From: Verrucomicrobiia bacterium | Lineage (GTDB): Bacteria; Verrucomicrobiota; Verrucomicrobiia; Verrucomicrobiales; DEV007 | Assembly (NCBI GenBank): GCA_030427505.1 | Contig: JAUICH010000001.1 | Span: 186,001-250,000 of the forward strand | Length of the DNA: 64,000 nucleotides | Reading direction: 5' to 3' | Shown here: positions 1 to 64,000 of the stretch, in pieces | How the letters are laid out: every line of letters starts with the position of its first letter | How positions within the stretch are numbered: the stretch's first letter is position 1 | Position numbers and translations under genes: made by a program | The notes under the pieces: model-generated | The model's database searches: none | What the model was told of the DNA's origin: nothing | What the model saw: only the letters and a program-made list of their open reading frames with translations

Positions 1-656
1 ATGTTATGGTTCTTCGCCACGGTCAGGATGCGGGCGTCCGCCACATCGGAGATCACCAGAGCGACGCGGGCATCCAAGACCTGTTCGTCGATGGCATGCA
101 GGATGGCCTCCAGGTTCGAGCCATAGCCGGAGCCCAGCACGGCCAGGCGGAGTTTTCCGTCAGGGTCCGGGTCCTCGCCACTCTGAACTTTTCGAAGGAG
201 ACTGCTGGTGGATCTCCCCTCCACCAGGGAGAGGATGTGGATCTCCGCTCCCACGTCTTCCAGGGCGGAGCGTTCTTCGGGATTGAGGGTTTCCACGGTG
301 TAGTCCCCGCCTTTGGCGTAAACGTGGGGGCGGATTGTCCGGATCAAACCCGTCACGCGGGGCTCATCAAAGACCGTGACCCGGTCCACCGCCTCCAGAG
401 CGCATAGGATTTCCGCCCGGTCCCCGGCAGTATTCACCGGGCGGCCCGGTCCTTTGAGCTGATGCACGGAGTCGTCGCCGTTCAGGGCCACGATGAGGGC
501 GTCCCCCAGGGAGCGCGCTTCCGCCAGATAGCGAACGTGCCCGGCGTGCAGGAGGTCGAAGCAGCCATTGGTAAATACGACCCGTTTACCTTGGGCATCC
601 AAGGCATCCCGCCAAGCGGCGGCTTCCTGTGGCGTGGAGGCAAAACTCTCTGACAT
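1..656 (-). CDS. RfaE2-type adenylyltransferase fused to PurN-like formyltransferase (partial)
   Basis: The gene starts at ATG 656 and runs off the window at base 1 with no stop. Residues about 20-160 form a cytidylyltransferase-fold domain of the D-glycero-beta-D-manno-heptose 1-phosphate adenylyltransferase (RfaE2/HldE C-terminal) type: FTNGCFDLLHAGH nucleotide-binding motif, NGDDSVHQLKGPGRP, YAKGGDY and GRSTSSLL. After a short acidic linker the same frame continues with RLAVLGSGYGSNLEAILHAI and VALVISDVADARIL, which match the N-terminus of phosphoribosylglycinamide formyltransferase (PurN). RfaE2 activates heptose for LPS; PurN transfers a formyl group in purine synthesis. Both assignments rest on motifs. 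I read the frame by eye and found no break at the junction. The rest of the PurN domain is outside the window. Confidence 0.85.
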   Translation of the reverse strand, partial: MSESFASTPQEAAAWRDALDAQGKRVVFTNGCFDLLHAGHVRYLAEARSLGDALIVALNGDDSVHQLKGPGRPVNTAGDRAEILCALEAVDRVTVFDEPRVTGLIRTIRPHVYAKGGDYTVETLNPEERSALEDVGAEIHILSLVEGRSTSSLLRKVQSGEDPDPDGKLRLAVLGSGYGSNLEAILHAIDEQVLDARVALVISDVADARILTVAKNHN

Positions 657-914
657 GGGCACGAAAATCCCACAGTTTGCACGAGAATAGCCTTTTGCGC
701 ACCGCGAAAACGGCGAGAATTTAGAGGTTGCCGATTCTGGCAGAATCCCGGAAGTAACCTTTGTAATGCCGATAAGGACCTGAATGTGTGATTTCCGTAT
801 CGATCAACCCGAAGGCGAACTCTGCTACGTAACGGAAGACATGGGCAACCTCTCGCGGAACCCAATGTTGTCTTGCGGCGAACACCGTGATCTCAACGAA
901 ACGGCTTTTGCGTC
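657..914. other. Divergent intergenic region, no recognisable element
   Basis: This gap separates the minus-strand adenylyltransferase fusion from crcB. I looked for a fluoride (crcB-motif) riboswitch because a fluoride channel follows. A loose GCCGATAAGGACCT string near 762-775 recalls the 3' part of that motif, but the 5' GGCGAUG core and the expected pseudoknot pairing are absent. Promoters for both genes presumably lie here. Confidence 0.4.
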
Positions 915-1298
915 ATGAAAGTAGCCCTGCTGGTAGCGATGGGAGGCGCGGCCGGCGCTTTAAGCCGCTGGCTGGTGGTGGGCTGGGTGGACAAATTGCT
1001 CAGCCATACCAAGTTTCCCGGTGGGCTGCTGCTGGTCAACGTGCTCGGCAGTTTTGTCCTGGGTTTGGTATACGGCATTCTGGAGTCGCGCGACATTTTG
1101 AGCGACTATCTCCGCTTTTTCCTGGCCCTCGGTTTTCTCGGGAGCTTTACCACGTATTCAAGCTTCAGCTACGCGACCCTGGATTTGATCCGTCATCAAC
1201 AGATGGGGATAGCCGTTGCCAATGTTGTCATTCATGTCATTTTGGGTCTGTTAGCGGCTTGGTTAGGATTTAGGTTATGTGTGAGCCCGGGAGAATGA
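915..1298 (+). CDS. crcB: Fluoride ion channel CrcB/Fluc
   Basis: The 127-residue protein has the usual Fluc length and four predicted membrane helices. Family signatures are visible: GGAAGALSRW near residues 11-20, the NVLGSFVLG segment of helix 2 with its conserved Asn, and GFLGSFTTYSSFS of helix 3 with the Phe-box and the central Thr/Ser track. Fluc proteins are dual-topology homodimers that export fluoride passively through the inner membrane. The stop codon overlaps the preferred start of the next gene (ATGA), suggesting co-transcription with an unrelated lipoprotein gene. No clear ribosome binding site precedes ATG 915. Confidence 0.95.
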   Translation: MKVALLVAMGGAAGALSRWLVVGWVDKLLSHTKFPGGLLLVNVLGSFVLGLVYGILESRDILSDYLRFFLALGFLGSFTTYSSFSYATLDLIRHQQMGIAVANVVIHVILGLLAAWLGFRLCVSPGE

Positions 1299-3322
1299 GG
1301 AGGAACGACAGCTTGTCTTACCTGGCCGGAGTGCTGATCGCCGCGCTCGGCTTGGCGGGGTGTGGCCAGGACGAGGTTCCGGTCAGCGAGGCAGAGAAAG
1401 GTCAAGTACCGGTGGCGGAAGCGGCTGAACCCTTGAAGACCGTTACCGCGGATGAAGCGAACGAACCTCCCGCCGGGACCCCGGTTGCCGGTCCGGCGGA
1501 GATCGCCTTCAGTGATGACGCGGAATTGATCGAGGCGGAAGTGATCATTCTACAGGCCTCCGAACCACCGGATCCGGAAACCGCGCCCTATAAAGACTGT
1601 TTGATTCACCTGCTGGCCAAGGAGATTTCCCGCAACAGCCTGCCGGTGGATGACGGACGGACGTTGAACCTGGTGGTCTATGCGTTTAAGGACCGGAAGT
1701 GGGAGCGGAGCGTGCTTATTCAAAAAGGTGTCCGGCTCAACATTGTGGCGCAGGATTTCTTCACCACTCCCCAGACGCTCCAAACCCTGCAGCGCGTGGA
1801 CGAAACCGGAGATTTTATTTCGCCCGTGATGTGGGTTCGGGACTGGACGCTGCGGGAAGGCGCGCTGGATGCCTTTCCCGAACCTCCGGACGAAGATCTG
1901 GTTCCCCGGCAGTTGGCGCTCATTAAGAAGATTCTGCCGCTCTATGACGACCTCGTGATTGGCGGGGTGAAGAACGGCTGGTTTTTCGATCTGAAAAGCA
2001 CCGATCACTACAAACCTGACTTCTGGAAAGGCTACGAAAACCAAAATCCAAATATACAGGGTAGCTTCAAGGCGATCACCACGTTTCACGAGCAACTCCG
2101 GAAGCGCGGCATTCAGCTACACGTGATTGTCGCGCCGCGATCCGCTTCCATCTATCCTGACATTGCCACCAATGTCCGCTACGATCCCAGGACCCATGGG
2201 CGCGTCAATACAGAGGTGGAAGAGATGGTGAAAGAACTCCTCGCCCGGGGAGTGAGCGTGATCGATTTGACGCCGGATTTCCTGGAGAAACGCTGGTATA
2301 AGTTTGGAGACGATCACTACCCGCTGTTTCTCCCCAACGACCACCATTGGTCGCCCCTGGGGGTGAGGCTGGCGGCGAAGAGTATCGCGGTCTATCTGGT
2401 GGAGAATGGGTTTGTCGAACTACCGGAAAAAGAGCTGAACCTGATAGAGCGCAAGCAACTCCTTTCTTTTGCCGGGCAACCCTACAACGAGTGGATCTTT
2501 CCCAGTGTGCCGGATCTTCAGACCAGTTTCGATACGCCATATTTCACTCTGGTGGCCAAGGATGACGAAGCGGCCCAAGCCTTGGAACCGGACCAGGAAG
2601 CCCCTATCCAGATTCTGGGAGATTCGTTTACCTTTTGTCATAAGACGGGGAACAATCTCCGCTCCCGCCTGGTGGATGAGCTGAGGCAGCCGCTCGCGTT
2701 TTTTGCCGTGGCTGGCGGCGCGATGACCGAGACCCGGATTCACTGGGCGCACAACGCCGACCTTAGCAAGGCCAAGCAGGTCCTGTGGGTGGTGGGGGAG
2801 AACGAGTTGGGACAGGAGGATCAGTGGCACTACGTGCCCCTGGATGCGGAGGAAAGCGTCGATCTTCTGAGCCCCGCCGTTCTCGAAACGTTGCCGGAGA
2901 AGGATGTCCGCATTAGAGAAGCGGGCGGAAAACTGGAAGCGCGATTTGGGGAGCAACTGTTACCGGCCGGAGAAAAGGAAATGATTTCCGTGGTCTCCCA
3001 ACCCCTGGAGCTTTCCCGTGGGAGCTTCTTCAATTGCGATCTATTCCTGGAGCCGGCAGAAAGCGAATTTTCCGATATCGACATGGAGGTCGATTTCCGG
3101 CTGAAGGTGGGAGACCAGATCGCGGCCTCCCGGCACGAGATCATGGCGGCCATGAAATGGCTTCGCTTCTGGAGGGTGGACCTGTCCGAGTTCGGCGGGC
3201 GCACCGCGCCCGTGACCCTGGAAGTGGAGATCGCCACCGGCAAGATCCCCCAATCCGCCCGTCCGGTGGTAAAAGGCCCCGTGGTGGAAGGCGCCCGGGT
3301 CAAGCCGGCTGGGGGTCAATAG
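1295..3322 (+). CDS. SGNH/AlgX-AlgJ-like lipoprotein, putative polysaccharide O-acetyltransferase
   Basis: The frame opens at 1277, but I choose ATG 1295 because it overlaps the crcB stop as ATGA and gives a compact signal sequence ending in a lipobox (LGLAGC); the Cys would be lipidated. A low-complexity acidic/Pro stretch follows. From about residue 190 on the protein resembles the SGNH hydrolase-like domain of AlgJ/AlgX/AlgV. Catalytic elements are NDHHW near residue 347 (the D-x-H-W type motif) and GDSF near residue 442 (nucleophile Ser). Known relatives acetylate exported polysaccharides in the periplasm using an MBOAT donor. The extra C-terminal 180 residues look like a beta-rich binding module I do not recognise. 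It is unlinked to the MBOAT at 21.5 kb. It ends 7 bases inside the convergent next gene. Confidence 0.75.
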   Translation: MRRNDSLSYLAGVLIAALGLAGCGQDEVPVSEAEKGQVPVAEAAEPLKTVTADEANEPPAGTPVAGPAEIAFSDDAELIEAEVIILQASEPPDPETAPYKDCLIHLLAKEISRNSLPVDDGRTLNLVVYAFKDRKWERSVLIQKGVRLNIVAQDFFTTPQTLQTLQRVDETGDFISPVMWVRDWTLREGALDAFPEPPDEDLVPRQLALIKKILPLYDDLVIGGVKNGWFFDLKSTDHYKPDFWKGYENQNPNIQGSFKAITTFHEQLRKRGIQLHVIVAPRSASIYPDIATNVRYDPRTHGRVNTEVEEMVKELLARGVSVIDLTPDFLEKRWYKFGDDHYPLFLPNDHHWSPLGVRLAAKSIAVYLVENGFVELPEKELNLIERKQLLSFAGQPYNEWIFPSVPDLQTSFDTPYFTLVAKDDEAAQALEPDQEAPIQILGDSFTFCHKTGNNLRSRLVDELRQPLAFFAVAGGAMTETRIHWAHNADLSKAKQVLWVVGENELGQEDQWHYVPLDAEESVDLLSPAVLETLPEKDVRIREAGGKLEARFGEQLLPAGEKEMISVVSQPLELSRGSFFNCDLFLEPAESEFSDIDMEVDFRLKVGDQIAASRHEIMAAMKWLRFWRVDLSEFGGRTAPVTLEVEIATGKIPQSARPVVKGPVVEGARVKPAGGQ

Positions 3323-4848
3323 CCCCCCAAGCGCCATTGCGCGAAAGTCCAACTCAGGTTCTCCGCGATGTCCATGGCGGCAAGGTATTCGGCGGATCCA
3401 TATTGGACAAAGGCGCACCACTCCGCCGAGCGGCCCACGGCCCAGCTTCCCAAGGCGGCGGCTTGGTAGGGGGAGAGGCCCTGGCCGATCAAGGCGGCAC
3501 ACAGGCCGGTCAGCACGTCGCCAATCCCACCCGTGGCCATGCCAGGGTGCCCGGTACTGTTGTAGGCCAGAGGTTGGTCCGGGGCCGCGACAATGGTCCG
3601 GGCGCCTTTGTAGAGCAGGTTGACCGGACAGCGTTCGAGAAAGGCCGCCACTGTTTCCGCGCGGGTTTGTTCCTTTGGGGAAGGGCCACCTAAAGCGTCC
3701 ATGAGGCGCGCCATTTCTCCGGGGTGAGGCGTCAGCAGCCGTGGGGCGGGAGCCTTGGACAGTATTGCGAGCGCTTCGGGATGCCGGGAGAGCAGATTCA
3801 GTCCATCAGCGTCGATGACGACGGGCTGGGGGGCTTCCAGGAATAACGGCAGCAAGTGTTGAAGGCTTTCGTCACCGGTTCCCAAGCCCGGTCCCACGGC
3901 CCAGACATCCACGTTCTCCGAGGCGAGACCGCTGAAACTCCGGACCGGTTTCACCATCACTTCCGGCCGCGCCCGGGTAGCCAGAATTTCGTAGATATCT
4001 TCCAGCGCATACACCGTGACCAGGCCGGCTCCGCCGCGGAGCGCACCGGTACTGGACAGCACGGCCGCTCCGGTAAGGCCCCGGGAACCCGCCACGATGC
4101 CGACCCGGCCCACCTGGGTCTTGTGCGTGTCGAAAGACCGGCGCGGTGGCAGGCCCGGGAGGGAGGCTGGCGTAATGAGAAGACCGTCCGGCGTGCCATC
4201 ATCCACCTCAATCTCCGGTAGCGGCACCAGGGCCAGCCGCCCCACATGGTTGATGGCTTGGTCCGCCACCAGTCCCGCCTTTACCTGGGCGATGGTCAGG
4301 GTGACGTCCGCGACCACGGCCCCTTCGTAGGGTTCGCCGGTGTCCCCATCCAGACCGGAGGGAATGTCGATGGCGAAAGTCAGCGTATCCCGCGCCTGGC
4401 GCAGGGTATTCATTTCCGCCGCGAGCTCCTTCAGGGGCGAACGCAGCGCACCGCGAGCCCCAATCCCCAGGAGCCCATCCACCAGGGCCACATGCTCCGG
4501 GTGCATGGTGATGCCCCAGCGTTGTTGGTTTGTTCCCTGGGTCTGCTGAAACTCCTCCCACTTCTTCTTCGCCAGGGGGCTGAGGTCCGTTTCCCGGCTG
4601 CTGAAGCGGACGTCCACTGCCCAGCCGTTTTCCAGAAAATGCCGGCCGGCGACCAGCGCGTCGCCGCCATTGTTTCCTTTCCCCACAAAGAGGATGGCTC
4701 GCCGGGGGTGTTTCCCCCGAAAGAACTGATCGATGGCCTGGGAACAACCGAGCCCGGCTTTTTCCATCAGGCTTTCGGCATTGGGGGCGCCGGGGGTGGC
4801 AAACAGCCGCTCTTCGGCGGCTTTCATCTGCTGGCAGGTGACGATCAT
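3316..4848 (-). CDS. nnrD: Bifunctional NAD(P)H-hydrate epimerase / ADP-dependent dehydratase
   Basis: This is the two-domain metabolite-repair enzyme of about 510 residues that rescues hydrated NADH and NADPH. The N-terminal YjeF_N epimerase domain (about 1-205) carries GKGNNGGDALVAGRHF. The C-terminal ribokinase-like dehydratase domain (about 235-505) carries VGPGLG, LTPHPGE and GHPGMATGGIGDVLTG, the ADP/substrate-binding signature of NnrD. The open frame extends to 4893 with a TTG, but ATG 4848 begins with MIVTCQQMKAAEERLF, which matches the usual YjeF start, so I use it. Its 3' end overlaps the convergent SGNH lipoprotein gene by 7 bases. Confidence 0.93.
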   Translation of the reverse strand: MIVTCQQMKAAEERLFATPGAPNAESLMEKAGLGCSQAIDQFFRGKHPRRAILFVGKGNNGGDALVAGRHFLENGWAVDVRFSSRETDLSPLAKKKWEEFQQTQGTNQQRWGITMHPEHVALVDGLLGIGARGALRSPLKELAAEMNTLRQARDTLTFAIDIPSGLDGDTGEPYEGAVVADVTLTIAQVKAGLVADQAINHVGRLALVPLPEIEVDDGTPDGLLITPASLPGLPPRRSFDTHKTQVGRVGIVAGSRGLTGAAVLSSTGALRGGAGLVTVYALEDIYEILATRARPEVMVKPVRSFSGLASENVDVWAVGPGLGTGDESLQHLLPLFLEAPQPVVIDADGLNLLSRHPEALAILSKAPAPRLLTPHPGEMARLMDALGGPSPKEQTRAETVAAFLERCPVNLLYKGARTIVAAPDQPLAYNSTGHPGMATGGIGDVLTGLCAALIGQGLSPYQAAALGSWAVGRSAEWCAFVQYGSAEYLAAMDIAENLSWTFAQWRLGGY

Positions 4849-4947
4849 AAGGGCTGACAAAGCCAGCCTAACGCCACTCTGCGGAGAGAACAATCCGGAT
4901 AGGCCAGACTTCCTCCGGAGAAGAATTCTCCGCGGAAGAGAACCGGG

Positions 4948-5559
4948 TCAGGACTTGTGGTAGCGAACGATCGCGCGGGCGATGCTGTCGGCCACGACTT
5001 GGCGATACCGGGGATCGAGCATCTTGTCCCGTTCGCCAGTGTTCGAAACGAAACCGCCTTCCACCAGAACGGAGGGGTTCCGGTTGCGGCGCAGCACGGC
5101 GAAGTTCGCGGTTTTCACTCCGCGATCCAGGCCGCCCAGGTTCCGGATCAGTTCGGTCTGCACATAGGCCGCCAGATTCCGGGAGTCCGAACTGCGGTAA
5201 TAAGTTTCGATGCCAGTGACGCGGCTCTTGTAGCTGGAGTTAAAGTGAATGCTGATGAAGATCGCGTTGCGATAGCGGTTGGAAATTTCCGCCCGGTCAG
5301 CCAAGGGAATGAACTCGTCCCGGTCCCGGGTGATGACGGTGCGGAACCCGGCCTGCCGCAGGGTGCGCTCCAGGCGCTTTGCCACATCCATATTCAGGTG
5401 CTTTTCATAGACGAGCCCCTCGTAGGCTCCCAAATCGTGACCCCCGTGGCCGGGATCGATGATCACTGTCGTGAATGCCTGGGCGGATACGAGACCGGTG
5501 AACAGCCAAGCGGCCATCCCCGCCAGACAGTAGAGTAGTGTGGTTCTTGGAGCCTTCAT
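4948..5559 (-). CDS. N-acetylmuramoyl-L-alanine amidase (Amidase_3)
   Basis: This exported zinc amidase cleaves the amide bond between muramic acid and stem peptide in the periplasm. Start ATG 5559 gives a clean signal peptide (Lys/Arg, then a hydrophobic core ending at VSAQA) and has GAGAG upstream; an upstream in-frame start at 5616 would add 19 residues ahead of the signal. The catalytic domain shows IIDPGHGGHDLGA (zinc His), the downstream YEKHLN (zinc Glu), SIHFNSS (zinc His) and VLVEGGFVSN (catalytic Glu). At about 203 residues it is a single-domain enzyme with no SPOR, LysM or AMIN domain. It lies 99 bases upstream of the NAD(P)HX repair gene on the same strand. Confidence 0.92.
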   Translation of the reverse strand: MKAPRTTLLYCLAGMAAWLFTGLVSAQAFTTVIIDPGHGGHDLGAYEGLVYEKHLNMDVAKRLERTLRQAGFRTVITRDRDEFIPLADRAEISNRYRNAIFISIHFNSSYKSRVTGIETYYRSSDSRNLAAYVQTELIRNLGGLDRGVKTANFAVLRRNRNPSVLVEGGFVSNTGERDKMLDPRYRQVVADSIARAIVRYHKS

Positions 5560-5749
5560 GAGCCAGTTTTCTCTCAGTATTGACAATGAGCTGCCCATAT
5601 AAGGCAGGAATTTCAAATTTGGGAAGAAAATACTATAATTACGGGCCTTATCATCCTTCCAAACCTGTCGTGACCGTGCCTCCGGCCATTCAAGATCTTG
5701 AGTCCGCAGGCGAGTATAGCAATTAATTAACCAATCTTAAACAATTAAA

Positions 5750-6712
5750 TCAGAGATTTGGCATCCCGGGGGGGCGCTCGGAAAGAGGCCGGAATGAGTT
5801 CTTCTCATAGGGTTGATTTTTTTCTTCTTCGCTAATGCCGCCAATCAACTCAATGGTGCCGTCCGGTAGCTTGATCAATTGTGGGCGGTTTCCTCTTTCC
5901 TCAAAGTAAACTTCCCGTTTCTCAATTTCCCCGTCTTGGTTGATGACGGTATAGGCATAGGCCTTGGGCGCGCCCATGAAGAGGACGTGCAGTTCGTTGT
6001 AATTGTCGACGGCGATCTCGGGGTCTCGAATCATGATCGCGCTGCCCAGCGAGAAGGTGGCCTTTACCACGTTGGTTTCGCTGTCGCTGACACGGACATA
6101 GAGTTCGTTTTTTTCGCCCCGGCTGAAGCGGATGAGTTCGTATTTCCGGTAGGAACCCTGATCGGGATGGCCGGGGGGCATCCCCACGATCTGGGACCAG
6201 AAGCTCTTCACGTCCACGACCTGCACGGTCTGACTGGGGGTCTCAAAATAGCGCCGCAGCGGAGGGAAGTAGATGCTTGCCTGCACGCGGTAGGTGCCCT
6301 CGCGAAAAATGGGATAGAGCGCGTTGACGGCCACGCGGGTGCGGTAGGGGTCTCCGTTCTTTACGATCAATGGCCCTGGGCCCGCGGTTCCTGGATTGGG
6401 GCCCAGCAGGTTGCCGCCTCCGTCGAAGACCCGGTAGTCCAGCCAACTGTCGCTGGAGTCCTTTCCCCCCAGTACCACGTCTCTCCCGGCCCGGTTGATC
6501 AGCGTCAAAGTGGCCGTGATGGGTTCGTGCGCCAGGTAGATCCTCCGGTCCATCTCGAGCTTCACGTCAAGCTGGCCCCGTGCCATGGCGGGGAAAAAGC
6601 ACAGAAAAATGAAGCCCAGGGGGAAGAGTAGATTTCGGGGGCTGAGGGTCATATGCAAGGAGGGGGCAGTATTCCCGTTCTTACCGTGGATTTCCAGAAT
6701 TTTAGCCCCCAT
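5750..6712 (-). CDS. Secreted hypothetical protein, last gene of the pseudokinase operon
   Basis: I do not recognise this protein family. Starting at ATG 6712 it overlaps the end of the pseudokinase gene by 11 bases, which suggests translational coupling; an alternative start at 6652 would leave a conventional signal peptide (MTLSPRNLLFPLGFIFL... cleaved near ARGQ). After the signal comes a region with Ig-like/beta-sandwich character (YLAHEPITATLTLINRAGRDVVLGG), followed by a second beta-rich part containing EIAVDNYNELHVLFMGAP and KLPDGTIELIGG, reminiscent of propeller-like strands. It is probably periplasmic or extracellular. Context makes it a partner of the FGE-domain membrane protein encoded just upstream. 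Confidence 0.7.
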   Translation of the reverse strand: MGAKILEIHGKNGNTAPSLHMTLSPRNLLFPLGFIFLCFFPAMARGQLDVKLEMDRRIYLAHEPITATLTLINRAGRDVVLGGKDSSDSWLDYRVFDGGGNLLGPNPGTAGPGPLIVKNGDPYRTRVAVNALYPIFREGTYRVQASIYFPPLRRYFETPSQTVQVVDVKSFWSQIVGMPPGHPDQGSYRKYELIRFSRGEKNELYVRVSDSETNVVKATFSLGSAIMIRDPEIAVDNYNELHVLFMGAPKAYAYTVINQDGEIEKREVYFEERGNRPQLIKLPDGTIELIGGISEEEKNQPYEKNSFRPLSERPPGMPNL

Positions 6713-8780
6713 CTCCCGCTGGAGGGGTGCTGCTGACGGTCCGGAAACCGACGGATACCAGGGCCTCGTCCGCGCTTTCGGCGGGCCGGCGGGTGGATAG
6801 TTCGAAGTCCGCGCGGGTGGCGAACGATGCTCCCCGCCGCACCGGAACCGAGCGGTCGGGGAAATCGGGATGGTATGTCCAGGAAGAGGTCCATTCGGTA
6901 ACGTTTCCGGCCATGCCCTTTACGAAGTAGGGGCTCTCGTCTCCCGGCACGGCGTCCACAGGAGACCAGTAGGGGAAGCCGTCCGCCGTCAGTTGAGAGT
7001 CGCTCCCGTTTTGGGCGTAGTCCGCGCCGGAGTTGAAGCGTTTGGGGTCCATCTCCGTGCCCCAGGGGTACTTGTTGCCACTCCGGCCGCGGGCGGCTTT
7101 TTCCCACTCTTCTTCAGTGGGCAGGCGGCGGCCCTTCCACTGGGCGTAGGCGTGAGCGTCCCACCAATCCACCAGAAATACCGGGCAGTTCAGGTCCACC
7201 GGCACGCCTTTGAAGCTTCGTCCGCTCTGGGCGGCGGCGTGGAGGTCTTCCCAGTCCTTCGGTTCGTAGGAGGTCTTGGCGGCGGGCTGCCGTTCGTCGC
7301 GCAGAGACTCCGCCAGCCCGGGGTCCGCCCGTAAAGCTTCCAGAAACTCGGCATACTGCGCGATGGTGACCTCGTATTCGTCGATCCAGAAACTTTCCAA
7401 CCGGATTCGTTCCCCGTCTTGATAGATGAATTCCCCCGCCGGGACGGGAACCATGTGGTCGAAGCTCTTGGCTTCCGGTTTTCCCGAGACCATGAGGAGC
7501 GCCGCCACGCCCAGCAGGAGGATGATGCCTCCGATGCTGACCCCCACGATGACGGCATTCCGGTTTGTCCGCTGAATTTTCTCTGCCTGGGACAGGGGCT
7601 CCCCTGACAGCATGACCTGGAAGCCGTCCACGGAATCCCGCAGTTCATTCAGGTTGGTGATGGCATCCCCCCGGCTGGGGTTTGCCATCCGTTCCACCAG
7701 GGACTGGCAGGCCGGAGCCCGGGGGCCCCGCACCTTGGCGGCCAGAGGCTCCAGCGCGGCGCCCAGCAAACGGACCTGTTCGGCCTCGTCCGCTGCCGCC
7801 AGCGAGTCCGGGGTCCCCACGGTATTGGCCACGCGAACGGCGTGGTCGCTGGTGTAAAACAGATCGCTCGCGGTCAGGGGGCGAAACGGATTCGGACTGG
7901 CGAACAGATAGGTGACCGCCGCGACGAGACGCTCCAGGAAGTAGATGAAATCGGTCTCGGATACGGAAAGGCCCGCGGGCAGGCGGTCCAAGGGATGGCC
8001 ATCGATGTTTTCCAGCGCGTAATAGACCCCCTGGTCGTGTCTTCCCGCTTCGTAAACGACGGCGATGTCTGGCTGACTGATGAGGGCCTGGGCCCGCGCA
8101 TCGTCAATGAAACCGCGCACGCGGCTTTCGTTTTCGAGTTGGTCGCGGTGCAGGAAGCGCAGCGCGACGCGCCGGCCAATGGAGGTCTGCGTGGCCTCGT
8201 AAGTGGTGGTGTCCGGTTCTTCCTGGATGATTCCGGTCAGCTTGTAGTCTCCCAAGACGGTATCCAGGGGCGGCCGGGGAGGCAGAGCCGGAGCGGGCTT
8301 CGCGGTCTCCAGAGGGACCGCGATTCGAACAGGCGGAGAAGCCTCTGGAGTGGCTAGAGGCGAAGGAGGCGCGGCGGCAAGGCTCGGGGCTACCTGCGCC
8401 AGCCAGTCAAAGAGGGCCTCTTCGTCCAGCGGTTTGAAAAACCAGCGGGTATCCTCCGGGGCGTGGGTGTACCACGCGCTCATGTCCTCGTAACTGCACA
8501 GGACCAGGGCTGCCTCGGGAGTCTTCGCTTTCCAGTCTTTGAGATAAGCGAAGAACTGGAGCGCGTTTTCCGCCGGGATGGCCGCGACTAAGACTTTTGG
8601 GGCGCCGGGTCCTTCCTCCAGGATCGTTCTGGCTTCGGCCAGGGTGCCGGCTTCATCGGGTGCCACCGTGCCGCGGGATTGTAGATCGGAAGCCAGCCGG
8701 CTCCGGTATTCCGCCTCGCCATCCAGAAGTAAAAAGCGCGCCGGCTGACCGGACTTCGCGTCTGCGGCGGGTTCGCTCAT
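6702..8780 (-). CDS. Membrane pseudokinase with degenerate receiver and FGE-like domain
   Basis: The 692-residue protein has an unusual architecture. Residues 15-132 resemble a response-regulator receiver (RFLLLDGEAEYR, VLVAAIPAENAL, FFKPLDEEAL) but lack the phospho-acceptor Asp. Residues 176-390 resemble a Ser/Thr kinase (GDYKLTGIIQ, RRVALRFLHRDQ) without a glycine loop, with Arg for the catalytic Lys, and with no HRD or DFG motifs. A transmembrane helix spans about 409-431. Residues 440-690 form an FGE-sulfatase-like domain (VPVPAGEFIYQDGE, WWDAHAYAQWKGRRLPTEEEWEKAARG, YPWG, GNVTEW, RRGAS, VGFRTV) that lacks the active-site Cys pair of aerobic FGE. I infer a cytoplasmic binding/scaffold half and a periplasmic FGE-fold binding half. 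It overlaps both operon neighbours. Confidence 0.85.
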   Translation of the reverse strand: MSEPAADAKSGQPARFLLLDGEAEYRSRLASDLQSRGTVAPDEAGTLAEARTILEEGPGAPKVLVAAIPAENALQFFAYLKDWKAKTPEAALVLCSYEDMSAWYTHAPEDTRWFFKPLDEEALFDWLAQVAPSLAAAPPSPLATPEASPPVRIAVPLETAKPAPALPPRPPLDTVLGDYKLTGIIQEEPDTTTYEATQTSIGRRVALRFLHRDQLENESRVRGFIDDARAQALISQPDIAVVYEAGRHDQGVYYALENIDGHPLDRLPAGLSVSETDFIYFLERLVAAVTYLFASPNPFRPLTASDLFYTSDHAVRVANTVGTPDSLAAADEAEQVRLLGAALEPLAAKVRGPRAPACQSLVERMANPSRGDAITNLNELRDSVDGFQVMLSGEPLSQAEKIQRTNRNAVIVGVSIGGIILLLGVAALLMVSGKPEAKSFDHMVPVPAGEFIYQDGERIRLESFWIDEYEVTIAQYAEFLEALRADPGLAESLRDERQPAAKTSYEPKDWEDLHAAAQSGRSFKGVPVDLNCPVFLVDWWDAHAYAQWKGRRLPTEEEWEKAARGRSGNKYPWGTEMDPKRFNSGADYAQNGSDSQLTADGFPYWSPVDAVPGDESPYFVKGMAGNVTEWTSSWTYHPDFPDRSVPVRRGASFATRADFELSTRRPAESADEALVSVGFRTVSSTPPAGDGG

Positions 8781-9970
8781 TGAGGAAAGAGGGAATTCTG
8801 GACTCCTTCCACGGGCTCAACTGTTCCCGGTAAGGAGCGCAGGCCCTCGTGGCGCAGGTCCCGGGGCTGGGCAACGACATCCTGCAGCGAGTCACGATAA
8901 AAGAGTTCGATGATGTAGCCGTAAAACTTCCTTTCGCCCAAATCACGCTGCTGTTCGGTGGTGAATTCCGGCTGGTAGTAAGTAACTTCGATGATTTCCT
9001 GGGCGCCGTCTTTCCAGTCGTAGGGCGCCGAAACATACTGCTCGGAAGTATCGGCCGTGGTTGGGGCATATTCTTTGCCATCCACTGAATCGTAGAAATA
9101 GACCGACATGGCCATGTCTTCTCCCACCGGCAGTTCGTCGCCAGTGGCGGCAATGGAGACGCGCAAGGTGACTCGCTCTCCTTCCGTAACGTCAGGATTG
9201 GGGATCGCCTCGTGGCTGACGATACGGATTACCGGAGGCTCAGCGGAACTGAATCCAGTATCGGGAGGGCCGCCGAGGGCGAAGTTAGCCAGTTCAAAGA
9301 ACGGGCCGGCTGTGTCGGGTCCCATGGCATAGACGTCTTCCCAGTAAGGGAGCGCTTTCTGATTCAGGCCCATCTGATCGTACGTGGTGGCCACTTCCGC
9401 CAGGACCCGCGGGTGGTCGGGCAAGTTGGCCTCGGCCCGGCGGAGGGATTCCAGCGCGCCCTGCATGTCGCCAGAGGCCCGCCGCTCCACGGCGGAGGCT
9501 ACCAGGGCCGCCACGGCACTGTCCGGAATCTGCAGCGCGGGGCTGGCCGCCATCGCTTCCTGGGAGGGTTGGGGCAGGGCATTGGCGGCGGGCGCGGGAG
9601 CCGCGGCTGGCGCGGGCGGCAGTGGCGTCATGGGGCTGCCGGGCAGCGCCGTTTCAAGAGGCGGCACCACCACCGGGGCAGGAGCTGGCTCCGGGGCCAT
9701 GGTGGCTGGCTCAGCGCTCTTGACAGGGGCTGGTTCCGCGGACGCCGGTGTTGGCCCGCCCGCTTCCACCGGAAGCGTTGTCGCGGACGCGTAGGCCTGA
9801 GCCCGCGCTTGAGCTTGCAGCGGCCGTTTGATCAGGGCCCAACCCACCGCGAAGATTTGAGAGGCCGCGAACACCCCCAGAATCCAGATCGCTATCGTAA
9901 AGGTGCGTCCGTAAACGTGACGCGCTGTGACCGCGTAATCCGCCATGCCTGCCATTCGGGTAAACCACAT
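8777..9970 (-). CDS. TPR-containing single-span membrane protein, first gene of pseudokinase operon
   Basis: I do not recognise the family. The frame opens at 10114, but that would overlap the pabB start; ATG 9970 (or 9946) leaves a short cytoplasmic N-terminus and a transmembrane helix (TIAIWILGVFAASQIFAVGW), so I use 9970. A Pro/Ala-rich spacer of about 90 residues follows, then a TPR-like unit (AVERRASGDMQGALESLRRAEANLPDHP repeated in part), then a beta-rich C-terminal domain with paired YYQPEF and FYGYIIELFYRDS strands. The stop overlaps the start of the pseudokinase gene as ATGA. The spacer and TPR suggest a periplasmic protein-protein interaction role beside the FGE-like domain of the next gene. 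Confidence 0.75.
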   Translation of the reverse strand: MWFTRMAGMADYAVTARHVYGRTFTIAIWILGVFAASQIFAVGWALIKRPLQAQARAQAYASATTLPVEAGGPTPASAEPAPVKSAEPATMAPEPAPAPVVVPPLETALPGSPMTPLPPAPAAAPAPAANALPQPSQEAMAASPALQIPDSAVAALVASAVERRASGDMQGALESLRRAEANLPDHPRVLAEVATTYDQMGLNQKALPYWEDVYAMGPDTAGPFFELANFALGGPPDTGFSSAEPPVIRIVSHEAIPNPDVTEGERVTLRVSIAATGDELPVGEDMAMSVYFYDSVDGKEYAPTTADTSEQYVSAPYDWKDGAQEIIEVTYYQPEFTTEQQRDLGERKFYGYIIELFYRDSLQDVVAQPRDLRHEGLRSLPGTVEPVEGVQNSLFPQ

Positions 9971-10094
9971 TGAGTACGATTCCAGACCGGGAATGTCAAC
10001 TGCCGTCCGGCTGGAGAGGTTGCGCCTGGCTGAAATGTAACCAACTTTCCCCCTTTGGCCCGGTGACGGTATTCGGGCCGGATTATTGCTAACC

Positions 10095-11387
10095 ATGTCG
10101 CGTTCTTCTTCCACTCTCGGAACGCCCTGGCTCGATTTGGACGCGAGCCCGGTGGCGGTGGCGCGTGGCCTGGCTCACCGGCCCGGTTTTGCCTGGTTCG
10201 ATACATCCACCGATTTTTCCAACTCCGGGGCGGGGCGTCACAGCCGGACTCATGAGCGGCATTCGTTGATCGTTACGGATCCGAAAGAGTTTGTCTCGGG
10301 TCATCTCAGCGATCCCGGGCCGCTGGCCGCGGCGATTCAAAAAGGACAGAGCGCCCGGCGGGCTCTGGTGAGGGATTGCGGCCTGCCCTGTGGCGGGGCG
10401 TTTGGTTTTGTTTCCTATGACGGAAGCTACACGTTTGGGATTTACGATGAGGTGCTGGCCTACGATCACGCCGCGGAACGCTGGCTGAGTGAAGGGTTTC
10501 CGCTGGAGCGCATCGACTGGGACCGGGCTGAAAAGGAAGAGACGCCGGAACTGCCGCTCTTGAAGTTCGAGCCGGACTTGGACGGCCCGGCTTTCCGCCA
10601 GATGGTGCGGCGAGCCCGCGACTACATCGCCGCGGGAGATATTTACCAGGTGAACCTTTCGCAACGTTTTCGGGCCCGCTGGCCGCGAGGTCTGCGTCCT
10701 TTTGACTTTTACGAACACTTGCGGCGCGTTTCCCCCGCGCCGTATTCAGCGCTGTTGCGGATCGGGTCGCAAACGCTGTTTTCGACGTCTCCGGAACTCT
10801 TTCTGCGCCTGAGCGGCCGGTCGGTCCGGACCTGTCCGATCAAGGGCACGCGGCCCCGTTTCCGCGATCCGGAAGCGGACGAGAAGTCCGCCTATGACTT
10901 GCTGACCTCCCAGAAAGAGATCGCCGAATTAATCATGATCACGGATCTGGAGCGCAACGACCTGGGCCGGATCTGCGAGTTTGGCAGCGTGCTGCCGATG
11001 GAGTTGCTGGCCCTGGAGCGTTACCAGCATGTTTTCCACCTGGTATCCACCATCGACGGCGTGTTGAGGCCGGAGGTTGCCCACCTGGATGCTTTGCGGT
11101 CTTGCTTCCCGGGGGGGTCCATAACGGGGGCTCCTAAGAAGAGAGCCATGGAGATCATCGCGGAGCTGGAGCCCGTGGCCCGCGGACCCTACACCGGCGC
11201 CATCGGCTGGATAGGGTATAACGAGGAAAGTAAGTTTAATATAGCCATCCGTACCGCGCTACTGGAAGACTCGGAGTTGTCCCTTCACGTGGGCGCCGGC
11301 ATTGTGGCGGATTCCAATCCGCAATTGGAATATGAAGAGACGCTTCACAAAGCGGCGGGTTTTTTTGCGTTGGGATGTAAAGCCTGA
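10095..11387 (+). CDS. pabB: Aminodeoxychorismate synthase component I
   Basis: This chorismate-binding enzyme makes 4-amino-4-deoxychorismate for folate synthesis with a PabA-type amidotransferase, which is not in the window. The C-terminal chorismate domain is complete: GDIYQVNLSQRF, STSPELFLRL, CPIKGTRPR, SQKEIAELIMITDLERNDLGRIC, CFPGGSITGAPKKRAMEII, GWIGY and AGIVADSNPQLEYEET. The PIKGT signature (Lys rather than Ala) is what separates PabB from anthranilate synthase TrpE. I take ATG 10095 as start because it is followed by the conserved-looking N-terminus; 10086 is three codons upstream. It is divergently transcribed from the TPR protein. Confidence 0.92.
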   Translation: MSRSSSTLGTPWLDLDASPVAVARGLAHRPGFAWFDTSTDFSNSGAGRHSRTHERHSLIVTDPKEFVSGHLSDPGPLAAAIQKGQSARRALVRDCGLPCGGAFGFVSYDGSYTFGIYDEVLAYDHAAERWLSEGFPLERIDWDRAEKEETPELPLLKFEPDLDGPAFRQMVRRARDYIAAGDIYQVNLSQRFRARWPRGLRPFDFYEHLRRVSPAPYSALLRIGSQTLFSTSPELFLRLSGRSVRTCPIKGTRPRFRDPEADEKSAYDLLTSQKEIAELIMITDLERNDLGRICEFGSVLPMELLALERYQHVFHLVSTIDGVLRPEVAHLDALRSCFPGGSITGAPKKRAMEIIAELEPVARGPYTGAIGWIGYNEESKFNIAIRTALLEDSELSLHVGAGIVADSNPQLEYEETLHKAAGFFALGCKA

Positions 11388-11492
11388 AACTTCGCAATCG
11401 CGAAACTAGAGACAGGGCTCTTGGGAAAGGTGTGTATTACATGGTAGTAATGCTAACATAAAAAATAGGATCTACGTTGGGCTTTAAACGAA

Positions 11493-11524
11493 AAGAACCG
11501 TGGAAGTCGCCCTCCACGGTTCTT
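11493..11524 (-). terminator. Rho-independent terminator, probably bidirectional, for HU gene
   Basis: The arms AAGAACCGTGG (11493-11503) and CCACGGTTCTT (11514-11524) are perfectly complementary over 11 bases with a 10-base loop. On the minus strand the hairpin is followed by TTTTCGTTT, as expected for termination of the HU transcript. It sits in the convergent gap between pabB and HU, so it could also stop pabB transcripts. Confidence 0.8.
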
Positions 11525-11557
11525 AATTGAATAAGTTAGCAATGTTAGAGGCTTGGA

Positions 11558-11833
11558 CTAGAGGCTACCTTTCAGGGTAGTGGAAGGCTTGAAGCTGACC
11601 GTCTTCGAGGCTTTGATCTTCATTGCTTCACCGGTCTTCGGGTTGCGTCCCATGCGGGCCGCGCGCTTCTTAACGGTGAAGGTACCAAAGCCGATCAACT
11701 GAACGCTTTGGTCTTTCTTGATACCTTTGGCAATGGCGCCCAAAACCGCGGCCACGGCGTCTTCCGCCGTTTTCTTGGAGGTTTCCTTGCCCAGACTTTT
11801 CTGCACTGCTTCTACGAGTTCTCCCTTGTTCAT
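11558..11833 (-). CDS. hup: HU family DNA-binding protein
   Basis: The 91-residue protein is a canonical HU/IHF histone-like protein that bends and compacts DNA as a dimer. MNKGELVEAVQKSLG and the helical N-terminal half are followed by GFGTFTVKKRAARMGRNPKTGE, the beta-arm with the intercalating Pro, and KASKTVSFKPSTTLK. Start ATG 11833 is chosen over a TTG two codons upstream because MNK begins most HU proteins. It is monocistronic, with its own terminator. A small inverted repeat (AGGTT/AACCT, 11846-11859) lies 13 bases upstream of the start and could form a leader hairpin or an operator. Confidence 0.95.
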   Translation of the reverse strand: MNKGELVEAVQKSLGKETSKKTAEDAVAAVLGAIAKGIKKDQSVQLIGFGTFTVKKRAARMGRNPKTGEAMKIKASKTVSFKPSTTLKGSL

Positions 11834-12000
11834 CGGCAATTACTTAGGTTGGCAAACCTTGAAAAGTAAAGCTTTTGCCGCGTGAAAGCTCACATTTTTG
11901 GCATGAATTTTGGCGTTCGATGCCTATCTGGATTGGATTTGAGGCTTGCCAGGGCATCGTGTGAGGGTGAGAAAAGCGCAGTTTCAGCGTCCCTGGTTTT

Positions 12001-12525
12001 ATGTCCATAGCTCCCTATCTGAACGAAAATCCGAATATTCACCCTTCTGTATTTATTGCTCCAGGGGCCCAAGTGCTGGGCGCGGTGACCTTGGAGAAGG
12101 ACGCCAGCGTTTGGTATCAGTGTGTCCTCCGGGCAGACATTCAACGGATCACGATTGGTCCCGGATCGAACATTCAGGACGGGAGCGTGATTCATCTTTC
12201 GAGCGACTTGGGCACTCATGTGGGCCAGTTTGTCACCTGCGGGCACAAGGCCATTCTGCACGCCTGCAACATTGATGACGAAGTCCTCGTCGGCATGGGC
12301 GCCATCGTCATGGACGGCGCGGAGATCGGGGCGCAATCCATTCTGGGTGCCGGGGCCTTGGTCACCCGGGGAACCCAGGTTCCTCCCGGTTCTCTGGTCC
12401 TGGGCAGCCCCGCCAAGGTGGTGCGAAAACTGGACGAGGAAGAGCGCCGCGGCATCCGCCACTGGGCGGAAAAGTACGTCCAGGTGGCCCAGGAACACCG
12501 GGAACATCTGGGGCATTCTTCGTGA
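12001..12525 (+). CDS. Gamma-carbonic-anhydrase-like left-handed beta-helix protein
   Basis: The 174-residue protein is built of hexapeptide repeats typical of the left-handed beta-helix family (VFIAPGAQVLGAVTLEKDASVW, GPGSNIQDGSVI, DDEVLVGMGAIVMDGAEIGAQSILGAGALV). Three histidines that could bind metal at the trimer interface are present in the spacing seen in gamma-carbonic anhydrases: the one in GSVIHLS and the pair in CGHKAILHA. Many bacterial members (YrdA/PaaY type) have unproven or weak carbonic anhydrase activity, so the substrate is uncertain. A C-terminal helix with basic and acidic residues closes the protein. Confidence 0.88.
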   Translation: MSIAPYLNENPNIHPSVFIAPGAQVLGAVTLEKDASVWYQCVLRADIQRITIGPGSNIQDGSVIHLSSDLGTHVGQFVTCGHKAILHACNIDDEVLVGMGAIVMDGAEIGAQSILGAGALVTRGTQVPPGSLVLGSPAKVVRKLDEEERRGIRHWAEKYVQVAQEHREHLGHSS

Positions 12526-12597
12526 CTTCCTCCGTTGAAATAAGCTCCCCGCCAAAATGGCAAGATGACGGATGCATTCCAAGAGAATGCCTGTTAA

Positions 12598-12609
12598 GGT
12601 GAATTCACC
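12598..12609. promoter_or_regulatory. Perfect 12-base palindrome before the DUF151 gene
   Basis: GGTGAATTCACC is a perfect palindrome ending 5 bases before the start codon at 12615, so it overlaps the expected ribosome-binding position. It may be a coincidence, an operator, or a small hairpin that limits initiation. Confidence 0.25.
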
Positions 12610-12614
12610 GGCTC

Positions 12615-13115
12615 ATGTCCCAAAAGAAAAACGTCCGCGAAATCGAAGTCCGCGCAGTGCTTCCCACCAGTGGGGGGTGTGCGGTGTTTCTTGGAAATGA
12701 CGACAAGATTTTCGTCATTTACGTGGACCAGGCAGTAGGTGGGGCGATCACGATGTTCATGCACAACACGTTGAAGCCCAGGCCTCAGACACACGATCTC
12801 TTCGTGGACGTGCTTGCTGCCCTCGGGGGGAAGGTGGATCACATCGTGATCAATGACTTTAACGAGAGCGTCTATTACGCCCGCCTCATCATCACGGCGG
12901 AAAACGAGCTTCATGAGAAAAAGATCGTGGAGATCGACGCCCGGCCCAGCGACAGCATCGCTCTGGCTATCCAGCAAAAAGCGCCCATCTACATTGCCGA
13001 TCACGTCTGGGACGAAGTGGAAGACATGTCCGACGTGCTCAAGAAGATGGAAGACCACGGTTACCAGATGAGTAACGAGGAGGAAGAGGGCGAAGGCGAC
13101 GTGGAGGAAATCTAA
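12615..13115 (+). CDS. DUF151 bifunctional nuclease family protein
   Basis: The 166-residue protein matches the DUF151 (bifunctional nuclease) family over its first 135 residues: GCAVFLGNDDKIFVIYVDQAVGGAI, RPQTHDLFVDVLAALGG, VVINDF-type strand with VYYARL, and the hallmark IDARPSDSIALAIQQKAPIYI. Plant and archaeal members have been described as DNase/RNase; in most bacteria the role is unknown. An acidic tail (EEEEGEGDVEEI) follows. It lies 90 bases downstream of the gamma-carbonic-anhydrase-like gene on the same strand and may share its transcript. Confidence 0.9.
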   Translation: MSQKKNVREIEVRAVLPTSGGCAVFLGNDDKIFVIYVDQAVGGAITMFMHNTLKPRPQTHDLFVDVLAALGGKVDHIVINDFNESVYYARLIITAENELHEKKIVEIDARPSDSIALAIQQKAPIYIADHVWDEVEDMSDVLKKMEDHGYQMSNEEEEGEGDVEEI

Positions 13116-13171
13116 GTTTCCTCTCTGAGATCAGCACCGGCGCGTAATCGGGCGTAAACTTTCGCGACGCT

Positions 13172-13852
13172 TCAAGCGTCTTCTTCATTCCGTTTCCGGA
13201 GTTCCTCGATGGCGGTGACCATGTCCGGCGCCCGGAACACGGAAGTGCCCGCGACCATGACGTTGGCGCCGTTCTTGGCGGCGATGTGGACGGTGTTTTT
13301 ATCGACGCCGCCATCGACTTCGATGTGGTAACCCAGACCTTTCGCTTCCCGGTCCGCCTTTCCGGCGGCGACTTTGGGCATCGTCTCCGCCTCCATGAAG
13401 GGCTGGCCGCCAAATCCGGGCCGCACCGTCATGACCAGGAGCAGATCGAACTCGCCCAGGAAAGGGCGCACTCTTTCGTAGTCCGTGTCCGGGCTGATCG
13501 CCAGCCCGCAGGTCAGGCCCGCGGCGCGGATACCGGCCAGGGTCTTGGAGACGTCGTGGTCCGCCTCCACGTGAACGGTAATGTTGTTGGCGCCAGCCTC
13601 CACAAAGCGCGGGTAGTAAATGTCCGGACGCTCGATCATGAGGTGCACGTCCAGAAACATCTCCGTGGACTCCCGGATGGCCGCCACGAACTGAGGGCCG
13701 AAGGTAATATTGTCCACGAAGTGACCGTCCATCACGTCCAGGTGGAGCCAGTCGCCCCCGGCCTTTTCCGCGCGTTGGGCTTCGACACCCGCGACGCTCC
13801 AGTCGGCGGCCAGGATGGAGGGGGCGATGATTCGAGTGTTGCAGTCGGTCAT
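13172..13852 (-). CDS. rpe: Ribulose-phosphate 3-epimerase
   Basis: The enzyme interconverts ribulose 5-phosphate and xylulose 5-phosphate in the pentose phosphate pathway. The TIM-barrel signatures are all present: IIAPSILAADWS, HLDVMDGHFVDNITFGP, DVHLMIERPDIY, ITVHVEA, LLVMTVRPGFGGQPF, and VDGGVDKNT near the C-terminal phosphate site. The open frame reaches 14005, but the extra 51 residues have no family support and run into palindromic repeats, so ATG 13852 (MTDCNTRIIAPS) is used, giving 226 residues, the usual length. Confidence 0.95.
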   Translation of the reverse strand: MTDCNTRIIAPSILAADWSVAGVEAQRAEKAGGDWLHLDVMDGHFVDNITFGPQFVAAIRESTEMFLDVHLMIERPDIYYPRFVEAGANNITVHVEADHDVSKTLAGIRAAGLTCGLAISPDTDYERVRPFLGEFDLLLVMTVRPGFGGQPFMEAETMPKVAAGKADREAKGLGYHIEVDGGVDKNTVHIAAKNGANVMVAGTSVFRAPDMVTAIEELRKRNEEDA

Positions 13853-14207
13853 TCCAGGGCGTTTCTTTTCGTCCACTATGTTCCGCCGCCGTGGCATGGC
13901 AACGGTTTTCGCCTGACAGAAATGACGAACGCCCGATGACGCCCGATTCTCTGATCTACGCAAGATGCGCAAGAGTGGCCTGCCGGGCTGAAAGCCCGGC
14001 GGCACAAAGCACAGGCCATCAGGCCTGTGTTCCCTTACCCCTTTCCTTGCGAGCTGAAAGCCCGCTAGAATTGGGGCGCCGCGTCATCCCAGGATCAAAA
14101 CACTGGGCTTTGTGCTTTAGGGCCTTCAGCCCTGTTTTGAGGATTTTGGGAACTTCGGCAGCGCCTGTGGCTGGGGCGCGTCCTCCAATCGGTATCCGTT
14201 TCCAAAG
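13853..14207. other. Divergent intergenic region carrying palindromic repeats
   Basis: This 355-base gap between rpe and tadA contains no supported gene. Its middle (about 13982-14140) is a cluster of short hairpins described separately. Promoters for rpe and tadA should lie at its two ends, but I could not pick clear -35/-10 pairs. Confidence 0.6.
13982..14133. repeat. Cluster of GGCTGAAAGCC-type palindromic repeats
   Basis: Several small hairpins follow each other: GCCGGGCT-GAA-AGCCCGGC (13982-14000, perfect 8-base arms), CACAGGCC-ATCA-GGCCTGTG (14010-14029), an imperfect GAGCTGAAAGCCCGC near 14050, and AGGGC-CTTCA-GCCCT near 14119-14133. The same GGCTGAAAGCC core appears at 27974-27988 with CCAGGCTTTCAAGCCTG next to it. 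This is a dispersed REP-like family located outside genes. Confidence 0.7.
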
Positions 14208-14735
14208 ATGACAGATAGCCATTACAACACGCCGTCAGACGAAGAACCCATCATCGACCTCCAGAGCGATACCTACTTCATGGGTGAAGCCCTGCGTCAG
14301 GCTCAGAAAGCCTACCTCCGGGAGGAGGTGCCCATTGGAGCCGTGATTGTCCGCGAAGGCCGGATCATCGCCCGCGCCTACAATCAGGTGGAGACCCTGA
14401 AGGACGCCACCGCCCACGCGGAGATGCTGGCCCTGACACAGGCGGAAAGCGCGATGGAAGACTGGCGTCTCACTGGATGCGACCTCTATGTGACAAAGGA
14501 GCCCTGTCCGATGTGCGCCGGCGCGATTGTCCACTGCCGTATCCGCCGGGTCATCTTTGGCTGCGGCGACCCCAAGGGCGGAGCCGCTGGAGGATTCATC
14601 AATCTCCTCCAGCAACCTACCCTGAATCATGCCTCCACGATTACCCCCGGTGTCCTCGGGGAAGAAAGCCTGGCCTTGCTTCAGACCTTTTTTCAGGAGG
14701 CGCGGGCGAAGGTGAAGGGCATTTCTTCGAACTGA
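14208..14735 (+). CDS. tadA: tRNA-specific adenosine deaminase
   Basis: TadA converts adenosine 34 to inosine in the anticodon of tRNA-Arg(ACG). The 175-residue protein has the cytidine-deaminase fold with the zinc motif TAHAEMLAL (His, catalytic Glu) and KEPCPMCAGAI (two Cys), plus VPIGAVIV and IRRVIFGCGDPKGGAAG typical of TadA. An N-terminal extension of about 20 acidic residues precedes the domain. The next gene, leuB, begins 75 bases downstream on the same strand. Confidence 0.95.
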   Translation: MTDSHYNTPSDEEPIIDLQSDTYFMGEALRQAQKAYLREEVPIGAVIVREGRIIARAYNQVETLKDATAHAEMLALTQAESAMEDWRLTGCDLYVTKEPCPMCAGAIVHCRIRRVIFGCGDPKGGAAGGFINLLQQPTLNHASTITPGVLGEESLALLQTFFQEARAKVKGISSN

Positions 14736-15935
<1,200 letters not shown>

Positions 15936-15974
15936 ACGCGTGAAGACCCCCGGTGGGCCGCTGGCTTCGGCTAT

Positions 15975-17219
15975 TCATTCGGTGGTCCAGCCGTCGTAGT
16001 AGAGGTCAAAGTCTTCCGCGATGCGGAAGACCTCCGCCGTCGTGGCGAAGAGTGTTTCCAAGTCCGAGAGCGGAACGGCTTTTAACAAGAGCATTTCAAA
16101 ACAGGCCTGGCCGTTGAAGGTGGTTTCCACGGGAACAGAGACGGTATACCCGGCTTTCTTGGCTTCGGCCGTGGCTGGGGCGAAGTCTTCCGCCTGAGTG
16201 GCGTAAAGATAAAACGTCAGGCCGTGCAGGCCCGAGAGTTTGATTCCATGGCGCCGTAGCGCCGTCAGTCTCTGCAGGTCTTGAATTTCGCGATCCTGTT
16301 CCCACCACGTCAGGTAGCTGTTTTTGATGTCGAAGCCATCGAGTTCCAGCGTTCCGTCAGGGGAATCACGGATGGCTTTGGCGAAAAGGGTGTTCACGGG
16401 ATGGAGGACGGTGAAGTGTGAGGCGCCGGTCACGGAAAACACTTTTACGAGAGGGTTGTGATTTTCCTTGGCCAGGGTTTTAAGAGCCTCATGATTGCCT
16501 TTCTCGCCTTCGATCACCCAGGTGGGGCTGCGAATGCTGGACAGGTGTTTTACGGGTGCGCGGAGGGCGCGTTCTTTTTCCGTCCAGGAGTAGGGAACGT
16601 CGCTGCCGTAGCCGTCGGCGGTGGGACCCAGCGCGATGACGCCGGCGAACTGATCCGTGGCGGCGGCCACCAGCAGCGCCAGCGTTCCCCCCGTGCTGTG
16701 ACCGCCCAGGTAGATCCGCGAGGGGTCCACGTAGTCCAGCTTCCGGACGTATTCCAGCGCGGACAGAACGTCATTCACTTCTCCGTAGAAGTATTCCTGG
16801 AAACCGGGGTTCCCCTGATACCCGCCGCGAGTGGAGGGGTACATCATCACAATGTCATTCAGGTGATAGATCCGGGCGGACTGCTCGTCGGACACATCGA
16901 CTCCCTCCCACAGGTAGCTGCCGCCGCCTCCGGCGGGAAAGCCGCCCGTCAGCCAGACAATGGCCGGGTGCCTGGCCTCGGTGTCTTCCGGCGGCAGCGT
17001 CAGATAGGCGGCCATGTCTCCCAGCTCCGTGGGGTAGCGGATCAGCGAAACTGGCGCGTCCGCGGGGGGCTCCTCCGGCGATTCCTCCGCTTTAATTTTT
17101 CTGGTGAGTTCGGTGGCGTGGCCAGCCCGTTTCTCCAGCAGGGGCGTGCCGTCCTGGCCGAACCCGGCCGCCGGAAGGCTGAGAAGCACAGCAAACAGGA
17201 ACATCGAGTTTGGCTTCAT
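15975..17219 (-). CDS. Secreted alpha/beta hydrolase, prolyl-oligopeptidase-like
   Basis: The 414-residue protein begins at ATG 17219 with a signal peptide (MKPNSMFLFAVLLSLPAAGFGQ); the frame opens 10 codons earlier with a TTG. The core is an alpha/beta hydrolase: HPAIVWLTGGFP (oxyanion region), DPSRIYLGGHSTGGTLALL with the Ser nucleophile in GHSTGG, and a C-terminal SHFTVLHP that supplies the likely catalytic His. The nearest families are the S9 peptidase-like and dienelactone-hydrolase-like hydrolases; the substrate cannot be told. A C-terminal extension of about 110 residues after the catalytic His is unusual. It is transcribed convergently with leuB. Confidence 0.8.
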   Translation of the reverse strand: MKPNSMFLFAVLLSLPAAGFGQDGTPLLEKRAGHATELTRKIKAEESPEEPPADAPVSLIRYPTELGDMAAYLTLPPEDTEARHPAIVWLTGGFPAGGGGSYLWEGVDVSDEQSARIYHLNDIVMMYPSTRGGYQGNPGFQEYFYGEVNDVLSALEYVRKLDYVDPSRIYLGGHSTGGTLALLVAAATDQFAGVIALGPTADGYGSDVPYSWTEKERALRAPVKHLSSIRSPTWVIEGEKGNHEALKTLAKENHNPLVKVFSVTGASHFTVLHPVNTLFAKAIRDSPDGTLELDGFDIKNSYLTWWEQDREIQDLQRLTALRRHGIKLSGLHGLTFYLYATQAEDFAPATAEAKKAGYTVSVPVETTFNGQACFEMLLLKAVPLSDLETLFATTAEVFRIAEDFDLYYDGWTTE

Positions 17220-17372
17220 GTTGGGAGATTCACTCAGGTTGCCTCTCAAAATGCAACGCCACAGTGGTAGAAGTCCCGCGAAATTCCCCGAAGAGCAAAG
17301 AAGGCATGCCGGGTAGCGGCACCGCTTTCGTCGCTTGTGCCCGGATGACCCACCGCTTAGGTTGAGCGCGTT

Positions 17373-18371
17373 ATGGAAAACTCAACTCGTTCTGGAGCCG
17401 GAAAAGGGTGCATTGTGGGAGCCATCGTCACCGCGGGCGTCTTCCTGGCCCTACTGCTCTTGGTGTTCTTCTCCGTTGGGAAGTTGCTGTCTTCCGGAAT
17501 GGAAGCCGTGGGCGGAGACAAGATCGCTCAGATCGATGTGGAGGGCGTCATTTCAGGCTTTGCGGACATGGGATTTGGCGGGACCGGGCAGTCCATGGTG
17601 GATCGCATCCGGGAGGAACTGAAACAAGCCGTGGAGAACGACTCAGTGAAAGCCATCGTTTTGCGGATCAATTCTCCCGGCGGCGAAGTCACCGCGTCCG
17701 ACACCATTTACGAGCTGGTTCGCCAGGCCAAAGAGAAGAAACCCGTGGTGGTATACATGGACTCCATTGCGGCCTCGGGAGGTTACTACATTTCCGCGGC
17801 GGCAACCGAGATCGTGGCCAACCAGACCACGCTCACCGGCAGCATCGGGGTGATCATTCAAGGACTGAACTACAAGGATCTTTTCGACAAGGTGGGTCTG
17901 GAGGCGACGACTTTTAAAAGCGGGAAGTTCAAGGACATCCTCAGCGGGACTCGCGAGATGAGCCCCGAGGAAGAAGCCCTGGTGCAGGGCTTGGTGGATG
18001 AGATGTATGCGCGCTTTTTGGAAGTCGTGTCCGAAGGCCGCGGTATCGAAGAAAGCGTGCTGCGCAATGGGATCGCCGACGGCCGCGTCTTCAGCGGGAC
18101 GCGGGCGGTGGAACTGGGACTGGTGGATTCCACCGGCTACATCGAGGACGCCTATGCCCGCGCCCGGGAACTCGGCTCGTCGCCGGACGCTCAAGTTATC
18201 AAGCTGAGCCACCCAGCCGGCTTGCTGGATATGTTATTCGGCGCGGAAAGCCGCGCGAAACAGGCAGGACCCATGGTGCCGGACCGGATCGAGTTGGACA
18301 TCTCTGAGCGGCTTATGCCTCATCTTCAACCGGGGGTAATGTACTATTTGCCGTCCTTTTACGCGCCCTGA
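17373..18371 (+). CDS. sppA: Signal peptide peptidase SppA (S49 family)
   Basis: This membrane-anchored serine protease degrades cleaved signal peptides. The 332-residue protein is the short, single-domain form. It has an N-terminal transmembrane helix (IVGAIVTAGVFLALLLLVFF), the ClpP-like core with LRINSPGGEVTASDTIY, the catalytic Ser in DSIAASGGYYIS, LTGSIGVI, and the catalytic Lys in FKSGKFKDIL. A C-terminal Pro-rich tail follows. The downstream gene is a second membrane protease of the CPBP family, a combination consistent with envelope protein turnover. Confidence 0.93.
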   Translation: MENSTRSGAGKGCIVGAIVTAGVFLALLLLVFFSVGKLLSSGMEAVGGDKIAQIDVEGVISGFADMGFGGTGQSMVDRIREELKQAVENDSVKAIVLRINSPGGEVTASDTIYELVRQAKEKKPVVVYMDSIAASGGYYISAAATEIVANQTTLTGSIGVIIQGLNYKDLFDKVGLEATTFKSGKFKDILSGTREMSPEEEALVQGLVDEMYARFLEVVSEGRGIEESVLRNGIADGRVFSGTRAVELGLVDSTGYIEDAYARARELGSSPDAQVIKLSHPAGLLDMLFGAESRAKQAGPMVPDRIELDISERLMPHLQPGVMYYLPSFYAP

Positions 18372-18399
18372 CGGGAATTGAGTTTTTAGGATATTGCCT

Positions 18400-18417
18400 C
18401 CGGAATTTCCATTCCGG
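18400..18417. promoter_or_regulatory. Small hairpin between sppA and CPBP protease genes
   Basis: CCGGAAT (18400-18406) and ATTCCGG (18411-18417) pair perfectly over 7 bases with a TTCC loop. No T-run follows, so it is not a standard terminator. It could be an mRNA processing or stability element between the two genes. Confidence 0.35.
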
Positions 18418-18446
18418 CGGGCATGGAGTATGGAAGGTTAATTTCC

Positions 18447-19433
18447 ATGTCCGATCCCTCTTTCCATATCCTGCGGGACCTGGAGCATTTGACCCTGCTG
18501 ATCCTGGTCCTGGGGCTGGGCCTGTATGCGGTTCTGCGGCCCATGCTGCGCCCGAAAGCCTTGCGGCTGGATGAGGAATCGGCGGCGCGGCTGGACCGGT
18601 TTAACCGGGTGGACCTGGTTGCCGTGCTCGTCATTCTTGTCTTTTACTACCTGCCCTTTGTGCCACAGCTCAGCGGGGACGTGCCCGCGCCGCCAACGGA
18701 GCCCATTCCGGAGGCCGTTTCGCCGGACGGAAGCGAAGCTGAGGGCAGAGGCGAGGCCGCTGCCGCGGAACCAAGCCCGGAAGATGGTGAGGTGGAAGGC
18801 GAAGCCGAAACGGAATCCGTGCCAAGCACGCGGCTGAATCTCGTGCTGGTGCTCTCCAATGCCGGACTGGGTCTCTTCTTCGTGACCATGATTTTCATGC
18901 TGATCACCTCAGTGGGGGGAAGGGATCCGCGGGATGTTTTCGGGCTGACGCGGGTTTCGTTTTTCCGGTGCGCCCTGTGGACCATCGTGGGCATCGCGAT
19001 CGCGACTCCCACCGTGTGGTTCTTTGGAGAATGGGTGAAGCGAATCTTGATCGATCCAGTGGTCGAAAAGGCGGCCCTTCAGGAGGTTGTGGAATCCATT
19101 ACCCAATCCAAGGATGGGGTGCTCCAGGTGGTGCTGATCGTGAACGCCATTGCCGTGGCGCCGATCTTGGAGGAGTTCATTTTCCGCGGCTACATCTATG
19201 GGGTGGTGCGGGACTACACTGACCGGTTTTTTGCCTGCCTGGTGACGGCCATGTTGTTCGCGCTGGTTCACGTAAACCTGGCGGCGATCGCGCCGCTGTT
19301 CCTGTTCGCCATTTTTCTGACCTTTTTCTACGAAGTGAGCGGTTCGCTGTGGGTAGCCATCGGGATTCACGCTGGTTTCAATGCCATCAACGTATTTGAG
19401 ATGGTCCGCCGGATGGAGGACGCCTTGTTCTAA
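18447..19433 (+). CDS. CPBP family intramembrane glutamic endopeptidase
   Basis: The start ATG 18447 has GGAAGG 9 bases upstream, so I prefer it to ATG 18423. The protein has several membrane helices. A low-complexity Glu/Pro-rich stretch (about residues 75-125) lies between helices 2 and 3. The CAAX-protease/bacteriocin-processing (CPBP, Abi) domain at the C-terminus carries the catalytic EEFIFRGYIYG (EExxxR), the HVN of the second motif, and GIHAGFNAINV of the third. Members of the family act in prenylated-protein or bacteriocin processing and envelope stress; the substrate here is unknown. Confidence 0.88.
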   Translation: MSDPSFHILRDLEHLTLLILVLGLGLYAVLRPMLRPKALRLDEESAARLDRFNRVDLVAVLVILVFYYLPFVPQLSGDVPAPPTEPIPEAVSPDGSEAEGRGEAAAAEPSPEDGEVEGEAETESVPSTRLNLVLVLSNAGLGLFFVTMIFMLITSVGGRDPRDVFGLTRVSFFRCALWTIVGIAIATPTVWFFGEWVKRILIDPVVEKAALQEVVESITQSKDGVLQVVLIVNAIAVAPILEEFIFRGYIYGVVRDYTDRFFACLVTAMLFALVHVNLAAIAPLFLFAIFLTFFYEVSGSLWVAIGIHAGFNAINVFEMVRRMEDALF

Positions 19434-19441
19434 ATGGAGGT

Positions 19442-20323
19442 ATGAAAACGCTGACGGACATTGGCGAAGACGAATTGGTCAGCCATCTGGTGGAGGGCCT
19501 CTATCGGGGAGAGAACGTGGTGGTCGCGGCGGGAGATGACTGCGCGGTGGTCGACACCCCTGGAGACCGCTACCAACTGCTGAAAACCGACTGCGTGGTG
19601 GAAGGCATCCACTACGAACTGGATGAATCGGGCGAGACCTTTGAGGAGGGACGGCGAATTGGCTGGAAAGCCATGGCCCGGACCCTGAGCGACATCGCCG
19701 CCATGGGTGGGGTGGCGGAGACGGCTTTGGTAACGGTGGTTCTCCGGCCGGACGTCACGGTGGAATTTGCCAGGGAACTGTATGACGGGCTGAACGATGC
19801 CGCCGAAAATTATGGGGTGTCCATCGTGGGGGGGGAAACCGCGCGACCCCACCGGGGGGACAACATCATTTCCGTCGCCATGAGCGGTTGGGTGGAAAAA
19901 GACCGCTGCTGTCTCCGGTCCGGCGCCCGGGTGGGAGACGTTTTGATGGTGACGGGCCGCCTGGGTGGCTACTGGAGCAATCTGGTCTTCGAGCCCAGGC
20001 TGATCGAAGCGCGTCAACTCACTCAGGCCGTGAAGGTTACGGCCATGATGGACCTGAGCGATGGCCTGGCGGCGGACCTGCCCCGGCTGGCCCGAGCCAG
20101 TGGGGTGGGCTACCGGGTCGACTTTGACGCCATCCCAATTCATGCGGATTTTACGGTGGAAGAAGCCTGCACCATGGGAGAGGACTACGAGCTTCTCTTC
20201 ACCGTGGCGCCGGAGGATGTGTCGCGGGCGCAAGACGCCCTATCTGACCTGAGGGTGACTGCTATTGGACGTATTACGGAAACCGTGGAAACTCCTCTGG
20301 AGGGCGGCTGGAAACACTACTAA
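19442..20323 (+). CDS. thiL: Thiamine-monophosphate kinase
   Basis: ThiL phosphorylates thiamine monophosphate to the active cofactor thiamine diphosphate. The 293-residue protein (a little shorter than the usual 320) has the AIRS-related signatures AGDDCAVVD, LLKTDCVVEGIHYE, ARTLSDIAAMGG, SIVGGET, VTGRLGG, MMDLSDGLAADL and GEDYELLFTV. GGAGG sits just before ATG 19442. It starts a tight same-strand group with tsaE and tsaB, a combination common in bacteria. Confidence 0.94.
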   Translation: MKTLTDIGEDELVSHLVEGLYRGENVVVAAGDDCAVVDTPGDRYQLLKTDCVVEGIHYELDESGETFEEGRRIGWKAMARTLSDIAAMGGVAETALVTVVLRPDVTVEFARELYDGLNDAAENYGVSIVGGETARPHRGDNIISVAMSGWVEKDRCCLRSGARVGDVLMVTGRLGGYWSNLVFEPRLIEARQLTQAVKVTAMMDLSDGLAADLPRLARASGVGYRVDFDAIPIHADFTVEEACTMGEDYELLFTVAPEDVSRAQDALSDLRVTAIGRITETVETPLEGGWKHY

Positions 20324-20350
20324 GAGGCGCGGTTCTGTATCGAGCGAGAG

Positions 20351-20809
20351 ATGGAAGAGACTTCGGCCAACGAGTGGCATCCCTTATCCGTGGAAGACAC
20401 CCTGTCCCTGGGGGCTAGCGTCGCGGAGGGGCTCGAGGCCGGCGCCGTATTGGGGCTGATGGGCCGGCTCGGCTCTGGGAAAACGCATTTCGTGAAGGGC
20501 CTCGCGCGGGGGCTGGGTTGCGTGGGAGAAGTGACGAGCCCCACCTTTACCCTGGTGCATGAGTACACCGGGGGGCGGCTTCCGCTCTTTCACCTGGACC
20601 TTTACCGGCTGGAAAGTGAGGAGGAGCTTTGGGCCATTGGCTGGGAAGAATACCTGGACGCCGGGGGTGTCATCGCCGTGGAATGGGCGGACAAATTTCC
20701 CGCCGTGCTGCCGGAAATGGCCCAGTGGTGGCGTTTTGAGGTGGAGGAAACTGGCACCCGGACCATCCGGAGAGTGGATGCCCCGGAAACGGAGGAAGCG
20801 GAAACATGA
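20351..20809 (+). CDS. tsaE: tRNA threonylcarbamoyladenosine biosynthesis ATPase TsaE
   Basis: TsaE is the P-loop ATPase that supports the TsaB-TsaD complex making t6A37 in ANN-decoding tRNAs. The 152-residue protein has LMGRLGSGKTHFVKGLARGLG (Walker A), the switch region VTSPTFTLVHEY, FHLDLYRL (Walker-B-like strand) and VIAVEWADKF. It precedes tsaB with a 4-base overlap, and the two proteins function together. A variable acidic C-terminus ends the protein. Confidence 0.95.
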   Translation: MEETSANEWHPLSVEDTLSLGASVAEGLEAGAVLGLMGRLGSGKTHFVKGLARGLGCVGEVTSPTFTLVHEYTGGRLPLFHLDLYRLESEEELWAIGWEEYLDAGGVIAVEWADKFPAVLPEMAQWWRFEVEETGTRTIRRVDAPETEEAET

Positions 20810-21465
20810 TCCTGTCGATTGAGACCTCGACGCCCCGCGCCAGTCTGGCGCTGTTTGACCGGGAGAAGGCGTCCATTGAATGGGAACATGCGTTCACCAC
20901 GGAACGGGCGCACAATTCGGTCATCTTCTCGCCCTTGAAAGAAGCGCTGGAGGTGTGCGGGCATTCGCTGGACCTGATTGTGGTGGGCCTGGGACCTGGC
21001 TCCTACAGCGGGGTGCGGGTGGGCATTGCCGTGGCGAATGGTCTGGCGATTGCGCTGGGCGCGCCGGTGGTGGGGCTTTCTTCCCTGGTGGCCTACGGGG
21101 CAGAAGGTGGGGACGATTTTCTGGTCATCGGCGACGCGCGGCGGGCTTCGGTTTTTGTGGCGGAAGTAAAGAGCCGGGCGCTGGTGGGCGAGCCGGACCT
21201 GATCGACGTGAAACAGGCGGGCGAGGTCCTGGCGAAGCGGACGGAGGGCCGGGAAACACTGACTGCTGACGCCCCCCTGGTGGACCGCTATGGGGTCCGG
21301 CTGTCCGGTCCGAACGCGGTGGTGCTGGCCCGGTTGGCGGCGGGGTTGAAAGAGGACCAGATCGCGGAACTCGCCGCCCGTCCTCTGGAGCCCGCCTACC
21401 TGCGGCCTCCGCACATCACCACGCCGAAGCCGAAAACACCCGGGGCAAAGTCCTTGAAGGACTGA
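20806..21465 (+). CDS. tsaB: tRNA threonylcarbamoyladenosine biosynthesis protein TsaB
   Basis: TsaB is the non-catalytic ASKHA-fold partner of TsaD in t6A synthesis. The 219-residue protein starts ILSIETSTPRASLAL and contains VVGLGPGSYSGVRVGIAVANGLA, the diagnostic TsaB motif, followed by VVGLSSL. It overlaps tsaE by 4 bases (ATGA). The C-terminal part ends in a Pro/Lys-rich tail after PAYLRPP. Confidence 0.94.
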   Translation: MILSIETSTPRASLALFDREKASIEWEHAFTTERAHNSVIFSPLKEALEVCGHSLDLIVVGLGPGSYSGVRVGIAVANGLAIALGAPVVGLSSLVAYGAEGGDDFLVIGDARRASVFVAEVKSRALVGEPDLIDVKQAGEVLAKRTEGRETLTADAPLVDRYGVRLSGPNAVVLARLAAGLKEDQIAELAARPLEPAYLRPPHITTPKPKTPGAKSLKD

Positions 21466-21552
21466 GGGGAGCGCTCCATCTTAGCCGCGCCCGCCGGGGA
21501 ACGATTCCGCCAGGAGGGTCCCCTTTATTAAAACGCCAGCCTGTTCGTCCCC

Positions 21553-22974
21553 TTGGTCTTCAGTTCGCACATCTTCCTGTTCTATTTCCTGCCGCTGGCG
21601 CTGGCGCTCTACTACCTGTCGCCCAAGGGCTTGAAGCACCTCATGCTCACCCTGATGAGCTACGTCTTCTACGGGTGGTGGAACCCGTGGTTCACGCTGC
21701 TCATGCTGGTGTCGACCTTCATCGACTACGGCTGCGGGAAACTCATCACCGCGCCGGGCGCCACGGCCCGTCAGAAAAAGGTGGGCGTGACCCTGTCCGT
21801 CCTGTCGAACCTCGGCATCCTGGCGTTCTTCAAGTACTGCTCCTTTGCCGTCACCAACATCAGCCTGCTGTCCCAGTGGCTGGGGTGGGGGGAGGTCCCG
21901 GTGCCGGACTTCCTCTACTACATTGTCCTTCCGGTGGGGATTTCCTTCTACACGTTTCAGTCGATGTCCTACAGCATCGATCTCTATCGGGGGCACGCCG
22001 TTCCCGCGAAAAACTTCATCGATTTCGCCTGCTACGTTTCCATGTTTCCCCAGCTCGTGGCGGGGCCTATCGTCCGCTACGGCTCGGTGGCGGATCAGTT
22101 GCAGTCCCGCGAGCACACGGTGGAGGGGTTCGTGGCGGGGTTCACCCGGTTTAACTTTGGCTTCGCCAAGAAAATCTTCCTGGCCAACCCCATGGGGGCC
22201 ATCGCGGACCCCTGCTTCGCCGCCGTGGATGGCGGGCTGACGGCGCCGGCCGCCTGGCTGGGCATCATGGCTTACGCGTTCCAGATTTATTTCGACTTCT
22301 CCGCTTACTCGGACATGGCCATCGGCCTGGGCCGCATGGTGGGCTTCCGCTTTCCGGAGAACTTCAATTCTCCCTACAAATCGAAGAGTATAACGGAGTT
22401 CTGGCGGCGCTGGCACATCTCGCTTTCCAGTTTCCTGCGGGACTACCTCTACATTCCCCTGGGCGGCAACCGGCGGGGGAACGCGCGCACTTATTTCAAT
22501 CTCCTCCTGGTCATGCTGATCGGCGGTTTGTGGCACGGCGCGCAGTGGACCTTTGTGATGTGGGGCGCCATTCACGGTGGCATGCTGGCCTTCGAACGCA
22601 TGATGGGGAAAGACTCCTTCTACTCACGGCTGCCGAACGCGGTTCGGGTGGGGATCACCTTCATCATTGTGTTGATCACCTGGGTCTTTTTCCGGGCGGA
22701 AAATTTTGAGGTCGCGACCCGCTACCTGGGCGCGATGTTCGGCCTGGGGGGAGACGCGCCCGTCGCCGGTCTGCTGAGTGGCTACCTGATGCGGCCCATC
22801 GACTGGATTTATGTGCTGGTTTGCGTTGGCGTCACTTGGGCCCTGCCGCGCTCGCCGGAGGTCCTGGAAAAGCTGACGCCGCTAAAGGTGGTGCTGGGCT
22901 TTGTGCTTTTGGTCACCAGTGTGATGTTCATGTATTGGCAGGGCTTCAACCCGTTCCTCTACTTCCAATTCTAG
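21553..22974 (+). CDS. MBOAT family O-acyltransferase (AlgI-like)
   Basis: This multi-pass membrane protein moves acyl groups, usually acetyl from acetyl-CoA, across the inner membrane for transfer to exported polysaccharides. The 473-residue length fits AlgI/DltB/PatA relatives. Signatures include the N-terminal FSSHIFLFYFLPLALALYYL, SITEFWRRWHISLSSFLRDY, YIPLGGNRRG, and GGLWHGAQWTFVMWG with the catalytic His. The start is TTG 21553: it fits the usual start of the family (MVFSS), but it lacks a well-placed ribosome binding site; AGGAGGG lies 34 bases upstream at 21512-21518. The next gene encodes its likely SGNH partner 4 bases downstream. Confidence 0.92.
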   Translation: MVFSSHIFLFYFLPLALALYYLSPKGLKHLMLTLMSYVFYGWWNPWFTLLMLVSTFIDYGCGKLITAPGATARQKKVGVTLSVLSNLGILAFFKYCSFAVTNISLLSQWLGWGEVPVPDFLYYIVLPVGISFYTFQSMSYSIDLYRGHAVPAKNFIDFACYVSMFPQLVAGPIVRYGSVADQLQSREHTVEGFVAGFTRFNFGFAKKIFLANPMGAIADPCFAAVDGGLTAPAAWLGIMAYAFQIYFDFSAYSDMAIGLGRMVGFRFPENFNSPYKSKSITEFWRRWHISLSSFLRDYLYIPLGGNRRGNARTYFNLLLVMLIGGLWHGAQWTFVMWGAIHGGMLAFERMMGKDSFYSRLPNAVRVGITFIIVLITWVFFRAENFEVATRYLGAMFGLGGDAPVAGLLSGYLMRPIDWIYVLVCVGVTWALPRSPEVLEKLTPLKVVLGFVLLVTSVMFMYWQGFNPFLYFQF

Positions 22975-22978
22975 GCTC

Positions 22979-24724
22979 ATGAGTACGGAAATGAAGAACC
23001 CCTACGACGAACACGGGGCACACCTGGATGAGATAAAATTTTCCCACCGGCTGGGCTGGGTGTTCGTGATTGTGTTTCTGGCGCTGATCACCCTGCCGCC
23101 GCTGGTGCGGAATCTATCCGAGGCTTTCAACCTTGATCCGGCGGAGCCAAAGTGGATCGCGCCGGTCAAACTCTTCGATTTTCCTTCGAGCGAAGCCGAA
23201 GACCTGTTCCTGAAGAAGAAGTCCAACAGTTCCCGGATCACCCGCACCTCACCGAGCCTGCGCGATCACCTGCAAGCTTTCGAGAAAGGGGCTGAAGAAG
23301 CGGACTTTGCCGGGATTTCTCGCCGCGTGCTCCAGCAGGAACTAACCGGATTCCTCGGCGAGGGGAACCAGAAAGTTATCCTCGGAAAAGACGGTTGGTT
23401 GTTTTATCGGGCGGCCTTCGATGGGCTGACGGGTTACGGCCCGCTGAATGCGGAGCCGGACGCGGTGACGAAAGATCCGGACCGGGCGGAGTGGTATCAG
23501 CCGCTGCCCGTTATCAGGCGATTCGCGAAGCAACTGGAGGAGCGGGGCATAGAGCTGATCCTGGTTCCCGTGCCGGTGAAGCCGATGATTTACCCGGAAG
23601 AGATTTCAGGAAAAGAGGTAGCCGAGCTTCCTCTGCGGCATCCCGATCAACTGAAGTTCTACGAAGCGCTGGAGGAAGCGGGCGTGCGGGTGATTGATTT
23701 GTCGGATTCCTTTGTGAAGCTGAAGGAAGCGGGCGAGCAGGTCTTTCTGAAACAAGATACCCACTGGACCGCCGCCACCATGCAGGCCGCCGCGAAGGAA
23801 GTGGCGGCGTATGTGAAGGGCCGGCCCTGGTTTGGAGAATTGCAGCCGGATCTGAACCCCACTGTCCAGACGGCGGGACGGGAAAATCTGGGGGATTTGG
23901 TGGGCATGTTAGACTTGCCCGAACCGCGGCGTCTGTATGAGCCTGAGACGCAGACGATCGAAATGATTTCGGCGGACGGCGGCGCGGCGGTGACTTCTTC
24001 GGCGAGCAAGTCTCCCCTCGTGGTGTTGGGGGACAGTTTCGTGAACGTGTATGACGATCCCGGTCTGGGTTTCGCGCCGGAGAATTCGGGGTCTGAGGAA
24101 GAGAGCCGTTCTTCAATCGGCGCTGGCTTTGCCCAGCACCTGGCGAAGGAGCTCAGCCTGGAATTGGAGACGCATGTCGCCAACGGCGGCGGCGCCACGG
24201 CGGTGCGCCAAAGCTTTGCCAAGCGGCCCGACAACCGCGTCCGGGAAAAGAAAGCGGTCATCTGGGTGCTGGCCTCCCGAGACCTGCTGCTGTCCGAAAC
24301 TCCGGGCGGCAAGGCTAGCGTGCAGTGGCGCGACGTGACGTTCAGTGACCGGATTGAGGAAGATAAACCGGAGCAAACGCTTAACGCACCGGCTGGAACC
24401 ATCACCCTGACCGGCACCGTGCTGGAACGTTCGTCTATTCCCGACCCCAAGAGCACGCCTTATGAAGACGCGCTATACAGTGCCCAGATAAAGGTGGGCA
24501 CGGTGGAAGCCGGAAAATTCGGCGAAACCGAACCGCTGCTTTATCTCTGGGCCTTCAAAAAGCGGACACTTCAGCCCACCGCCAATCTGGAGGCTGGAAA
24601 AACCTACCGCTTCACCCTGGTGCCGTGGTCTTCCAAGACGGAGCTACACACCCTGACCAAACAGGATGACCTGACCGTCTTCACCGACCCCTGGTTCGTG
24701 GAGAAGATGGAAGAGGTGAAGTGA
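22979..24724 (+). CDS. AlgX/AlgJ-like SGNH acetyltransferase, partner of the MBOAT
   Basis: The 581-residue protein has one N-terminal transmembrane helix (VFVIVFLALITLPPLV) that anchors a periplasmic SGNH domain. Catalytic motifs of the AlgX/AlgJ class are present: KQDTHW near residue 260 and GDSF near residue 350. Residues 135-150 (ILGKDGWLFYRA) match the conserved GKDGWLFY start of the family. A C-terminal beta-rich domain (about 440-575) probably binds glycan. With the MBOAT four bases upstream it forms a two-gene O-acetylation module; which polymer is modified cannot be told. The product is longer than Pseudomonas AlgJ or AlgX (about 390-475). Confidence 0.88.
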   Translation: MSTEMKNPYDEHGAHLDEIKFSHRLGWVFVIVFLALITLPPLVRNLSEAFNLDPAEPKWIAPVKLFDFPSSEAEDLFLKKKSNSSRITRTSPSLRDHLQAFEKGAEEADFAGISRRVLQQELTGFLGEGNQKVILGKDGWLFYRAAFDGLTGYGPLNAEPDAVTKDPDRAEWYQPLPVIRRFAKQLEERGIELILVPVPVKPMIYPEEISGKEVAELPLRHPDQLKFYEALEEAGVRVIDLSDSFVKLKEAGEQVFLKQDTHWTAATMQAAAKEVAAYVKGRPWFGELQPDLNPTVQTAGRENLGDLVGMLDLPEPRRLYEPETQTIEMISADGGAAVTSSASKSPLVVLGDSFVNVYDDPGLGFAPENSGSEEESRSSIGAGFAQHLAKELSLELETHVANGGGATAVRQSFAKRPDNRVREKKAVIWVLASRDLLLSETPGGKASVQWRDVTFSDRIEEDKPEQTLNAPAGTITLTGTVLERSSIPDPKSTPYEDALYSAQIKVGTVEAGKFGETEPLLYLWAFKKRTLQPTANLEAGKTYRFTLVPWSSKTELHTLTKQDDLTVFTDPWFVEKMEEVK

Positions 24725-25162
24725 GGGCAATCGGGGTTTGTCGAAGAACTATAGCCGGAAACTGTATCCGACATGGCCATCAAATGTGGCGGAAGTCTCG
24801 GCTACTGGCGGATTTTCCTGGAGCAAGAGATGCTGGAAGGTGGTCCTCGACCTCCGGGCGAGGAACTCGCGAACCGGGCGAACGCTTTGTGGCGGAGAAG
24901 GATTCGCGCAATGCGTGAACGAACCAGACGGACCGCTGGCGGCGAAACTGAGGTCCAAACATAGGAGAAACGTCTGCTGATTCTGCTTTCGCGAACGCGC
25001 TCGGAAATCGCGTTCCACCTTTACCTTGCGGGGCCGCTGAGTGAATCGTTTTAGGCAAAGCCTTGGCACTCGCGGCTACGACTCAATAAAAAATGCTCTA
25101 AGGAGGGCGGTCTCCAGTTCTGCGCCCTTTGTCGTACCCTGTCCGCGAAGGTGGCGGGCCGC
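24725..25162. other. Convergent intergenic region with paired REP-like repeats
   Basis: This 438-base gap between the SGNH gene and pgi holds no supported gene. It carries repeat units A (24837-24880) and B (24990-25022), listed separately. Short open frames here consist of the repeat itself and have no coding signature. Confidence 0.6.
24837..25022. repeat. REP-like element pair, copy 1 (A then B, outward-facing GGTGG ends)
   Basis: Unit A at 24837-24880 begins AAGGTGGTCCTCGACCTCCG and continues GGCGAGGAACTCGCGAACC. Unit B at 24990-25022 contains GCGAACGCGCTCGGAAATCG followed by CGTTCCACCTTT. The reverse complement of B aligns with A (shared AAGGTGG at one end, TCCG.GCG in the middle and CGCGAA at the other end), so the two are inverted copies of one palindromic unit separated by about 110 bases. 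Similar pairs occur at 34.5 and 38.8 kb. Confidence 0.8.
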
Positions 25163-26749
25163 TCAAGCCTGCAAAGTAAACGTATCCGCCGTAGCGGATT
25201 CTCCCCACTCTTTGGTAACGCTCTTGCGGGTGGCTTCCAGGTGGCTGAGGGCGTGGTAGGCGCTTTCCGGTTCCACTTCAGCAGCGCTGGCGACTTCATC
25301 GGCGGTCAGCGCTTTGCCAGGATTGGCTTCCAGGTATTCCCGCACGGCGGTGAGGACTTTGAGAAATTCTCCCGCGGCTTTCTTCCCGGCTTCCACGCCC
25401 GGTTGGTGGTAGGCGTTGATGTTTACCAGGGTGGCGTAGAAGGAGACGGCGCGTTCGAACAGGCCGATCAACAGGCCCAACGTAAAGGCGTCCAGGCGCG
25501 GGATGCTCAGGGTGACGGACTCCCGGGCGTTTTCCGCCAGCGCGGAGCGCGTGCCGCGCAGGAAGCCCTGGAGGTAGTCGCCGGTGGTCACGCCGGGGTC
25601 TACTTCCATCGAAGCGCCCGAGCGGGTGGAGCGCACCTCCACGAAGGTGGCGAAGAAGTTGTTCACCCCGTCGCGGAGTTGCTGCACGTAAGCGTGCTGG
25701 TCGGTGGAGCCCTTGTTTCCGTAAACGGCGATGCCTTGGTTCACGACCTTGCCGTCGCGATCCAGTTCCTTACCGAGGGACTCCATGACCAGTTGTTGAA
25801 GGTACTTGCTGAAAAGCAGCAGGTGATCGCAGTAGGGCAGGACGACCATGTCTTTTTCGCCCTTCCCGTTGCCCGCGTGGTACCACATAAGGGCCAGCAT
25901 CATGGCGGCGTTTTCCGAAACCGCGGTGGCGCGGGTCTTGTTGTCCATCGCGGCGGCTCCGGCGAGGAAAGACTGGATGTCGATGCCCAGCAGGGCGGCG
26001 GGAATCAGGCCCACGCTGCTCATCACGGAAGTGCGGCCGCCGATCCAGTCCGCCATGGGGAAGTGCCGCAGCCAGCCTTCGGACTCCGCCAGCTTGTCGA
26101 GCTGGCTGCCGGGACCCGTCACGGCGACGGCGTGCTGGGCAAAATTCAGGCCCAGGGCTTCGTAGGCACGCGCCGCTTCCAGCATGCCGTTGCGGGTTTC
26201 CTTGGTGCCGCCGGACTTGGAGACCACGATGGTCAGCGTCTCTGCCAGCCCGTCGCCAATTTCGCGCAGCACACTGTCCATGCCACCGGGGTCCGTGTTG
26301 TCAAAGTAGTAAGCATGAATCGGCGTGACGTCCGGTTGCAGCGCGGCCGCCACCAACTGCGGCCCCAGGGCGGAACCGCCGATGCCGACGAGGAGGATGT
26401 TGCGGAAGGCGTTCCCGTTGGCCGCCTGGCAGTCGCCGGAGTGCACTTCTTCCGCGAAGGCCTTGGCGTCGGCGATACCTTCACGAATGAAATTTTGGAG
26501 TTCTTCCGAAGGCGCCATTTCAGGAGCGCGCAGCCAGTAGTGGCCCACCATGCGGTCTTCATCAGGGTTGGCGATGGCACCCGCTTCCAGGTTTTTCATT
26601 TCCGCCAGGGCCTTTTCCACCGCCGGCTGCATTTCAGAGAGGAACCCGTCGCTAAAATTCATCCGGCTGGCGTCGAGCCAGAACTCAAGGTCGGGGTAGC
26701 GAACCAGATAGCGATCAAACCGTTTCCAGAAATCAGTGGCGGAACTCAT
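25163..26749 (-). CDS. pgi: Glucose-6-phosphate isomerase
   Basis: The enzyme interconverts glucose 6-phosphate and fructose 6-phosphate. The 528-residue protein shows the SIS-fold signatures [45 protein letters not shown], and [36 protein letters not shown] supplies the catalytic His/Glu region. It differs from the classical E. coli type and resembles the shorter-motif form common in Verrucomicrobia, Chlamydiae and cyanobacteria. It is divergent from the Dabb-domain gene 56 bases away. Confidence 0.95.
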
Positions 26750-26805
26750 AAGGAAAAGAAGCTTTTAACATGGACATCGCACGTCAATTTCCAAACAGTT
26801 CGCCC

Positions 26806-27195
26806 ATGAAGATTTCGTTACAAGCATTGATCGTGCTCGGAGCCATGCTAATGGCACAGATGACTTTCGCCGGAGAAAAAGCCAGCCACATCGGAGATTT
26901 TCGCCATGTGGTGCTCTTTAAGTTCAAAGAAGACGCCACCGAAGCTGAAGTGACCGAAATCGAAGAGGCTTTCGCCGCGCTGCCGGGGAAGATCGACACG
27001 ATCATCGATTACGAGTGGGGCACCACGGACAACGTGGAGCCGCGCAATGAGGGGTTTACCCATTGCTTCCTGGTTACTTTTAAAGATAAGGCGGGCCTGG
27101 AGGTTTATCTGCCACACGAGGCGCACGAAGCGTTCAAAGCCTTGTTGCTTCCCAAACTGGAAAAAGTTTTGGTCTTTGACTACACGGCTCAGTAG
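26806..27195 (+). CDS. Secreted Dabb (stress-responsive A/B barrel) domain protein
   Basis: ATG 26806 gives a signal peptide (MKISLQALIVLGAMLMAQMTFAGE); the frame opens 12 codons earlier without signal-like sequence. The mature part is a Dabb dimeric alpha-beta barrel: FRHVVLFKFKEDATEAEVTEIEEAF, YEWGTTDNVEPRNEGFTHCFLVTFKD, and YLPHEAHEAFKALLLPKLEKVLVFDY. Such small barrels occur in stress proteins and some oxygenases or cyclases; no enzymatic role can be assigned. Secreted Dabb proteins are common in planctomycetes and Verrucomicrobia. Confidence 0.88.
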   Translation: MKISLQALIVLGAMLMAQMTFAGEKASHIGDFRHVVLFKFKEDATEAEVTEIEEAFAALPGKIDTIIDYEWGTTDNVEPRNEGFTHCFLVTFKDKAGLEVYLPHEAHEAFKALLLPKLEKVLVFDYTAQ

Positions 27196-27683
27196 CCGGG
27201 TTTCCAAGAGAATCTGGATAGGACGATCTGAACAGCCAGGGGGAAAGCTCCTTCTGGTCTGGGGCGAGAATCCACTGACGTCCTGTCCCATTTGGCGGAA
27301 AGCCGGGCTTTCTTGTGGCCGGAAGGCTTGGAGCGAGACCGGAAAACTAACCTTGTCTTCAAGATAAGAGGATGATGCTCAAGGGATCTCCGGCCTCAGA
27401 CTCACGGAACGGGTGGTGATCCTGGTTAGGAAAGTGGCGGGGTGCCAAAATTGATCAGGCTGAAACTGGTCAGAATTGACACCCGGTTCCGGAATGGGTG
27501 GTCCGGATTTTCCATCAAGCCAGCGGGTGAAGGGAGCCGCTACGGGCAAATGGGCCCGGGAAAGGAAAAAGTTAGCTTCCGTTAGGGAAAAAAATTCGGC
27601 TTCCCGCAAGATGGCACGCGCCGTGCTTTTAGTTGAAAGCGTGTCTGCCTTGAGCAGACCAAGGGGGTTGAATACAACAGAAT

Positions 27684-27749
27684 GCAGCCCGACTAGCTTC
27701 GCTCTTGCAGGTTTTCTGGGGGTTTTCCTGCGCCGGCTGGTCGGGCTGC
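27684..27749. repeat. Long hairpin with GCAGCCCGAC arms
   Basis: GCAGCCCGACTAGC (27684-27697) pairs with GCTGGTCGGGCTGC (27736-27749) with a single G-T-type mismatch, and an inner TTGCAGG/CCTGCG can extend the stem. A weak T-run (CTCTTTTCG) follows on the plus strand. It could be a terminator-like structure, a processed RNA hairpin or a mobile-repeat remnant. Confidence 0.55.
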
Positions 27750-27973
27750 AACTCTTTTCGGGCAAAGTCGTTCACTGCGCAACGGAAATTCCAAACGCCC
27801 GTCCGACTTTCCTGGCACGGCTTGGTCATTCTCCTTTTCCCCGCACAGCACCGCCTAGCTCCGGCTCGAACGAAGGTCTAACGCAGTTAACAGGTAAGGG
27901 AAAGATCCTGGGACGCTCCCAACCAAAAGCCCTCGCCAATCACTCTTCACCTCAATATTGACCGCCTGCTGGG

Positions 27974-28114
27974 GCTGAAAGCCCCGTTGCCGCGGAGCCC
28001 AGGCTTTCAAGCCTGTGGTGGAAAAGGGGTGGAAAGGGCGGCCTGAAAGGGCGCGTGAAGTATTCAAAGATTTTCGCCGGCCTCCCACGCCTTCAAGCGA
28101 CCTTTCAGGCCGCC
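27974..28114. repeat. REP-like hairpins and a 24-base-arm inverted repeat
   Basis: GGGGCT-GAA-AGCCCC near 27974-27988 and CCAGGCTTTCAAGCCTG near 28000-28015 belong to the family seen at 13982-14133. Next, 28037-28060 (GGCGGCCTGAAAGGGCGCGT then GAAG) is the reverse complement of 28091-28114 with 22 of 24 positions matching, enclosing a 30-base loop. Its core also contains CCTGAAAGG, suggesting an enlarged member of the same family. Confidence 0.7.
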
Positions 28115-28259
28115 GGAAAGAAGCCCGAGGGGAGGGATTGACGACATGAACTTATGGGAGGCGCGATAGAAGCCTACAGTCCCACGTTTTTGGCGGAGAT
28201 GCTTTGCCCTGACAATAACGTTTGTTTAAGACTGGCAAAACACCTCTGCCGCGCCCGGT

Positions 28260-29789
28260 TCAATGCGCGCCCAGCTCCTTCGGTTTGTATCCGCCCTGGC
28301 TCTTGAAGTAGAAAAACAAGACCAGATAGATCAGGAACATGAAGGCGGGCAGCACGGACTGGCGGGCGAAGGCCAGTTTCTTTTCGGCCTTCACGATGGT
28401 CTCGATCTTTTCCATTTCCTCCGGTTCGTTTTCTTGCAGGGCCGCCAGGCTTTCCACATTCAGCCCCGGTTGATCGCCGAACATGGTCAGCCTGGGTTCG
28501 CTTTTGACGCGTTCGTAGAGGGCGGGGTGTTGATCGGCCAGTTGGTGGTCGATTCCCCGGTCGAGGAAAGCCCCCATCAGGGGCGCGCCGATAATGCCCA
28601 TGCCGAGCACCCCGACGGCGGACACACCATTCAGCGTCAGAGCGCCGCCTTTGGGGAACTGTTCGGACACCATGCCCAAGGTGGTGGACCAGAGGAAGGT
28701 TTTCCCAAAGGCATACACCACGGCCGCCGCGATCAGCACATAGGCCGTGGCCATGGATAGAAAGAGCAGGCCGGCGATGGCCACTGCCGCACTGATGACA
28801 AGCAGCCCGATGGGCGAGAAACGATGCACGATGGGTCCCGCGTAGAAGCGGAGGATGGTCATCATGATGGACACCATGACCACGACCCAGGCGGCCAGCT
28901 TGCCCAGTTCATTGTGGAGCAGGTTCTCCATCCAGCTGTCCGTGCCGAGTTCCGTGGTGGCCAAGGCCGGCATGGTGAAGAGGATCAGGACAAACATCCA
29001 GTTGCCGAGAGACCGGGTGTAAATGCCCATGCCGACGGCCACCACCAGACCCACCACGAGGGCGATGGTCCAGTCACGGGTGGGGTTGATGCTGGCGTTG
29101 TCCACCGAAGCAGCCAGGATCTGGATGACACCCATGACCATCATGGCGCCGATGACGAAGAAGCCGATGCCGCCCACTTCTTTCAACATGTCACGGTAGG
29201 AAACCCCGGCACTGACGCGTTCGTTGACCGGCAGTTTCCGGGGAAAGATCAGGATCGCGTAGATGATGACCGGGATGAAGCACATGGAGAACTGCACCCG
29301 CCAGCCCACGCCCACGCCACCCAGCAGAATGGTGAAGAGCGCTCCCAGGGCGATGCCCAGCGGCCAACCTGCGTGCAGGATGTTCAGCCACTTGGCCTTT
29401 TCCTTATTATAGATGGTGGCCACCACGGGATTGATGAAGGCCTCCACGGTGCCGTTGGCGATGGACACGATGAACGTGCCCCAGAACAGGGATTTGTAGT
29501 CCTTCGCCATGACCGTCCAGATGATGGCGACCAAGTGGCAGACAATCGCGAAAATGGCGGCCGTCTTGTAGCCGATGCGGTCGATGATGAGGCTGAAGAC
29601 AATGATGCTCATCGCGAAGGGCCAGAGACCCACGCCGAGCACCTGGCCTTTCATGCTTTCGTTCATGCCAAACTCGCTGCCGAGTTGGGAGATGAGGGTG
29701 ACCCGGACGCCAAAGACGAAGGACGTGGCCACCAGGGCAATGAAACAGGCCCAGAAAACTTTCTTCTTGTCGGCTTCGGAGTCGCTCAT
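28260..29789 (-). CDS. MFS transporter with large C-terminal loop insertion
   Basis: ATG 29789 (MSDSEADKKKVFWACFIALV) is taken as start; the frame opens at 30227, but the added 146 residues are Arg/Pro-rich and lack family resemblance. The 509-residue protein has about 12 membrane helices and MFS landmarks (DRIGYKTAA between helices 2 and 3). It resembles sugar transporters of the FHS-like group. An insertion of about 85 hydrophilic residues (HQLADQHPALYERVKSE through EKIETIVKAEKK) precedes the last helix. It is divergent from the PSD1 cytochrome gene. Confidence 0.85.
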   Translation of the reverse strand: MSDSEADKKKVFWACFIALVATSFVFGVRVTLISQLGSEFGMNESMKGQVLGVGLWPFAMSIIVFSLIIDRIGYKTAAIFAIVCHLVAIIWTVMAKDYKSLFWGTFIVSIANGTVEAFINPVVATIYNKEKAKWLNILHAGWPLGIALGALFTILLGGVGVGWRVQFSMCFIPVIIYAILIFPRKLPVNERVSAGVSYRDMLKEVGGIGFFVIGAMMVMGVIQILAASVDNASINPTRDWTIALVVGLVVAVGMGIYTRSLGNWMFVLILFTMPALATTELGTDSWMENLLHNELGKLAAWVVVMVSIMMTILRFYAGPIVHRFSPIGLLVISAAVAIAGLLFLSMATAYVLIAAAVVYAFGKTFLWSTTLGMVSEQFPKGGALTLNGVSAVGVLGMGIIGAPLMGAFLDRGIDHQLADQHPALYERVKSEPRLTMFGDQPGLNVESLAALQENEPEEMEKIETIVKAEKKLAFARQSVLPAFMFLIYLVLFFYFKSQGGYKPKELGAH

Positions 29790-30130
29790 GGTGCTGATAT
29801 TGCTGCTCGTTGGGTGTTTTTTGACGGGGATGAAGGCGCATTTTGGAAGAATCGCGCCTGAAATCAATCTCTTAACCGAAAGACTCCACCGCGAAATTCG
29901 TCCTTTTGACCGGCATGAAGAGGCTCCGGAGAGCGCCAAAACCCGCGGAACTGCCTGGAAAGGACTGCTTAACGCGGTTCCGGGGTGAAGAATCGCCTGA
30001 AGGGGCCGGACGCGGATGCGTGACTTTCCCTGGACCTCTTCACGGTGGAATGTCCTGACACTGTAACAAAGGGGGGGGCGGTTGTTTTGAACGGCGGGAC
30101 GCCGTATGTTTCGTAATAGACAGCGAATCG
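29790..30130. other. Divergent intergenic region, MFS transporter and PSD1 cytochrome
   Basis: This 341-base gap has no supported gene. A candidate promoter for the plus-strand gene is listed separately. A run of nine G's lies near 30071-30079. Confidence 0.5.
30082..30110 (+). promoter_or_regulatory. Candidate sigma-70-like promoter for PSD1 operon
   Basis: TTGTTT (30082-30087) and TATGTT (30105-30110) are separated by 17 bases and lie 21 bases before the start codon at 30131. The spacer holds the inverted repeat CGGCG-GGA-CGCCG, which could be an operator. This is a match by eye only. Confidence 0.3.
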
Positions 30131-33016
30131 ATGCATTTTCAGACTTACAGACGGATTTTTTCCGCAATAGCTGGCTTGGCCGTGGTGGCGATGACAGGCA
30201 CGGCTGCCGTGGCCGCGGAGTTCCCACCGGAGCAGATTGAGTTCTTCGAGAAGTCCGTCCGGCCCGTGCTGGCGGAAAACTGCTACGAGTGTCACAGCGC
30301 GAAAACTCACAAGGTGGGGCTGCGCCTGGACTCCCGCGACCGGGTGCTGCGGGGCAGCGATTACCACAAGGTGATCAATCTGGAAAAGCCGGAAGAAAGC
30401 CCCTTGCTGCTGGTGGTGCGCCATGAAGGCGCGAAGCTGAAGCTGGAGAACATGCCGAAGGACGGCGCAAAACTGTCCGACAAGGCCATCGCGGACCTGA
30501 CCCAGTGGGTGAAGATGGGCCTTCCGTGGCCGGAAGAGGCAGTGGACTTGACCGAGAGCAAGGACCCGAAAGACCACTGGTCCTACCAGCCCATCCAAAA
30601 TCCCGCGCCGCCGCAGGTGAAGGAAACCGGTAAGCTCCGGAACGAGATCGACCGTTTTGTCTTGGCTAAGCTGGAAAGCCAGAACCTGACTTTCGCCCCG
30701 GAAGCAGACCGCCGCACCCTGGCCCGCCGGGTCTACTATGATCTGACCGGCCTGCCGCCTACTTACGAGGAAGTCGAGCGCTTCGCGGCGGACAAGGATC
30801 CTCAAGCCTACGAAAAGCTGGTGGATGAGCTGCTGCGCTCCCCGCACTACGGCGAACGCTGGGGCCGCCACTGGCTGGACGTGGCCCGCTACTCCGACAC
30901 CAAGGGCTACGAGGCGGGCGGCCGGGAACGGCGGTTCATCTACGCCTACACTTTCCGCGACTGGGTCATTCGGTCGCTGAACGAGGACATGCCATATGAC
31001 AAGTTTGTCCTCTACCAGTTGGCGGCGGACCATCTGGTGAAGGAAGACTCGCCCGAGCGGGCCCATTTGGCCGCCATGGGATTCCTGACCGTGGGCCGCC
31101 GGGAGAACACCTTTGAAGACATCGACGACCGCCTGGACGTGACTTTCCGGGGCCTAATGGCCACCACGGTGGCCTGCGCCCGCTGTCACGACCACAAGAC
31201 GGATCCGGTTCCCACGATGGACTATTACAGCCTGGCCGGGGTGTTCCTGAATTCCGAGGAGCCGGAAGAATTTCCCGTGGTGGCCGAACCGGCGGACACG
31301 CCGGAGTACCGCGCCTACCTGGAGAAGCTGGCGGAAAAACAGAAGGTGGTGGACGACTTCCTGGAGCCCAAGCTGGCCGTCGTGGCAAAGGAGAATCCAA
31401 ACATCGCCAATCGCCGCTTTCAGTTGATCAGTAAACTGGAGCGGCCGGACCGCCGCCAGTACGAAAACCTCCAGAAGGTGGTAGACAAATTCATTGCCGA
31501 CTCACGGATGGAGCCGGATAAAGCTCTGGTACTGAGGGATAAAGAAAGCCTGAGGCCCCTGCGCGTTTTCATTCGCGGCAATCCTTCCCGGCAGGGGGAT
31601 GTGGCGCCGCGCCGATTCCTCTCCATCGTAGCCGGCGAAAACGCGCCAGAGTTCAAGGAAGGCAGCGGCCGCCTCGAAATGGCGCAGGCCATTGTGGACC
31701 GGAACAATCCGCTGACGTCTCGGACCATTGTGAACCGGGTCTGGGGCTATCACTTTGGAAAAGGCATCGTGGGTTCGCCCAGCGACTTCGGCCTGATGGG
31801 CGATCTGCCGACGCACCCGGAACTGCTGGACTATCTCTCCACCTGGTTCATGGACAATGGCTGGTCCCTGAAAAAGCTGCACCGGCTGATCATGACCTCC
31901 GCCGCCTACCGGCAGGCCAGCGTGCATCCCGAGGCGGATCGTTATACGCAGGTCGATCCGGCCAATCACTTTATCTGGAAGATGAATCGCCAGCGGCTGG
32001 AATTTGAGGCCATGCGCGACACTTTGCTCCTTACGTCCGGTCAACTGAACCAGGACATTTTTGGCCGTTCAGTGAAACTGGACGCGCGCAACGAACCGCC
32101 GCGCCGCACCTTGTATGCCTACATCGACCGCCAGAACCTGGACCCGGTGTTCAACACCTTCGACTTTGCCAGCCCGGCCCGCCACACGCCGGAGCGGCCC
32201 TACACCACCATTCCGACTCAGGCGCTATATATGATGAACAGCCCCTTCGTGGTGGATCAGGCGCGTCTGCTGGTGGCGCGGGACGAAATTCAGACACTGA
32301 AAGACCCGAAGGAACGGGTGAAAACTCTTTACCGCCTGGCCCTGTCCCGCGAGCCCACCGCGGACGAGGCTGACATGGCGCTTCAGTTCGTGTCTTCCCA
32401 GAATGACCCGGTACTGGAGGCCAATCGGCAAACCATCACCCAGTGGCAGTACGGCTGGGGAGATTTCGATCCCGAATTTGGCACGGTGAATTTCCGGCCC
32501 TTTACCCGCTTCATCAAAGACCACTGGCAACCCGCCACGGCGTATCCGGACCGCGAAACTTTTGGCTACCTGGCACTGCATGCCGGCGGCGGCCACCCGG
32601 ACAACGCGGAGGCACACAACACCGTGGTACGGTGGACCGCGCCGGATGACATGGTGGTGAACCTCAGCGGTGTGCTGCGCAAGCCGAAGGCGGAGGGAGA
32701 TGGCGTGCGGGCGCGCATCTACAGCGTCAGCAAAGGGTTGATCCTGGAGAAGGTGGCCGAACCCGGCAAAGAAGCCTCCACGGTCTTGAAAGGCGTGTCC
32801 GTGAAACGCGGCGAAACGCTGGACTTCGTGGTGGACTGCATGGCCAACAACAGCCACGACAGCTACACCTGGGAGCCAGAAGTGACCAACGCGGCGGACG
32901 ACTCGCAATACTGGAACTACGGAGAAGACTACAGCGGTCCCGGCCGCCTCGCCACGCCTTGGGAGAACCTCGCCCAGGCGCTGTTTTGCACGAACGAGTT
33001 CATGTTTGTAGATTAA
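30131..33016 (+). CDS. PSD1 / DUF1549-DUF1553 domain c-type cytochrome
   Basis: This secreted 961-residue protein begins with a signal peptide (IFSAIAGLAVVAMTGTAAVAA). An N-terminal planctomycete cytochrome C domain has the heme motif CYECH near residue 54. DUF1549 follows (FAPEADRRTLARRVYYDLTGLPPTYEEV; YGERWGRHWLDVARYSDTKGYE; a second CxxCH, CARCH, near residue 354), then DUF1553 (NPLTSRTIVNRVWGYHFGKGIVGSPSDFGLMG; SWSLKKLHRLIMTSAAYRQ). The C-terminus carries an extra 190-residue beta-rich domain. Function is unproven, but the family accompanies DUF1501 proteins in polysaccharide-degrading Planctomycetes and Verrucomicrobia. The DUF1501 gene follows 17 bases downstream. Confidence 0.93.
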   Translation: MHFQTYRRIFSAIAGLAVVAMTGTAAVAAEFPPEQIEFFEKSVRPVLAENCYECHSAKTHKVGLRLDSRDRVLRGSDYHKVINLEKPEESPLLLVVRHEGAKLKLENMPKDGAKLSDKAIADLTQWVKMGLPWPEEAVDLTESKDPKDHWSYQPIQNPAPPQVKETGKLRNEIDRFVLAKLESQNLTFAPEADRRTLARRVYYDLTGLPPTYEEVERFAADKDPQAYEKLVDELLRSPHYGERWGRHWLDVARYSDTKGYEAGGRERRFIYAYTFRDWVIRSLNEDMPYDKFVLYQLAADHLVKEDSPERAHLAAMGFLTVGRRENTFEDIDDRLDVTFRGLMATTVACARCHDHKTDPVPTMDYYSLAGVFLNSEEPEEFPVVAEPADTPEYRAYLEKLAEKQKVVDDFLEPKLAVVAKENPNIANRRFQLISKLERPDRRQYENLQKVVDKFIADSRMEPDKALVLRDKESLRPLRVFIRGNPSRQGDVAPRRFLSIVAGENAPEFKEGSGRLEMAQAIVDRNNPLTSRTIVNRVWGYHFGKGIVGSPSDFGLMGDLPTHPELLDYLSTWFMDNGWSLKKLHRLIMTSAAYRQASVHPEADRYTQVDPANHFIWKMNRQRLEFEAMRDTLLLTSGQLNQDIFGRSVKLDARNEPPRRTLYAYIDRQNLDPVFNTFDFASPARHTPERPYTTIPTQALYMMNSPFVVDQARLLVARDEIQTLKDPKERVKTLYRLALSREPTADEADMALQFVSSQNDPVLEANRQTITQWQYGWGDFDPEFGTVNFRPFTRFIKDHWQPATAYPDRETFGYLALHAGGGHPDNAEAHNTVVRWTAPDDMVVNLSGVLRKPKAEGDGVRARIYSVSKGLILEKVAEPGKEASTVLKGVSVKRGETLDFVVDCMANNSHDSYTWEPEVTNAADDSQYWNYGEDYSGPGRLATPWENLAQALFCTNEFMFVD

Positions 33017-33033
33017 GGAAGGAGATAGACCCC

Positions 33034-34485
33034 ATGTCCCATCACTCGCTGAATCCCGAGCATCTTTTTTATAACCGGCGCAAGTTCCTGAACCGCTGCG
33101 GCATGGGTATGGGCGCCGTGGCTCTGTCCGGCCTGTTCGGCAAAGCGCTGGGCGTGGAAGCACCGAGCCCGTCGTCACTGAACCCGCTGGCTCCCCGGAA
33201 GCCGCACTTCCCGGCGAAAGCAAAGCGAGTCATTCACCTATTCATGAACGGGGGGCCGTCTCAGGTGGATACTTTCGATCCTAAGCCCATGCTGACCAAG
33301 TACAACGGTCAGATGCTGCCAGGGGACTACATTAAGACCGAGCGCAAGACGGGCGCGGCCCTGGGCTCTCCCTTCCCGTTCCGGAAGTATGGCCAGAGCG
33401 GCCTGGAGATTAGCGATCTCTTCAAGCACACCGCGGAAAACGCGGACGACATGTGCGTTATCCGGTCCATGCACGCGAACGTGCCGAACCATGAGCCGTC
33501 CCTGATGCTCATGAACACCGGGTTCGAGCGCGTGTCCGCCCCCAGCATGGGCGCGTGGATCACCTATGGCCTGGGCACGGACAACGAGAACCTGCCCGGC
33601 TTCGTGGCGCTCTGCCCCGGCGGCGTGCCGGTGGTGGAAACGCAGAACTGGCGCTCCTCCTTCCTGCCCGGCGCCTATCAAGGCACGCACATCGACACGA
33701 AGAACACGGAGATCGAAAAACTCATCGCCAACATCAAGAACCAGAAGGTTCCGGATCTTTACCAGCGCAAGCAACTGGATCTCATTCAGCGGCTGAACGA
33801 GCGTCACCTGGAAGAACGCCAGCGGGATGCGAAGCTGGAGGCACGCATCCAGTCCTTCGAGCTGGCCTACCGCATGCAGATGGAGGCGAGCGATGCCTTC
33901 GACGTGGAGAAAGAGCCCGACTACATCCGCGATATGTATGGCCGCGACCTCCAGGGGCGTCAGATGTTGATCACCCGCCGTCTGATCGAGCGCGGGGTTC
34001 GCTTTGTGCAGGTATGGCACGGCGCTGGCCAGCCCTGGGACAGTCACAACCAGATCGAAAAGGAACACGGCCGCTTGGCGGGAGAGTGCGACCAGGCCAT
34101 TGGCGCGCTGTTAAAGGACCTCCGTCAACGGGGACTGCTGGAAGAAACGCTCGTGATCTGGGGCGGTGAATTCGGCCGCACGCCCACCGTGGAGCTTCCC
34201 ACGCCGGGATCGAATTCTCCCGATACTAAGCTGGGCCGCGACCACAACCACCACGGCTTCAGCATGTGGCTGGCGGGCGGCGGCGTGAAAGGCGGCACTG
34301 CCTATGGCGCCACGGACGAGTTTGGCTTCAAGGCCCAGGAAAATCCGGTGCACGTCCACGATCTGCATGCCACCATCCTGCGGCTGCTGGGCTTCGATCA
34401 CGAACACCTCACCTACCGCTACGCCGGTCGCGATTTCCGCCTGACCGACGTGGAAGGCAAGGTGTTGGAGGATGTGATTGCGTAA
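33034..34485 (+). CDS. DUF1501 Tat-exported protein
   Basis: ATG 33034 has a strong ribosome binding site (AGGAAGGAG, 9-17 bases upstream); the open frame from 32959 overlaps the previous gene and is rejected. The N-terminus holds a twin-arginine signal, NRRKFLNRCGMGMGAVALSGLFGKALG, so the protein is exported folded. The 484-residue body is DUF1501, an alkaline-phosphatase/sulfatase-superfamily relative: VIHLFMNGGPSQVDTFDPKP, IRSMHANVPNHEPS, GVRFVQVWHGAGQPWDSHNQIEKEH, VIWGGEFGRTPTVE and DHNHHGFSMWLAGGGVKGG supply metal-ligand-like Asp/His residues. The substrate is unknown. It is translated right after the PSD1 cytochrome and probably acts with it. Confidence 0.93.
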   Translation: MSHHSLNPEHLFYNRRKFLNRCGMGMGAVALSGLFGKALGVEAPSPSSLNPLAPRKPHFPAKAKRVIHLFMNGGPSQVDTFDPKPMLTKYNGQMLPGDYIKTERKTGAALGSPFPFRKYGQSGLEISDLFKHTAENADDMCVIRSMHANVPNHEPSLMLMNTGFERVSAPSMGAWITYGLGTDNENLPGFVALCPGGVPVVETQNWRSSFLPGAYQGTHIDTKNTEIEKLIANIKNQKVPDLYQRKQLDLIQRLNERHLEERQRDAKLEARIQSFELAYRMQMEASDAFDVEKEPDYIRDMYGRDLQGRQMLITRRLIERGVRFVQVWHGAGQPWDSHNQIEKEHGRLAGECDQAIGALLKDLRQRGLLEETLVIWGGEFGRTPTVELPTPGSNSPDTKLGRDHNHHGFSMWLAGGGVKGGTAYGATDEFGFKAQENPVHVHDLHATILRLLGFDHEHLTYRYAGRDFRLTDVEGKVLEDVIA

Positions 34486-34533
34486 CGCAGTCTGCCTGTT
34501 GCGGTTGGTTGTGCAAAGATCGGCGAGGGCCTG

Positions 34534-34677
34534 AGGGTGGTCCTCGACCTCCGGGCGAGGAACTCGCGGGCCGGGCTTCTTCGAGTTAAAAGCGGCGGGA
34601 GAGCCAAGTCCTATGTTGGGGAGGCCGTTGCCGCAATGGCCATTCGCGAACGCGCTCGGAGATCACGTTCCACCTTT
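34534..34677. repeat. REP-like element pair, copy 2 (A then B)
   Basis: Unit A at 34534-34575 (GGTGGTCCTCGACCTCCGGG then CGAGGAACTCGCGGGCC) is almost identical to unit A of copy 1. Unit B at 34643-34677 (TTCGCGAACGCGCTCGGAGA then TCACGTTCCACCTTT) is the inverted partner. The pair fills the convergent gap between the DUF1501 gene and the PQQ-like gene. Confidence 0.82.
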
Positions 34678-34700
34678 CCGTGGAGACCGCTGTTGCGCTG

Positions 34701-35948
34701 TTACTTTTTCCCAATCGCGAACAGTGCGTTCGTGGTGCGCAGGAAAATCTGACCGTTGCTGAAAGCGGGGGTGGAGTTAGTGAACTCGTTTTCGCCCACC
34801 GGGTTCCGGTAGAGGACGTCCAACTGATGGGGGTTCGGTTTGATGACGTAGGTCGTGGCGGAGGTATCGGTTACGTAGAGGAGGTCCCCGATCTGGTTCA
34901 TGGACGACCAGGTCTTCCGGCCCAGGCGTTCCTTCCAGGTGTCGCGTCCCGTCTTCAGTTCGATGCACTGGGCGGCGCCGGGTTCGTTGCAGATGAAAAG
35001 GTAGTCGCCCACGATCTGGCCGGACCCGATGCGCTGCTGGTTCTTGGGGGTGACCCACAGTTGGTGCTTCTTCGTGATGTTTCCGGTTTCGTCCGGGGCC
35101 GGCATGCGGAGACCCACGGCGGGACCGCCATATCCTGACATGCCCACCACGATTTTGCCATTGGTGAGGATGTTAGTGTAGCAGAGGTCGCTCAGGCCTC
35201 CACAGCGCCACAGTTCTTTCCCAGTGCGGGGATCGAAGCTCGTGATGCGTTTTGGCAGGGGCAGGAGCATTTCCGTGCGCGAACCGTTCCGCACAATGAG
35301 GGGCGTGGCCCAGGAGCCTTTGAATTCCTTGATGTCCGCGCTTTCCGCGTCCGGGAGAGGCGTTTCCCAAACCGTCTCGCCATTGCGCCGGTTCAGCGCC
35401 AGGAGCTTCACCTGAGAGCCGGGGCCGGCGTGGAGCAGGACCGTCTCTTCGAAGAGCACCGGGCTGGCGGCATTGCCCCACTGATGGATGTATTCGCCAA
35501 TGTCCCGCTTCCAGATCTCTTTGCCGTCCATGCTGTAGGCATAGACACCGGCGGAGCCGTGCCAGACGTAGACCAGGATGCCGTCCGTGGCGGGGGAAGA
35601 GGCACAGTGGGGGTTGGTCTTGTGGGAGGGCTCTTCCTTTTTGTAAGTGACCGTCTCTTTCCAGAGCAGTTTGCCGTCCTTGCGGTCGAAGCACATCAGG
35701 GAGCGCTTGGCGCCGTTCTCTTCGGCCTGGGTCAGAAATACGCGGTCTTCCCAGACAATGGGGGAGGAGTTGCCGGGGCCTGGGAGGGGTGTTTTCCAAA
35801 GGATGCCCTCCCCGGCGTTCCATTCCGTGGGGAAATCTTCTTCAGCGAGTTTTCCATTGCCGCCGGGGCCGCGCCAGTTGGGCCAGTTTTCGGCCAGCGC
35901 GGGCGTGGCGAAAGCCGCCAGCGCGGCCAGCAGGAGAAACATTTTCAT
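34701..35948 (-). CDS. Secreted PQQ-like beta-propeller repeat protein
   Basis: The 415-residue protein has a signal peptide (MKMFLLLAALAAFATPALA) and then a beta-propeller built of PQQ-type blades. Repeated motifs include SLMCFDRKDGKLLWKETV, GVYAYSMDGKEIWKRDI, LLALNRRNGETVWETPLP and ITSFDPRTGKELWRCGG, each ending in the Trp-docking pattern. It begins NWPNWRGPGGNG, the usual start of secreted verrucomicrobial/planctomycetal PQQ-like proteins. It lacks the residues expected of a PQQ dehydrogenase and may be a scaffold or binding protein. It is divergent from the DUF6797 cytochrome. Confidence 0.9.
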   Translation of the reverse strand: MKMFLLLAALAAFATPALAENWPNWRGPGGNGKLAEEDFPTEWNAGEGILWKTPLPGPGNSSPIVWEDRVFLTQAEENGAKRSLMCFDRKDGKLLWKETVTYKKEEPSHKTNPHCASSPATDGILVYVWHGSAGVYAYSMDGKEIWKRDIGEYIHQWGNAASPVLFEETVLLHAGPGSQVKLLALNRRNGETVWETPLPDAESADIKEFKGSWATPLIVRNGSRTEMLLPLPKRITSFDPRTGKELWRCGGLSDLCYTNILTNGKIVVGMSGYGGPAVGLRMPAPDETGNITKKHQLWVTPKNQQRIGSGQIVGDYLFICNEPGAAQCIELKTGRDTWKERLGRKTWSSMNQIGDLLYVTDTSATTYVIKPNPHQLDVLYRNPVGENEFTNSTPAFSNGQIFLRTTNALFAIGKK

Positions 35949-36029
35949 CGTCAGAGGTGTTCAGGGGGCTGGCCGGGAGCCGGGCATTTCACCTTGAAGC
36001 AGGAGCGGCGCGGCTCCATATGTTGACCC

Positions 36030-38744
36030 GTGAAATCCCCGTTGTTCCCGATCCTTCTTGTTCTATCCACTACTTTTCCGGCCTTAGGGCAAGACAAAGC
36101 GCATAGCGCAATCGAGTCTCCCTTCGCGGAATTCGTGGAACCCGATTTTCCGTTTTTCAGCCAGACCGTGGACGCGCGGGACTTTGGGGAAGCTCCCCTG
36201 GCGGACAACCTGACGCCGCGAGGCATCGTGCTGAACCTGGGCGCTGGTGTGCATGCCTGTTTTGATACGGATCTGTTGCGCTATTCCCTGATTTGGAAAG
36301 AAGCCGCTGAGGGTGAAGTGCTAACGATGACGGGCATGGGCCCCGGGTCCTACCGGGAACCCAGCCGGAAAGCGCCCTCCGGTCAGAATAAGCTGCCAAA
36401 ACCGCTGGGCACTCCGCTGGTAGCCACTTACGCCCTGCCGGGAGTGGGCACGGGAGAGAAAGGGCTGGCGGAGCGGGATCCCAGGGACGTGGTGGAGCCG
36501 GGCATCGACCGGGAAGTGGGCTTGGGTCCGCTACCCATTGAGATGGGAAAATGGCAGGGCATCTACCTGACAGGCAATGGCTCATTATTGGCTTACAAAA
36601 TTGGTAAGACTGAAGTCCTGGAGCATGCCGGTGCGGTGAAGGGTGGAGCGGAAGGGGCGGTCCTCGTCCGCTTGCTCAAGGTGGAACCTCACGAGGAACC
36701 GCTCTGGCTCCGGCTGGGTCCGGGAGAAATGGGGGATGTTTCCATCTCCGGAGGGGAAGCGGTGAAGACGGAAGGAAAGGCCGGGGATTTGGCTTGCCGC
36801 ATCGATCCGGCGAAAGACTCCAAGCTCGTCCGCATTCTGATGGCCTTGGGAGACGCCAAGGGGACTCCGTTCCCTGAGTTCAAACTGGCTGCACCGGACA
36901 AGGACAAGCCTTTTCCCGCGCTGTGGAACGAGCCAGTCACCACCACGGCCCAGATTGCGGAAGATAGCGATGCCTACGTGGTCGACACCATTCCGATTCC
37001 CGTGCCGAATCCCTGGAAGCGGAACGTGCGCCTCTCCGGCCTGGACTTTTTCAGCGATGGCCGGGCTGTCCTGATTACGTTCGATGGGGACGTATGGCTG
37101 GTGGAGGGTTTGGGTGAAGACTTGAAGGAGGTCACCTGGCGCCGCTTTGCCTCCGGCCTGCATGAGCCCATGGGCATGCGGGTGGTCGATGACCAGATCT
37201 ACGTCTCCGGCCGCAACGGCATTACTCGCCTGCACGACCGCGACGGAAATGGTGAGGCCGACTTCTACGAGAATTTCTCTAGCGTGGTGGCGCAGACCGC
37301 CGAGACGCGTGAGTTCGCCATGGACATGATGGAGAAGCCCGGAGGCGGCTTCTACCTTTCAAAAGGAGGGCAGATCGGAACTCGCATCGGAAAGTATAAC
37401 GGCACCATCATGGAAGTTTCAGCGGACGGGCAGAGTTTCAAAGTGATAGGTAGCGGGCTGCGGCAGCCCTTTTCGGGAGTGGACCCGCTAACGGGAATGA
37501 TCACCTCCAGCGATCAGCAGGGAAACTGGGTGCCCGCCACGCCCGTGCATGTGATTGAAGAAGGACACCACTACGGCTTCCTGCCGGAGATCCTGAAGAA
37601 CCCCATTCACCCCAAGCCGATCAGCGAGCCGCCGGTGTGGATTCCGCACTTCGTGAACCAGTCGGGCGCCAGCCAGGTCTTCCTGAGAAACGCCAAGATG
37701 GGCCCGCTGAACGATTCGCTGATTCACATTGGCTTCAACCGGCCGGAGATCTTCAAGGTCTATTTCGACGAGTCCGGCAAGACCCGGCAGGGCGCGGTGG
37801 CGCCGATCACGGCGGACTTCAAAGCGGGTCTCCTGCACGGAGAAGTGGGGCCGAAAGACGGCCAGCTGTATCTTACGGGCTTCAAGATTTGGGGCACCGT
37901 GGCCTCAGAGATTAGCGGGCTCTATCGCCTGCGCTACACCGGAAAGCCGAGCTACCTGCCGGAGGATGTCCGCTCTTTCGACAAGGGCATCCTGCTCAAA
38001 TTCGGTGAGCCACTGGAGGAATCCATTGCCACCAGCCTGATGAGCTACAGCGTGGATCGCTGGACCTACCGGCGCACGGCTGACTATGGCTCCGGACACT
38101 ACAAACCGAATGGCGAACCCGGTCAGGAAGCGCTGCCGGTCGCGAACGCCTATTTGTCCGAAGACAAAAAGTCCGTCTTCCTCGCCATCCCGGACATGCA
38201 GGTGGTGGAACAGATGCGCGTGACCTACCGCCTGGCCCGCGAATCCGACAAGCCGGAGATCAAGGGCGCTTATCTTACAGTGCGCGAGCTTCATCCCGTG
38301 GACATGAAGGCCCTGGGCTTCGGAGATACAGAGATCGACCTGACGGTGAAAGAGGTTCCAGGCCTGACAATGAATCATCCCGATCCTTCAGCGGAAGAGG
38401 GGCAGAAAGTGTATCAACTCTTTGGCTGCATGGCTTGTCACACCACGGACGGCAGCAAAGCCCAGACCGTCAGCAACGAGCAAGCCGTCGGTCCTACCTG
38501 GAAAAATTTGTGGGGTTCCAAGCGGGAGTTTACGGACGGTACCGTGGTGAAGAAGGTGGACGAAGTCTATCTTCGGGAATCCATCCTTGATCCCGGCCGC
38601 AAGGTCGTGGCCGGGTTCGGCGAACTGGGCGAGGGCATGCCCTCCTACCTGGGCGTGCTACAGGACTACCAGATCGATTCCCTCATTCTGTTCATCAAGT
38701 CCCTGGAAGGCGACGAAGGTGGGAAGAAGAAAAAGAAGGGGTGA
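36030..38744 (+). CDS. DUF6797-type secreted protein with propeller and C-terminal cytochrome c
   Basis: The gene starts with GTG 36030 and a signal peptide (MKSPLFPILLVLSTTFPALGQ). Residues about 25-300 form a domain (NLTPRGIVLNLGAGVHACFDTDLLRYSLIWK, MGKWQGIYLTG) I assign to the DUF6797 type found in Planctomycetes and Verrucomicrobia. Residues 310-620 resemble a soluble-dehydrogenase-like propeller (RNVRLSGLDFFSDGRAVLITFDGDVW; NGITRLHDRDGNGEADFYENF). Residues 790-895 are a class I cytochrome c: GQKVYQLFGCMACHTTDG (heme CxxCH) and EGMPSYLGVL with the axial Met. It probably oxidises an extracellular substrate and passes electrons on. Confidence 0.82.
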   Translation: MKSPLFPILLVLSTTFPALGQDKAHSAIESPFAEFVEPDFPFFSQTVDARDFGEAPLADNLTPRGIVLNLGAGVHACFDTDLLRYSLIWKEAAEGEVLTMTGMGPGSYREPSRKAPSGQNKLPKPLGTPLVATYALPGVGTGEKGLAERDPRDVVEPGIDREVGLGPLPIEMGKWQGIYLTGNGSLLAYKIGKTEVLEHAGAVKGGAEGAVLVRLLKVEPHEEPLWLRLGPGEMGDVSISGGEAVKTEGKAGDLACRIDPAKDSKLVRILMALGDAKGTPFPEFKLAAPDKDKPFPALWNEPVTTTAQIAEDSDAYVVDTIPIPVPNPWKRNVRLSGLDFFSDGRAVLITFDGDVWLVEGLGEDLKEVTWRRFASGLHEPMGMRVVDDQIYVSGRNGITRLHDRDGNGEADFYENFSSVVAQTAETREFAMDMMEKPGGGFYLSKGGQIGTRIGKYNGTIMEVSADGQSFKVIGSGLRQPFSGVDPLTGMITSSDQQGNWVPATPVHVIEEGHHYGFLPEILKNPIHPKPISEPPVWIPHFVNQSGASQVFLRNAKMGPLNDSLIHIGFNRPEIFKVYFDESGKTRQGAVAPITADFKAGLLHGEVGPKDGQLYLTGFKIWGTVASEISGLYRLRYTGKPSYLPEDVRSFDKGILLKFGEPLEESIATSLMSYSVDRWTYRRTADYGSGHYKPNGEPGQEALPVANAYLSEDKKSVFLAIPDMQVVEQMRVTYRLARESDKPEIKGAYLTVRELHPVDMKALGFGDTEIDLTVKEVPGLTMNHPDPSAEEGQKVYQLFGCMACHTTDGSKAQTVSNEQAVGPTWKNLWGSKREFTDGTVVKKVDEVYLRESILDPGRKVVAGFGELGEGMPSYLGVLQDYQIDSLILFIKSLEGDEGGKKKKKG

Positions 38745-38820
38745 GATAGTTGGTTTTGGGTATTTGCATGCCTGGCACGCGGGCTCTCATAACCAACTGG
38801 CTCGGAACCTCCTGGGCCAA

Positions 38821-38913
38821 TCGTGAACGCGCCCGGAGGTCCCGTTCCACCTTCATCTTTCGGTCGCGCAAAGGTGGTCCTCGACCTCCGGGCGAGGAAC
38901 TCGCGGGCCGGGA
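38821..38913. repeat. REP-like element pair, copy 3 (B then A, inverted order)
   Basis: Here unit B (38821-38853, TCGTGAACGCGCCCGGAGGT then CCCGTTCCACCTT) precedes unit A (38870-38913), the opposite order to copies 1 and 2. The two can form a hairpin with CCACCTT/AAGGTGG and CGCCCGGAGGTC/GACCTCCGGGCG pairing across a 16-base loop. It lies in the convergent gap between the DUF6797 cytochrome and the Gfo/Idh/MocA operon. Confidence 0.82.
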
Positions 38914-39006
38914 GAATGAGAATAGAGCGGCGTCATGGAGGCGGAAACCGGTGATCCCCGCCGGATAACTTCAAGCTTGCCTGATGTCAGTCTCTAACTC
39001 GTTGAA

Positions 39007-40026
39007 TCACAAAGGCAACGCCACCGACCGTCCTTCCTTCGACGCCCGGATACCCGCTTCCAGGATTTCCTGGGCGGCGTGGCAGTGATGGGCCTGGCAT
39101 AGAGGGGTAAAGGGTTCGCCGGATTCGATGCCCCAGAGGAAGTGGGCGCTGGCCGTCTGGCGTTCGGGGGAAAGTTCGGGGACGGGCATTTCCACGCCTT
39201 CCGGATTCGCGGCGTCCGCCTTGAGTACGCTACCGCCATGGCGGGGTTCCACGAAGAGGGTTCCCGTGCTGCCGTAGAGGGCGGTGGTGTAGGCGGTCAA
39301 CTTTCCGATCTGCGTCCAGGACGCCTCCGTGGTGGCGAGGGCATGTGGATAGCTGAGAACGAGAATGGCGTTGTCTTCCAGATCCAGGTCTTCTTTCAAC
39401 GCGCGGACCTTCACGCCGGTAACGCTGGCGGGGGAGCCGAGCAATACATGGGCGAGCACGGAGCCGTAACAGCAGTAGTCCATGAGCGCGCCGGCGCCGT
39501 TTAGCTCTTCATCGTAGAGCCATTCGCAGAAGTATTCCGAGCAGCCGAGTTCCTTTGGGCCTTCGTGAGCGGCACGGTATTTCACCTGCCAGAGCTGGCC
39601 GATCTCTCCGGAAGCAGCCAGATTGATGGCGTGTTGAAGCTGGGGCCACCAGGCGAAGGGCCAGTTGATCATCAGCCGCACGTTGTGGTCTTCCGCCGCC
39701 GCCAGCATCTTGTTGGCGCCGTCGAAGGTGGCAGCCATGGGTTTTTCCACCAGGCAATGCAGGCCGCGGCTGGCCGCTTTGACGGTAAGGTCTTCACTGA
39801 GCTTGTTACTGGCGAAGATGTAAACCGCGTCCAGTTCTTCCATGGCGAGCATCTCGTCATAGTTCGCGTACACCTTGCCGGGGAACTGGCTCTGGTATTT
39901 CTCCCGCAAAGCGGGGTAGTGATCCGCGGCGGCCACCAGTTCGGCCTTACCGAGGCGGGTGAGTTCTTCCAGGTTGCCCCAGACGTGATCGTGATGCAGG
40001 CCGAGAACACCGATTCGATGGCTCAT
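39007..40026 (-). CDS. Gfo/Idh/MocA family oxidoreductase
   Basis: The 339-residue protein has an N-terminal Rossmann fold with NAD(P) binding; the loop here reads GVLGLHHDH rather than the usual GxGxxG/A. The catalytic-domain marker EKPMAATFDGANKML matches the EKP motif of the family, whose Lys is catalytic. The downstream GGALMDYCCYGSVLAH-like segment (NGAGALMDYCCYG) replaces the usual GGG..D..H. Family members oxidise or reduce sugars, inositols or related compounds. It is the last gene of an operon with an MFS transporter and another family member; the shared substrate is probably a carbohydrate. Confidence 0.88.
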   Translation of the reverse strand: MSHRIGVLGLHHDHVWGNLEELTRLGKAELVAAADHYPALREKYQSQFPGKVYANYDEMLAMEELDAVYIFASNKLSEDLTVKAASRGLHCLVEKPMAATFDGANKMLAAAEDHNVRLMINWPFAWWPQLQHAINLAASGEIGQLWQVKYRAAHEGPKELGCSEYFCEWLYDEELNGAGALMDYCCYGSVLAHVLLGSPASVTGVKVRALKEDLDLEDNAILVLSYPHALATTEASWTQIGKLTAYTTALYGSTGTLFVEPRHGGSVLKADAANPEGVEMPVPELSPERQTASAHFLWGIESGEPFTPLCQAHHCHAAQEILEAGIRASKEGRSVALPL

Positions 40027-40092
40027 AATAGGTTGGGAAGGATGGTTGTGGGTTGAATGGGGAAAGGAACGAAATTGGAATGGTCGTCAGGT

Positions 40093-41397
40093 TCAGGCCG
40101 TCTTGGAAACCGTCTTAGCGGACGTTTCCGTTTCATCGCGGAAGAACAGGGCGAAGAGGATAAACACCACAAGAGCGATGCCAGCGTTGAACAGCCAGTA
40201 AGTGCCGTAGCCCGAAATGGTCAGCTTTCCGTCCACCGTGTCGGACCACTTGGCGAAAAGGGTATTGAGTTGGCTCGCGATGATGGGTCCCAGGCCAAAC
40301 ATGACCAGGGTGTAGAGCGTCTGCGCGGAGTGCCGGATGTCTTTCGGGGCGATGCGGTCGACATAGATAAAGCTGGCCGCGAAGAAGCAGGCAAAACAGA
40401 CACCGTGAAAGATCTGGGCAAAGACAAACCAGCCCACGGGCAACTCGCTCTGGGAGAAAACAAAATAGCGTAGGGCGTAAGCCAGTGCGCCGAAACTGAT
40501 GCACCAACGGAAACCCAGGCGGGTGAGGACCAGCCCCAGGAGCGGCATGACGACCAACTCCGATATCTGGCCGATGGACATGGCGGGCATGATGTCCGAG
40601 CCATCCAGGCCCGCGGTTTTCAGGAACGAGCCCATCTGGATGAAATACATCGTGTGGATGGAGGCGATGATGAGGCTGGCCACCATCAGGATGGCGAAAG
40701 ACGGCTTCTTGAAAAGGTCCAGAGCCCGGAGCAGCGCCAGGCCTTTTGCCTTGTCCCTGGAGGGAGGGGTGTGGGGCAGATTGAACCAGCAGAAAAGCCC
40801 ATAGGCCATGGCGGTGACCCCGGCCACTTTCACCGAATCGATCATCCGGCCCGCCACGTCAGGGTAGTCCGTGCCCTTCAGGAAGGGGGGCTTCCACTGG
40901 AGGTTCAGATCTTGCTGCAGCCAGACCATGGGAAAGACCCAGGCCACGGCGATCCAGCCGAAGGTGCCCCAGACCCGGACGAAGGGGAATTCCTTCTTTG
41001 AGTCCTTCAGGTGACCCATGGCGAGGGAGTTGGTCAGGCCCACGGTGGGGACGTAAAGGATGGCGAAGGCCGAGCCCAGGGCCAGCCAGGCGGCGAACTC
41101 CGTCTGGTGCGCCGTGATGAGCATGAGGATCCCGGTAAGAAAGAGCATCACCCCCAGGCATTTCTCCGTCGCGAAGCGGCGGTCGCAGAGTTGGCCCACG
41201 AAAGGAGAGAGAATGGCGCCTATGGCGAAAGGGATGGCGACGATGAGTCCCTTTTCGCTTTCCTTAAAGCCCAGACCGCCGTTTGCCGTGGAAGCCGTCA
41301 GGAAGACCGAGGCCAGCGGGAACCACAGACCTTTGACGGCGTATTCCAGGAACATCATGATGTTCAACCGGACTTTGGTGGACTGATAGGAAGCCAT
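40093..41397 (-). CDS. MFS transporter, nucleoside:H+ symporter-like (NupG type)
   Basis: ATG 41397 (MASYQSTKVRLNIMMFLEYAVKGLWFPL) is taken as start; the frame opens at 41472 inside the upstream gene. The 434-residue protein has 12 predicted helices and resembles the nucleoside/H+ symporter or LacY-like group: FLEYAVKGLWFPLASVFL, GFKESEKGLIVAIPFAIGAILSPFVGQLCDRRF, and FVRVWGTFGWIAVAW, a motif typical of NupG-like transporters of Verrucomicrobia and Bacteroidota. It sits between two Gfo/Idh/MocA oxidoreductase genes, so its substrate may be a sugar derivative rather than a nucleoside. Confidence 0.85.
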   Translation of the reverse strand: MASYQSTKVRLNIMMFLEYAVKGLWFPLASVFLTASTANGGLGFKESEKGLIVAIPFAIGAILSPFVGQLCDRRFATEKCLGVMLFLTGILMLITAHQTEFAAWLALGSAFAILYVPTVGLTNSLAMGHLKDSKKEFPFVRVWGTFGWIAVAWVFPMVWLQQDLNLQWKPPFLKGTDYPDVAGRMIDSVKVAGVTAMAYGLFCWFNLPHTPPSRDKAKGLALLRALDLFKKPSFAILMVASLIIASIHTMYFIQMGSFLKTAGLDGSDIMPAMSIGQISELVVMPLLGLVLTRLGFRWCISFGALAYALRYFVFSQSELPVGWFVFAQIFHGVCFACFFAASFIYVDRIAPKDIRHSAQTLYTLVMFGLGPIIASQLNTLFAKWSDTVDGKLTISGYGTYWLFNAGIALVVFILFALFFRDETETSAKTVSKTA

Positions 41398-41468
41398 GTC
41401 GTGAAGAAAGTTGGGAGGATGAAGTGGTGGGTTCGTGAGGGTGTTGGGGAACGGAAACAGCTTTCGGT

Positions 41469-42722
41469 TCAAGCCAGGCCAAAGCGGGCGTCGAGAGGTT
41501 TCTGATAGTCGCGCAGCGCGCCACTGACGACTTCCTCCACGTCCACCTGGCGCTTGGCCTGGGCGGATTCCACGATAGCGAAGGAACAGGCCAGGTCCAT
41601 CAGACCTTCGTGCCCACTGGTTTCGGGTGGCCGCCCTTCCTGGATGGCCTGGAGCCAGTCGAGCTGGTTGAGGGCGAAGTCATTCGTCAGGCCCAGGGGC
41701 GTGTCTTTTTCTTGCTGCTCTTTCGGGCAGTGTTCCGCGTAGAGCGCGGTGAGGGATTGGGGTTCCGCCTGGCCGTCCAAGTGAATGGAGTCGCCCGTGA
41801 CGCGGCCTTTTGAGCCGTAGAAGACAGGGCCTTCGCCCACCATGGTATTGGTGCCGTGTCCGCCCCAGCTTCCGAAGATGGTGCCAGAGCCGCCTGCTTC
41901 CGTTTCGAAGGAGCAGTAAAAAGTGTCGTCGGCGTCACACTCGATCTGGCCGGTGCGTTCGCCGTCCCGGAGGAGATAGCGGTGGCGCTCCACCACGGAA
42001 GTGCGGGCTTGCACGTTTTTCACCTCTCCGGCCACGTAGCGGACCAGGTCGAACATGTGGGGGCCCAGGTCCAGAGCCATGCCGCCGGCTTCTTCCAGAA
42101 CGTGGCGCCAGGGCGTTTCGGCCACAATGAGGTCCGGCGCCCACCAGGTGCCCACGTTCCCCAGCAGGGCCATCTGGAAGGCTCCGGCGGGACCGCTGCC
42201 GTCTTCGCTGAAGGCCCATTTCAGGCGGCGCGTGGCGGGGCGGAAGCGGGCGTTTTCAAACACGCCAAAGGTGACCCCCGCTTCCTCCGCCTGGCGGCAC
42301 ATGCGGCGCGCGCCTTCCATCGTCACGGCCAGGGGCTTCTGAGTCATGAGGTGCTTTCCGTGGCGGAAGGCTATTTCCCCCACCTGGTGGTGCAGGCTAT
42401 GGAGGGTGAAATCGTTCACCGCGTCGATGGGGCCTTCGGCGATCATCTTTTCGTAGTCCGTATAGACCGCCACGGGGACGTCCGGTTGAAAATCCGAGAG
42501 ATATTCGCCGCCCACGGCCAGGGGATCGCCGGGTATGTCGCTCACGGCGGGGCGTTGGGCGGGGCCTTCGCCACGCTTTACATAGCTGAGGGCATCGTTT
42601 TCCTTCCGGGCGCAGAGCGCGGTGATCTGGAAGCCGTCAAATCCCGCCTCTTTCAGGAGGCGGTAGCCCTGAAGATGCGCGGCCAGAATCCGGCCACACC
42701 CGACGATGCCAATGCGTATCAT
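41469..42722 (-). CDS. Gfo/Idh/MocA family oxidoreductase
   Basis: The 417-residue protein starts IRIGIVGCGRILAAHLQGY (GxGxxG-type dinucleotide loop). TQKPLAVTMEGARRM holds the catalytic Lys in the family QKP/EKP motif, and EEAGGMALDLGPHMFDLVRY is the GGG..D.G.H motif with the catalytic His/Asp. Its substrate is unknown. It is the first gene of the operon that continues with the transporter (41397) and a shorter paralogue (40026). It lies downstream, on the minus strand, of the palindrome at 42853-42869, which might control it. Confidence 0.9.
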   Translation of the reverse strand: MIRIGIVGCGRILAAHLQGYRLLKEAGFDGFQITALCARKENDALSYVKRGEGPAQRPAVSDIPGDPLAVGGEYLSDFQPDVPVAVYTDYEKMIAEGPIDAVNDFTLHSLHHQVGEIAFRHGKHLMTQKPLAVTMEGARRMCRQAEEAGVTFGVFENARFRPATRRLKWAFSEDGSGPAGAFQMALLGNVGTWWAPDLIVAETPWRHVLEEAGGMALDLGPHMFDLVRYVAGEVKNVQARTSVVERHRYLLRDGERTGQIECDADDTFYCSFETEAGGSGTIFGSWGGHGTNTMVGEGPVFYGSKGRVTGDSIHLDGQAEPQSLTALYAEHCPKEQQEKDTPLGLTNDFALNQLDWLQAIQEGRPPETSGHEGLMDLACSFAIVESAQAKRQVDVEEVVSGALRDYQKPLDARFGLA

Positions 42723-43040
42723 GCGACTGTTCTAAGGGGAGAGTCCGCCCCGGTGCACCTATTTTTTCGGGTTTTCGACCCAGACACCAAGGCACCCGGT
42801 TCCGGATACCCAGAGCCGAAGCCGGGCCCCGTAGGGACATGACCGGTCAGGCATAGGGAAATTCCCTATAGCCCATAGGGCAATAGCAGGGTTATCCTCA
42901 TGGAGATCGCCGAATTTACGTTTTTCGTGCGATACGGCATGGTGAAGCACCGTTCGGATTCGTTTGCTGCTGCTTACTCCCAGAAATTGATCTGACCTTG
43001 GGAGACGAACGCGACGGTGGAACTTTGATCTACCCGTATC
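42723..43040. other. Divergent intergenic region with operator-like palindromes
   Basis: This 318-base gap separates the dehydrogenase operon (minus) from the 199-residue unknown gene (plus). It carries the palindrome at 42853-42869 and a plausible -10 (TTATCC, 42892-42897), listed separately, and no supported gene. Confidence 0.6.
42853..42878. promoter_or_regulatory. Operator-like palindrome ATAGGGAAATTCCCTAT with third half-site
   Basis: ATAGGGAA-A-TTCCCTAT (42853-42869) is a 17-base palindrome with 8-base arms. It overlaps a second inverted repeat, CCCTAT-AGCCC-ATAGGG (42864-42880 region), giving three regularly spaced half-sites. A -10-like TTATCC at 42892 would put the palindrome centre about 43 bases before the transcription start for the plus-strand gene, the usual place for a LuxR/NarL-family activator. 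The same 16 bases recur at 50836-50851. Confidence 0.55.
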
Positions 43041-43640
43041 ATGAATGAAAGACTCCTCCCAAACTCCGAACCGCTCGAACCGATAAGGATTCTCGCGGTT
43101 CACACGTCCGTCGAGTTCTGTAGCCGGCTGATCGAGGCCTGCGCGGATCTGAATGAGAAAGTCGAAGGATGTCATTTTGACCTGCTCTCCGCAAAAGGGC
43201 TGGCGTCCTTCCGCGTCAGGGAAATCAATCTGGCCACCCCTGGTTCCTATGTGGCGGTTCTCCTGGGGTTTTCGGATGCCGACCCCGTACCGGACGGCGT
43301 GAGACACTGGCTGCGAAACTGGTCGGAAGAGAGACGCCGGTTGAAAGCGGAAAGCCTGCTGGCCTGTCTTGCGGGGTTCACCCTCAGCCGGGATCGGGAT
43401 CAATTGTTGGAATGGCAGGAGCTGGCGGAGGAGACTTGCCAGGATCCCCTGATGGAGATGATTTGGAAGGATCTGCCGGCGGTAGCTCAGCCGGCAGGCG
43501 TGGGAACCACCATGCTAGGTTCTGGGAGAGGGCAGGCGATACGCGGTCAGGGGTTGACGGCCAGGACGCGTTCCAGATTTACCCAAACACTCAGCGCGCC
43601 CCATCCGGCGGCCGTGGCTGAGAAATCCCTGCCAAAATGA
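43041..43640 (+). CDS. Hypothetical protein of signalling island
   Basis: I do not recognise this 199-residue protein. It is cytoplasmic, with no signal or membrane segment. Residues 15-95 could be an alpha/beta fold (IRILAVHTSVEFCSRLIEAC, YVAVLLGFSDADPVPDG), perhaps a much-diverged receiver-like domain; a helical stretch rich in Arg/Glu follows (WSEERRRLKAESLLACLAGF) and the last 50 residues are low-complexity. Lack of conserved Asp residues in receiver positions argues against phosphorylation. Its stop overlaps the start of a 54-codon gene. A palindrome about 175 bases upstream suggests control by the NarL-type regulator encoded 200 bases downstream. Confidence 0.65.
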   Translation: MNERLLPNSEPLEPIRILAVHTSVEFCSRLIEACADLNEKVEGCHFDLLSAKGLASFRVREINLATPGSYVAVLLGFSDADPVPDGVRHWLRNWSEERRRLKAESLLACLAGFTLSRDRDQLLEWQELAEETCQDPLMEMIWKDLPAVAQPAGVGTTMLGSGRGQAIRGQGLTARTRSRFTQTLSAPHPAAVAEKSLPK

Positions 43641-43801
43641 CTGAAATTCTTTTCATTTCGCTATCCGCCGTTCTGATCGCGATGAACTGGGTATCCTTCC
43701 GGTTGGGAAAGACCGCTGGATACGAGCAGGGAACGCGGGATACCCGGGTGCAGATTGAAGCAGCCGCGGACCGGTTTTTCAAAAAGCTGGGCCCGAAATA
43801 G
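43637..43801 (+). CDS. Small single-span membrane protein (54 aa)
   Basis: This short gene overlaps the stop of the previous one as ATGA. It encodes an N-terminal hydrophobic helix (EILFISLSAVLIAMNWVSF) followed by a charged cytoplasmic-like tail (RLGKTAGYEQGTRDTRVQIE... ending FFKKLGPK). The overlap, the sensible helix-tail layout and the absence of any competing frame make it credible. I know of no named family. It may anchor or modulate the neighbouring unknown protein or the large sensor kinase. Confidence 0.6.
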   Translation: MTEILFISLSAVLIAMNWVSFRLGKTAGYEQGTRDTRVQIEAAADRFFKKLGPK

Positions 43802-43846
43802 AGGGCAAGTTTCTCGAATTCCGGGAACTCTGAACTGACAGTGGAA

Positions 43847-44533
43847 TTACTGAGACTCCGCCCATTTCACCGCGTAGCGAAACAGGGCGTTGCTGTCCTT
43901 GAGCTTCAGCTTTTCCCGGATCTTCGCTTTATGCGCATCCACGGTCTTAACACTGATGGAAAGTTGCGAAGCGATCTCCTTGTTACTCTTGGCCTGTCCG
44001 ATCAGTTCGAACACTTCCAACTCCCGGTCCGTCAGGAGGCCGAGGTCGGACTTGGAGCGGTCCGCCTGCGAGCCGGAGAACGCCTTGATCAGATGCTCCG
44101 CCATGTTCGGGCTGACATAAACACCGCCCTCCAGCACTTTGCGGACGGCTTTGAGGAGATTCTCCGAAGCGGCCTCTTTCATGATGTAGCCGCTGGCGCC
44201 GGCCCGGAGCGCTCGTTCCGCGTAGAGAGATTCGTCGTGCATGGAAACGACCAGAACGGACACGCCTTCGAAAAGGGCGCGAATGTCCTTAACGAGTTCC
44301 AGACCGCTTTTGTCAGGCAGCGTCAGATCGGCGATCACGAGGTCCGGCAAGTCCCGGTGCATGGAATCCAGGGCTTCGCGTGCTGACCCAGCCATGTTGC
44401 AGACTTGGATATCCGGCTGCGAATCAAGGAGAAAGACCAGTCCATCCCGCATTACCGGATGATCGTCGACGATCAGAACTTTTCGGCTGGTCGCTGTGTT
44501 TTTTTCGGAAGATGCCGTCTCTGTATTACTCAT
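43847..44533 (-). CDS. NarL/FixJ-family response regulator
   Basis: The 228-residue protein has a complete receiver domain (about 15-135): KVLIVDDHPVMRDGL with the acidic pair, LVIADLTLPDKSGLE with the phospho-acceptor Asp, VLVVSMHDESLYAERALRAGASGYIMKE with the Thr/Ser and Lys. A LuxR-type helix-turn-helix follows (LTDRELEVFELIGQAKSNKEIASQLSISVKTVDAHKAKIREKLKL). It is transcribed divergently from the large histidine kinase and, with that kinase's HisKA_3 dimerisation domain, makes a standard NarX-NarL-type pair. It is a natural candidate to bind the nearby palindromes. Confidence 0.95.
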   Translation of the reverse strand: MSNTETASSEKNTATSRKVLIVDDHPVMRDGLVFLLDSQPDIQVCNMAGSAREALDSMHRDLPDLVIADLTLPDKSGLELVKDIRALFEGVSVLVVSMHDESLYAERALRAGASGYIMKEAASENLLKAVRKVLEGGVYVSPNMAEHLIKAFSGSQADRSKSDLGLLTDRELEVFELIGQAKSNKEIASQLSISVKTVDAHKAKIREKLKLKDSNALFRYAVKWAESQ

Positions 44534-44654
44534 GCGATACGGGAAATCGGTTGGAAACCGCTAAACATTCTTACACAGTAGGCAGAGAAACGGATGCCTC
44601 GTGGGCGAAAATTAATTTGGTTAGCTCTTATAGCCTCAGGCCTAAGCGAAATTA

Positions 44655-47600
44655 GTGAGCGATAACAATCCAGCCTCCAAACGTAGTAGCGGGAAGGCTA
44701 AACGCCAAGATGAATCTTCGCGTGGAGTGAACCGGAAGCTGTCGGAAAAGACATCCGCCGGCGGGAAGCGCAAAGCCGTCCCCAAAGCGGCGAGCCGGGA
44801 CCGGCCGGAGCTGTTTCCGGTGGTGGGCCTGGGTTCTTCCGCCGGAGGTTTGGAATCCCTGCGCGAGTTCTTTTCCGCGATGCCCGCCCAGAACGGGATG
44901 GCCTTTGTGATCGTGCAGCATCTGAAGCCGGATCACGAAAGCATGCTGGGCGCCCTCCTGGCCAAGCACACCAGCATGCCAGTGGTGAGCGCCGTGGAAG
45001 GCCTGCACCTGCAACCTGACCACATCTACGTCATTTCTCCGAGGCCATTCACGATCCTGAAGCGGAACGGAAAAAAGCTGAGTTTCTCCGAGGTGACTGG
45101 CCGGATTCGAATGCCGATTGACTACTTTTTTCGTTCTTTGGGCGTGGCCTGCGAAGAGAAAGCCATCTGCATCGTGCTATCCGGAACGGGTTCGGATGGC
45201 ACCCTGGGCCTCAAATCCGTCCGGGAGACCGGTGGTTTGGTTCTGGCGGAAGATCCCTACCACGCCCAAAGCGAAGGCATGCCACGCAGCGCCATCCGGG
45301 GTGGCCTGGCGGATTTTGTTCTCCGTTCGGGTAAGATGCCGGAGGTCCTGGCCCGATACACGGCACATCCGTTCATGGGCCGCGACGGGAGCCAGGCGGC
45401 GAGCCTGACCCAGTCGTCAGATGGGTTGAAGGCGGTGTTTAACGCGCTGAATTCCCGGCCGGACTATGACTTTCGTTCGTACAAGAAAGGCACCTTGACC
45501 CGCAGGATCGAACGGCGCATGGGCTTGCTTAACTTAAAAAGCACCCACGAATACCTGCAACTGTTGCACAAAGAACCGGAAGAGTACGACCGCTTGTTTC
45601 GGGATTTGCTGATCGGAGTGACGAGCTTTTTCCGGGATCCAGAAGCGTGGACATCCCTGGGAAAACAGGTCCGGAGCGCCCTAAAAAAGAAAGAGCCCAG
45701 CGAGCCGTTTCGCGTCTGGGTGGTGGGGTGCTCCACCGGGGAAGAGGCCTATTCGGTCGCCATGGTGCTAAGCGAGCTGGTTTCCAGTCTGCATGTCGAA
45801 ACCAAACCGGTAGTGTTTGCCACGGACATCGATGAAAGAGCCATCGCAAAGGCCCGGAGTGGGCGTTACCCCTCCAGTATTAGCACGGAGTTGAGTCCGG
45901 AAAGGATCAAGGCGTTCTTTGGGCTTCACAATGAGGAGTATGTCGTTGGCAAGAAATTGAGGGAGTTGGTGGTCTTCGCCAATCAGAACGTCATTAGCGA
46001 TCCTCCTTTCTCCAATCTGGACCTGATCTGCTGCCGGAACATGCTGATCTATCTGGAGCCAAAGGTTCAAAAGAAACTGGTCGAGCTGTTTCACTTCGTC
46101 CTCGCGGAAAATGGGATGTTGTTTCTGAGCAGTTCCGAGTCCGCGGGCAGTCAGGACGGACTGTTCCGGGCTTTGACCAAGAAGCACCGGATCTACAAGA
46201 AGAAGGGAGGCAATCAGAAACGCGGTTCGAGATTCCGGACAGCGGGCTGGGAACCTCCAGCGGCGTCTGAGTTTTCCAAACGCAAATCCGCGGGACCCCG
46301 TGAGAAACGGACCAGCAGCTATCTGGAACTGGCGCGAAATGTCCTTTTGGAACGCTACGTTCCGGCCTCCGTTCTGATCGATCAGGACTTCAGATTACTG
46401 TTCTATCACGGAGCCACTGGCGACTTTCTGGAGTACCCGGCAGGTGAGCCGACAAACGATTTGAACCGGCTGATCATACCCGGATTGAGAAGCAAGCTCA
46501 TGGGCGCCATACGCCGGGTAGCCACGGACGATGCGCCCGCAACGGTAGAGCAAAGACGTTTTCGCCGTGGCCGGCAGGAGTACAACGTCACGCTGAAAGT
46601 AGAGCCCGTGGCCGGAAAAAGGGACGGAGAGAAACTGTTTCTGGTTAGTTTCACAAAGAAGGAACCCCCGCTTCGCGAGGCCAAGGAGCTTGTCGTGCCG
46701 GAAGAGTTGGATGTGGTGGCGGATGGCATTGTTTCGCAGTTGGAATACGAGCTGAAAGCCACCCGCGAGGATTTGCAGAGTACGATTGAGGAAGTGGAAG
46801 CCTCGAACGAGGAGCTAAAAGCCTCGAATGAAGAGATCATTTCGATGAATGAAGAGCTCCAGTCAGCGAATGAGGAACTGGAGACGTCCCGGGAAGAACT
46901 TCAAAGCCTGAACGAAGAGTTGGGCACGGTGAACAATGAGTTGGAGGCGAGCGTCCAGGAGTTGGAGTCCGCCAACAATGACATGAACAACCTGCTGAGC
47001 AGTACCGACATCGCGACGGTATTTCTGGATCAGGATTTTTGTATCCGGCGCTACACTCCGGCGGTCAACGAACTGATGAGCCTGATACCCTCCGACATCG
47101 GCCGTCCGTTCAGCGACATCGCCCTGAGGTTTAAGGATGAGAGGCTCATGGACGACGCACGGAAGGTGCTTGAGAAACTCACCCCGATAGAAAGCCAAGT
47201 CACCAATACTGAGGGGCGGTCCTTCGTGCGCCGCATTCTGCCCTACCGCACGGATGACAACCGGATACCAGGCGTCGTGGTAACCTTCACGGACATTACG
47301 GAGGTTCACGGAGCGCTGGAGCGGCTCAGGATCCGAGAACATCAGCAGGCGCAGGTTTCCCATTTGGGCCGCCTGGCATTGAGCAATGCTCCCGTGCCGA
47401 ACCTGATCCGCGAGGCGGCGAAGGAACTGGCAGAGTCTCTGCCCGTGGACTTTACCAAGATCCTGGAACTCCTGCCAGACGGCAAAGAACTGCTGCTCCG
47501 CGGAGGAGTGGGGTGGAAGCGGGGAATGGTGGGCCGCGTCAAGATCAGCACCGACTTGAGTACTCAAGCCGGCTACACGCTGGAATCCAGCCGGCCGGTA

Positions 47601-50600
47601 ATCGTCACGAACCTGGCCAAGGAAACCCGGTTTCGAGGACCGAAACTGCTGGCGGACCTTGGCATCGTGAGTGGTATGAGTGTCATCATTCCCGGACATG
47701 GCCGCCCCTGGGGAGTGCTGGGCGTGCACGCGCGGACGCAAACGGACTTCACCTTGGACGACGTTCACTTTCTGCAGTCCGTGGCCAACATTCTTTCCGA
47801 TGCTATTCTGCGCCAGCGGGCGGACCAGAAAGTGCGGGAAAGCGAGAAACGCCTGCGCCTGGTGACGGACTCGCTTCCGGTGCTGGTGTCATATTGTGAC
47901 AGAGATCTGAACTACCGGTTTTGCAATGCGGCTTATGAAGAGTGGTTTGGCATCGGCCGGGAGGAAATGATAGGAAGAAACGTTCGCGAAGTTCTCGGCC
48001 AGAAGGCCTTCGAGTCGCTTGAGCCGATCATGGCCGCAGTGCTCCGTGGCGAGCGTCAATCTCTGGAAAGAGAAATTCCCTACCGGCACTCCGAACCCAA
48101 GTTTGTCCACATAGACTACATCCCGGACCAGACGGAAAACGGACGGGTGGAAGGGTTCTATGTCATGGTTCAAGACCTGACGGAGCGGCGAAGGGCGGAA
48201 GAAGCCACCAACCGCCTGGCGGCCATTGTGGTGGATTCAGAAGATGCGATCTATAGCAAGGACCTGAGCGGAACTATCACCAGTTGGAACCTGGGCGCAG
48301 AGCGGATTTACGGGTACGCCGCGGAGGAGGTAATCGGGAAAAAGGCCACCATGCTGATTCCCAAGGAACGCCGTACAGAGGTCAATCAGATGCTCAAGAA
48401 GATCGCCGAAGGCGGCCGGGTGGCTCACCACGATACCCTCCGCCTCCGGAAAGATGGAACGCTGGTCCACATCTCCATCGCGTTCTCTCCCATCCGGTCA
48501 AAAGATGGCGAGACAACCGGGGCTTCGATTGTGGCCCGCGACATTACAGACCGGGTGGAAGCCGAACGGCTCCTCAAGGAGAACCGGGCGCGGTTGGCCC
48601 AGGTAATGGCCAGCATCAGCGATGCGTTTCTGTCTTTCGACGAAGAATGGCGATACACTTTCATTAATGATACCGCCGAAAAGCTTCTCGGCGCCTCGGC
48701 GGACACTTTGCTGGGTAGGGGGATCTGGGAGGGGCTGGTAGAGAAGGAGGCGGCGCCATTCTTCGAGGCCATGCAGGCGACACGCGCGACTGGTGAGGTC
48801 AGAGATGTAGAGGCGTTTTATCATCCCACTCAGCGCTGGTACTCCTGCCGCTGCTATCCGCGGGATGAGGGGGGAGTCTCCGTGTACTTTCAGGACCAGA
48901 CCGAGGAGAGGCGGGCCAAGAGCGCTTTGCTGGAGAGCGAAAGGCGGTTCCGGAAAGCGCTGGAGGATGCCCCGTTGCCCGTGGCTGTCATCGCGGATGA
49001 CGGAGAGCTCCTGCTGGTGAGCCGGCAGGTGTGGGAGATCACGGGTTTCCAGCCGGAAGACCTTCCAGACTTGCAAGCCTGGGTGTCTCTGGTCAAAGAG
49101 TTCGGAGCGAAACAACGCCAGACGGCGGAAGGACTGATCGAACAGTTGTTTAGTCAAACTGAGCCTCAGGAGAACGGAATTCATCGTGTGCCGGTCAAGG
49201 GCGGCGACGTTCGCCACTGGCAGGTGTTCACCTCTCCTCTGGGGCCGGGCCCGGACGGGAGGAAGCTGATCGTCACGATGGCCCACGACATCACCGAGCA
49301 GCGCATTACGGAAGAGCGCCTCCGGCTGGCGTTGGTGGGGGGTGAGATGGGCATTTTTGAAGTGGATGTTCAGTCCGGGCACTGCACTTTCGACAGCAAG
49401 GTGACCGAGCTGCTTGGCTTTGATTCAACGGTTAGCGAGTGCAAGCTCGAAGAGTTTGCCGCCCGGATTCATCCGGAAGATCAGGAGAACTGGAAGGCTG
49501 CCGCCGGCCTGGTACTCAGCGGCAAAGGGGACTACGACGTTGAATTCCGCTACCTGAGGCCGGATGGCAGAGCGATCTGGTTGGCTGGAAAAGGGCTTTC
49601 TGTTGGCGGCACGGACGATCATTCCCTGCGCTGGGTGGGAATCAATTATGACATCACTGCACGGAAGGAGATCGAACAGGAGCTGCGCGAACTGAATCGC
49701 CATCTGGAGCATCGGGTGGAGGAGCGTACGGCAGAGCTGGCGGAGCGCGAAGACGTTTTGGATTCCATCATTCAAACCGCGGCGGATGGCATCATCAGCG
49801 TATGCGCTCAGGGTAAGATATTGAGCTTCAACAATGCCGCGCGAGAAATGTTTGGGTATCAAGACAAGGAAGTGATTGGGATGCCGGTGGAGCGCCTTTT
49901 TATAGCCGGTCTGGGCAATGACATGAAGTCTTTGCTCCGTCGCTGGAAGCGGAACAGTGAACAGGAGCTGGTAATTGAGCGCGGGGAAGGGGAGGCGATC
50001 GGAGCCAGTGGTACCGGGTTTCCGGTGGAGTACGTGATCAGCCAGTCACCTTCGCGCTCCATGGTGATCCTGATTGTCCAGGACATCTCCCAGCGCCGGA
50101 GGCTGGAACAGGAAGTGTTCCGGGCCAGCGAAGAAGAGAAAGAACGCATTGCCGCGGACCTGCACGACAACATGGGCTCCATGTTGAGCGGCATTGATTG
50201 CCGGGTGGAAGTGCTGCGCGGAAAGCTGGCGGCACAGAACCTCGCGGAACGGGAAGAGATTGAGAAAATTTCCTCTTTAGTGAAAGAAGCGATTTCCCAG
50301 TCCCGGGAATTGGCTCACGGATTGCATGCCCTGGGCATGGAAGAAGGCGCCTTGATGAACGCACTGCGCCAGTTCGCGGAACGCCTCAAGGCCAACCACC
50401 GGATGAGCAGCCGGTTCCATTGCCCCGAGAAGGTGGAAGTGAAAAACCCCTTTGTTGCCAACCACCTGTTCCGGATTGTGCAGGAAGCTTCAAACAACGC
50501 CATCAAGCACAGTGGTTGTACCCGCATCACGGTGGGAATCCGGGCCGATGAAGACCGGGTGGTGGTGACCGTGAGGGACAACGGAACCGGATTCAACCGG

Positions 50601-50762
50601 GAGAAAGTTGAGGGCGATGGCATCGGTCTGGATATCATGCGGTACCGGGCGAATGCCATCCGCGGGACGATAACGGTCCAACCCCGGAAACAGGGCGGAA
50701 CGGAGGTCATTTGTTCCGTTCCCATGGCCGTCTGCCAGGACCCCGGCAAGCTTGCCAATTGA
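44655..50762 (+). CDS. CheB-CheR-PAS/GAF-HisKA_3 histidine kinase (2035 aa)
   Basis: The start codon is GTG 44655. Domain order: CheB methylesterase (about 54-240; SSAGG nucleophile Ser near 61, His 89, SGTGSDGTLG Asp 181); CheR methyltransferase (about 260-515; GVTSFFRDPEAW, VVGCSTGEEAYSVAM, ICCRNMLIYL); a long coiled coil (about 690-780); PAS; GAF (about 920-1070); five or six further PAS/PAC domains; a short coiled coil; a final PAS; HisKA_3 with phospho-acceptor His in ADLHDNMGS (residue 1837); and HATPase_c (EASNNAIKHS, DNGTGFN, GDGIGLDIM). No receiver or transmembrane helix is visible, so it is cytoplasmic. It most likely phosphorylates the divergent NarL-type regulator. CheB and CheR catalytic residues are all present. 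Confidence 0.95.
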   Translation: MSDNNPASKRSSGKAKRQDESSRGVNRKLSEKTSAGGKRKAVPKAASRDRPELFPVVGLGSSAGGLESLREFFSAMPAQNGMAFVIVQHLKPDHESMLGALLAKHTSMPVVSAVEGLHLQPDHIYVISPRPFTILKRNGKKLSFSEVTGRIRMPIDYFFRSLGVACEEKAICIVLSGTGSDGTLGLKSVRETGGLVLAEDPYHAQSEGMPRSAIRGGLADFVLRSGKMPEVLARYTAHPFMGRDGSQAASLTQSSDGLKAVFNALNSRPDYDFRSYKKGTLTRRIERRMGLLNLKSTHEYLQLLHKEPEEYDRLFRDLLIGVTSFFRDPEAWTSLGKQVRSALKKKEPSEPFRVWVVGCSTGEEAYSVAMVLSELVSSLHVETKPVVFATDIDERAIAKARSGRYPSSISTELSPERIKAFFGLHNEEYVVGKKLRELVVFANQNVISDPPFSNLDLICCRNMLIYLEPKVQKKLVELFHFVLAENGMLFLSSSESAGSQDGLFRALTKKHRIYKKKGGNQKRGSRFRTAGWEPPAASEFSKRKSAGPREKRTSSYLELARNVLLERYVPASVLIDQDFRLLFYHGATGDFLEYPAGEPTNDLNRLIIPGLRSKLMGAIRRVATDDAPATVEQRRFRRGRQEYNVTLKVEPVAGKRDGEKLFLVSFTKKEPPLREAKELVVPEELDVVADGIVSQLEYELKATREDLQSTIEEVEASNEELKASNEEIISMNEELQSANEELETSREELQSLNEELGTVNNELEASVQELESANNDMNNLLSSTDIATVFLDQDFCIRRYTPAVNELMSLIPSDIGRPFSDIALRFKDERLMDDARKVLEKLTPIESQVTNTEGRSFVRRILPYRTDDNRIPGVVVTFTDITEVHGALERLRIREHQQAQVSHLGRLALSNAPVPNLIREAAKELAESLPVDFTKILELLPDGKELLLRGGVGWKRGMVGRVKISTDLSTQAGYTLESSRPVIVTNLAKETRFRGPKLLADLGIVSGMSVIIPGHGRPWGVLGVHARTQTDFTLDDVHFLQSVANILSDAILRQRADQKVRESEKRLRLVTDSLPVLVSYCDRDLNYRFCNAAYEEWFGIGREEMIGRNVREVLGQKAFESLEPIMAAVLRGERQSLEREIPYRHSEPKFVHIDYIPDQTENGRVEGFYVMVQDLTERRRAEEATNRLAAIVVDSEDAIYSKDLSGTITSWNLGAERIYGYAAEEVIGKKATMLIPKERRTEVNQMLKKIAEGGRVAHHDTLRLRKDGTLVHISIAFSPIRSKDGETTGASIVARDITDRVEAERLLKENRARLAQVMASISDAFLSFDEEWRYTFINDTAEKLLGASADTLLGRGIWEGLVEKEAAPFFEAMQATRATGEVRDVEAFYHPTQRWYSCRCYPRDEGGVSVYFQDQTEERRAKSALLESERRFRKALEDAPLPVAVIADDGELLLVSRQVWEITGFQPEDLPDLQAWVSLVKEFGAKQRQTAEGLIEQLFSQTEPQENGIHRVPVKGGDVRHWQVFTSPLGPGPDGRKLIVTMAHDITEQRITEERLRLALVGGEMGIFEVDVQSGHCTFDSKVTELLGFDSTVSECKLEEFAARIHPEDQENWKAAAGLVLSGKGDYDVEFRYLRPDGRAIWLAGKGLSVGGTDDHSLRWVGINYDITARKEIEQELRELNRHLEHRVEERTAELAEREDVLDSIIQTAADGIISVCAQGKILSFNNAAREMFGYQDKEVIGMPVERLFIAGLGNDMKSLLRRWKRNSEQELVIERGEGEAIGASGTGFPVEYVISQSPSRSMVILIVQDISQRRRLEQEVFRASEEEKERIAADLHDNMGSMLSGIDCRVEVLRGKLAAQNLAEREEIEKISSLVKEAISQSRELAHGLHALGMEEGALMNALRQFAERLKANHRMSSRFHCPEKVEVKNPFVANHLFRIVQEASNNAIKHSGCTRITVGIRADEDRVVVTVRDNGTGFNREKVEGDGIGLDIMRYRANAIRGTITVQPRKQGGTEVICSVPMAVCQDPGKLAN

Positions 50763-50835
50763 ACCCGTACCGGGGGGATTGAAGGCATAGTGTCTTTGTC
50801 AGGGGGCGGTAGATTCGCCACCCGGATCGGGCATC

Positions 50836-50851
50836 ATAGGGAAATTCCCTA
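50836..50851. promoter_or_regulatory. Second copy of operator-like palindrome ATAGGGAAATTCCCTA
   Basis: The 16 bases are identical to those at 42853-42868, and a TAGG-type third half-site (GTTAGGCGG) lies at the same 7-base spacing after CCCTA. It begins 74 bases after the kinase stop codon. There is no annotated gene directly downstream on either strand, so its target is unclear. Confidence 0.5.
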
Positions 50852-51253
50852 GATCTGTTAGGCGGTTGGAGGGGGACCTGACGGTCACCACCCCCAATTG
50901 AGACAACCGAAGAATTCGACGATAGATTGCTCGTTGGTTTTGGTAGACCTGAGTTGTTGAATAATGAGATCCAGAGGCACCAGTCTTTCGCGTAGCGGCC
51001 GAGCACATTCCTGGCTCGGCTTCGTGGAGATTGGCCAAAGTTTTCCGTGCCAGGGACTCAGGGTGGCCGGTGATATTACAGAAGAGGAACGTTCTTGCAC
51101 CCACGTTCCCGCTGAGTTGGGCCTCACCGGCCCACCCCCCTGGCATGGTTTACAACAGGGACGTTGAGTTGCCTCCCATCGTCCTCCCAAATACCTGCTC
51201 CGCCCTCGTTCTTCCCATCCCTGAGGGCGGAGCGGGTAGGGCGGGAGACAAAG

Positions 51254-51273
51254 CCCCTGAACTGGGGTTTTTT
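51254..51273 (+). terminator. Weak terminator-like hairpin with T-run
   Basis: CCCC-TGAACT-GGGG is followed directly by TTTTTT on the plus strand. The stem is only four G-C pairs, and it lies about 490 bases after the kinase stop, so its use is doubtful. Confidence 0.3.
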
Positions 51274-51313
51274 GCGTTTAGGGGGGCTTGGCGTGCTGGC
51301 TGAGGTTTCCGCC

Positions 51314-51345
51314 AGACAAGGAGACAAGGAGACAAGGAGACAAGG
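51314..51345. repeat. Four perfect tandem copies of AGACAAGG
   Basis: Four contiguous 8-base units lie at 51314-51345. They are followed closely by the 3' end of the pbpC gene on the other strand. The array is too short and unspaced to be CRISPR. It is a microsatellite that could vary in copy number. Confidence 0.8.
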
Positions 51346-51395
51346 AAAGCGATGCCCGTGCGTGCTTAGCTCTCTGGAAGGAAGTGGGAGCTTTG

Positions 51396-53705
51396 TTAGA
51401 GGGTTTCTACCTCGATGTTGACGCTGGCCTGGTGGCCGGAGGCGGTGTCTCTGACTCTGAGTTCGTGGCGGCCGGGTTGAAGGATGACGAAGGGGAGGCT
51501 GCCGGACGCGTCGATTTTCAGGGTGGGGGACGTCCACTCCAGGGGGCCGGAAGCGTTGGCTTTCAGGGGCAGCAGGCTGCCGTTTCGGGGAAGGTCCGCG
51601 TCCAGGTAGGCGACGGTGCCGTCTGGCGGGCTCAGGATTTCAATGGAGGGCATCCTGGAGTCTTCCGCGGAGGGCTTGGCGGCAAAGACGCGATTGGCGA
51701 GGAATTTTCCCTGGCTTGAAAGCCAGGTGGCGTACTCCGCCGGAAGAAGGGAGCGGCTGCTTTCGTCATAGTCCTCCGCCGTGGCGGTCTTGGGTTCCCG
51801 GCCGGGACGATACCACTCGGTCAAACGATGGCGGGCGGGAAGTCCGGCTGAAACGGTTTTACCGGTAAGGGCATCGATTTCGTGGCTGACCAGCGTGGCG
51901 GGCCGTTCATACCAGCCGGGTTCGCGAGCTTCGTAGAGGTGCTGGAAAATGTTCTGAAAAACCGGTCCCGCGCCACTGACGCCGCTGACATTGCGCAGGG
52001 GGGTATTTTCAAAACTGCCCACCCAGACCCCCACGGTAAATTCCGGGGTAAAGCCGACGGTCCAGTTGTCACGGTAGTCAGTGCTGGTGCCGGTTTTGCA
52101 GGCCACGCGGAAAGGAAATCGCAGCGGAGAATAGGCGCCGAAGGTTCCGGAACGGGCATTGTTGTCGCTGAGGATGTCCGCGATGAGGTAGCAGTCCGTG
52201 GCGGAAAACCGGCGGACCGGATTGGACCCGGTGGCCTGGTCGCGGAGCAGGCGGAACTCCTGGTATTCGCCCAGGCGGGCCAGGCAGGCGTAGGCGTTGG
52301 TAAGTTCCAAGAGGCGCACCTCGGCATTTCCAATGGTCAGCCCTAGCCCGTAGCGATCTGGGTCGGCGGCCAGCGTGGAGATGCCCAGTTCCTGGAGCTT
52401 GCCGTAGAGGAGGTGATGGCCGCCGATGTCGTGGAGCAGGCGGACGGCGGGAACATTCAGGGAACTGGCCAGAGCTTCGCGAAACCGGACGGGGCCGCGG
52501 AAGCGCTTGTCGTAATTCTCCGGCCGGTAAACACCATCCAAAGAACTGCCGTATTCCACCGGCAGATCGGCCAGAAGGCTGGAAGCGTGGTAGTCACCCC
52601 GCTGCATGGCCAGGAGGTAGGTAAAGGGCTTCAGGGTGGACCCCGCGGAGCGGGCCGCCCAGGCACCATTTACCTGGCCGGAAAGACCGTCGAAGAAATT
52701 CCGCGAGCCCACCAGGGTCAGCACCTCGCCGGAGGGGTTGTGCATGACCACGGCGGCCCCCTGGAGATGCGTGGCCTTTCCAGTGACTTCCTGCAGCCGG
52801 CCCAGTTCCAGGGCCAGGGTGTTTTCCACAAAGGTCTGCAGCGGCAGGTCGATGGTGGTGCGAACGATGGGCGTGTCCGCCGGGGCGGATTTTCCGCTCA
52901 ATACCAGGTCCACAAAGTGCGGGGCGCGGAACTCCCGGTAGCCTCCATCCACGAGGAGAATGGATTCCTCGAAGGCCCGTTGGTATTCGTCCTCCGTGAT
53001 GAAGCCCAGGTGGCGCATGTCGCCTAAGATCTTTTCCTGCCGTTCCTTGGCGCCTTCGAAATTGCGATACGGGTTCAGGCGCGTGGGGGCGTTGGGCAGG
53101 GCAGCCAGGAAGGCGGACTCCGCCACGCTCAGATCGGACAACGGTTTGTTGAAGTAACCCCGGGCGGCTGCACGGCAACCAGTGAGAAGATTTCCGTAGG
53201 GCAGGCGATTGAGATAAGCGGCGAGGATGTCTTCCTTTTCCCAGGTCATCTCCAGCTTCCGGGCCAGCACGATCTCCCTAACCTTCGTCGGGATGGAGCG
53301 TCGTCTCGGTGGGGAGGAGATCTTGATAAGTTGCTGGGAAATGGTGGAACCGCCGGACATGAAGTGGCCGTGCTGAGCAAACTCAAAAAACACCCGGGCC
53401 ATGGCCTGCAGGTCCAGGCCGTTGTGGCTCCAGTAGCGCCAGTCTTCCGCGGCCACGGTGGCGTTGATCAAGTTTTCCGGCAGTTCATTGAAGGTGACGG
53501 GCCGGCCGGTGCGGAGATCGTCGGCATTGAGCAACTTTCGCAAAGGCCGCCCCTCCCGGTCGGTGAACTCCGTCGCCGCCGGAGAGGGATTTACCAGGTT
53601 TTCCGGCAGCGAGCAGAAGGGCGGCACGACGTAAACGGCCACGACATAGGCCGCCAGACCCAGGAGGGCGAGGCGGAAGATGAGGCGGCGCAGTCTGCGG
53701 ATCAT
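51396..53705 (-). CDS. pbpC: Penicillin-binding protein 1C
   Basis: This bifunctional class A PBP of 769 residues has an N-terminal membrane anchor (LALLGLAAYVVAVYVV), a GT51 glycosyltransferase domain (about 45-230; AAEDWRYWSHNGLD, GGSTISQQLIK, KLEMTWEKEDILAAYLNRLPYG), a transpeptidase domain (about 290-600; SAGSTLKPF with the acyl-Ser, ASSLNVPAV, CKTGTS), and a C-terminal BiPBP_C Ig-like domain (about 675-769). Length and order match E. coli PbpC. In many bacteria pbpC sits beside the alpha-2-macroglobulin gene, as here 231 bases away, consistent with repair of the cell wall when the envelope is breached. Confidence 0.95.
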   Translation of the reverse strand: MIRRLRRLIFRLALLGLAAYVVAVYVVPPFCSLPENLVNPSPAATEFTDREGRPLRKLLNADDLRTGRPVTFNELPENLINATVAAEDWRYWSHNGLDLQAMARVFFEFAQHGHFMSGGSTISQQLIKISSPPRRRSIPTKVREIVLARKLEMTWEKEDILAAYLNRLPYGNLLTGCRAAARGYFNKPLSDLSVAESAFLAALPNAPTRLNPYRNFEGAKERQEKILGDMRHLGFITEDEYQRAFEESILLVDGGYREFRAPHFVDLVLSGKSAPADTPIVRTTIDLPLQTFVENTLALELGRLQEVTGKATHLQGAAVVMHNPSGEVLTLVGSRNFFDGLSGQVNGAWAARSAGSTLKPFTYLLAMQRGDYHASSLLADLPVEYGSSLDGVYRPENYDKRFRGPVRFREALASSLNVPAVRLLHDIGGHHLLYGKLQELGISTLAADPDRYGLGLTIGNAEVRLLELTNAYACLARLGEYQEFRLLRDQATGSNPVRRFSATDCYLIADILSDNNARSGTFGAYSPLRFPFRVACKTGTSTDYRDNWTVGFTPEFTVGVWVGSFENTPLRNVSGVSGAGPVFQNIFQHLYEAREPGWYERPATLVSHEIDALTGKTVSAGLPARHRLTEWYRPGREPKTATAEDYDESSRSLLPAEYATWLSSQGKFLANRVFAAKPSAEDSRMPSIEILSPPDGTVAYLDADLPRNGSLLPLKANASGPLEWTSPTLKIDASGSLPFVILQPGRHELRVRDTASGHQASVNIEVETL

Positions 53706-53759
53706 GGCGAGGCGGGTGTGGGTGGGTGGAAGTGAGGTGGCGGAAGCTGGGGAGCGGGT

Positions 53760-53891
53760 GGGGACGTGACTGTCAGACCATCGGACTATCAGATTTTGGG
53801 AGGGGATACGGGTAATCGAAGTCTTACGTTTCTTTTCTTACTAGAATCTTCTGAAAGTCCGATGGTCTGACAGTCTGATTGTCACGTCCCC
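53760..53891. repeat. Long inverted repeat between the alpha-2-macroglobulin gene and pbpC
   Basis: The left arm (53760-53792; GGGGACGTGACTGTCAGACC then ATCGGACTATCAG) is the reverse complement of the right arm (53851-53891; ending GTCACGTCCCC), except for an extra 8-base AATCAGAC in the right arm and one mismatch. The loop is about 58 bases and AT-rich. The arms contain repeated TCAGAC words. It resembles a MITE-like or hairpin-forming element; it may also separate the two transcripts. Confidence 0.75.
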
Positions 53892-53936
53892 TCGGCGTCC
53901 AGTGTCCAACCCAGCCGTCCGGCCACCCAGGGCCAC

Positions 53937-56900
53937 TCACCGGTTGGTGGGTGGCGTGGGGGCAGGAGCCGTGGCGAGTTGAGCGGCCGGGTCCTTCAGG
54001 GGCTGGCTCGTGAAGATCTCCGCCGCGGAAAGGCCGTAGCGCTCCGGTTCGTACATGGCTTCCACCTTGGCGGGTGGCGCCATGACCGTGCCGGCGGAAA
54101 CGACGCGGGCCAGGTAATTCACCTGGTATTTGCCTTTCTCATAGATGTAGTCGGCAAAGAACAGGGCCCGGTCTTTCCGAAGTTCGCGGAAGTTGCAGTA
54201 GAGGGTGTTCCTGCTGTCCGTGTCCGGCGCGTCCTGAGCCGCGCGTGAGGTGAACTCCGGGTTCACGGCTTCCAGCACGGCGGGGAGAGGATCGTCGATC
54301 GCCAGGTAGTACTGCTTGCCGTCCGTGGTGATTTCCAGGGAGACCTGAACCAGGTCGCCGACCTGGAGATCCGTGGCAGGGCTTAGGTCGCCGGTTTGGT
54401 TTACCTTTTGGTAAGCGCGGTGGATCTTGAACCCGCGCTCCACAGCCTCCACGGGGTTGACCTTCGGACGGCTTTCCACTTCCACATGGGCATAGACCGG
54501 CATGCCGGTGCTGGTTTCCAACTGCATGGGCTTGTTCCGGAGATCTCCGGAGAAGGGGAAGCTGAATTCGCCGCTTTGCAGCGCATTACCGAAGTCCAGT
54601 TGCCGCGTCTCGCCCTGGAACCGCAGGGTGATGGTGCTTGCTTCCAGATCCTTGGCGGTGGCTTCCGAGTAGCGGGAGAGCGCCAGGAGCGGCCAGGCAT
54701 TGCTGTAGGTGCTGCCCCAGCCCCGATGAGGGCCACGCTTGTTGATGAGAGACCGGATCAGGTCCGTTGTGGCGGGATCCATCGGGTCCAGAAGCGTCCA
54801 GGCCAGTATCTGGGTGGAGTCCGTGTAAACGTCCTTGTACCAGGGAACGTTCTGGCCGGGTGCTTTACTGGAATTGTCCAATAGGACGAGCACCTGGTTT
54901 TTCACTTTTTCCGCGCCCTGGCTTTCCAGCATGGCGGCCGCAAGCAGGGCGCGCGCTTCGCGGGGCAGGATCTGACGTTTCTTGTAGAGAACGTCGTAGT
55001 AAGCAGGCTCCGCCTTTCCGGCCAGGGCCAGGGTGTAGAGGGCCAGGCAGCGTTGGGAGAGATCGTAAGCGTCATCGATGTCACCCGTGTTGCGAAGAGC
55101 GGAAGACAGGTAACGCCAGAGCTCGCTCAAGCGGTACTCCGGAAGTTCGAATCCGGCTTGCTGTGCCATGGCCAGCGCCATGCCCCCGTAGGCACTGCCC
55201 CAGAGCATGGGCTCCGTACCGCCGGGCCAGTAACTGAGCCCGCCCTCGGCCGTCTGCATGCTGAGAAGGCGGTTGGTGCCGTGGGCGATCGCTTTTTTCA
55301 CTTCCTCTTCCGGCTTTTTCAGAGAGGGAACTGCATCGCGCAAGGTGAAGGTGGAAAGCCACGGCAGGGTACTGGAGGTGGTTTGCTCCACGCAGCCGTA
55401 GGGATAGTGGAGGAGATAGTCCAGCGCGTCCTCCGCTTCCAGCAAGAGGGAGTTGGAGAACGTGACACGGACGGAACCTTCGCCATTGAGCAGGCGATCT
55501 TCGATGGACGCCAGCGCATTCGCCTGGGCCTCGGTATTCTTGAAGGTCAGGTTCTTCGTGGCCCGCAATATGGGCACGGGGTAGCCGATTCGCAGAGTCG
55601 ACTCCGTGCGGTCCGACAGGCTCTCGTCCGTCAAACTTCGCGCGTTCCAGAGCCACTTGGCGTCGCCGGTTTCCAGGGCGCGGATCTTGAAGGCGATGTT
55701 CTTGGATTCTCCCGCCGCGATGTCCATCGCGGTCCGCCGGGTCATGGCGTCAACAATGCTGCCATTCGCGTCCGGGCTGGTGGGCTGGATGGGGAAGGGT
55801 TCGCTGACGAACTCCGCTTTGCTGTCGAGCACGATTTCCAATTCCACTCGCTGCGGCTGATCGGTCTGGTTGTGGACGATGCCCTGGAGCAGGATCTCGT
55901 CACCGACATTGGAGAAGGCAGGGAGCGAAGGCTCGAACATCAGCGGCTTGTTCACCACCAGGCTGGATTCTCCGTTGCCGAACTGGCCACCCGGGCCGTT
56001 GGCGACCGCCATGATGCGGTATTCGCTGAGGCTGTCCGGCACGGTGAAGGTAGCGGTGACCACGCCGTTTTCGTCCGAGACGAGCGAACCGTTCCAGTAG
56101 GCCACGGGACGGAAGTCTTTCCGGCGCTTCGGCATCATGCCGTCTTCACCGCCGCCGCCAATGACGTAGCCCTTGTTCCCGAAGACCAGGTCTTCCGGGG
56201 ATTCCGGCAAGAGGTCGCTGATGGACTGGCCAGTAAAGACCTGGAGGGGGAAGGGCGCCCGCATCGTGTGGAAGGGATCGGGCGTTTCGTAACCGGCAAT
56301 CTGCAGGACGCCTTCATCCACCACGTAGAGGGTAACCTCCGTGTTCGGAAGTGGCTTGTCCTCGCCCGTCATTACGGTGGCTTTCAGGGTGACTTCGTCT
56401 CCGGGCCGCACGCTGTCTTCCGGAGCGTCGATGTTGACGTGGAGTTCCTGGGACGGGTCAGCGACCTCCAACTGGCAGTAGCCGATGCGGTAGTCTGTGT
56501 TGGGATGATCGTGGGTGCTGTTTTCCAGGCCGCGGACGACCATGACGGAAACGAACACATTGGGCGACAGGTCTTTGTCGATCGGGATTTCGATGAGGTT
56601 CGACTTGCCGTCGAGCGGCCGGGTAAAGACCTTGCGGACTCCGGCGCGTTCCACTGTCACGAGGGCGGAACCTTCAATCTGGCTCTTCACGAGGAGCTTG
56701 GCCGTTTCGCCCGGCAGATAGGTTTCCTTGTCCGGAGTCACTTCGAGACGCATGCCATCGTCTTGTTCCCAAGTGAATTCGTCACGCTCTTCGGCGACAT
56801 AGACCTCGAACCGGATCCGGCTCAACACGGGGTGACCGGCTTCGTCTTCGGAAGTGAGAGTGGCGATGTAGTTGCCGGGCTTGGTGGCGGTAAAGCCGAG

Positions 56901-59399
56901 CGCGGCGGTCAGCGGAGCTTCGTCTTCCGGATGATCCGCCGGCGTGGCGGGAATGACGACCTGTTCGTTTAGGAAGGACTCCAGCTTGCGCTCATTGCGG
57001 CTGGTGATGGCGCCGCCCGTGCCTTTGACCTTGTAGGTGATCCACTCCTCTTTTTCGATCAAGAGCGAGGCCGTGGTTTCCTGGCCGCGGGCGGAACCGT
57101 CGGCATTCACCGCGACGAAGGCGAAAGGAATCTCCGCTCCCGTCATGACTTGATAGGGCAGGTCTCGGATGCCGAGGTAGTAGCTGGAACTTTGCACCGT
57201 GGTGGAGACCGACTCCGCCAGAGTCTGCTGGTTCAGGTCCGTGATTTCCACGCTCATGCCCACGCGGCAGGGGCCAGGGCTGGGGGTGTCTTCCACCGCG
57301 GGCAGCGCGATTTCGACGGAGGATTTTCCCTGGCCGTCCAGAGTGACCGTGCCCGAAGACGTGATGGGCGCCTCGTAAGGCAGGGTGCGGTCGCCAAACT
57401 GGAAGTTCGAGTAGCTCTCCGGATGGAACCCTTCTTTGTAGATGGCGGCATACCAGTTGAGGTCGGCTTTGCTGAGATGCTTGCCCATGAGGTAACGGGC
57501 GGAGACGTCCATCTTGATGGAATCCACCGCGGTGACTTCGTCCGGCGTGTCCAGGCTGATCTCGAAAGTGTTGGGCCGGTATTCCGCCAGTTGGAAAGAG
57601 TGCGAGTAGATCTTGCTGTAGTCCCGGTCATCGGGCTCGACGTTGCCGTTGAAGTCGATTTCGGCGTAGTACCAGCCCAGGGGTTCCTCGGGAAGTTTGA
57701 CTTCCGCTTCCAGGCTGCCGCGCGCCGAAACATCAATGAGGCGTTCTTCGACCGTGCGGTGCTGGGGATCGTACACCCGCAGCATGGCGGTGGCGCCCTG
57801 GCCGTTGTCTGGAGACAAGAGACTGTCGCCATCGGTCTGGCGGGTAATGGCTTTCAGGTGGAGCGTCTCGCCCGGTTTGTAGAGAGGCCGGTCGCTGAAG
57901 ATGAAACAACGGCGGTCCGGGTTGCTTTTCGTGACTTGCTCCCAGGAATAAGAAATGTCGAAGGCCCAAGGGTAGATGTTGTACATGCCCTCGGTGAAAG
58001 GAATGGCGTGGATCTCCGCGCCTTTCCGGGCCTGGATCCAGTGCCGGGTCTCGGTGGATACTCCAGCGGTGGGGATGGTGGCGACGCCTTGATCGTTCGA
58101 ACGCGTGGCGTGCAGGGAGCGGTAGTCTTCGTCAAAGAGATTGATCGTCACGCCAGGCAGCGGGTCGCCAGTCTTGTAGGAAAAGGCGTAAACCGTGAGG
58201 GCTTCCGCCTCCTGTTTCCAGGCCAAGCCGATGTCCGAGAGCTGGACAATGCACTGCGCGCCGGCGTGCCGGTAGACGTTTTTGTCTTTTCCTTCCGCGC
58301 AGAGGTAGACGGCCCCAGGCGAGCTGTCGCCCAGGACTTCATCCCAGTTCAGGGTGACCACTTCGGTTTCATCCACACCGGCGGAGATTTCGAAGTCTTT
58401 TGAAAAGATGGTGGCGCCCGGCACCATGTCGAAGGGGATGCTGCGCGAGGAGCCCCAGCCTTCATAGGCCTCATACCCGCGCATGGCGAAGAGGAGTTCC
58501 CGGGCGGTCAGTTTCTTAACTTTAACGGTTACGGATTCCAGGTTGCCGGTCTGGATTTCGAACTGGCGGTGGCCGTTGCGGTTCTGAACGGTTTCAAAGG
58601 CCGGAAGGGCCACGAAGCCGTCATTCGGGGTGAAGGTGACTTCCTTCTTCACCGCGTCATTCAGCATGGTGAGGTCCCGGGCGATGATGCCGGGCTTTAC
58701 GCTAACGTGGTAGGGCTCGCCAAATTTGAAGCTGCCGGAATAGTAAGCCGCGCTGCCGCTGACCGAGAGACTGAGGTCCTCAGGGGCGGGCGACAGGCTG
58801 AGGTATTCCTTAAGCGTCTCCGCGTTGAACTCCTCGTGGAGAGATTTGTTGAAGTAAACGGCCACCTGGCGTTCGCCATCGAAGGGGTTCGAGGCCTCGA
58901 TGTTGTAGACCGAGAATTTCCGGATCGTGCCCAGCCAGATCAGGCTGTCACTGGAAAGGGCGTGGGATTTGTTCTCGCTGGCGAGGCCTTCATTCAGGGT
59001 CAGTTGCCAGTAGTCTCCGGGGGGCAATGGGCTGAGGGGCTGGACGCGGAGGTAGAGACTGGCATCGACTCCGTTGGCGCCTTCCGAGGCGCGATCCTGG
59101 GCCACCAGCATCTGGAGAATCTCTTCCTCCGTGGGCTGGCTGACGGCGGCGGGCACCTGACGGTGTTCGCGGTCGGTAAAGACCAGCTTTGCCTTGGCGG
59201 CAGCCAGGGGGACCGGCGCGTTGAAGCGAAGATACAGCTCGGGCGACGTGGTGAGGTTGTCTTCCCAGAAGTGGCTGGGGTATTGGACGTAAGTCAGGGG
59301 CTGGGTTTCCCCTGAAGGAGGGGCCGCGTCCGGCGCCTCCTGCGCCAAGAGAGAGGTGGCGATAAGAAGCGGTGCCAGCGCAAGGGTGTGGATTTTCAT
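53937..59399 (-). CDS. Bacterial alpha-2-macroglobulin family protein
   Basis: This secreted 1820-residue protein traps proteases in the periplasm. A signal peptide (MKIHTLALAPLLIATSLLAQE) without a lipobox precedes a string of MG and beta-sandwich domains, including the MG2-like SDRPLYKPGETLHLKAITR. The alpha-2-macroglobulin core (YWNGSLVSDENGVVTATFTVPDSLSEYRIMAVA) is followed by the thioester domain with GCVEQ (Cys 1336, Gln 1339 form the thioester). An alpha-6/alpha-6 region (YWPGGTEPMLWGSAYGGMALA) and a C-terminal receptor-like domain complete it. E. coli YfhM is about 1650 residues, so this one is somewhat longer. It lies upstream of pbpC on the same strand, the usual arrangement. Confidence 0.95.
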   Translation of the reverse strand: MKIHTLALAPLLIATSLLAQEAPDAAPPSGETQPLTYVQYPSHFWEDNLTTSPELYLRFNAPVPLAAAKAKLVFTDREHRQVPAAVSQPTEEEILQMLVAQDRASEGANGVDASLYLRVQPLSPLPPGDYWQLTLNEGLASENKSHALSSDSLIWLGTIRKFSVYNIEASNPFDGERQVAVYFNKSLHEEFNAETLKEYLSLSPAPEDLSLSVSGSAAYYSGSFKFGEPYHVSVKPGIIARDLTMLNDAVKKEVTFTPNDGFVALPAFETVQNRNGHRQFEIQTGNLESVTVKVKKLTARELLFAMRGYEAYEGWGSSRSIPFDMVPGATIFSKDFEISAGVDETEVVTLNWDEVLGDSSPGAVYLCAEGKDKNVYRHAGAQCIVQLSDIGLAWKQEAEALTVYAFSYKTGDPLPGVTINLFDEDYRSLHATRSNDQGVATIPTAGVSTETRHWIQARKGAEIHAIPFTEGMYNIYPWAFDISYSWEQVTKSNPDRRCFIFSDRPLYKPGETLHLKAITRQTDGDSLLSPDNGQGATAMLRVYDPQHRTVEERLIDVSARGSLEAEVKLPEEPLGWYYAEIDFNGNVEPDDRDYSKIYSHSFQLAEYRPNTFEISLDTPDEVTAVDSIKMDVSARYLMGKHLSKADLNWYAAIYKEGFHPESYSNFQFGDRTLPYEAPITSSGTVTLDGQGKSSVEIALPAVEDTPSPGPCRVGMSVEITDLNQQTLAESVSTTVQSSSYYLGIRDLPYQVMTGAEIPFAFVAVNADGSARGQETTASLLIEKEEWITYKVKGTGGAITSRNERKLESFLNEQVVIPATPADHPEDEAPLTAALGFTATKPGNYIATLTSEDEAGHPVLSRIRFEVYVAEERDEFTWEQDDGMRLEVTPDKETYLPGETAKLLVKSQIEGSALVTVERAGVRKVFTRPLDGKSNLIEIPIDKDLSPNVFVSVMVVRGLENSTHDHPNTDYRIGYCQLEVADPSQELHVNIDAPEDSVRPGDEVTLKATVMTGEDKPLPNTEVTLYVVDEGVLQIAGYETPDPFHTMRAPFPLQVFTGQSISDLLPESPEDLVFGNKGYVIGGGGEDGMMPKRRKDFRPVAYWNGSLVSDENGVVTATFTVPDSLSEYRIMAVANGPGGQFGNGESSLVVNKPLMFEPSLPAFSNVGDEILLQGIVHNQTDQPQRVELEIVLDSKAEFVSEPFPIQPTSPDANGSIVDAMTRRTAMDIAAGESKNIAFKIRALETGDAKWLWNARSLTDESLSDRTESTLRIGYPVPILRATKNLTFKNTEAQANALASIEDRLLNGEGSVRVTFSNSLLLEAEDALDYLLHYPYGCVEQTTSSTLPWLSTFTLRDAVPSLKKPEEEVKKAIAHGTNRLLSMQTAEGGLSYWPGGTEPMLWGSAYGGMALAMAQQAGFELPEYRLSELWRYLSSALRNTGDIDDAYDLSQRCLALYTLALAGKAEPAYYDVLYKKRQILPREARALLAAAMLESQGAEKVKNQVLVLLDNSSKAPGQNVPWYKDVYTDSTQILAWTLLDPMDPATTDLIRSLINKRGPHRGWGSTYSNAWPLLALSRYSEATAKDLEASTITLRFQGETRQLDFGNALQSGEFSFPFSGDLRNKPMQLETSTGMPVYAHVEVESRPKVNPVEAVERGFKIHRAYQKVNQTGDLSPATDLQVGDLVQVSLEITTDGKQYYLAIDDPLPAVLEAVNPEFTSRAAQDAPDTDSRNTLYCNFRELRKDRALFFADYIYEKGKYQVNYLARVVSAGTVMAPPAKVEAMYEPERYGLSAAEIFTSQPLKDPAAQLATAPAPTPPTNR

Positions 59400-59482
59400 G
59401 ATGAAGTTTCTGACTATAGCAAGTTCGGTATTCGGGGACTACGGAATCCTTGTGAAACCTCTTTCAAGAATCCGCTTTCATT

Positions 59483-59509
59483 CCTGGGGGTGAAAAAGTT
59501 AGCCCCCGG
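59483..59509 (+). promoter_or_regulatory. Leader hairpin upstream of ECF sigma gene
   Basis: GGGGG (59486-59490) and CCCCC (59503-59507) pair across a 12-base AT-rich loop, with two more pairs outside. It lies directly before a GGAGGAG ribosome binding site at 59508-59514 that serves a 32-codon leader frame, so it could occlude that site. Confidence 0.35.
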
Positions 59510-59517
59510 AGGAGTGA

Positions 59518-59616
59518 ATGATGTTAGAATCCCCCCGAGATGGCCGGAAACCGGAAATCAGAAGATTCAGCGAATCTAAAGAACGCCTACGCCCGCACGC
59601 GAATGAGCCTCATTGA
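59518..59616 (+). CDS. Possible 32-codon leader ORF overlapping the ECF sigma start
   Basis: ATG 59518 (and an adjacent ATG 59521) follows GGAGGAG at ideal spacing, whereas neither in-frame candidate start of the sigma factor (59540 or 59603) has a ribosome binding site. The leader encodes a very basic peptide (MMLESPRDGRKPEIRRFSES...), is in a different frame, and stops at 59614-59616, just after ATG 59603. It may couple or attenuate sigma translation. It could also be fortuitous. Confidence 0.4.
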   Translation: MMLESPRDGRKPEIRRFSESKERLRPHANEPH

Positions 59617-60211
59617 AAGGCTCCAGGACTGGCAGGACCAGAGGACGTGGGACGAGTTCTATCAAACCTATTGGCGGTTAATTTACAGCGTTTGTCTGAA
59701 GTCGGGACTGGCCAGTGACGAAGCTTTTGACGTGGTGCAGGAAACCGTGTTGACCGTGGCCAAGCAGTGGAAAAAAGGGCAGAAGTACGATCCGGAAAAA
59801 GGTTCCTTCAAGAGCTGGTTGCTGAATATCACGCGCTGGAGGATCGGCGATCAGCTCCGGAAAAAGATGCGTCATGCGGCCGTGGTATCGCCGGGTCTGA
59901 GCGATGACGGCGAAGACGGCCGGCGCACCGCGACCATCGAGCGGTTCGAAGATCCGGAAGGAGACAAGCTGGAAAGACTCTGGAACGCGGAGTGGATTTC
60001 GAACATGAGCGCCGTGGCGCTGGACAAAGTAAAGAACCGGGTCTCACCGAAGCAGTATCAGATATTTCATTGTTACGTGGTGAAGGGTTGGGAGGCGAGA
60101 AAGGTGATGCGGGAATTGGGCGTATCGATGGCTCAGGTCTATCTGGCAAAACACCGGGTGGGTAGTTTGGTACGAAAAGAAATCGAGGCTTTGCAGGACA
60201 AGTTGCTATAG
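59540..60211 (+). CDS. ECF-type RNA polymerase sigma factor
   Basis: The 223-residue protein has region 2 at about 30-95 (TWDEFYQTYWRLIYSVCLKSGL; DEAFDVVQETVLTVAKQW; FKSWLLNITRWRIGDQLRKK) and region 4 at about 160-205 (RVSPKQYQIFHCYVVKGWEARKVMRELGVSMAQVYLAKHRV). It has no anti-sigma gene next to it; instead a Ser/Thr kinase gene begins directly after its stop codon. This sigma-kinase pairing is known in Planctomycetes and Verrucomicrobia, where the kinase probably controls the sigma factor. The start may be ATG 59603 (MSLIERLQDW), the beginning of the conserved part. Confidence 0.92.
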   Translation: MAGNRKSEDSANLKNAYARTRMSLIERLQDWQDQRTWDEFYQTYWRLIYSVCLKSGLASDEAFDVVQETVLTVAKQWKKGQKYDPEKGSFKSWLLNITRWRIGDQLRKKMRHAAVVSPGLSDDGEDGRRTATIERFEDPEGDKLERLWNAEWISNMSAVALDKVKNRVSPKQYQIFHCYVVKGWEARKVMRELGVSMAQVYLAKHRVGSLVRKEIEALQDKLL

Positions 60212-62842
60212 ATGACCCCAGCGAACGCGGATGCGCCGGTGATTCCGGAGTTTGAGATCCTTCGCCGCATCGGAGGAGGATCCTATGGTGAGGTTTGGCT
60301 GGCGCGAAGCGTGACGGGCAACTATCGCGCGGTCAAAGTCGTCTCCCGCCAGGACTTCGATCTCTCGCGGACTTTCGAGCGAGAGTTTGAAGGCATCCAG
60401 CGGTACGAGAAAGTGTCCCAGGATCACCCCGGCCTGGTCGATGTGCTGCACGTGGGCCGGAATGAAGGGGAAGCTTTTTACTACTACGTCATGGAATTGG
60501 CGGACGACCGCCTGCACGGGCGGGAATTTGACGTGGAATCCTACGAGCCGCGCACCCTGGCCTCCGACATGACGCACCGCGGACGGGTGCAGGTGAAAGA
60601 AGCCGCTTCCATCGGCGCGCGGCTGGCGGAAGCGCTGGGGCACCTGCACCGCAGTGGATTGACGCACCGGGACGTGAAACCGTCCAATGTCATCTTCGTG
60701 CGGGGAGAGGCGAAGCTGGCGGACATCGGCCTGGTGGCCCGCAGCGGGCAGAAGACTTTTGTGGGCACGGAGGGCTATGTGCCGCCGGAAGGGCCGGGCA
60801 CGGAGCGGGCGGACCTCTATAGCCTGGCCATGGTGCTGTATGAATTGCATACCGGGAAAGACCGCATGGAGTTTCCCGAGCTACCCACGGAGCTGGACCC
60901 CAGCAGCAGCGACCGGGAGCGGTTCTGGAGTTTGAATGCCGTGATCTGCCAGGCCGGAGCGCCGGACCCGCGGAAACGGCACACCGACGCCTGGCAGCTT
61001 TCCCAGGCTCTGCGCCGCGTGTCCGGCGAAGTCGAGGCCAACGAAAGGAAGGCCCTGGCGACCCCGGCCTGGCTGTCGCTGCTTGTACTGGTCCTGGTAG
61101 TTTTCGTTACGGCGGGTTTGCTGATCTTTCTCCGTCCGAAACCGGATCCGGTGGCTCCCGCGCCTCCGGTGGCCCCAAACCCAAATTTGTCTTCGGTCGT
61201 ACCGCCGGTTCTTCCGGTGATTCCTCCCGAAACGAATGGGAACGGAGAAAAGGAAACTGGCAATGGCGAAAACCCGCCAAAGACTCCACCGGAACCGCAG
61301 CCGCCCGAACCGGTTTGGGTGAAGGTGCTCAGCGATCCGCCCGGCGCGCGAGTCATATATCAGGGGGAAGAACTGGACGTCACGCCCACGGCTGAGCTTC
61401 CGGAGTTTCCCGCCGGTAAGCTTGAGCTGGTGTTGAAGATGGATGGGTTCCGGGACTTCCACATTTCGGAAGTCTTGCCCGCCGGGGCCCGGGTGACCTA
61501 CATGAAAACGCTGGTGGAGGACAACCGGCCGGAGGCGCGCCAGCCCTGGGTCAATAGTCTCGACATCGAGTTCAACTGGGAGGAAGCGGGCGAGTTCCAC
61601 ATCTCCAGCACGGAGATTTCTTCAGAAGTCTATCGCCGCTACTTGGATACCGTGGGCCACGAGGACGAGGTGTTTTCCGTCAGCGCGGATGGTTCCGCCC
61701 AGGTGCCGGAAATGAATGCCTGGCAGTTCTGCGACTGGATGACCACCATGGACCGGGCGCGGGGCTATCTGGGGCCGGATCAATACCACGCCTGGCAGGC
61801 CTCACTGACTCCCGGGAAGGAAGGAGCCTTTCTGTGCCGCATTGACGACCGCTTCGGTTCGGTGCACATCGAGACCGACCCGCCCCGGGTAAACGTTCAC
61901 CGGGACGGCGTGTGGCTGGGGCTTTCCCCCCTGAAACGGGACCGGGTGCGGAAAGGGCTGGTGCGGTATGACTTCGATCAGCCGGGCTACCGCAGGGAAA
62001 GCGTGGAAGTGCGCGTCCCAGCCGGTCAGGAAGCCGCTATTCAATTGAAGCTCGAACCCGACCGGAGCGTGGTCTTTGATCAGCCGTGGAAGAACAGTCT
62101 GAGCATGGAGTTCGTGCCGGTATCGAAGGGGCTCATGGCTTCCGCGTTCGAGACCCGGGTCGTGGACTACCAGGCGTTTCTCGACAGCCAGGAAGAGGAC
62201 AACGAGCCGACGCCCTCGCCAGGCTTCCGTCAGGACGAAACACACCCCGTGAGTGGCGTCTCCTACCACGACGCGGAAGCCTTCTGCCAATGGCTCACAA
62301 AGAAAGAGCGCGCCGAGGGATTGATCGACAGTACTCAGCTCTACCGGCTTCCCACGGATGTGGAATGGAGCCAGATGGCCGGGCTGGTCAACGAAAGCGG
62401 AGATTCACCCGAGGCGCGCGACTCCAAGGTCCGGGACCACTACCCCTGGGGCCCGGAGTGGCCGCCGCCGCCAGACAGCGGGAACTTCGCCGATGAAACC
62501 GCGGCCGCGACGCAGGGCAGAAGCAAGATCATTTCCGGCTACAATGACGGCTTCGAGAAGACCGCGCCCGTCGGTTCCTTCCGGCCCAATGAATTGGGAA
62601 TCTATGACCTGGGAGGCAATGTCTGGGAATGGGTGGCCGACCGGTATCGTGAAGACGCCAATTTTCAAGTGCTGCGCGGGGGCGGCTGGAGCGGGTACCG
62701 TAAGGGCCTGCTGAATACTTCCTACCGGAACGCGGTGACGCCGGACTATCGCGGGAACCTTTATGGATTCCGCTGCGTGTTGGTGGATGCGCTGGCGGGG
62801 GCGGAGGGCGAAGACCTGACCGCTCGCGGGAATCCCCGGTAA
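60212..62842 (+). CDS. Transmembrane Ser/Thr protein kinase with duplicated PEGA and FGE-like domains
   Basis: The 876-residue protein starts at the base after the sigma-factor stop. The kinase domain (about 14-280) looks active: GGGSYG loop, catalytic Lys in AVKVV (42), HRDVKPSN, and a DIG in place of DFG (residues 171-173). A transmembrane helix (about 288-308) is followed by a Pro-rich linker. Outside the cell come PEGA 1 (about 367-440), a short FGE-like fragment (444-545), PEGA 2 (548-622) and a full FGE-like domain (624-868; VSGVSYHDAEAFCQWL, YRLPTDVEWSQMAG, YPWG, GNVWEW, LRGGGW, GFRC). The FGE active-site Cys pair is absent. I infer an envelope sensor acting on the adjacent sigma factor. 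Confidence 0.92.
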   Translation: MTPANADAPVIPEFEILRRIGGGSYGEVWLARSVTGNYRAVKVVSRQDFDLSRTFEREFEGIQRYEKVSQDHPGLVDVLHVGRNEGEAFYYYVMELADDRLHGREFDVESYEPRTLASDMTHRGRVQVKEAASIGARLAEALGHLHRSGLTHRDVKPSNVIFVRGEAKLADIGLVARSGQKTFVGTEGYVPPEGPGTERADLYSLAMVLYELHTGKDRMEFPELPTELDPSSSDRERFWSLNAVICQAGAPDPRKRHTDAWQLSQALRRVSGEVEANERKALATPAWLSLLVLVLVVFVTAGLLIFLRPKPDPVAPAPPVAPNPNLSSVVPPVLPVIPPETNGNGEKETGNGENPPKTPPEPQPPEPVWVKVLSDPPGARVIYQGEELDVTPTAELPEFPAGKLELVLKMDGFRDFHISEVLPAGARVTYMKTLVEDNRPEARQPWVNSLDIEFNWEEAGEFHISSTEISSEVYRRYLDTVGHEDEVFSVSADGSAQVPEMNAWQFCDWMTTMDRARGYLGPDQYHAWQASLTPGKEGAFLCRIDDRFGSVHIETDPPRVNVHRDGVWLGLSPLKRDRVRKGLVRYDFDQPGYRRESVEVRVPAGQEAAIQLKLEPDRSVVFDQPWKNSLSMEFVPVSKGLMASAFETRVVDYQAFLDSQEEDNEPTPSPGFRQDETHPVSGVSYHDAEAFCQWLTKKERAEGLIDSTQLYRLPTDVEWSQMAGLVNESGDSPEARDSKVRDHYPWGPEWPPPPDSGNFADETAAATQGRSKIISGYNDGFEKTAPVGSFRPNELGIYDLGGNVWEWVADRYREDANFQVLRGGGWSGYRKGLLNTSYRNAVTPDYRGNLYGFRCVLVDALAGAEGEDLTARGNPR

Positions 62843-62857
62843 GCCACCCCTTGCCGC

Positions 62858-63739
62858 TCAGGGGCTGACCATGATGCCGCTCTGGTAAGTGGCCTCCACG
62901 GAGTCCGGGTCTGGCTTGTAGTGAAAGAGCCGTTTGGCGGGTTGGTCTTTGGCCTTGGTGGCGTAGATCGCGATCTCCAGGCGGCGTTCCGTGGCGCCTT
63001 CCGGAAGCGGGAGCCGCGTGGTTTCCACTAAGATGCCGTTTTGGCCGCCCACGAGTCCGCCGTTGATCAGGTCCCGGACGCCCGTGTTGGTGGCCTGAGA
63101 GTGGTGAGTGGTATTCACTTTTACCGTGGTGTCGTAGCCGATGGCATCGATCCAAAGCTCCGCGATGTAAGCTGGCGGGTTCACCAGCGGTGGCAGCGGG
63201 GGAACGATTCCGGTCGGCGCGAACTGCGGGTCCTGAAGGAATTCCCGGTTTCCTTTCATGATCTGGGTCAGGATGGTCGGGTCGGTCCCGATGCGGACCA
63301 GGCGCAAGTTGTCGTATTTCCATTTTCCCGATTCCCGGAGAAAGTTCAGCACCAACAGATTATCCGGGATGGAGCCGGGCTCCGCGATGCCGAAGTCCAC
63401 CTTGCCGAAGTAAATGGCCCGGGCCGTGTCGCCCTTCACCAGGATATCGATCAGCTTCAGTGGGGCGAGATCCGGCGCGTGCAGGGCTTCAGCGAAAAGG
63501 GACTGGGGGAAGGGGTCTTTCTGAGAGACAATGGCATTGCGAATGGCGGCCTGGCGATAGGCGGAAGTGACGAGTTTCCAGCTTTCGTAGTCTCCCTTTG
63601 CCATCGCGCCGCTCCAGGCATTATAAATGCTTTCGAACTCTGAACGGAGGCTGGGGACGCTCTCCTGGCCCGAGGCCAAAACCGGGAAGAGGAGGCAAAT
63701 CAGGGCGGCAAAACCAACGAAGGGGGCTCGTAAATCCAT
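62858..63739 (-). CDS. Secreted hypothetical protein
   Basis: I do not recognise this 293-residue protein. ATG 63739 gives a signal peptide (MDLRAPFVGFAALICLLFPVLASGQ); ATG 63751 is four codons earlier. The N-terminal part (about 30-155) may be an NTF2-like or DUF4878-like fold: EFESIYNAWSGAMAKGDYESWKLVTSAYRQ, then paired strands VKGDTARAIYFGKVDF and LVLNFLRESGKWKYDNLRLV. A Pro-rich stretch and a second beta-rich domain follow (AELWIDAIGYDTTVKVN, GVRDLINGGLVGGQNGILVET). It is convergent with the kinase gene, ending 15 bases from it. Confidence 0.75.
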   Translation of the reverse strand: MDLRAPFVGFAALICLLFPVLASGQESVPSLRSEFESIYNAWSGAMAKGDYESWKLVTSAYRQAAIRNAIVSQKDPFPQSLFAEALHAPDLAPLKLIDILVKGDTARAIYFGKVDFGIAEPGSIPDNLLVLNFLRESGKWKYDNLRLVRIGTDPTILTQIMKGNREFLQDPQFAPTGIVPPLPPLVNPPAYIAELWIDAIGYDTTVKVNTTHHSQATNTGVRDLINGGLVGGQNGILVETTRLPLPEGATERRLEIAIYATKAKDQPAKRLFHYKPDPDSVEATYQSGIMVSP

Positions 63740-63904
63740 GAAGCGGTGCATTTTCTATCGAAGTTATCATTCATCGGGGGTTCCGCGACCCACCATTTTC
63801 TTGAGGAACCTTCACGTTTTTGGAATAGCGCTTGAACTTTAAGGGCTTCTCCGTACGATCTAAGCCTTCCCCGGCAATAGTTCTGCCGCTCCCAATTACC
63901 TCTC

Positions 63905-64000
63905 ATGAAACCGGCTGCGAACTCGGTCGTCCATCGGAACAACGAGTTGCTCGAGAAGGCCCAGACCTACGTTTACAAAGTGATCGAGGGTGGGCCCGAT
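63905..64000 (+). CDS. Start of an unidentified gene (partial)
   Basis: ATG 63905 opens a frame that continues to the window edge: MKPAANSVVHRNNELLEKAQ then TYVYKVIEGGPD. The pattern LLEKAQTYVY..., with helical character, recalls the first helix of HD-domain phosphohydrolases, but only 32 residues are visible and that is a guess. A purine-poor sequence precedes the start, and no clear ribosome binding site is visible. Confidence 0.5.
   Translation, partial: MKPAANSVVHRNNELLEKAQTYVYKVIEGGPD

What the first reader, a model, noticed from the sequence alone, without database searches (positions are those of the whole stretch)
42850..50855. Self-contained signalling island bounded by two copies of one palindrome
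ATAGGGAAATTCCCTA occurs at 42853 and 50836, bracketing a 2035-residue CheB-CheR-PAS histidine kinase, a NarL-type regulator, an unknown 199-residue protein and a 54-residue membrane peptide. Both copies carry a third TAGG half-site at the same spacing. At the first, a -10-like element puts the palindrome at about -43, the classical position for LuxR-family activators. This could be an autonomous regulatory system with its own operator. It is my best candidate for an undescribed system.
Basis: partly seen in the sequence, partly recalled or inferred. Interest (0 to 1): 0.68.

Follow-up and report, generated by a model that had tools for sequence, protein, structure and literature searches.

The report
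Private operator pair of bacterial regulator
Two identical short DNA palindromes around a bacterial signalling gene pair look like the private switch sites of that pair, one in front of two small genes and one in front of a stretch with no evident protein gene; their layout follows a rule seen beside related regulators, which makes the switch testable.

Summary
TAGGGAAATTCCCTA occurs exactly twice in the 6.41-Mb genome, both here, both with a third TAGG 22 bp on. It is best read as the operator of the NarL-type regulator at 43847-44533, not as an island boundary. Beside related regulators a 15-bp palindrome of the same 7-1-7 build lies just 3' of the gene: 17 cases in 145 stretches, against 0-2 at other gaps, often before an AraC-type gene. 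A promoter-like element lies 44-47 nt past the palindrome; a matrix trained without the window sites has its best hit at +44 at both. Of 10 matches to palindrome plus element in 95 genomes, 8 precede an AraC-type gene, 4 of these being training sites. The window seems a rewired member: TACG half-sites became TAGGG, and the AraC target is replaced by an orphan 199-residue gene with a 54-residue membrane peptide (site A) and a 0.5-kb stretch without evident gene, ending in a terminator (site B), a candidate regulated RNA. Binding is inferred, not shown.

The parts
42854..42868 (+). Site A: 15-bp 7-1-7 palindrome TAGGGAAATTCCCTA, proposed operator
   Evidence: build
42876..42880 (+). Third half-site of A (TAGGG), 22 bp from the first; proposed second-dimer contact near -41
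42909..42920 (+). Promoter-like element of A (GCCGAATTTACG); GAATTT starts 44 nt after the palindrome; transcription start estimated near 42924
43041..43640 (+). Orphan 199-residue protein, inferred target of A
43637..43801 (+). 54-residue peptide with one hydrophobic stretch (by eye), start overlaps the stop of the previous gene (ATGA)
43847..44533 (-). NarL-type response regulator (receiver + GerE)
44655..50762 (+). 2035-residue CheB-CheR-PAS/GAF histidine kinase, divergent from the regulator; presumed partner
50837..50851 (+). Site B: second identical palindrome
50859..50863 (+). Third half-site of B (TAGGC)
50892..50903 (+). Promoter-like element of B (CCCCAATTGAGA); CAATTG starts 44 nt after the palindrome; start estimated near 50907
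50907..51273 (+). Candidate non-coding transcript of site B; no coding signature, strong predicted structure mainly from its 3' hairpins
51250..51273 (+). Intrinsic-terminator-like stem and T run

Best explanation
A two-component system with its own operator. The CheB-CheR-PAS/GAF kinase (signal unknown) is presumed to phosphorylate the divergently encoded NarL-type regulator; the phosphorylated dimer binds TAGGGAAATTCCCTA (7-1-7 inverted repeat), a second dimer leans on the third half-site two helical turns on, and together, at about -63 and -41, they activate two rightward promoters whose core element is [CG]AATT. Promoter A makes the 199-residue orphan protein and the 54-residue peptide; promoter B makes a transcript of about 370 nt without an evident protein gene. 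Shown: rarity and place of the sites, the shared 7-1-7 build beside related regulators, the element at the same distance at both sites. Inferred: binding, phosphorylation, activation rather than repression, pairing of kinase and regulator, start sites, transcription of B.
For: Exact palindrome only twice in the genome, 0.98 kb 3' of the regulator gene and, past the kinase, 6.3 kb from it. TASGNAAATTNCSTA has five exact places in the genome: these two, one each 343 and 79 bp past the paralogous regulators at C6:562833 and C19:75136, and one (C50) without such a neighbour. In 65 regulator regions (587 kb, window included) TA[CG]G-Nn-C[CG]TA gives 27 at n=7 and 0-9 at each other n from 1 to 15. 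In 145 stretches of 450 bp 3' of family regulators, TA-ended 7-g-7 palindromes number 17 at g=1 and 0-2 at g=0 and 2-8; without the TA rule there is no peak (288 against 258-296). G008, with the same divergent regulator/CheB-CheR order, has three such sites in 13.7 kb. A matrix for the element from nine sites (seven of relatives, two of own paralogues, window left out) has its best of 89 positions at +44 at both window sites, scores reached by 5 and 54 of 127,978 window positions. Palindrome plus element: TAGG form, two places in the own genome, both here; TACG form, 10 places in 95 genomes, 8 before an AraC-type gene, 7 of these also beside a family regulator; 4 of the 8 were training sites, so 4 of 6 new places fit.
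Against: No binding or expression data. 128 of the 145 stretches show no such palindrome, and the window itself is not among the 17: its site A is 0.98 kb from the regulator and points towards it, where relatives' sites mostly point away. The composite patterns are not rarer in reversed controls: TACG 10 against 14, TAGG 34 against 60 by my count of the table, own genome 2 against 1; placement, not number, is the evidence. The element was first noticed in a set that included both window sites, and the nine training sites are those of 23 that show it. It is not found by the matrix at the three G008 sites, L123, L125 and L140, and ranks first at +22 in L184; the reverse side of B has a hit of 7.6 at +21, close to B's own 8.3. 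In 80 loci across phyla the spacing peak is weak (20 against 4-15). The third half-site is found at 5 of 25 sites, two of them the window's. B's element has G, not T, as its sixth base.
Confidence: 0.72

Rival explanations
1. Site A is a working operator, site B a duplicated relic or decoy without a transcript of its own; the structured stretch after the kinase is only a terminator region.
For: No coding signature after B; between convergent genes terminators are expected, and without them the fold is only moderately better than shuffles (z -2.68, against -6.75 with them); B's element is weaker than A's (8.3 against 12.8) and hardly better than a hit of 7.6 on its other side.
Against: B keeps the palindrome letter for letter, the third half-site at the same spacing and the element at the same +44; 487 nt lie between kinase stop and terminator.
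Confidence: 0.4
2. The palindrome belongs to another regulator, and its nearness to this one is incidental.
For: Binding is not shown; the genome has 31 matches to this regulator, so related proteins could bind.
Against: Only two exact copies in 6.41 Mb, around this regulator and kinase; two paralogues have TACG palindromes of their own beside them.
Confidence: 0.15
3. The two direct repeats are borders of a mobile or inserted island.
For: Direct copies, 28 nt at 82%, 7,983 bp apart.
Against: The four genes between them are none of integrase or transposase kind by the Pfam scans made; GC 0.574 against 0.600 of the window; outside the operator features the two flanks are not alike.
Confidence: 0.04
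4. The sites repress rather than activate.
For: NarL both activates and represses (PMC4549865, passages).
Against: The proposed positions lie upstream of the core element, as for activators (inference).
Confidence: 0.15

Closest known systems
NarL (E. coli) and its 7-2-7 sites
   Same: Same protein family (PDB 1a04 is the second match of the profile search); inverted heptamers, engineered narG site TACCCCTAAAGGGGTA (PMC4549865, passages).
   Different: Spacer of 1 instead of 2, so 15 bp; half-site TAGGGAA here and TACGCAA beside two paralogues; a different kind of kinase input part.
NreC (Staphylococcus)
   Same: Response regulator that binds a GC-rich palindromic region (PMC8139620, one passage); that its half-site is of TAGGG type is recalled, from no call.
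   Different: Other phylum, kinase and targets; spacing not compared.
MctR (NCBIfam NF052445)
   Same: Best-scoring NCBIfam model of the regulator (159.6 bits).
   Different: Far below the cut-off of 300, so not a member.
GacA with its upstream activating sequence before rsmY/rsmZ
   Same: A response regulator with a palindrome (TGTAAG-N6-CTTACA) that switches on small RNAs (PMC4950607, passages): the analogy for site B.
   Different: Other palindrome, 18 bp; the RNA at B is unproven and no RsmA role is implied.
Regulator + AraC-type gene pairs of Verrucomicrobiota (found here)
   Same: Same operator build and element; two such pairs in the own genome (L129, L130).
   Different: No AraC-type gene at the window's operators; half-site TAGG instead of TACG; CheB-CheR kinase.

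Membership tests
NarL/FixJ-type response regulator | Receiver domain with acidic pocket and phosphorylation Asp, plus GerE helix-turn-helix | tested here: met
   PF00072 2.1e-26, PF00196 3.8e-16; D23, D24, D69, K119 invariant in 18 sequences
NarL/FixJ-type response regulator | Binds an inverted repeat as a dimer | not testable with these tools
   Only association of palindrome and gene
NarL proper | 7-2-7 site | tested here: not met
   Window spacer is 1; among related regulators gap 1 has 17 cases, gap 2 has 2
NarL proper | Score above the NCBIfam NarL cut-off | tested here: not met
   135.7 against 250
MctR | Score above the NCBIfam cut-off | tested here: not met
   159.6 against 300
Histidine kinase of the HisKA_3 class | HisKA_3 and HATPase_c domains | tested here: met
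   PF07730 2.4e-10, PF02518 2.1e-17
Regulator-operator-AraC module | 7-1-7 palindrome with promoter-like element at +44 to +47 | tested here: met
   Both window sites, left out of the matrix, though included when the element was noticed
Regulator-operator-AraC module | Operator within 450 bp 3' of the regulator gene | tested here: not met
   Site A is 0.98 kb away, B 6.3 kb
Regulator-operator-AraC module | AraC-type gene after the operator | tested here: not met
   Orphan gene after A, no evident gene after B
Mobile island | Integrase or transposase between the repeats | tested here: not met
   Pfam scan of the four genes between them

The most novel reading that the evidence does not exclude
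Site B is the promoter of a regulator-controlled structured RNA of about 370 nt, so that one Verrucomicrobiota two-component system drives a protein pair and a small RNA from two identical private operators, having left an ancestral TACG operator and AraC-type target by a change of half-site together with changes in the recognition helix (HKAK in place of HRAH).
Probability: 0.35. Interest if true: 0.65.

Novelty: new variant of a known kind. Interest (0 to 1): 0.47.

Why it matters
It turns one pair of palindromes into a rule that can be tried elsewhere: beside a fraction of NarL-type regulators of this group the operator can be read off as a 7-1-7 palindrome just past the gene, with a promoter-like element about 44 nt on. 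Half-sites differ between paralogues in one cell (TACGC twice, TAGGG once), a natural set for asking how related regulators avoid cross-talk. I found no printed description in the searches made: exact operator strings (11 papers, all by the shortest string only, unrelated by their titles), PocR with regulators, Verrucomicrobia regulons (0 papers). I saw listings only, and only open-licence papers could be searched.

Tried and rejected
Exact TAGGGAN1-3TCCCTA in 57 genomes: 8 with a match, the own genome included; of the other seven I looked at the genes around the two G053 places only and saw no family regulator by eye. So the letters are not conserved; the relation appeared only with the TACG form in G008. 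C50:258439 as a further target: doubtful, because the matrix finds no element there; C45:65777 (one mismatch) was looked at and not pursued. 199-aa protein: no relative in genome contigs; in 95 genomes only its own and a 28% match with stops in G006 at E 9e-4, discarded; with its first 120 residues, none in 387 phylum genomes but its own; PDB hits to ferritin at E 0.27 and above taken as chance; AlphaFold from one sequence gave pLDDT 48, an alternating strand/helix pattern at best, not searched further. Rfam: nothing at gathering scores in the window; at site B only microRNA hits far below cut-off. Site B stretch elsewhere in 37 genomes: only its 8-bp tandem repeats match, in the own genome. 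A one-residue code between recognition helix and half-site: not evident, kept as a lead. L262 and L288 (other phyla) carry repeated TAGG palindromes; not used as support for the window, though L288 and L248 are among the 17.

Bias to state: the 25 sites were chosen by hand, oriented towards the nearest likely gene, and contain close relatives (L177/L178/L179; L156/L193; L188-L190); the shuffles there keep base content only. One search's spacing count includes loci fetched by palindrome and is not used as evidence; one search is. The binomial values treat related sites as independent and are not used. AraC-type genes were found with a profile of my own from eight such genes; only six were scanned with Pfam.
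Full report
The palindrome is at both stated places, and its 15-base core has no other exact place in the 6.41-Mb genome. Both copies carry TAGG 22 bp after the first half-site, and no other place in the genome has palindrome plus third half-site with fewer than 2 mismatches. Genes are as described: a 2035-aa kinase with CheB, CheR, PAS, GAF, HisKA_3 and HATPase_c domains, a NarL-type regulator on the other strand, and two short ORFs without family match that overlap as ATGA. By the record titles of related loci the window belongs to Verrucomicrobiota; the genome itself is unnamed.

The exact TAGGG palindrome is not generally shared: TAGGGAN1-3TCCCTA is in 8 of 57 genomes, the own one included. 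The relation appears when the third base is let free. Genome G008 is one of 12 of 54 genomes with a CheB-CheR match; there too regulator and CheB-CheR gene are divergent, though that protein has about 1,060 residues and a second, unscanned ORF of 800 residues follows. Its 13.7-kb contig has three palindromes, two TACG-N7-CGTA and one TACG-N7-CCTA. In the own genome TASGNAAATTNCSTA has five exact places: A and B; two that lie 343 and 79 bp past paralogous regulators, 55% and 52% identical to the window's; and one on C50 without such a neighbour.

Spacing is the control. In 65 regions around family regulators, half-sites TA[CG]G and C[CG]TA are found 27 times at a spacing of 7 and 0 to 9 times at each other spacing from 1 to 15. 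With the letters free except TA, 145 stretches of 450 bp 3' of regulator genes give 17 palindromes of 7-1-7 build and 0 to 2 of any other gap from 0 to 8; without the TA requirement there is no peak (288 against 258-296). Fifteen of the 17 are from the own genome and its relatives, two (L248, L288) from other phyla; 128 stretches have none, and the window's own regulator is not among the 17. So the build recurs in the family while inner letters differ: TACGCAA, TACTGGA, TAGAGGA, TAGTGTT, TACGAGA. In 80 loci of wider phyla the spacing peak is weak (20 against 4-15).

What follows the operator in relatives is often an AraC-type gene: at 10 of the 23 non-window sites, nine by profile and L179 by likeness. 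Of six scanned, all have AraC domains and four a PocR domain over its cut-off. A strict search found 17 regulator-AraC pairs (16 distinct; L215 and L140 agree in contig length and result), 8 of the 17 with TASG-N7-CSTA between them; 13 of the 16 have a 7-1-7 palindrome by the rule. Two such pairs are in the own genome. The window has no AraC-type gene at A or B; after A come the orphan gene and the membrane peptide, and A points towards the regulator, not away from it.

A promoter-like element recurs past the palindrome: AAT[TA] starting at +45 to +47 in 10 of 25 sites, both window sites included, with no shuffle of 5,000 as good; the third half-site at the window's spacing in 5 of 25, p 0.0002. 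A matrix built from nine sites that show it (seven of relatives, two of own paralogues, window left out) puts its best hit at +44 at A (12.8) and at B (8.3); further sites left out, L139, L176, L182, L195, L164, give 44 to 47; L140, the three G008 sites, L123 and L125 do not, and L184 ranks +22 first and +43 second. On the reverse side A has nothing above 1.9, B a hit of 7.6 at +21. Only 5 and 54 of 127,978 window positions reach the scores of A and B. In relatives whose palindrome has other half-sites (L139, L176, L182, L195) the element stays CGAATTT or CGGATTT, so it is more likely core promoter than another regulator site.

I then searched palindrome plus element in 95 whole genomes. TACG form: 10 matches in 9 genomes; 8 directly before an AraC-type gene, 7 of those also beside a family regulator. 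Four of the eight were training sites, so of six new matches four fit (L295, L297, L300, L304) and two do not (L298, L299). The reversed control has 14 matches, 8 of them in genera g16 and g17, so number alone proves nothing; placement does the work. TAGG form: 34 matches, two in the own genome, which are A and B; the reversed control has 60 by my count of the table, one in the own genome. Thirty of the 34 came with a locus; only the window locus has a family regulator in it, and none has the AraC-type gene.

Site B lacks a credible gene: two ORFs after it show no codon-position signature (GC 0.62/0.60/0.54 and 0.57/0.56/0.57, against 0.62/0.41/0.71 for the kinase). The stretch 50907-51280 folds at -168.6 kcal/mol, z -6.75, and 51121-51300 has the lowest z of 355 windows of 180 bases on the + strand, but that is the terminator hairpins; 50907-51140 alone has z -2.68. 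A regulated RNA is therefore possible, not shown. No Rfam family reaches its gathering score.

The recognition helix of the window regulator reads VKTVDAHKAKI, where relatives with TACG operators mostly read RTVDAHRAHI; two relatives with HKTRI were seen, one of them with TACGGAAATCCCCTA 854 bp away. This fits a change of specificity but proves none.

Verdict: a real operator-like pair private to this locus, best read as belonging to its NarL-type two-component system and as a rewired form of a module seen in the group; the RNA at B and the orphan protein are the open parts.

Noticed in passing
window 51314-51345: AGACAAGG tandem repeats; the same unit matches 19 other listed places of this genome and nothing in 36 relatives.
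   Followed up: no
window 51396-59399: Penicillin-binding protein gene of 1C type (Transgly, Transpeptidase, BiPBP_C) next to an 1820-residue ORF that by eye resembles a bacterial alpha-2-macroglobulin (not scanned).
   Followed up: no
L122:2815-5251: In G008 two proteins with Host_attach matches follow the operators, and a 153-residue protein that by eye resembles the start of the PocR-type proteins but has no Pfam match.
   Followed up: partly
L288:5232 and 7316: Candidatus Magnetominusculus: two identical TAGGTAATTTCCCTA copies bracket one gene beside a regulator, with a shared ACCGATTGTAT stretch about 40 nt after each.
   Followed up: no
L262:4440 and 10001: Two identical TAGGGGACATTCCTA copies with similar flanks, probably a dispersed repeat.
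   Followed up: no
G000 C8, C13, C28 contig ends (L008, L009, L011): TAGGTAAATTCCCTC lies within 85 bases of three contig ends, as expected of a repeat that broke the assembly.
   Followed up: no
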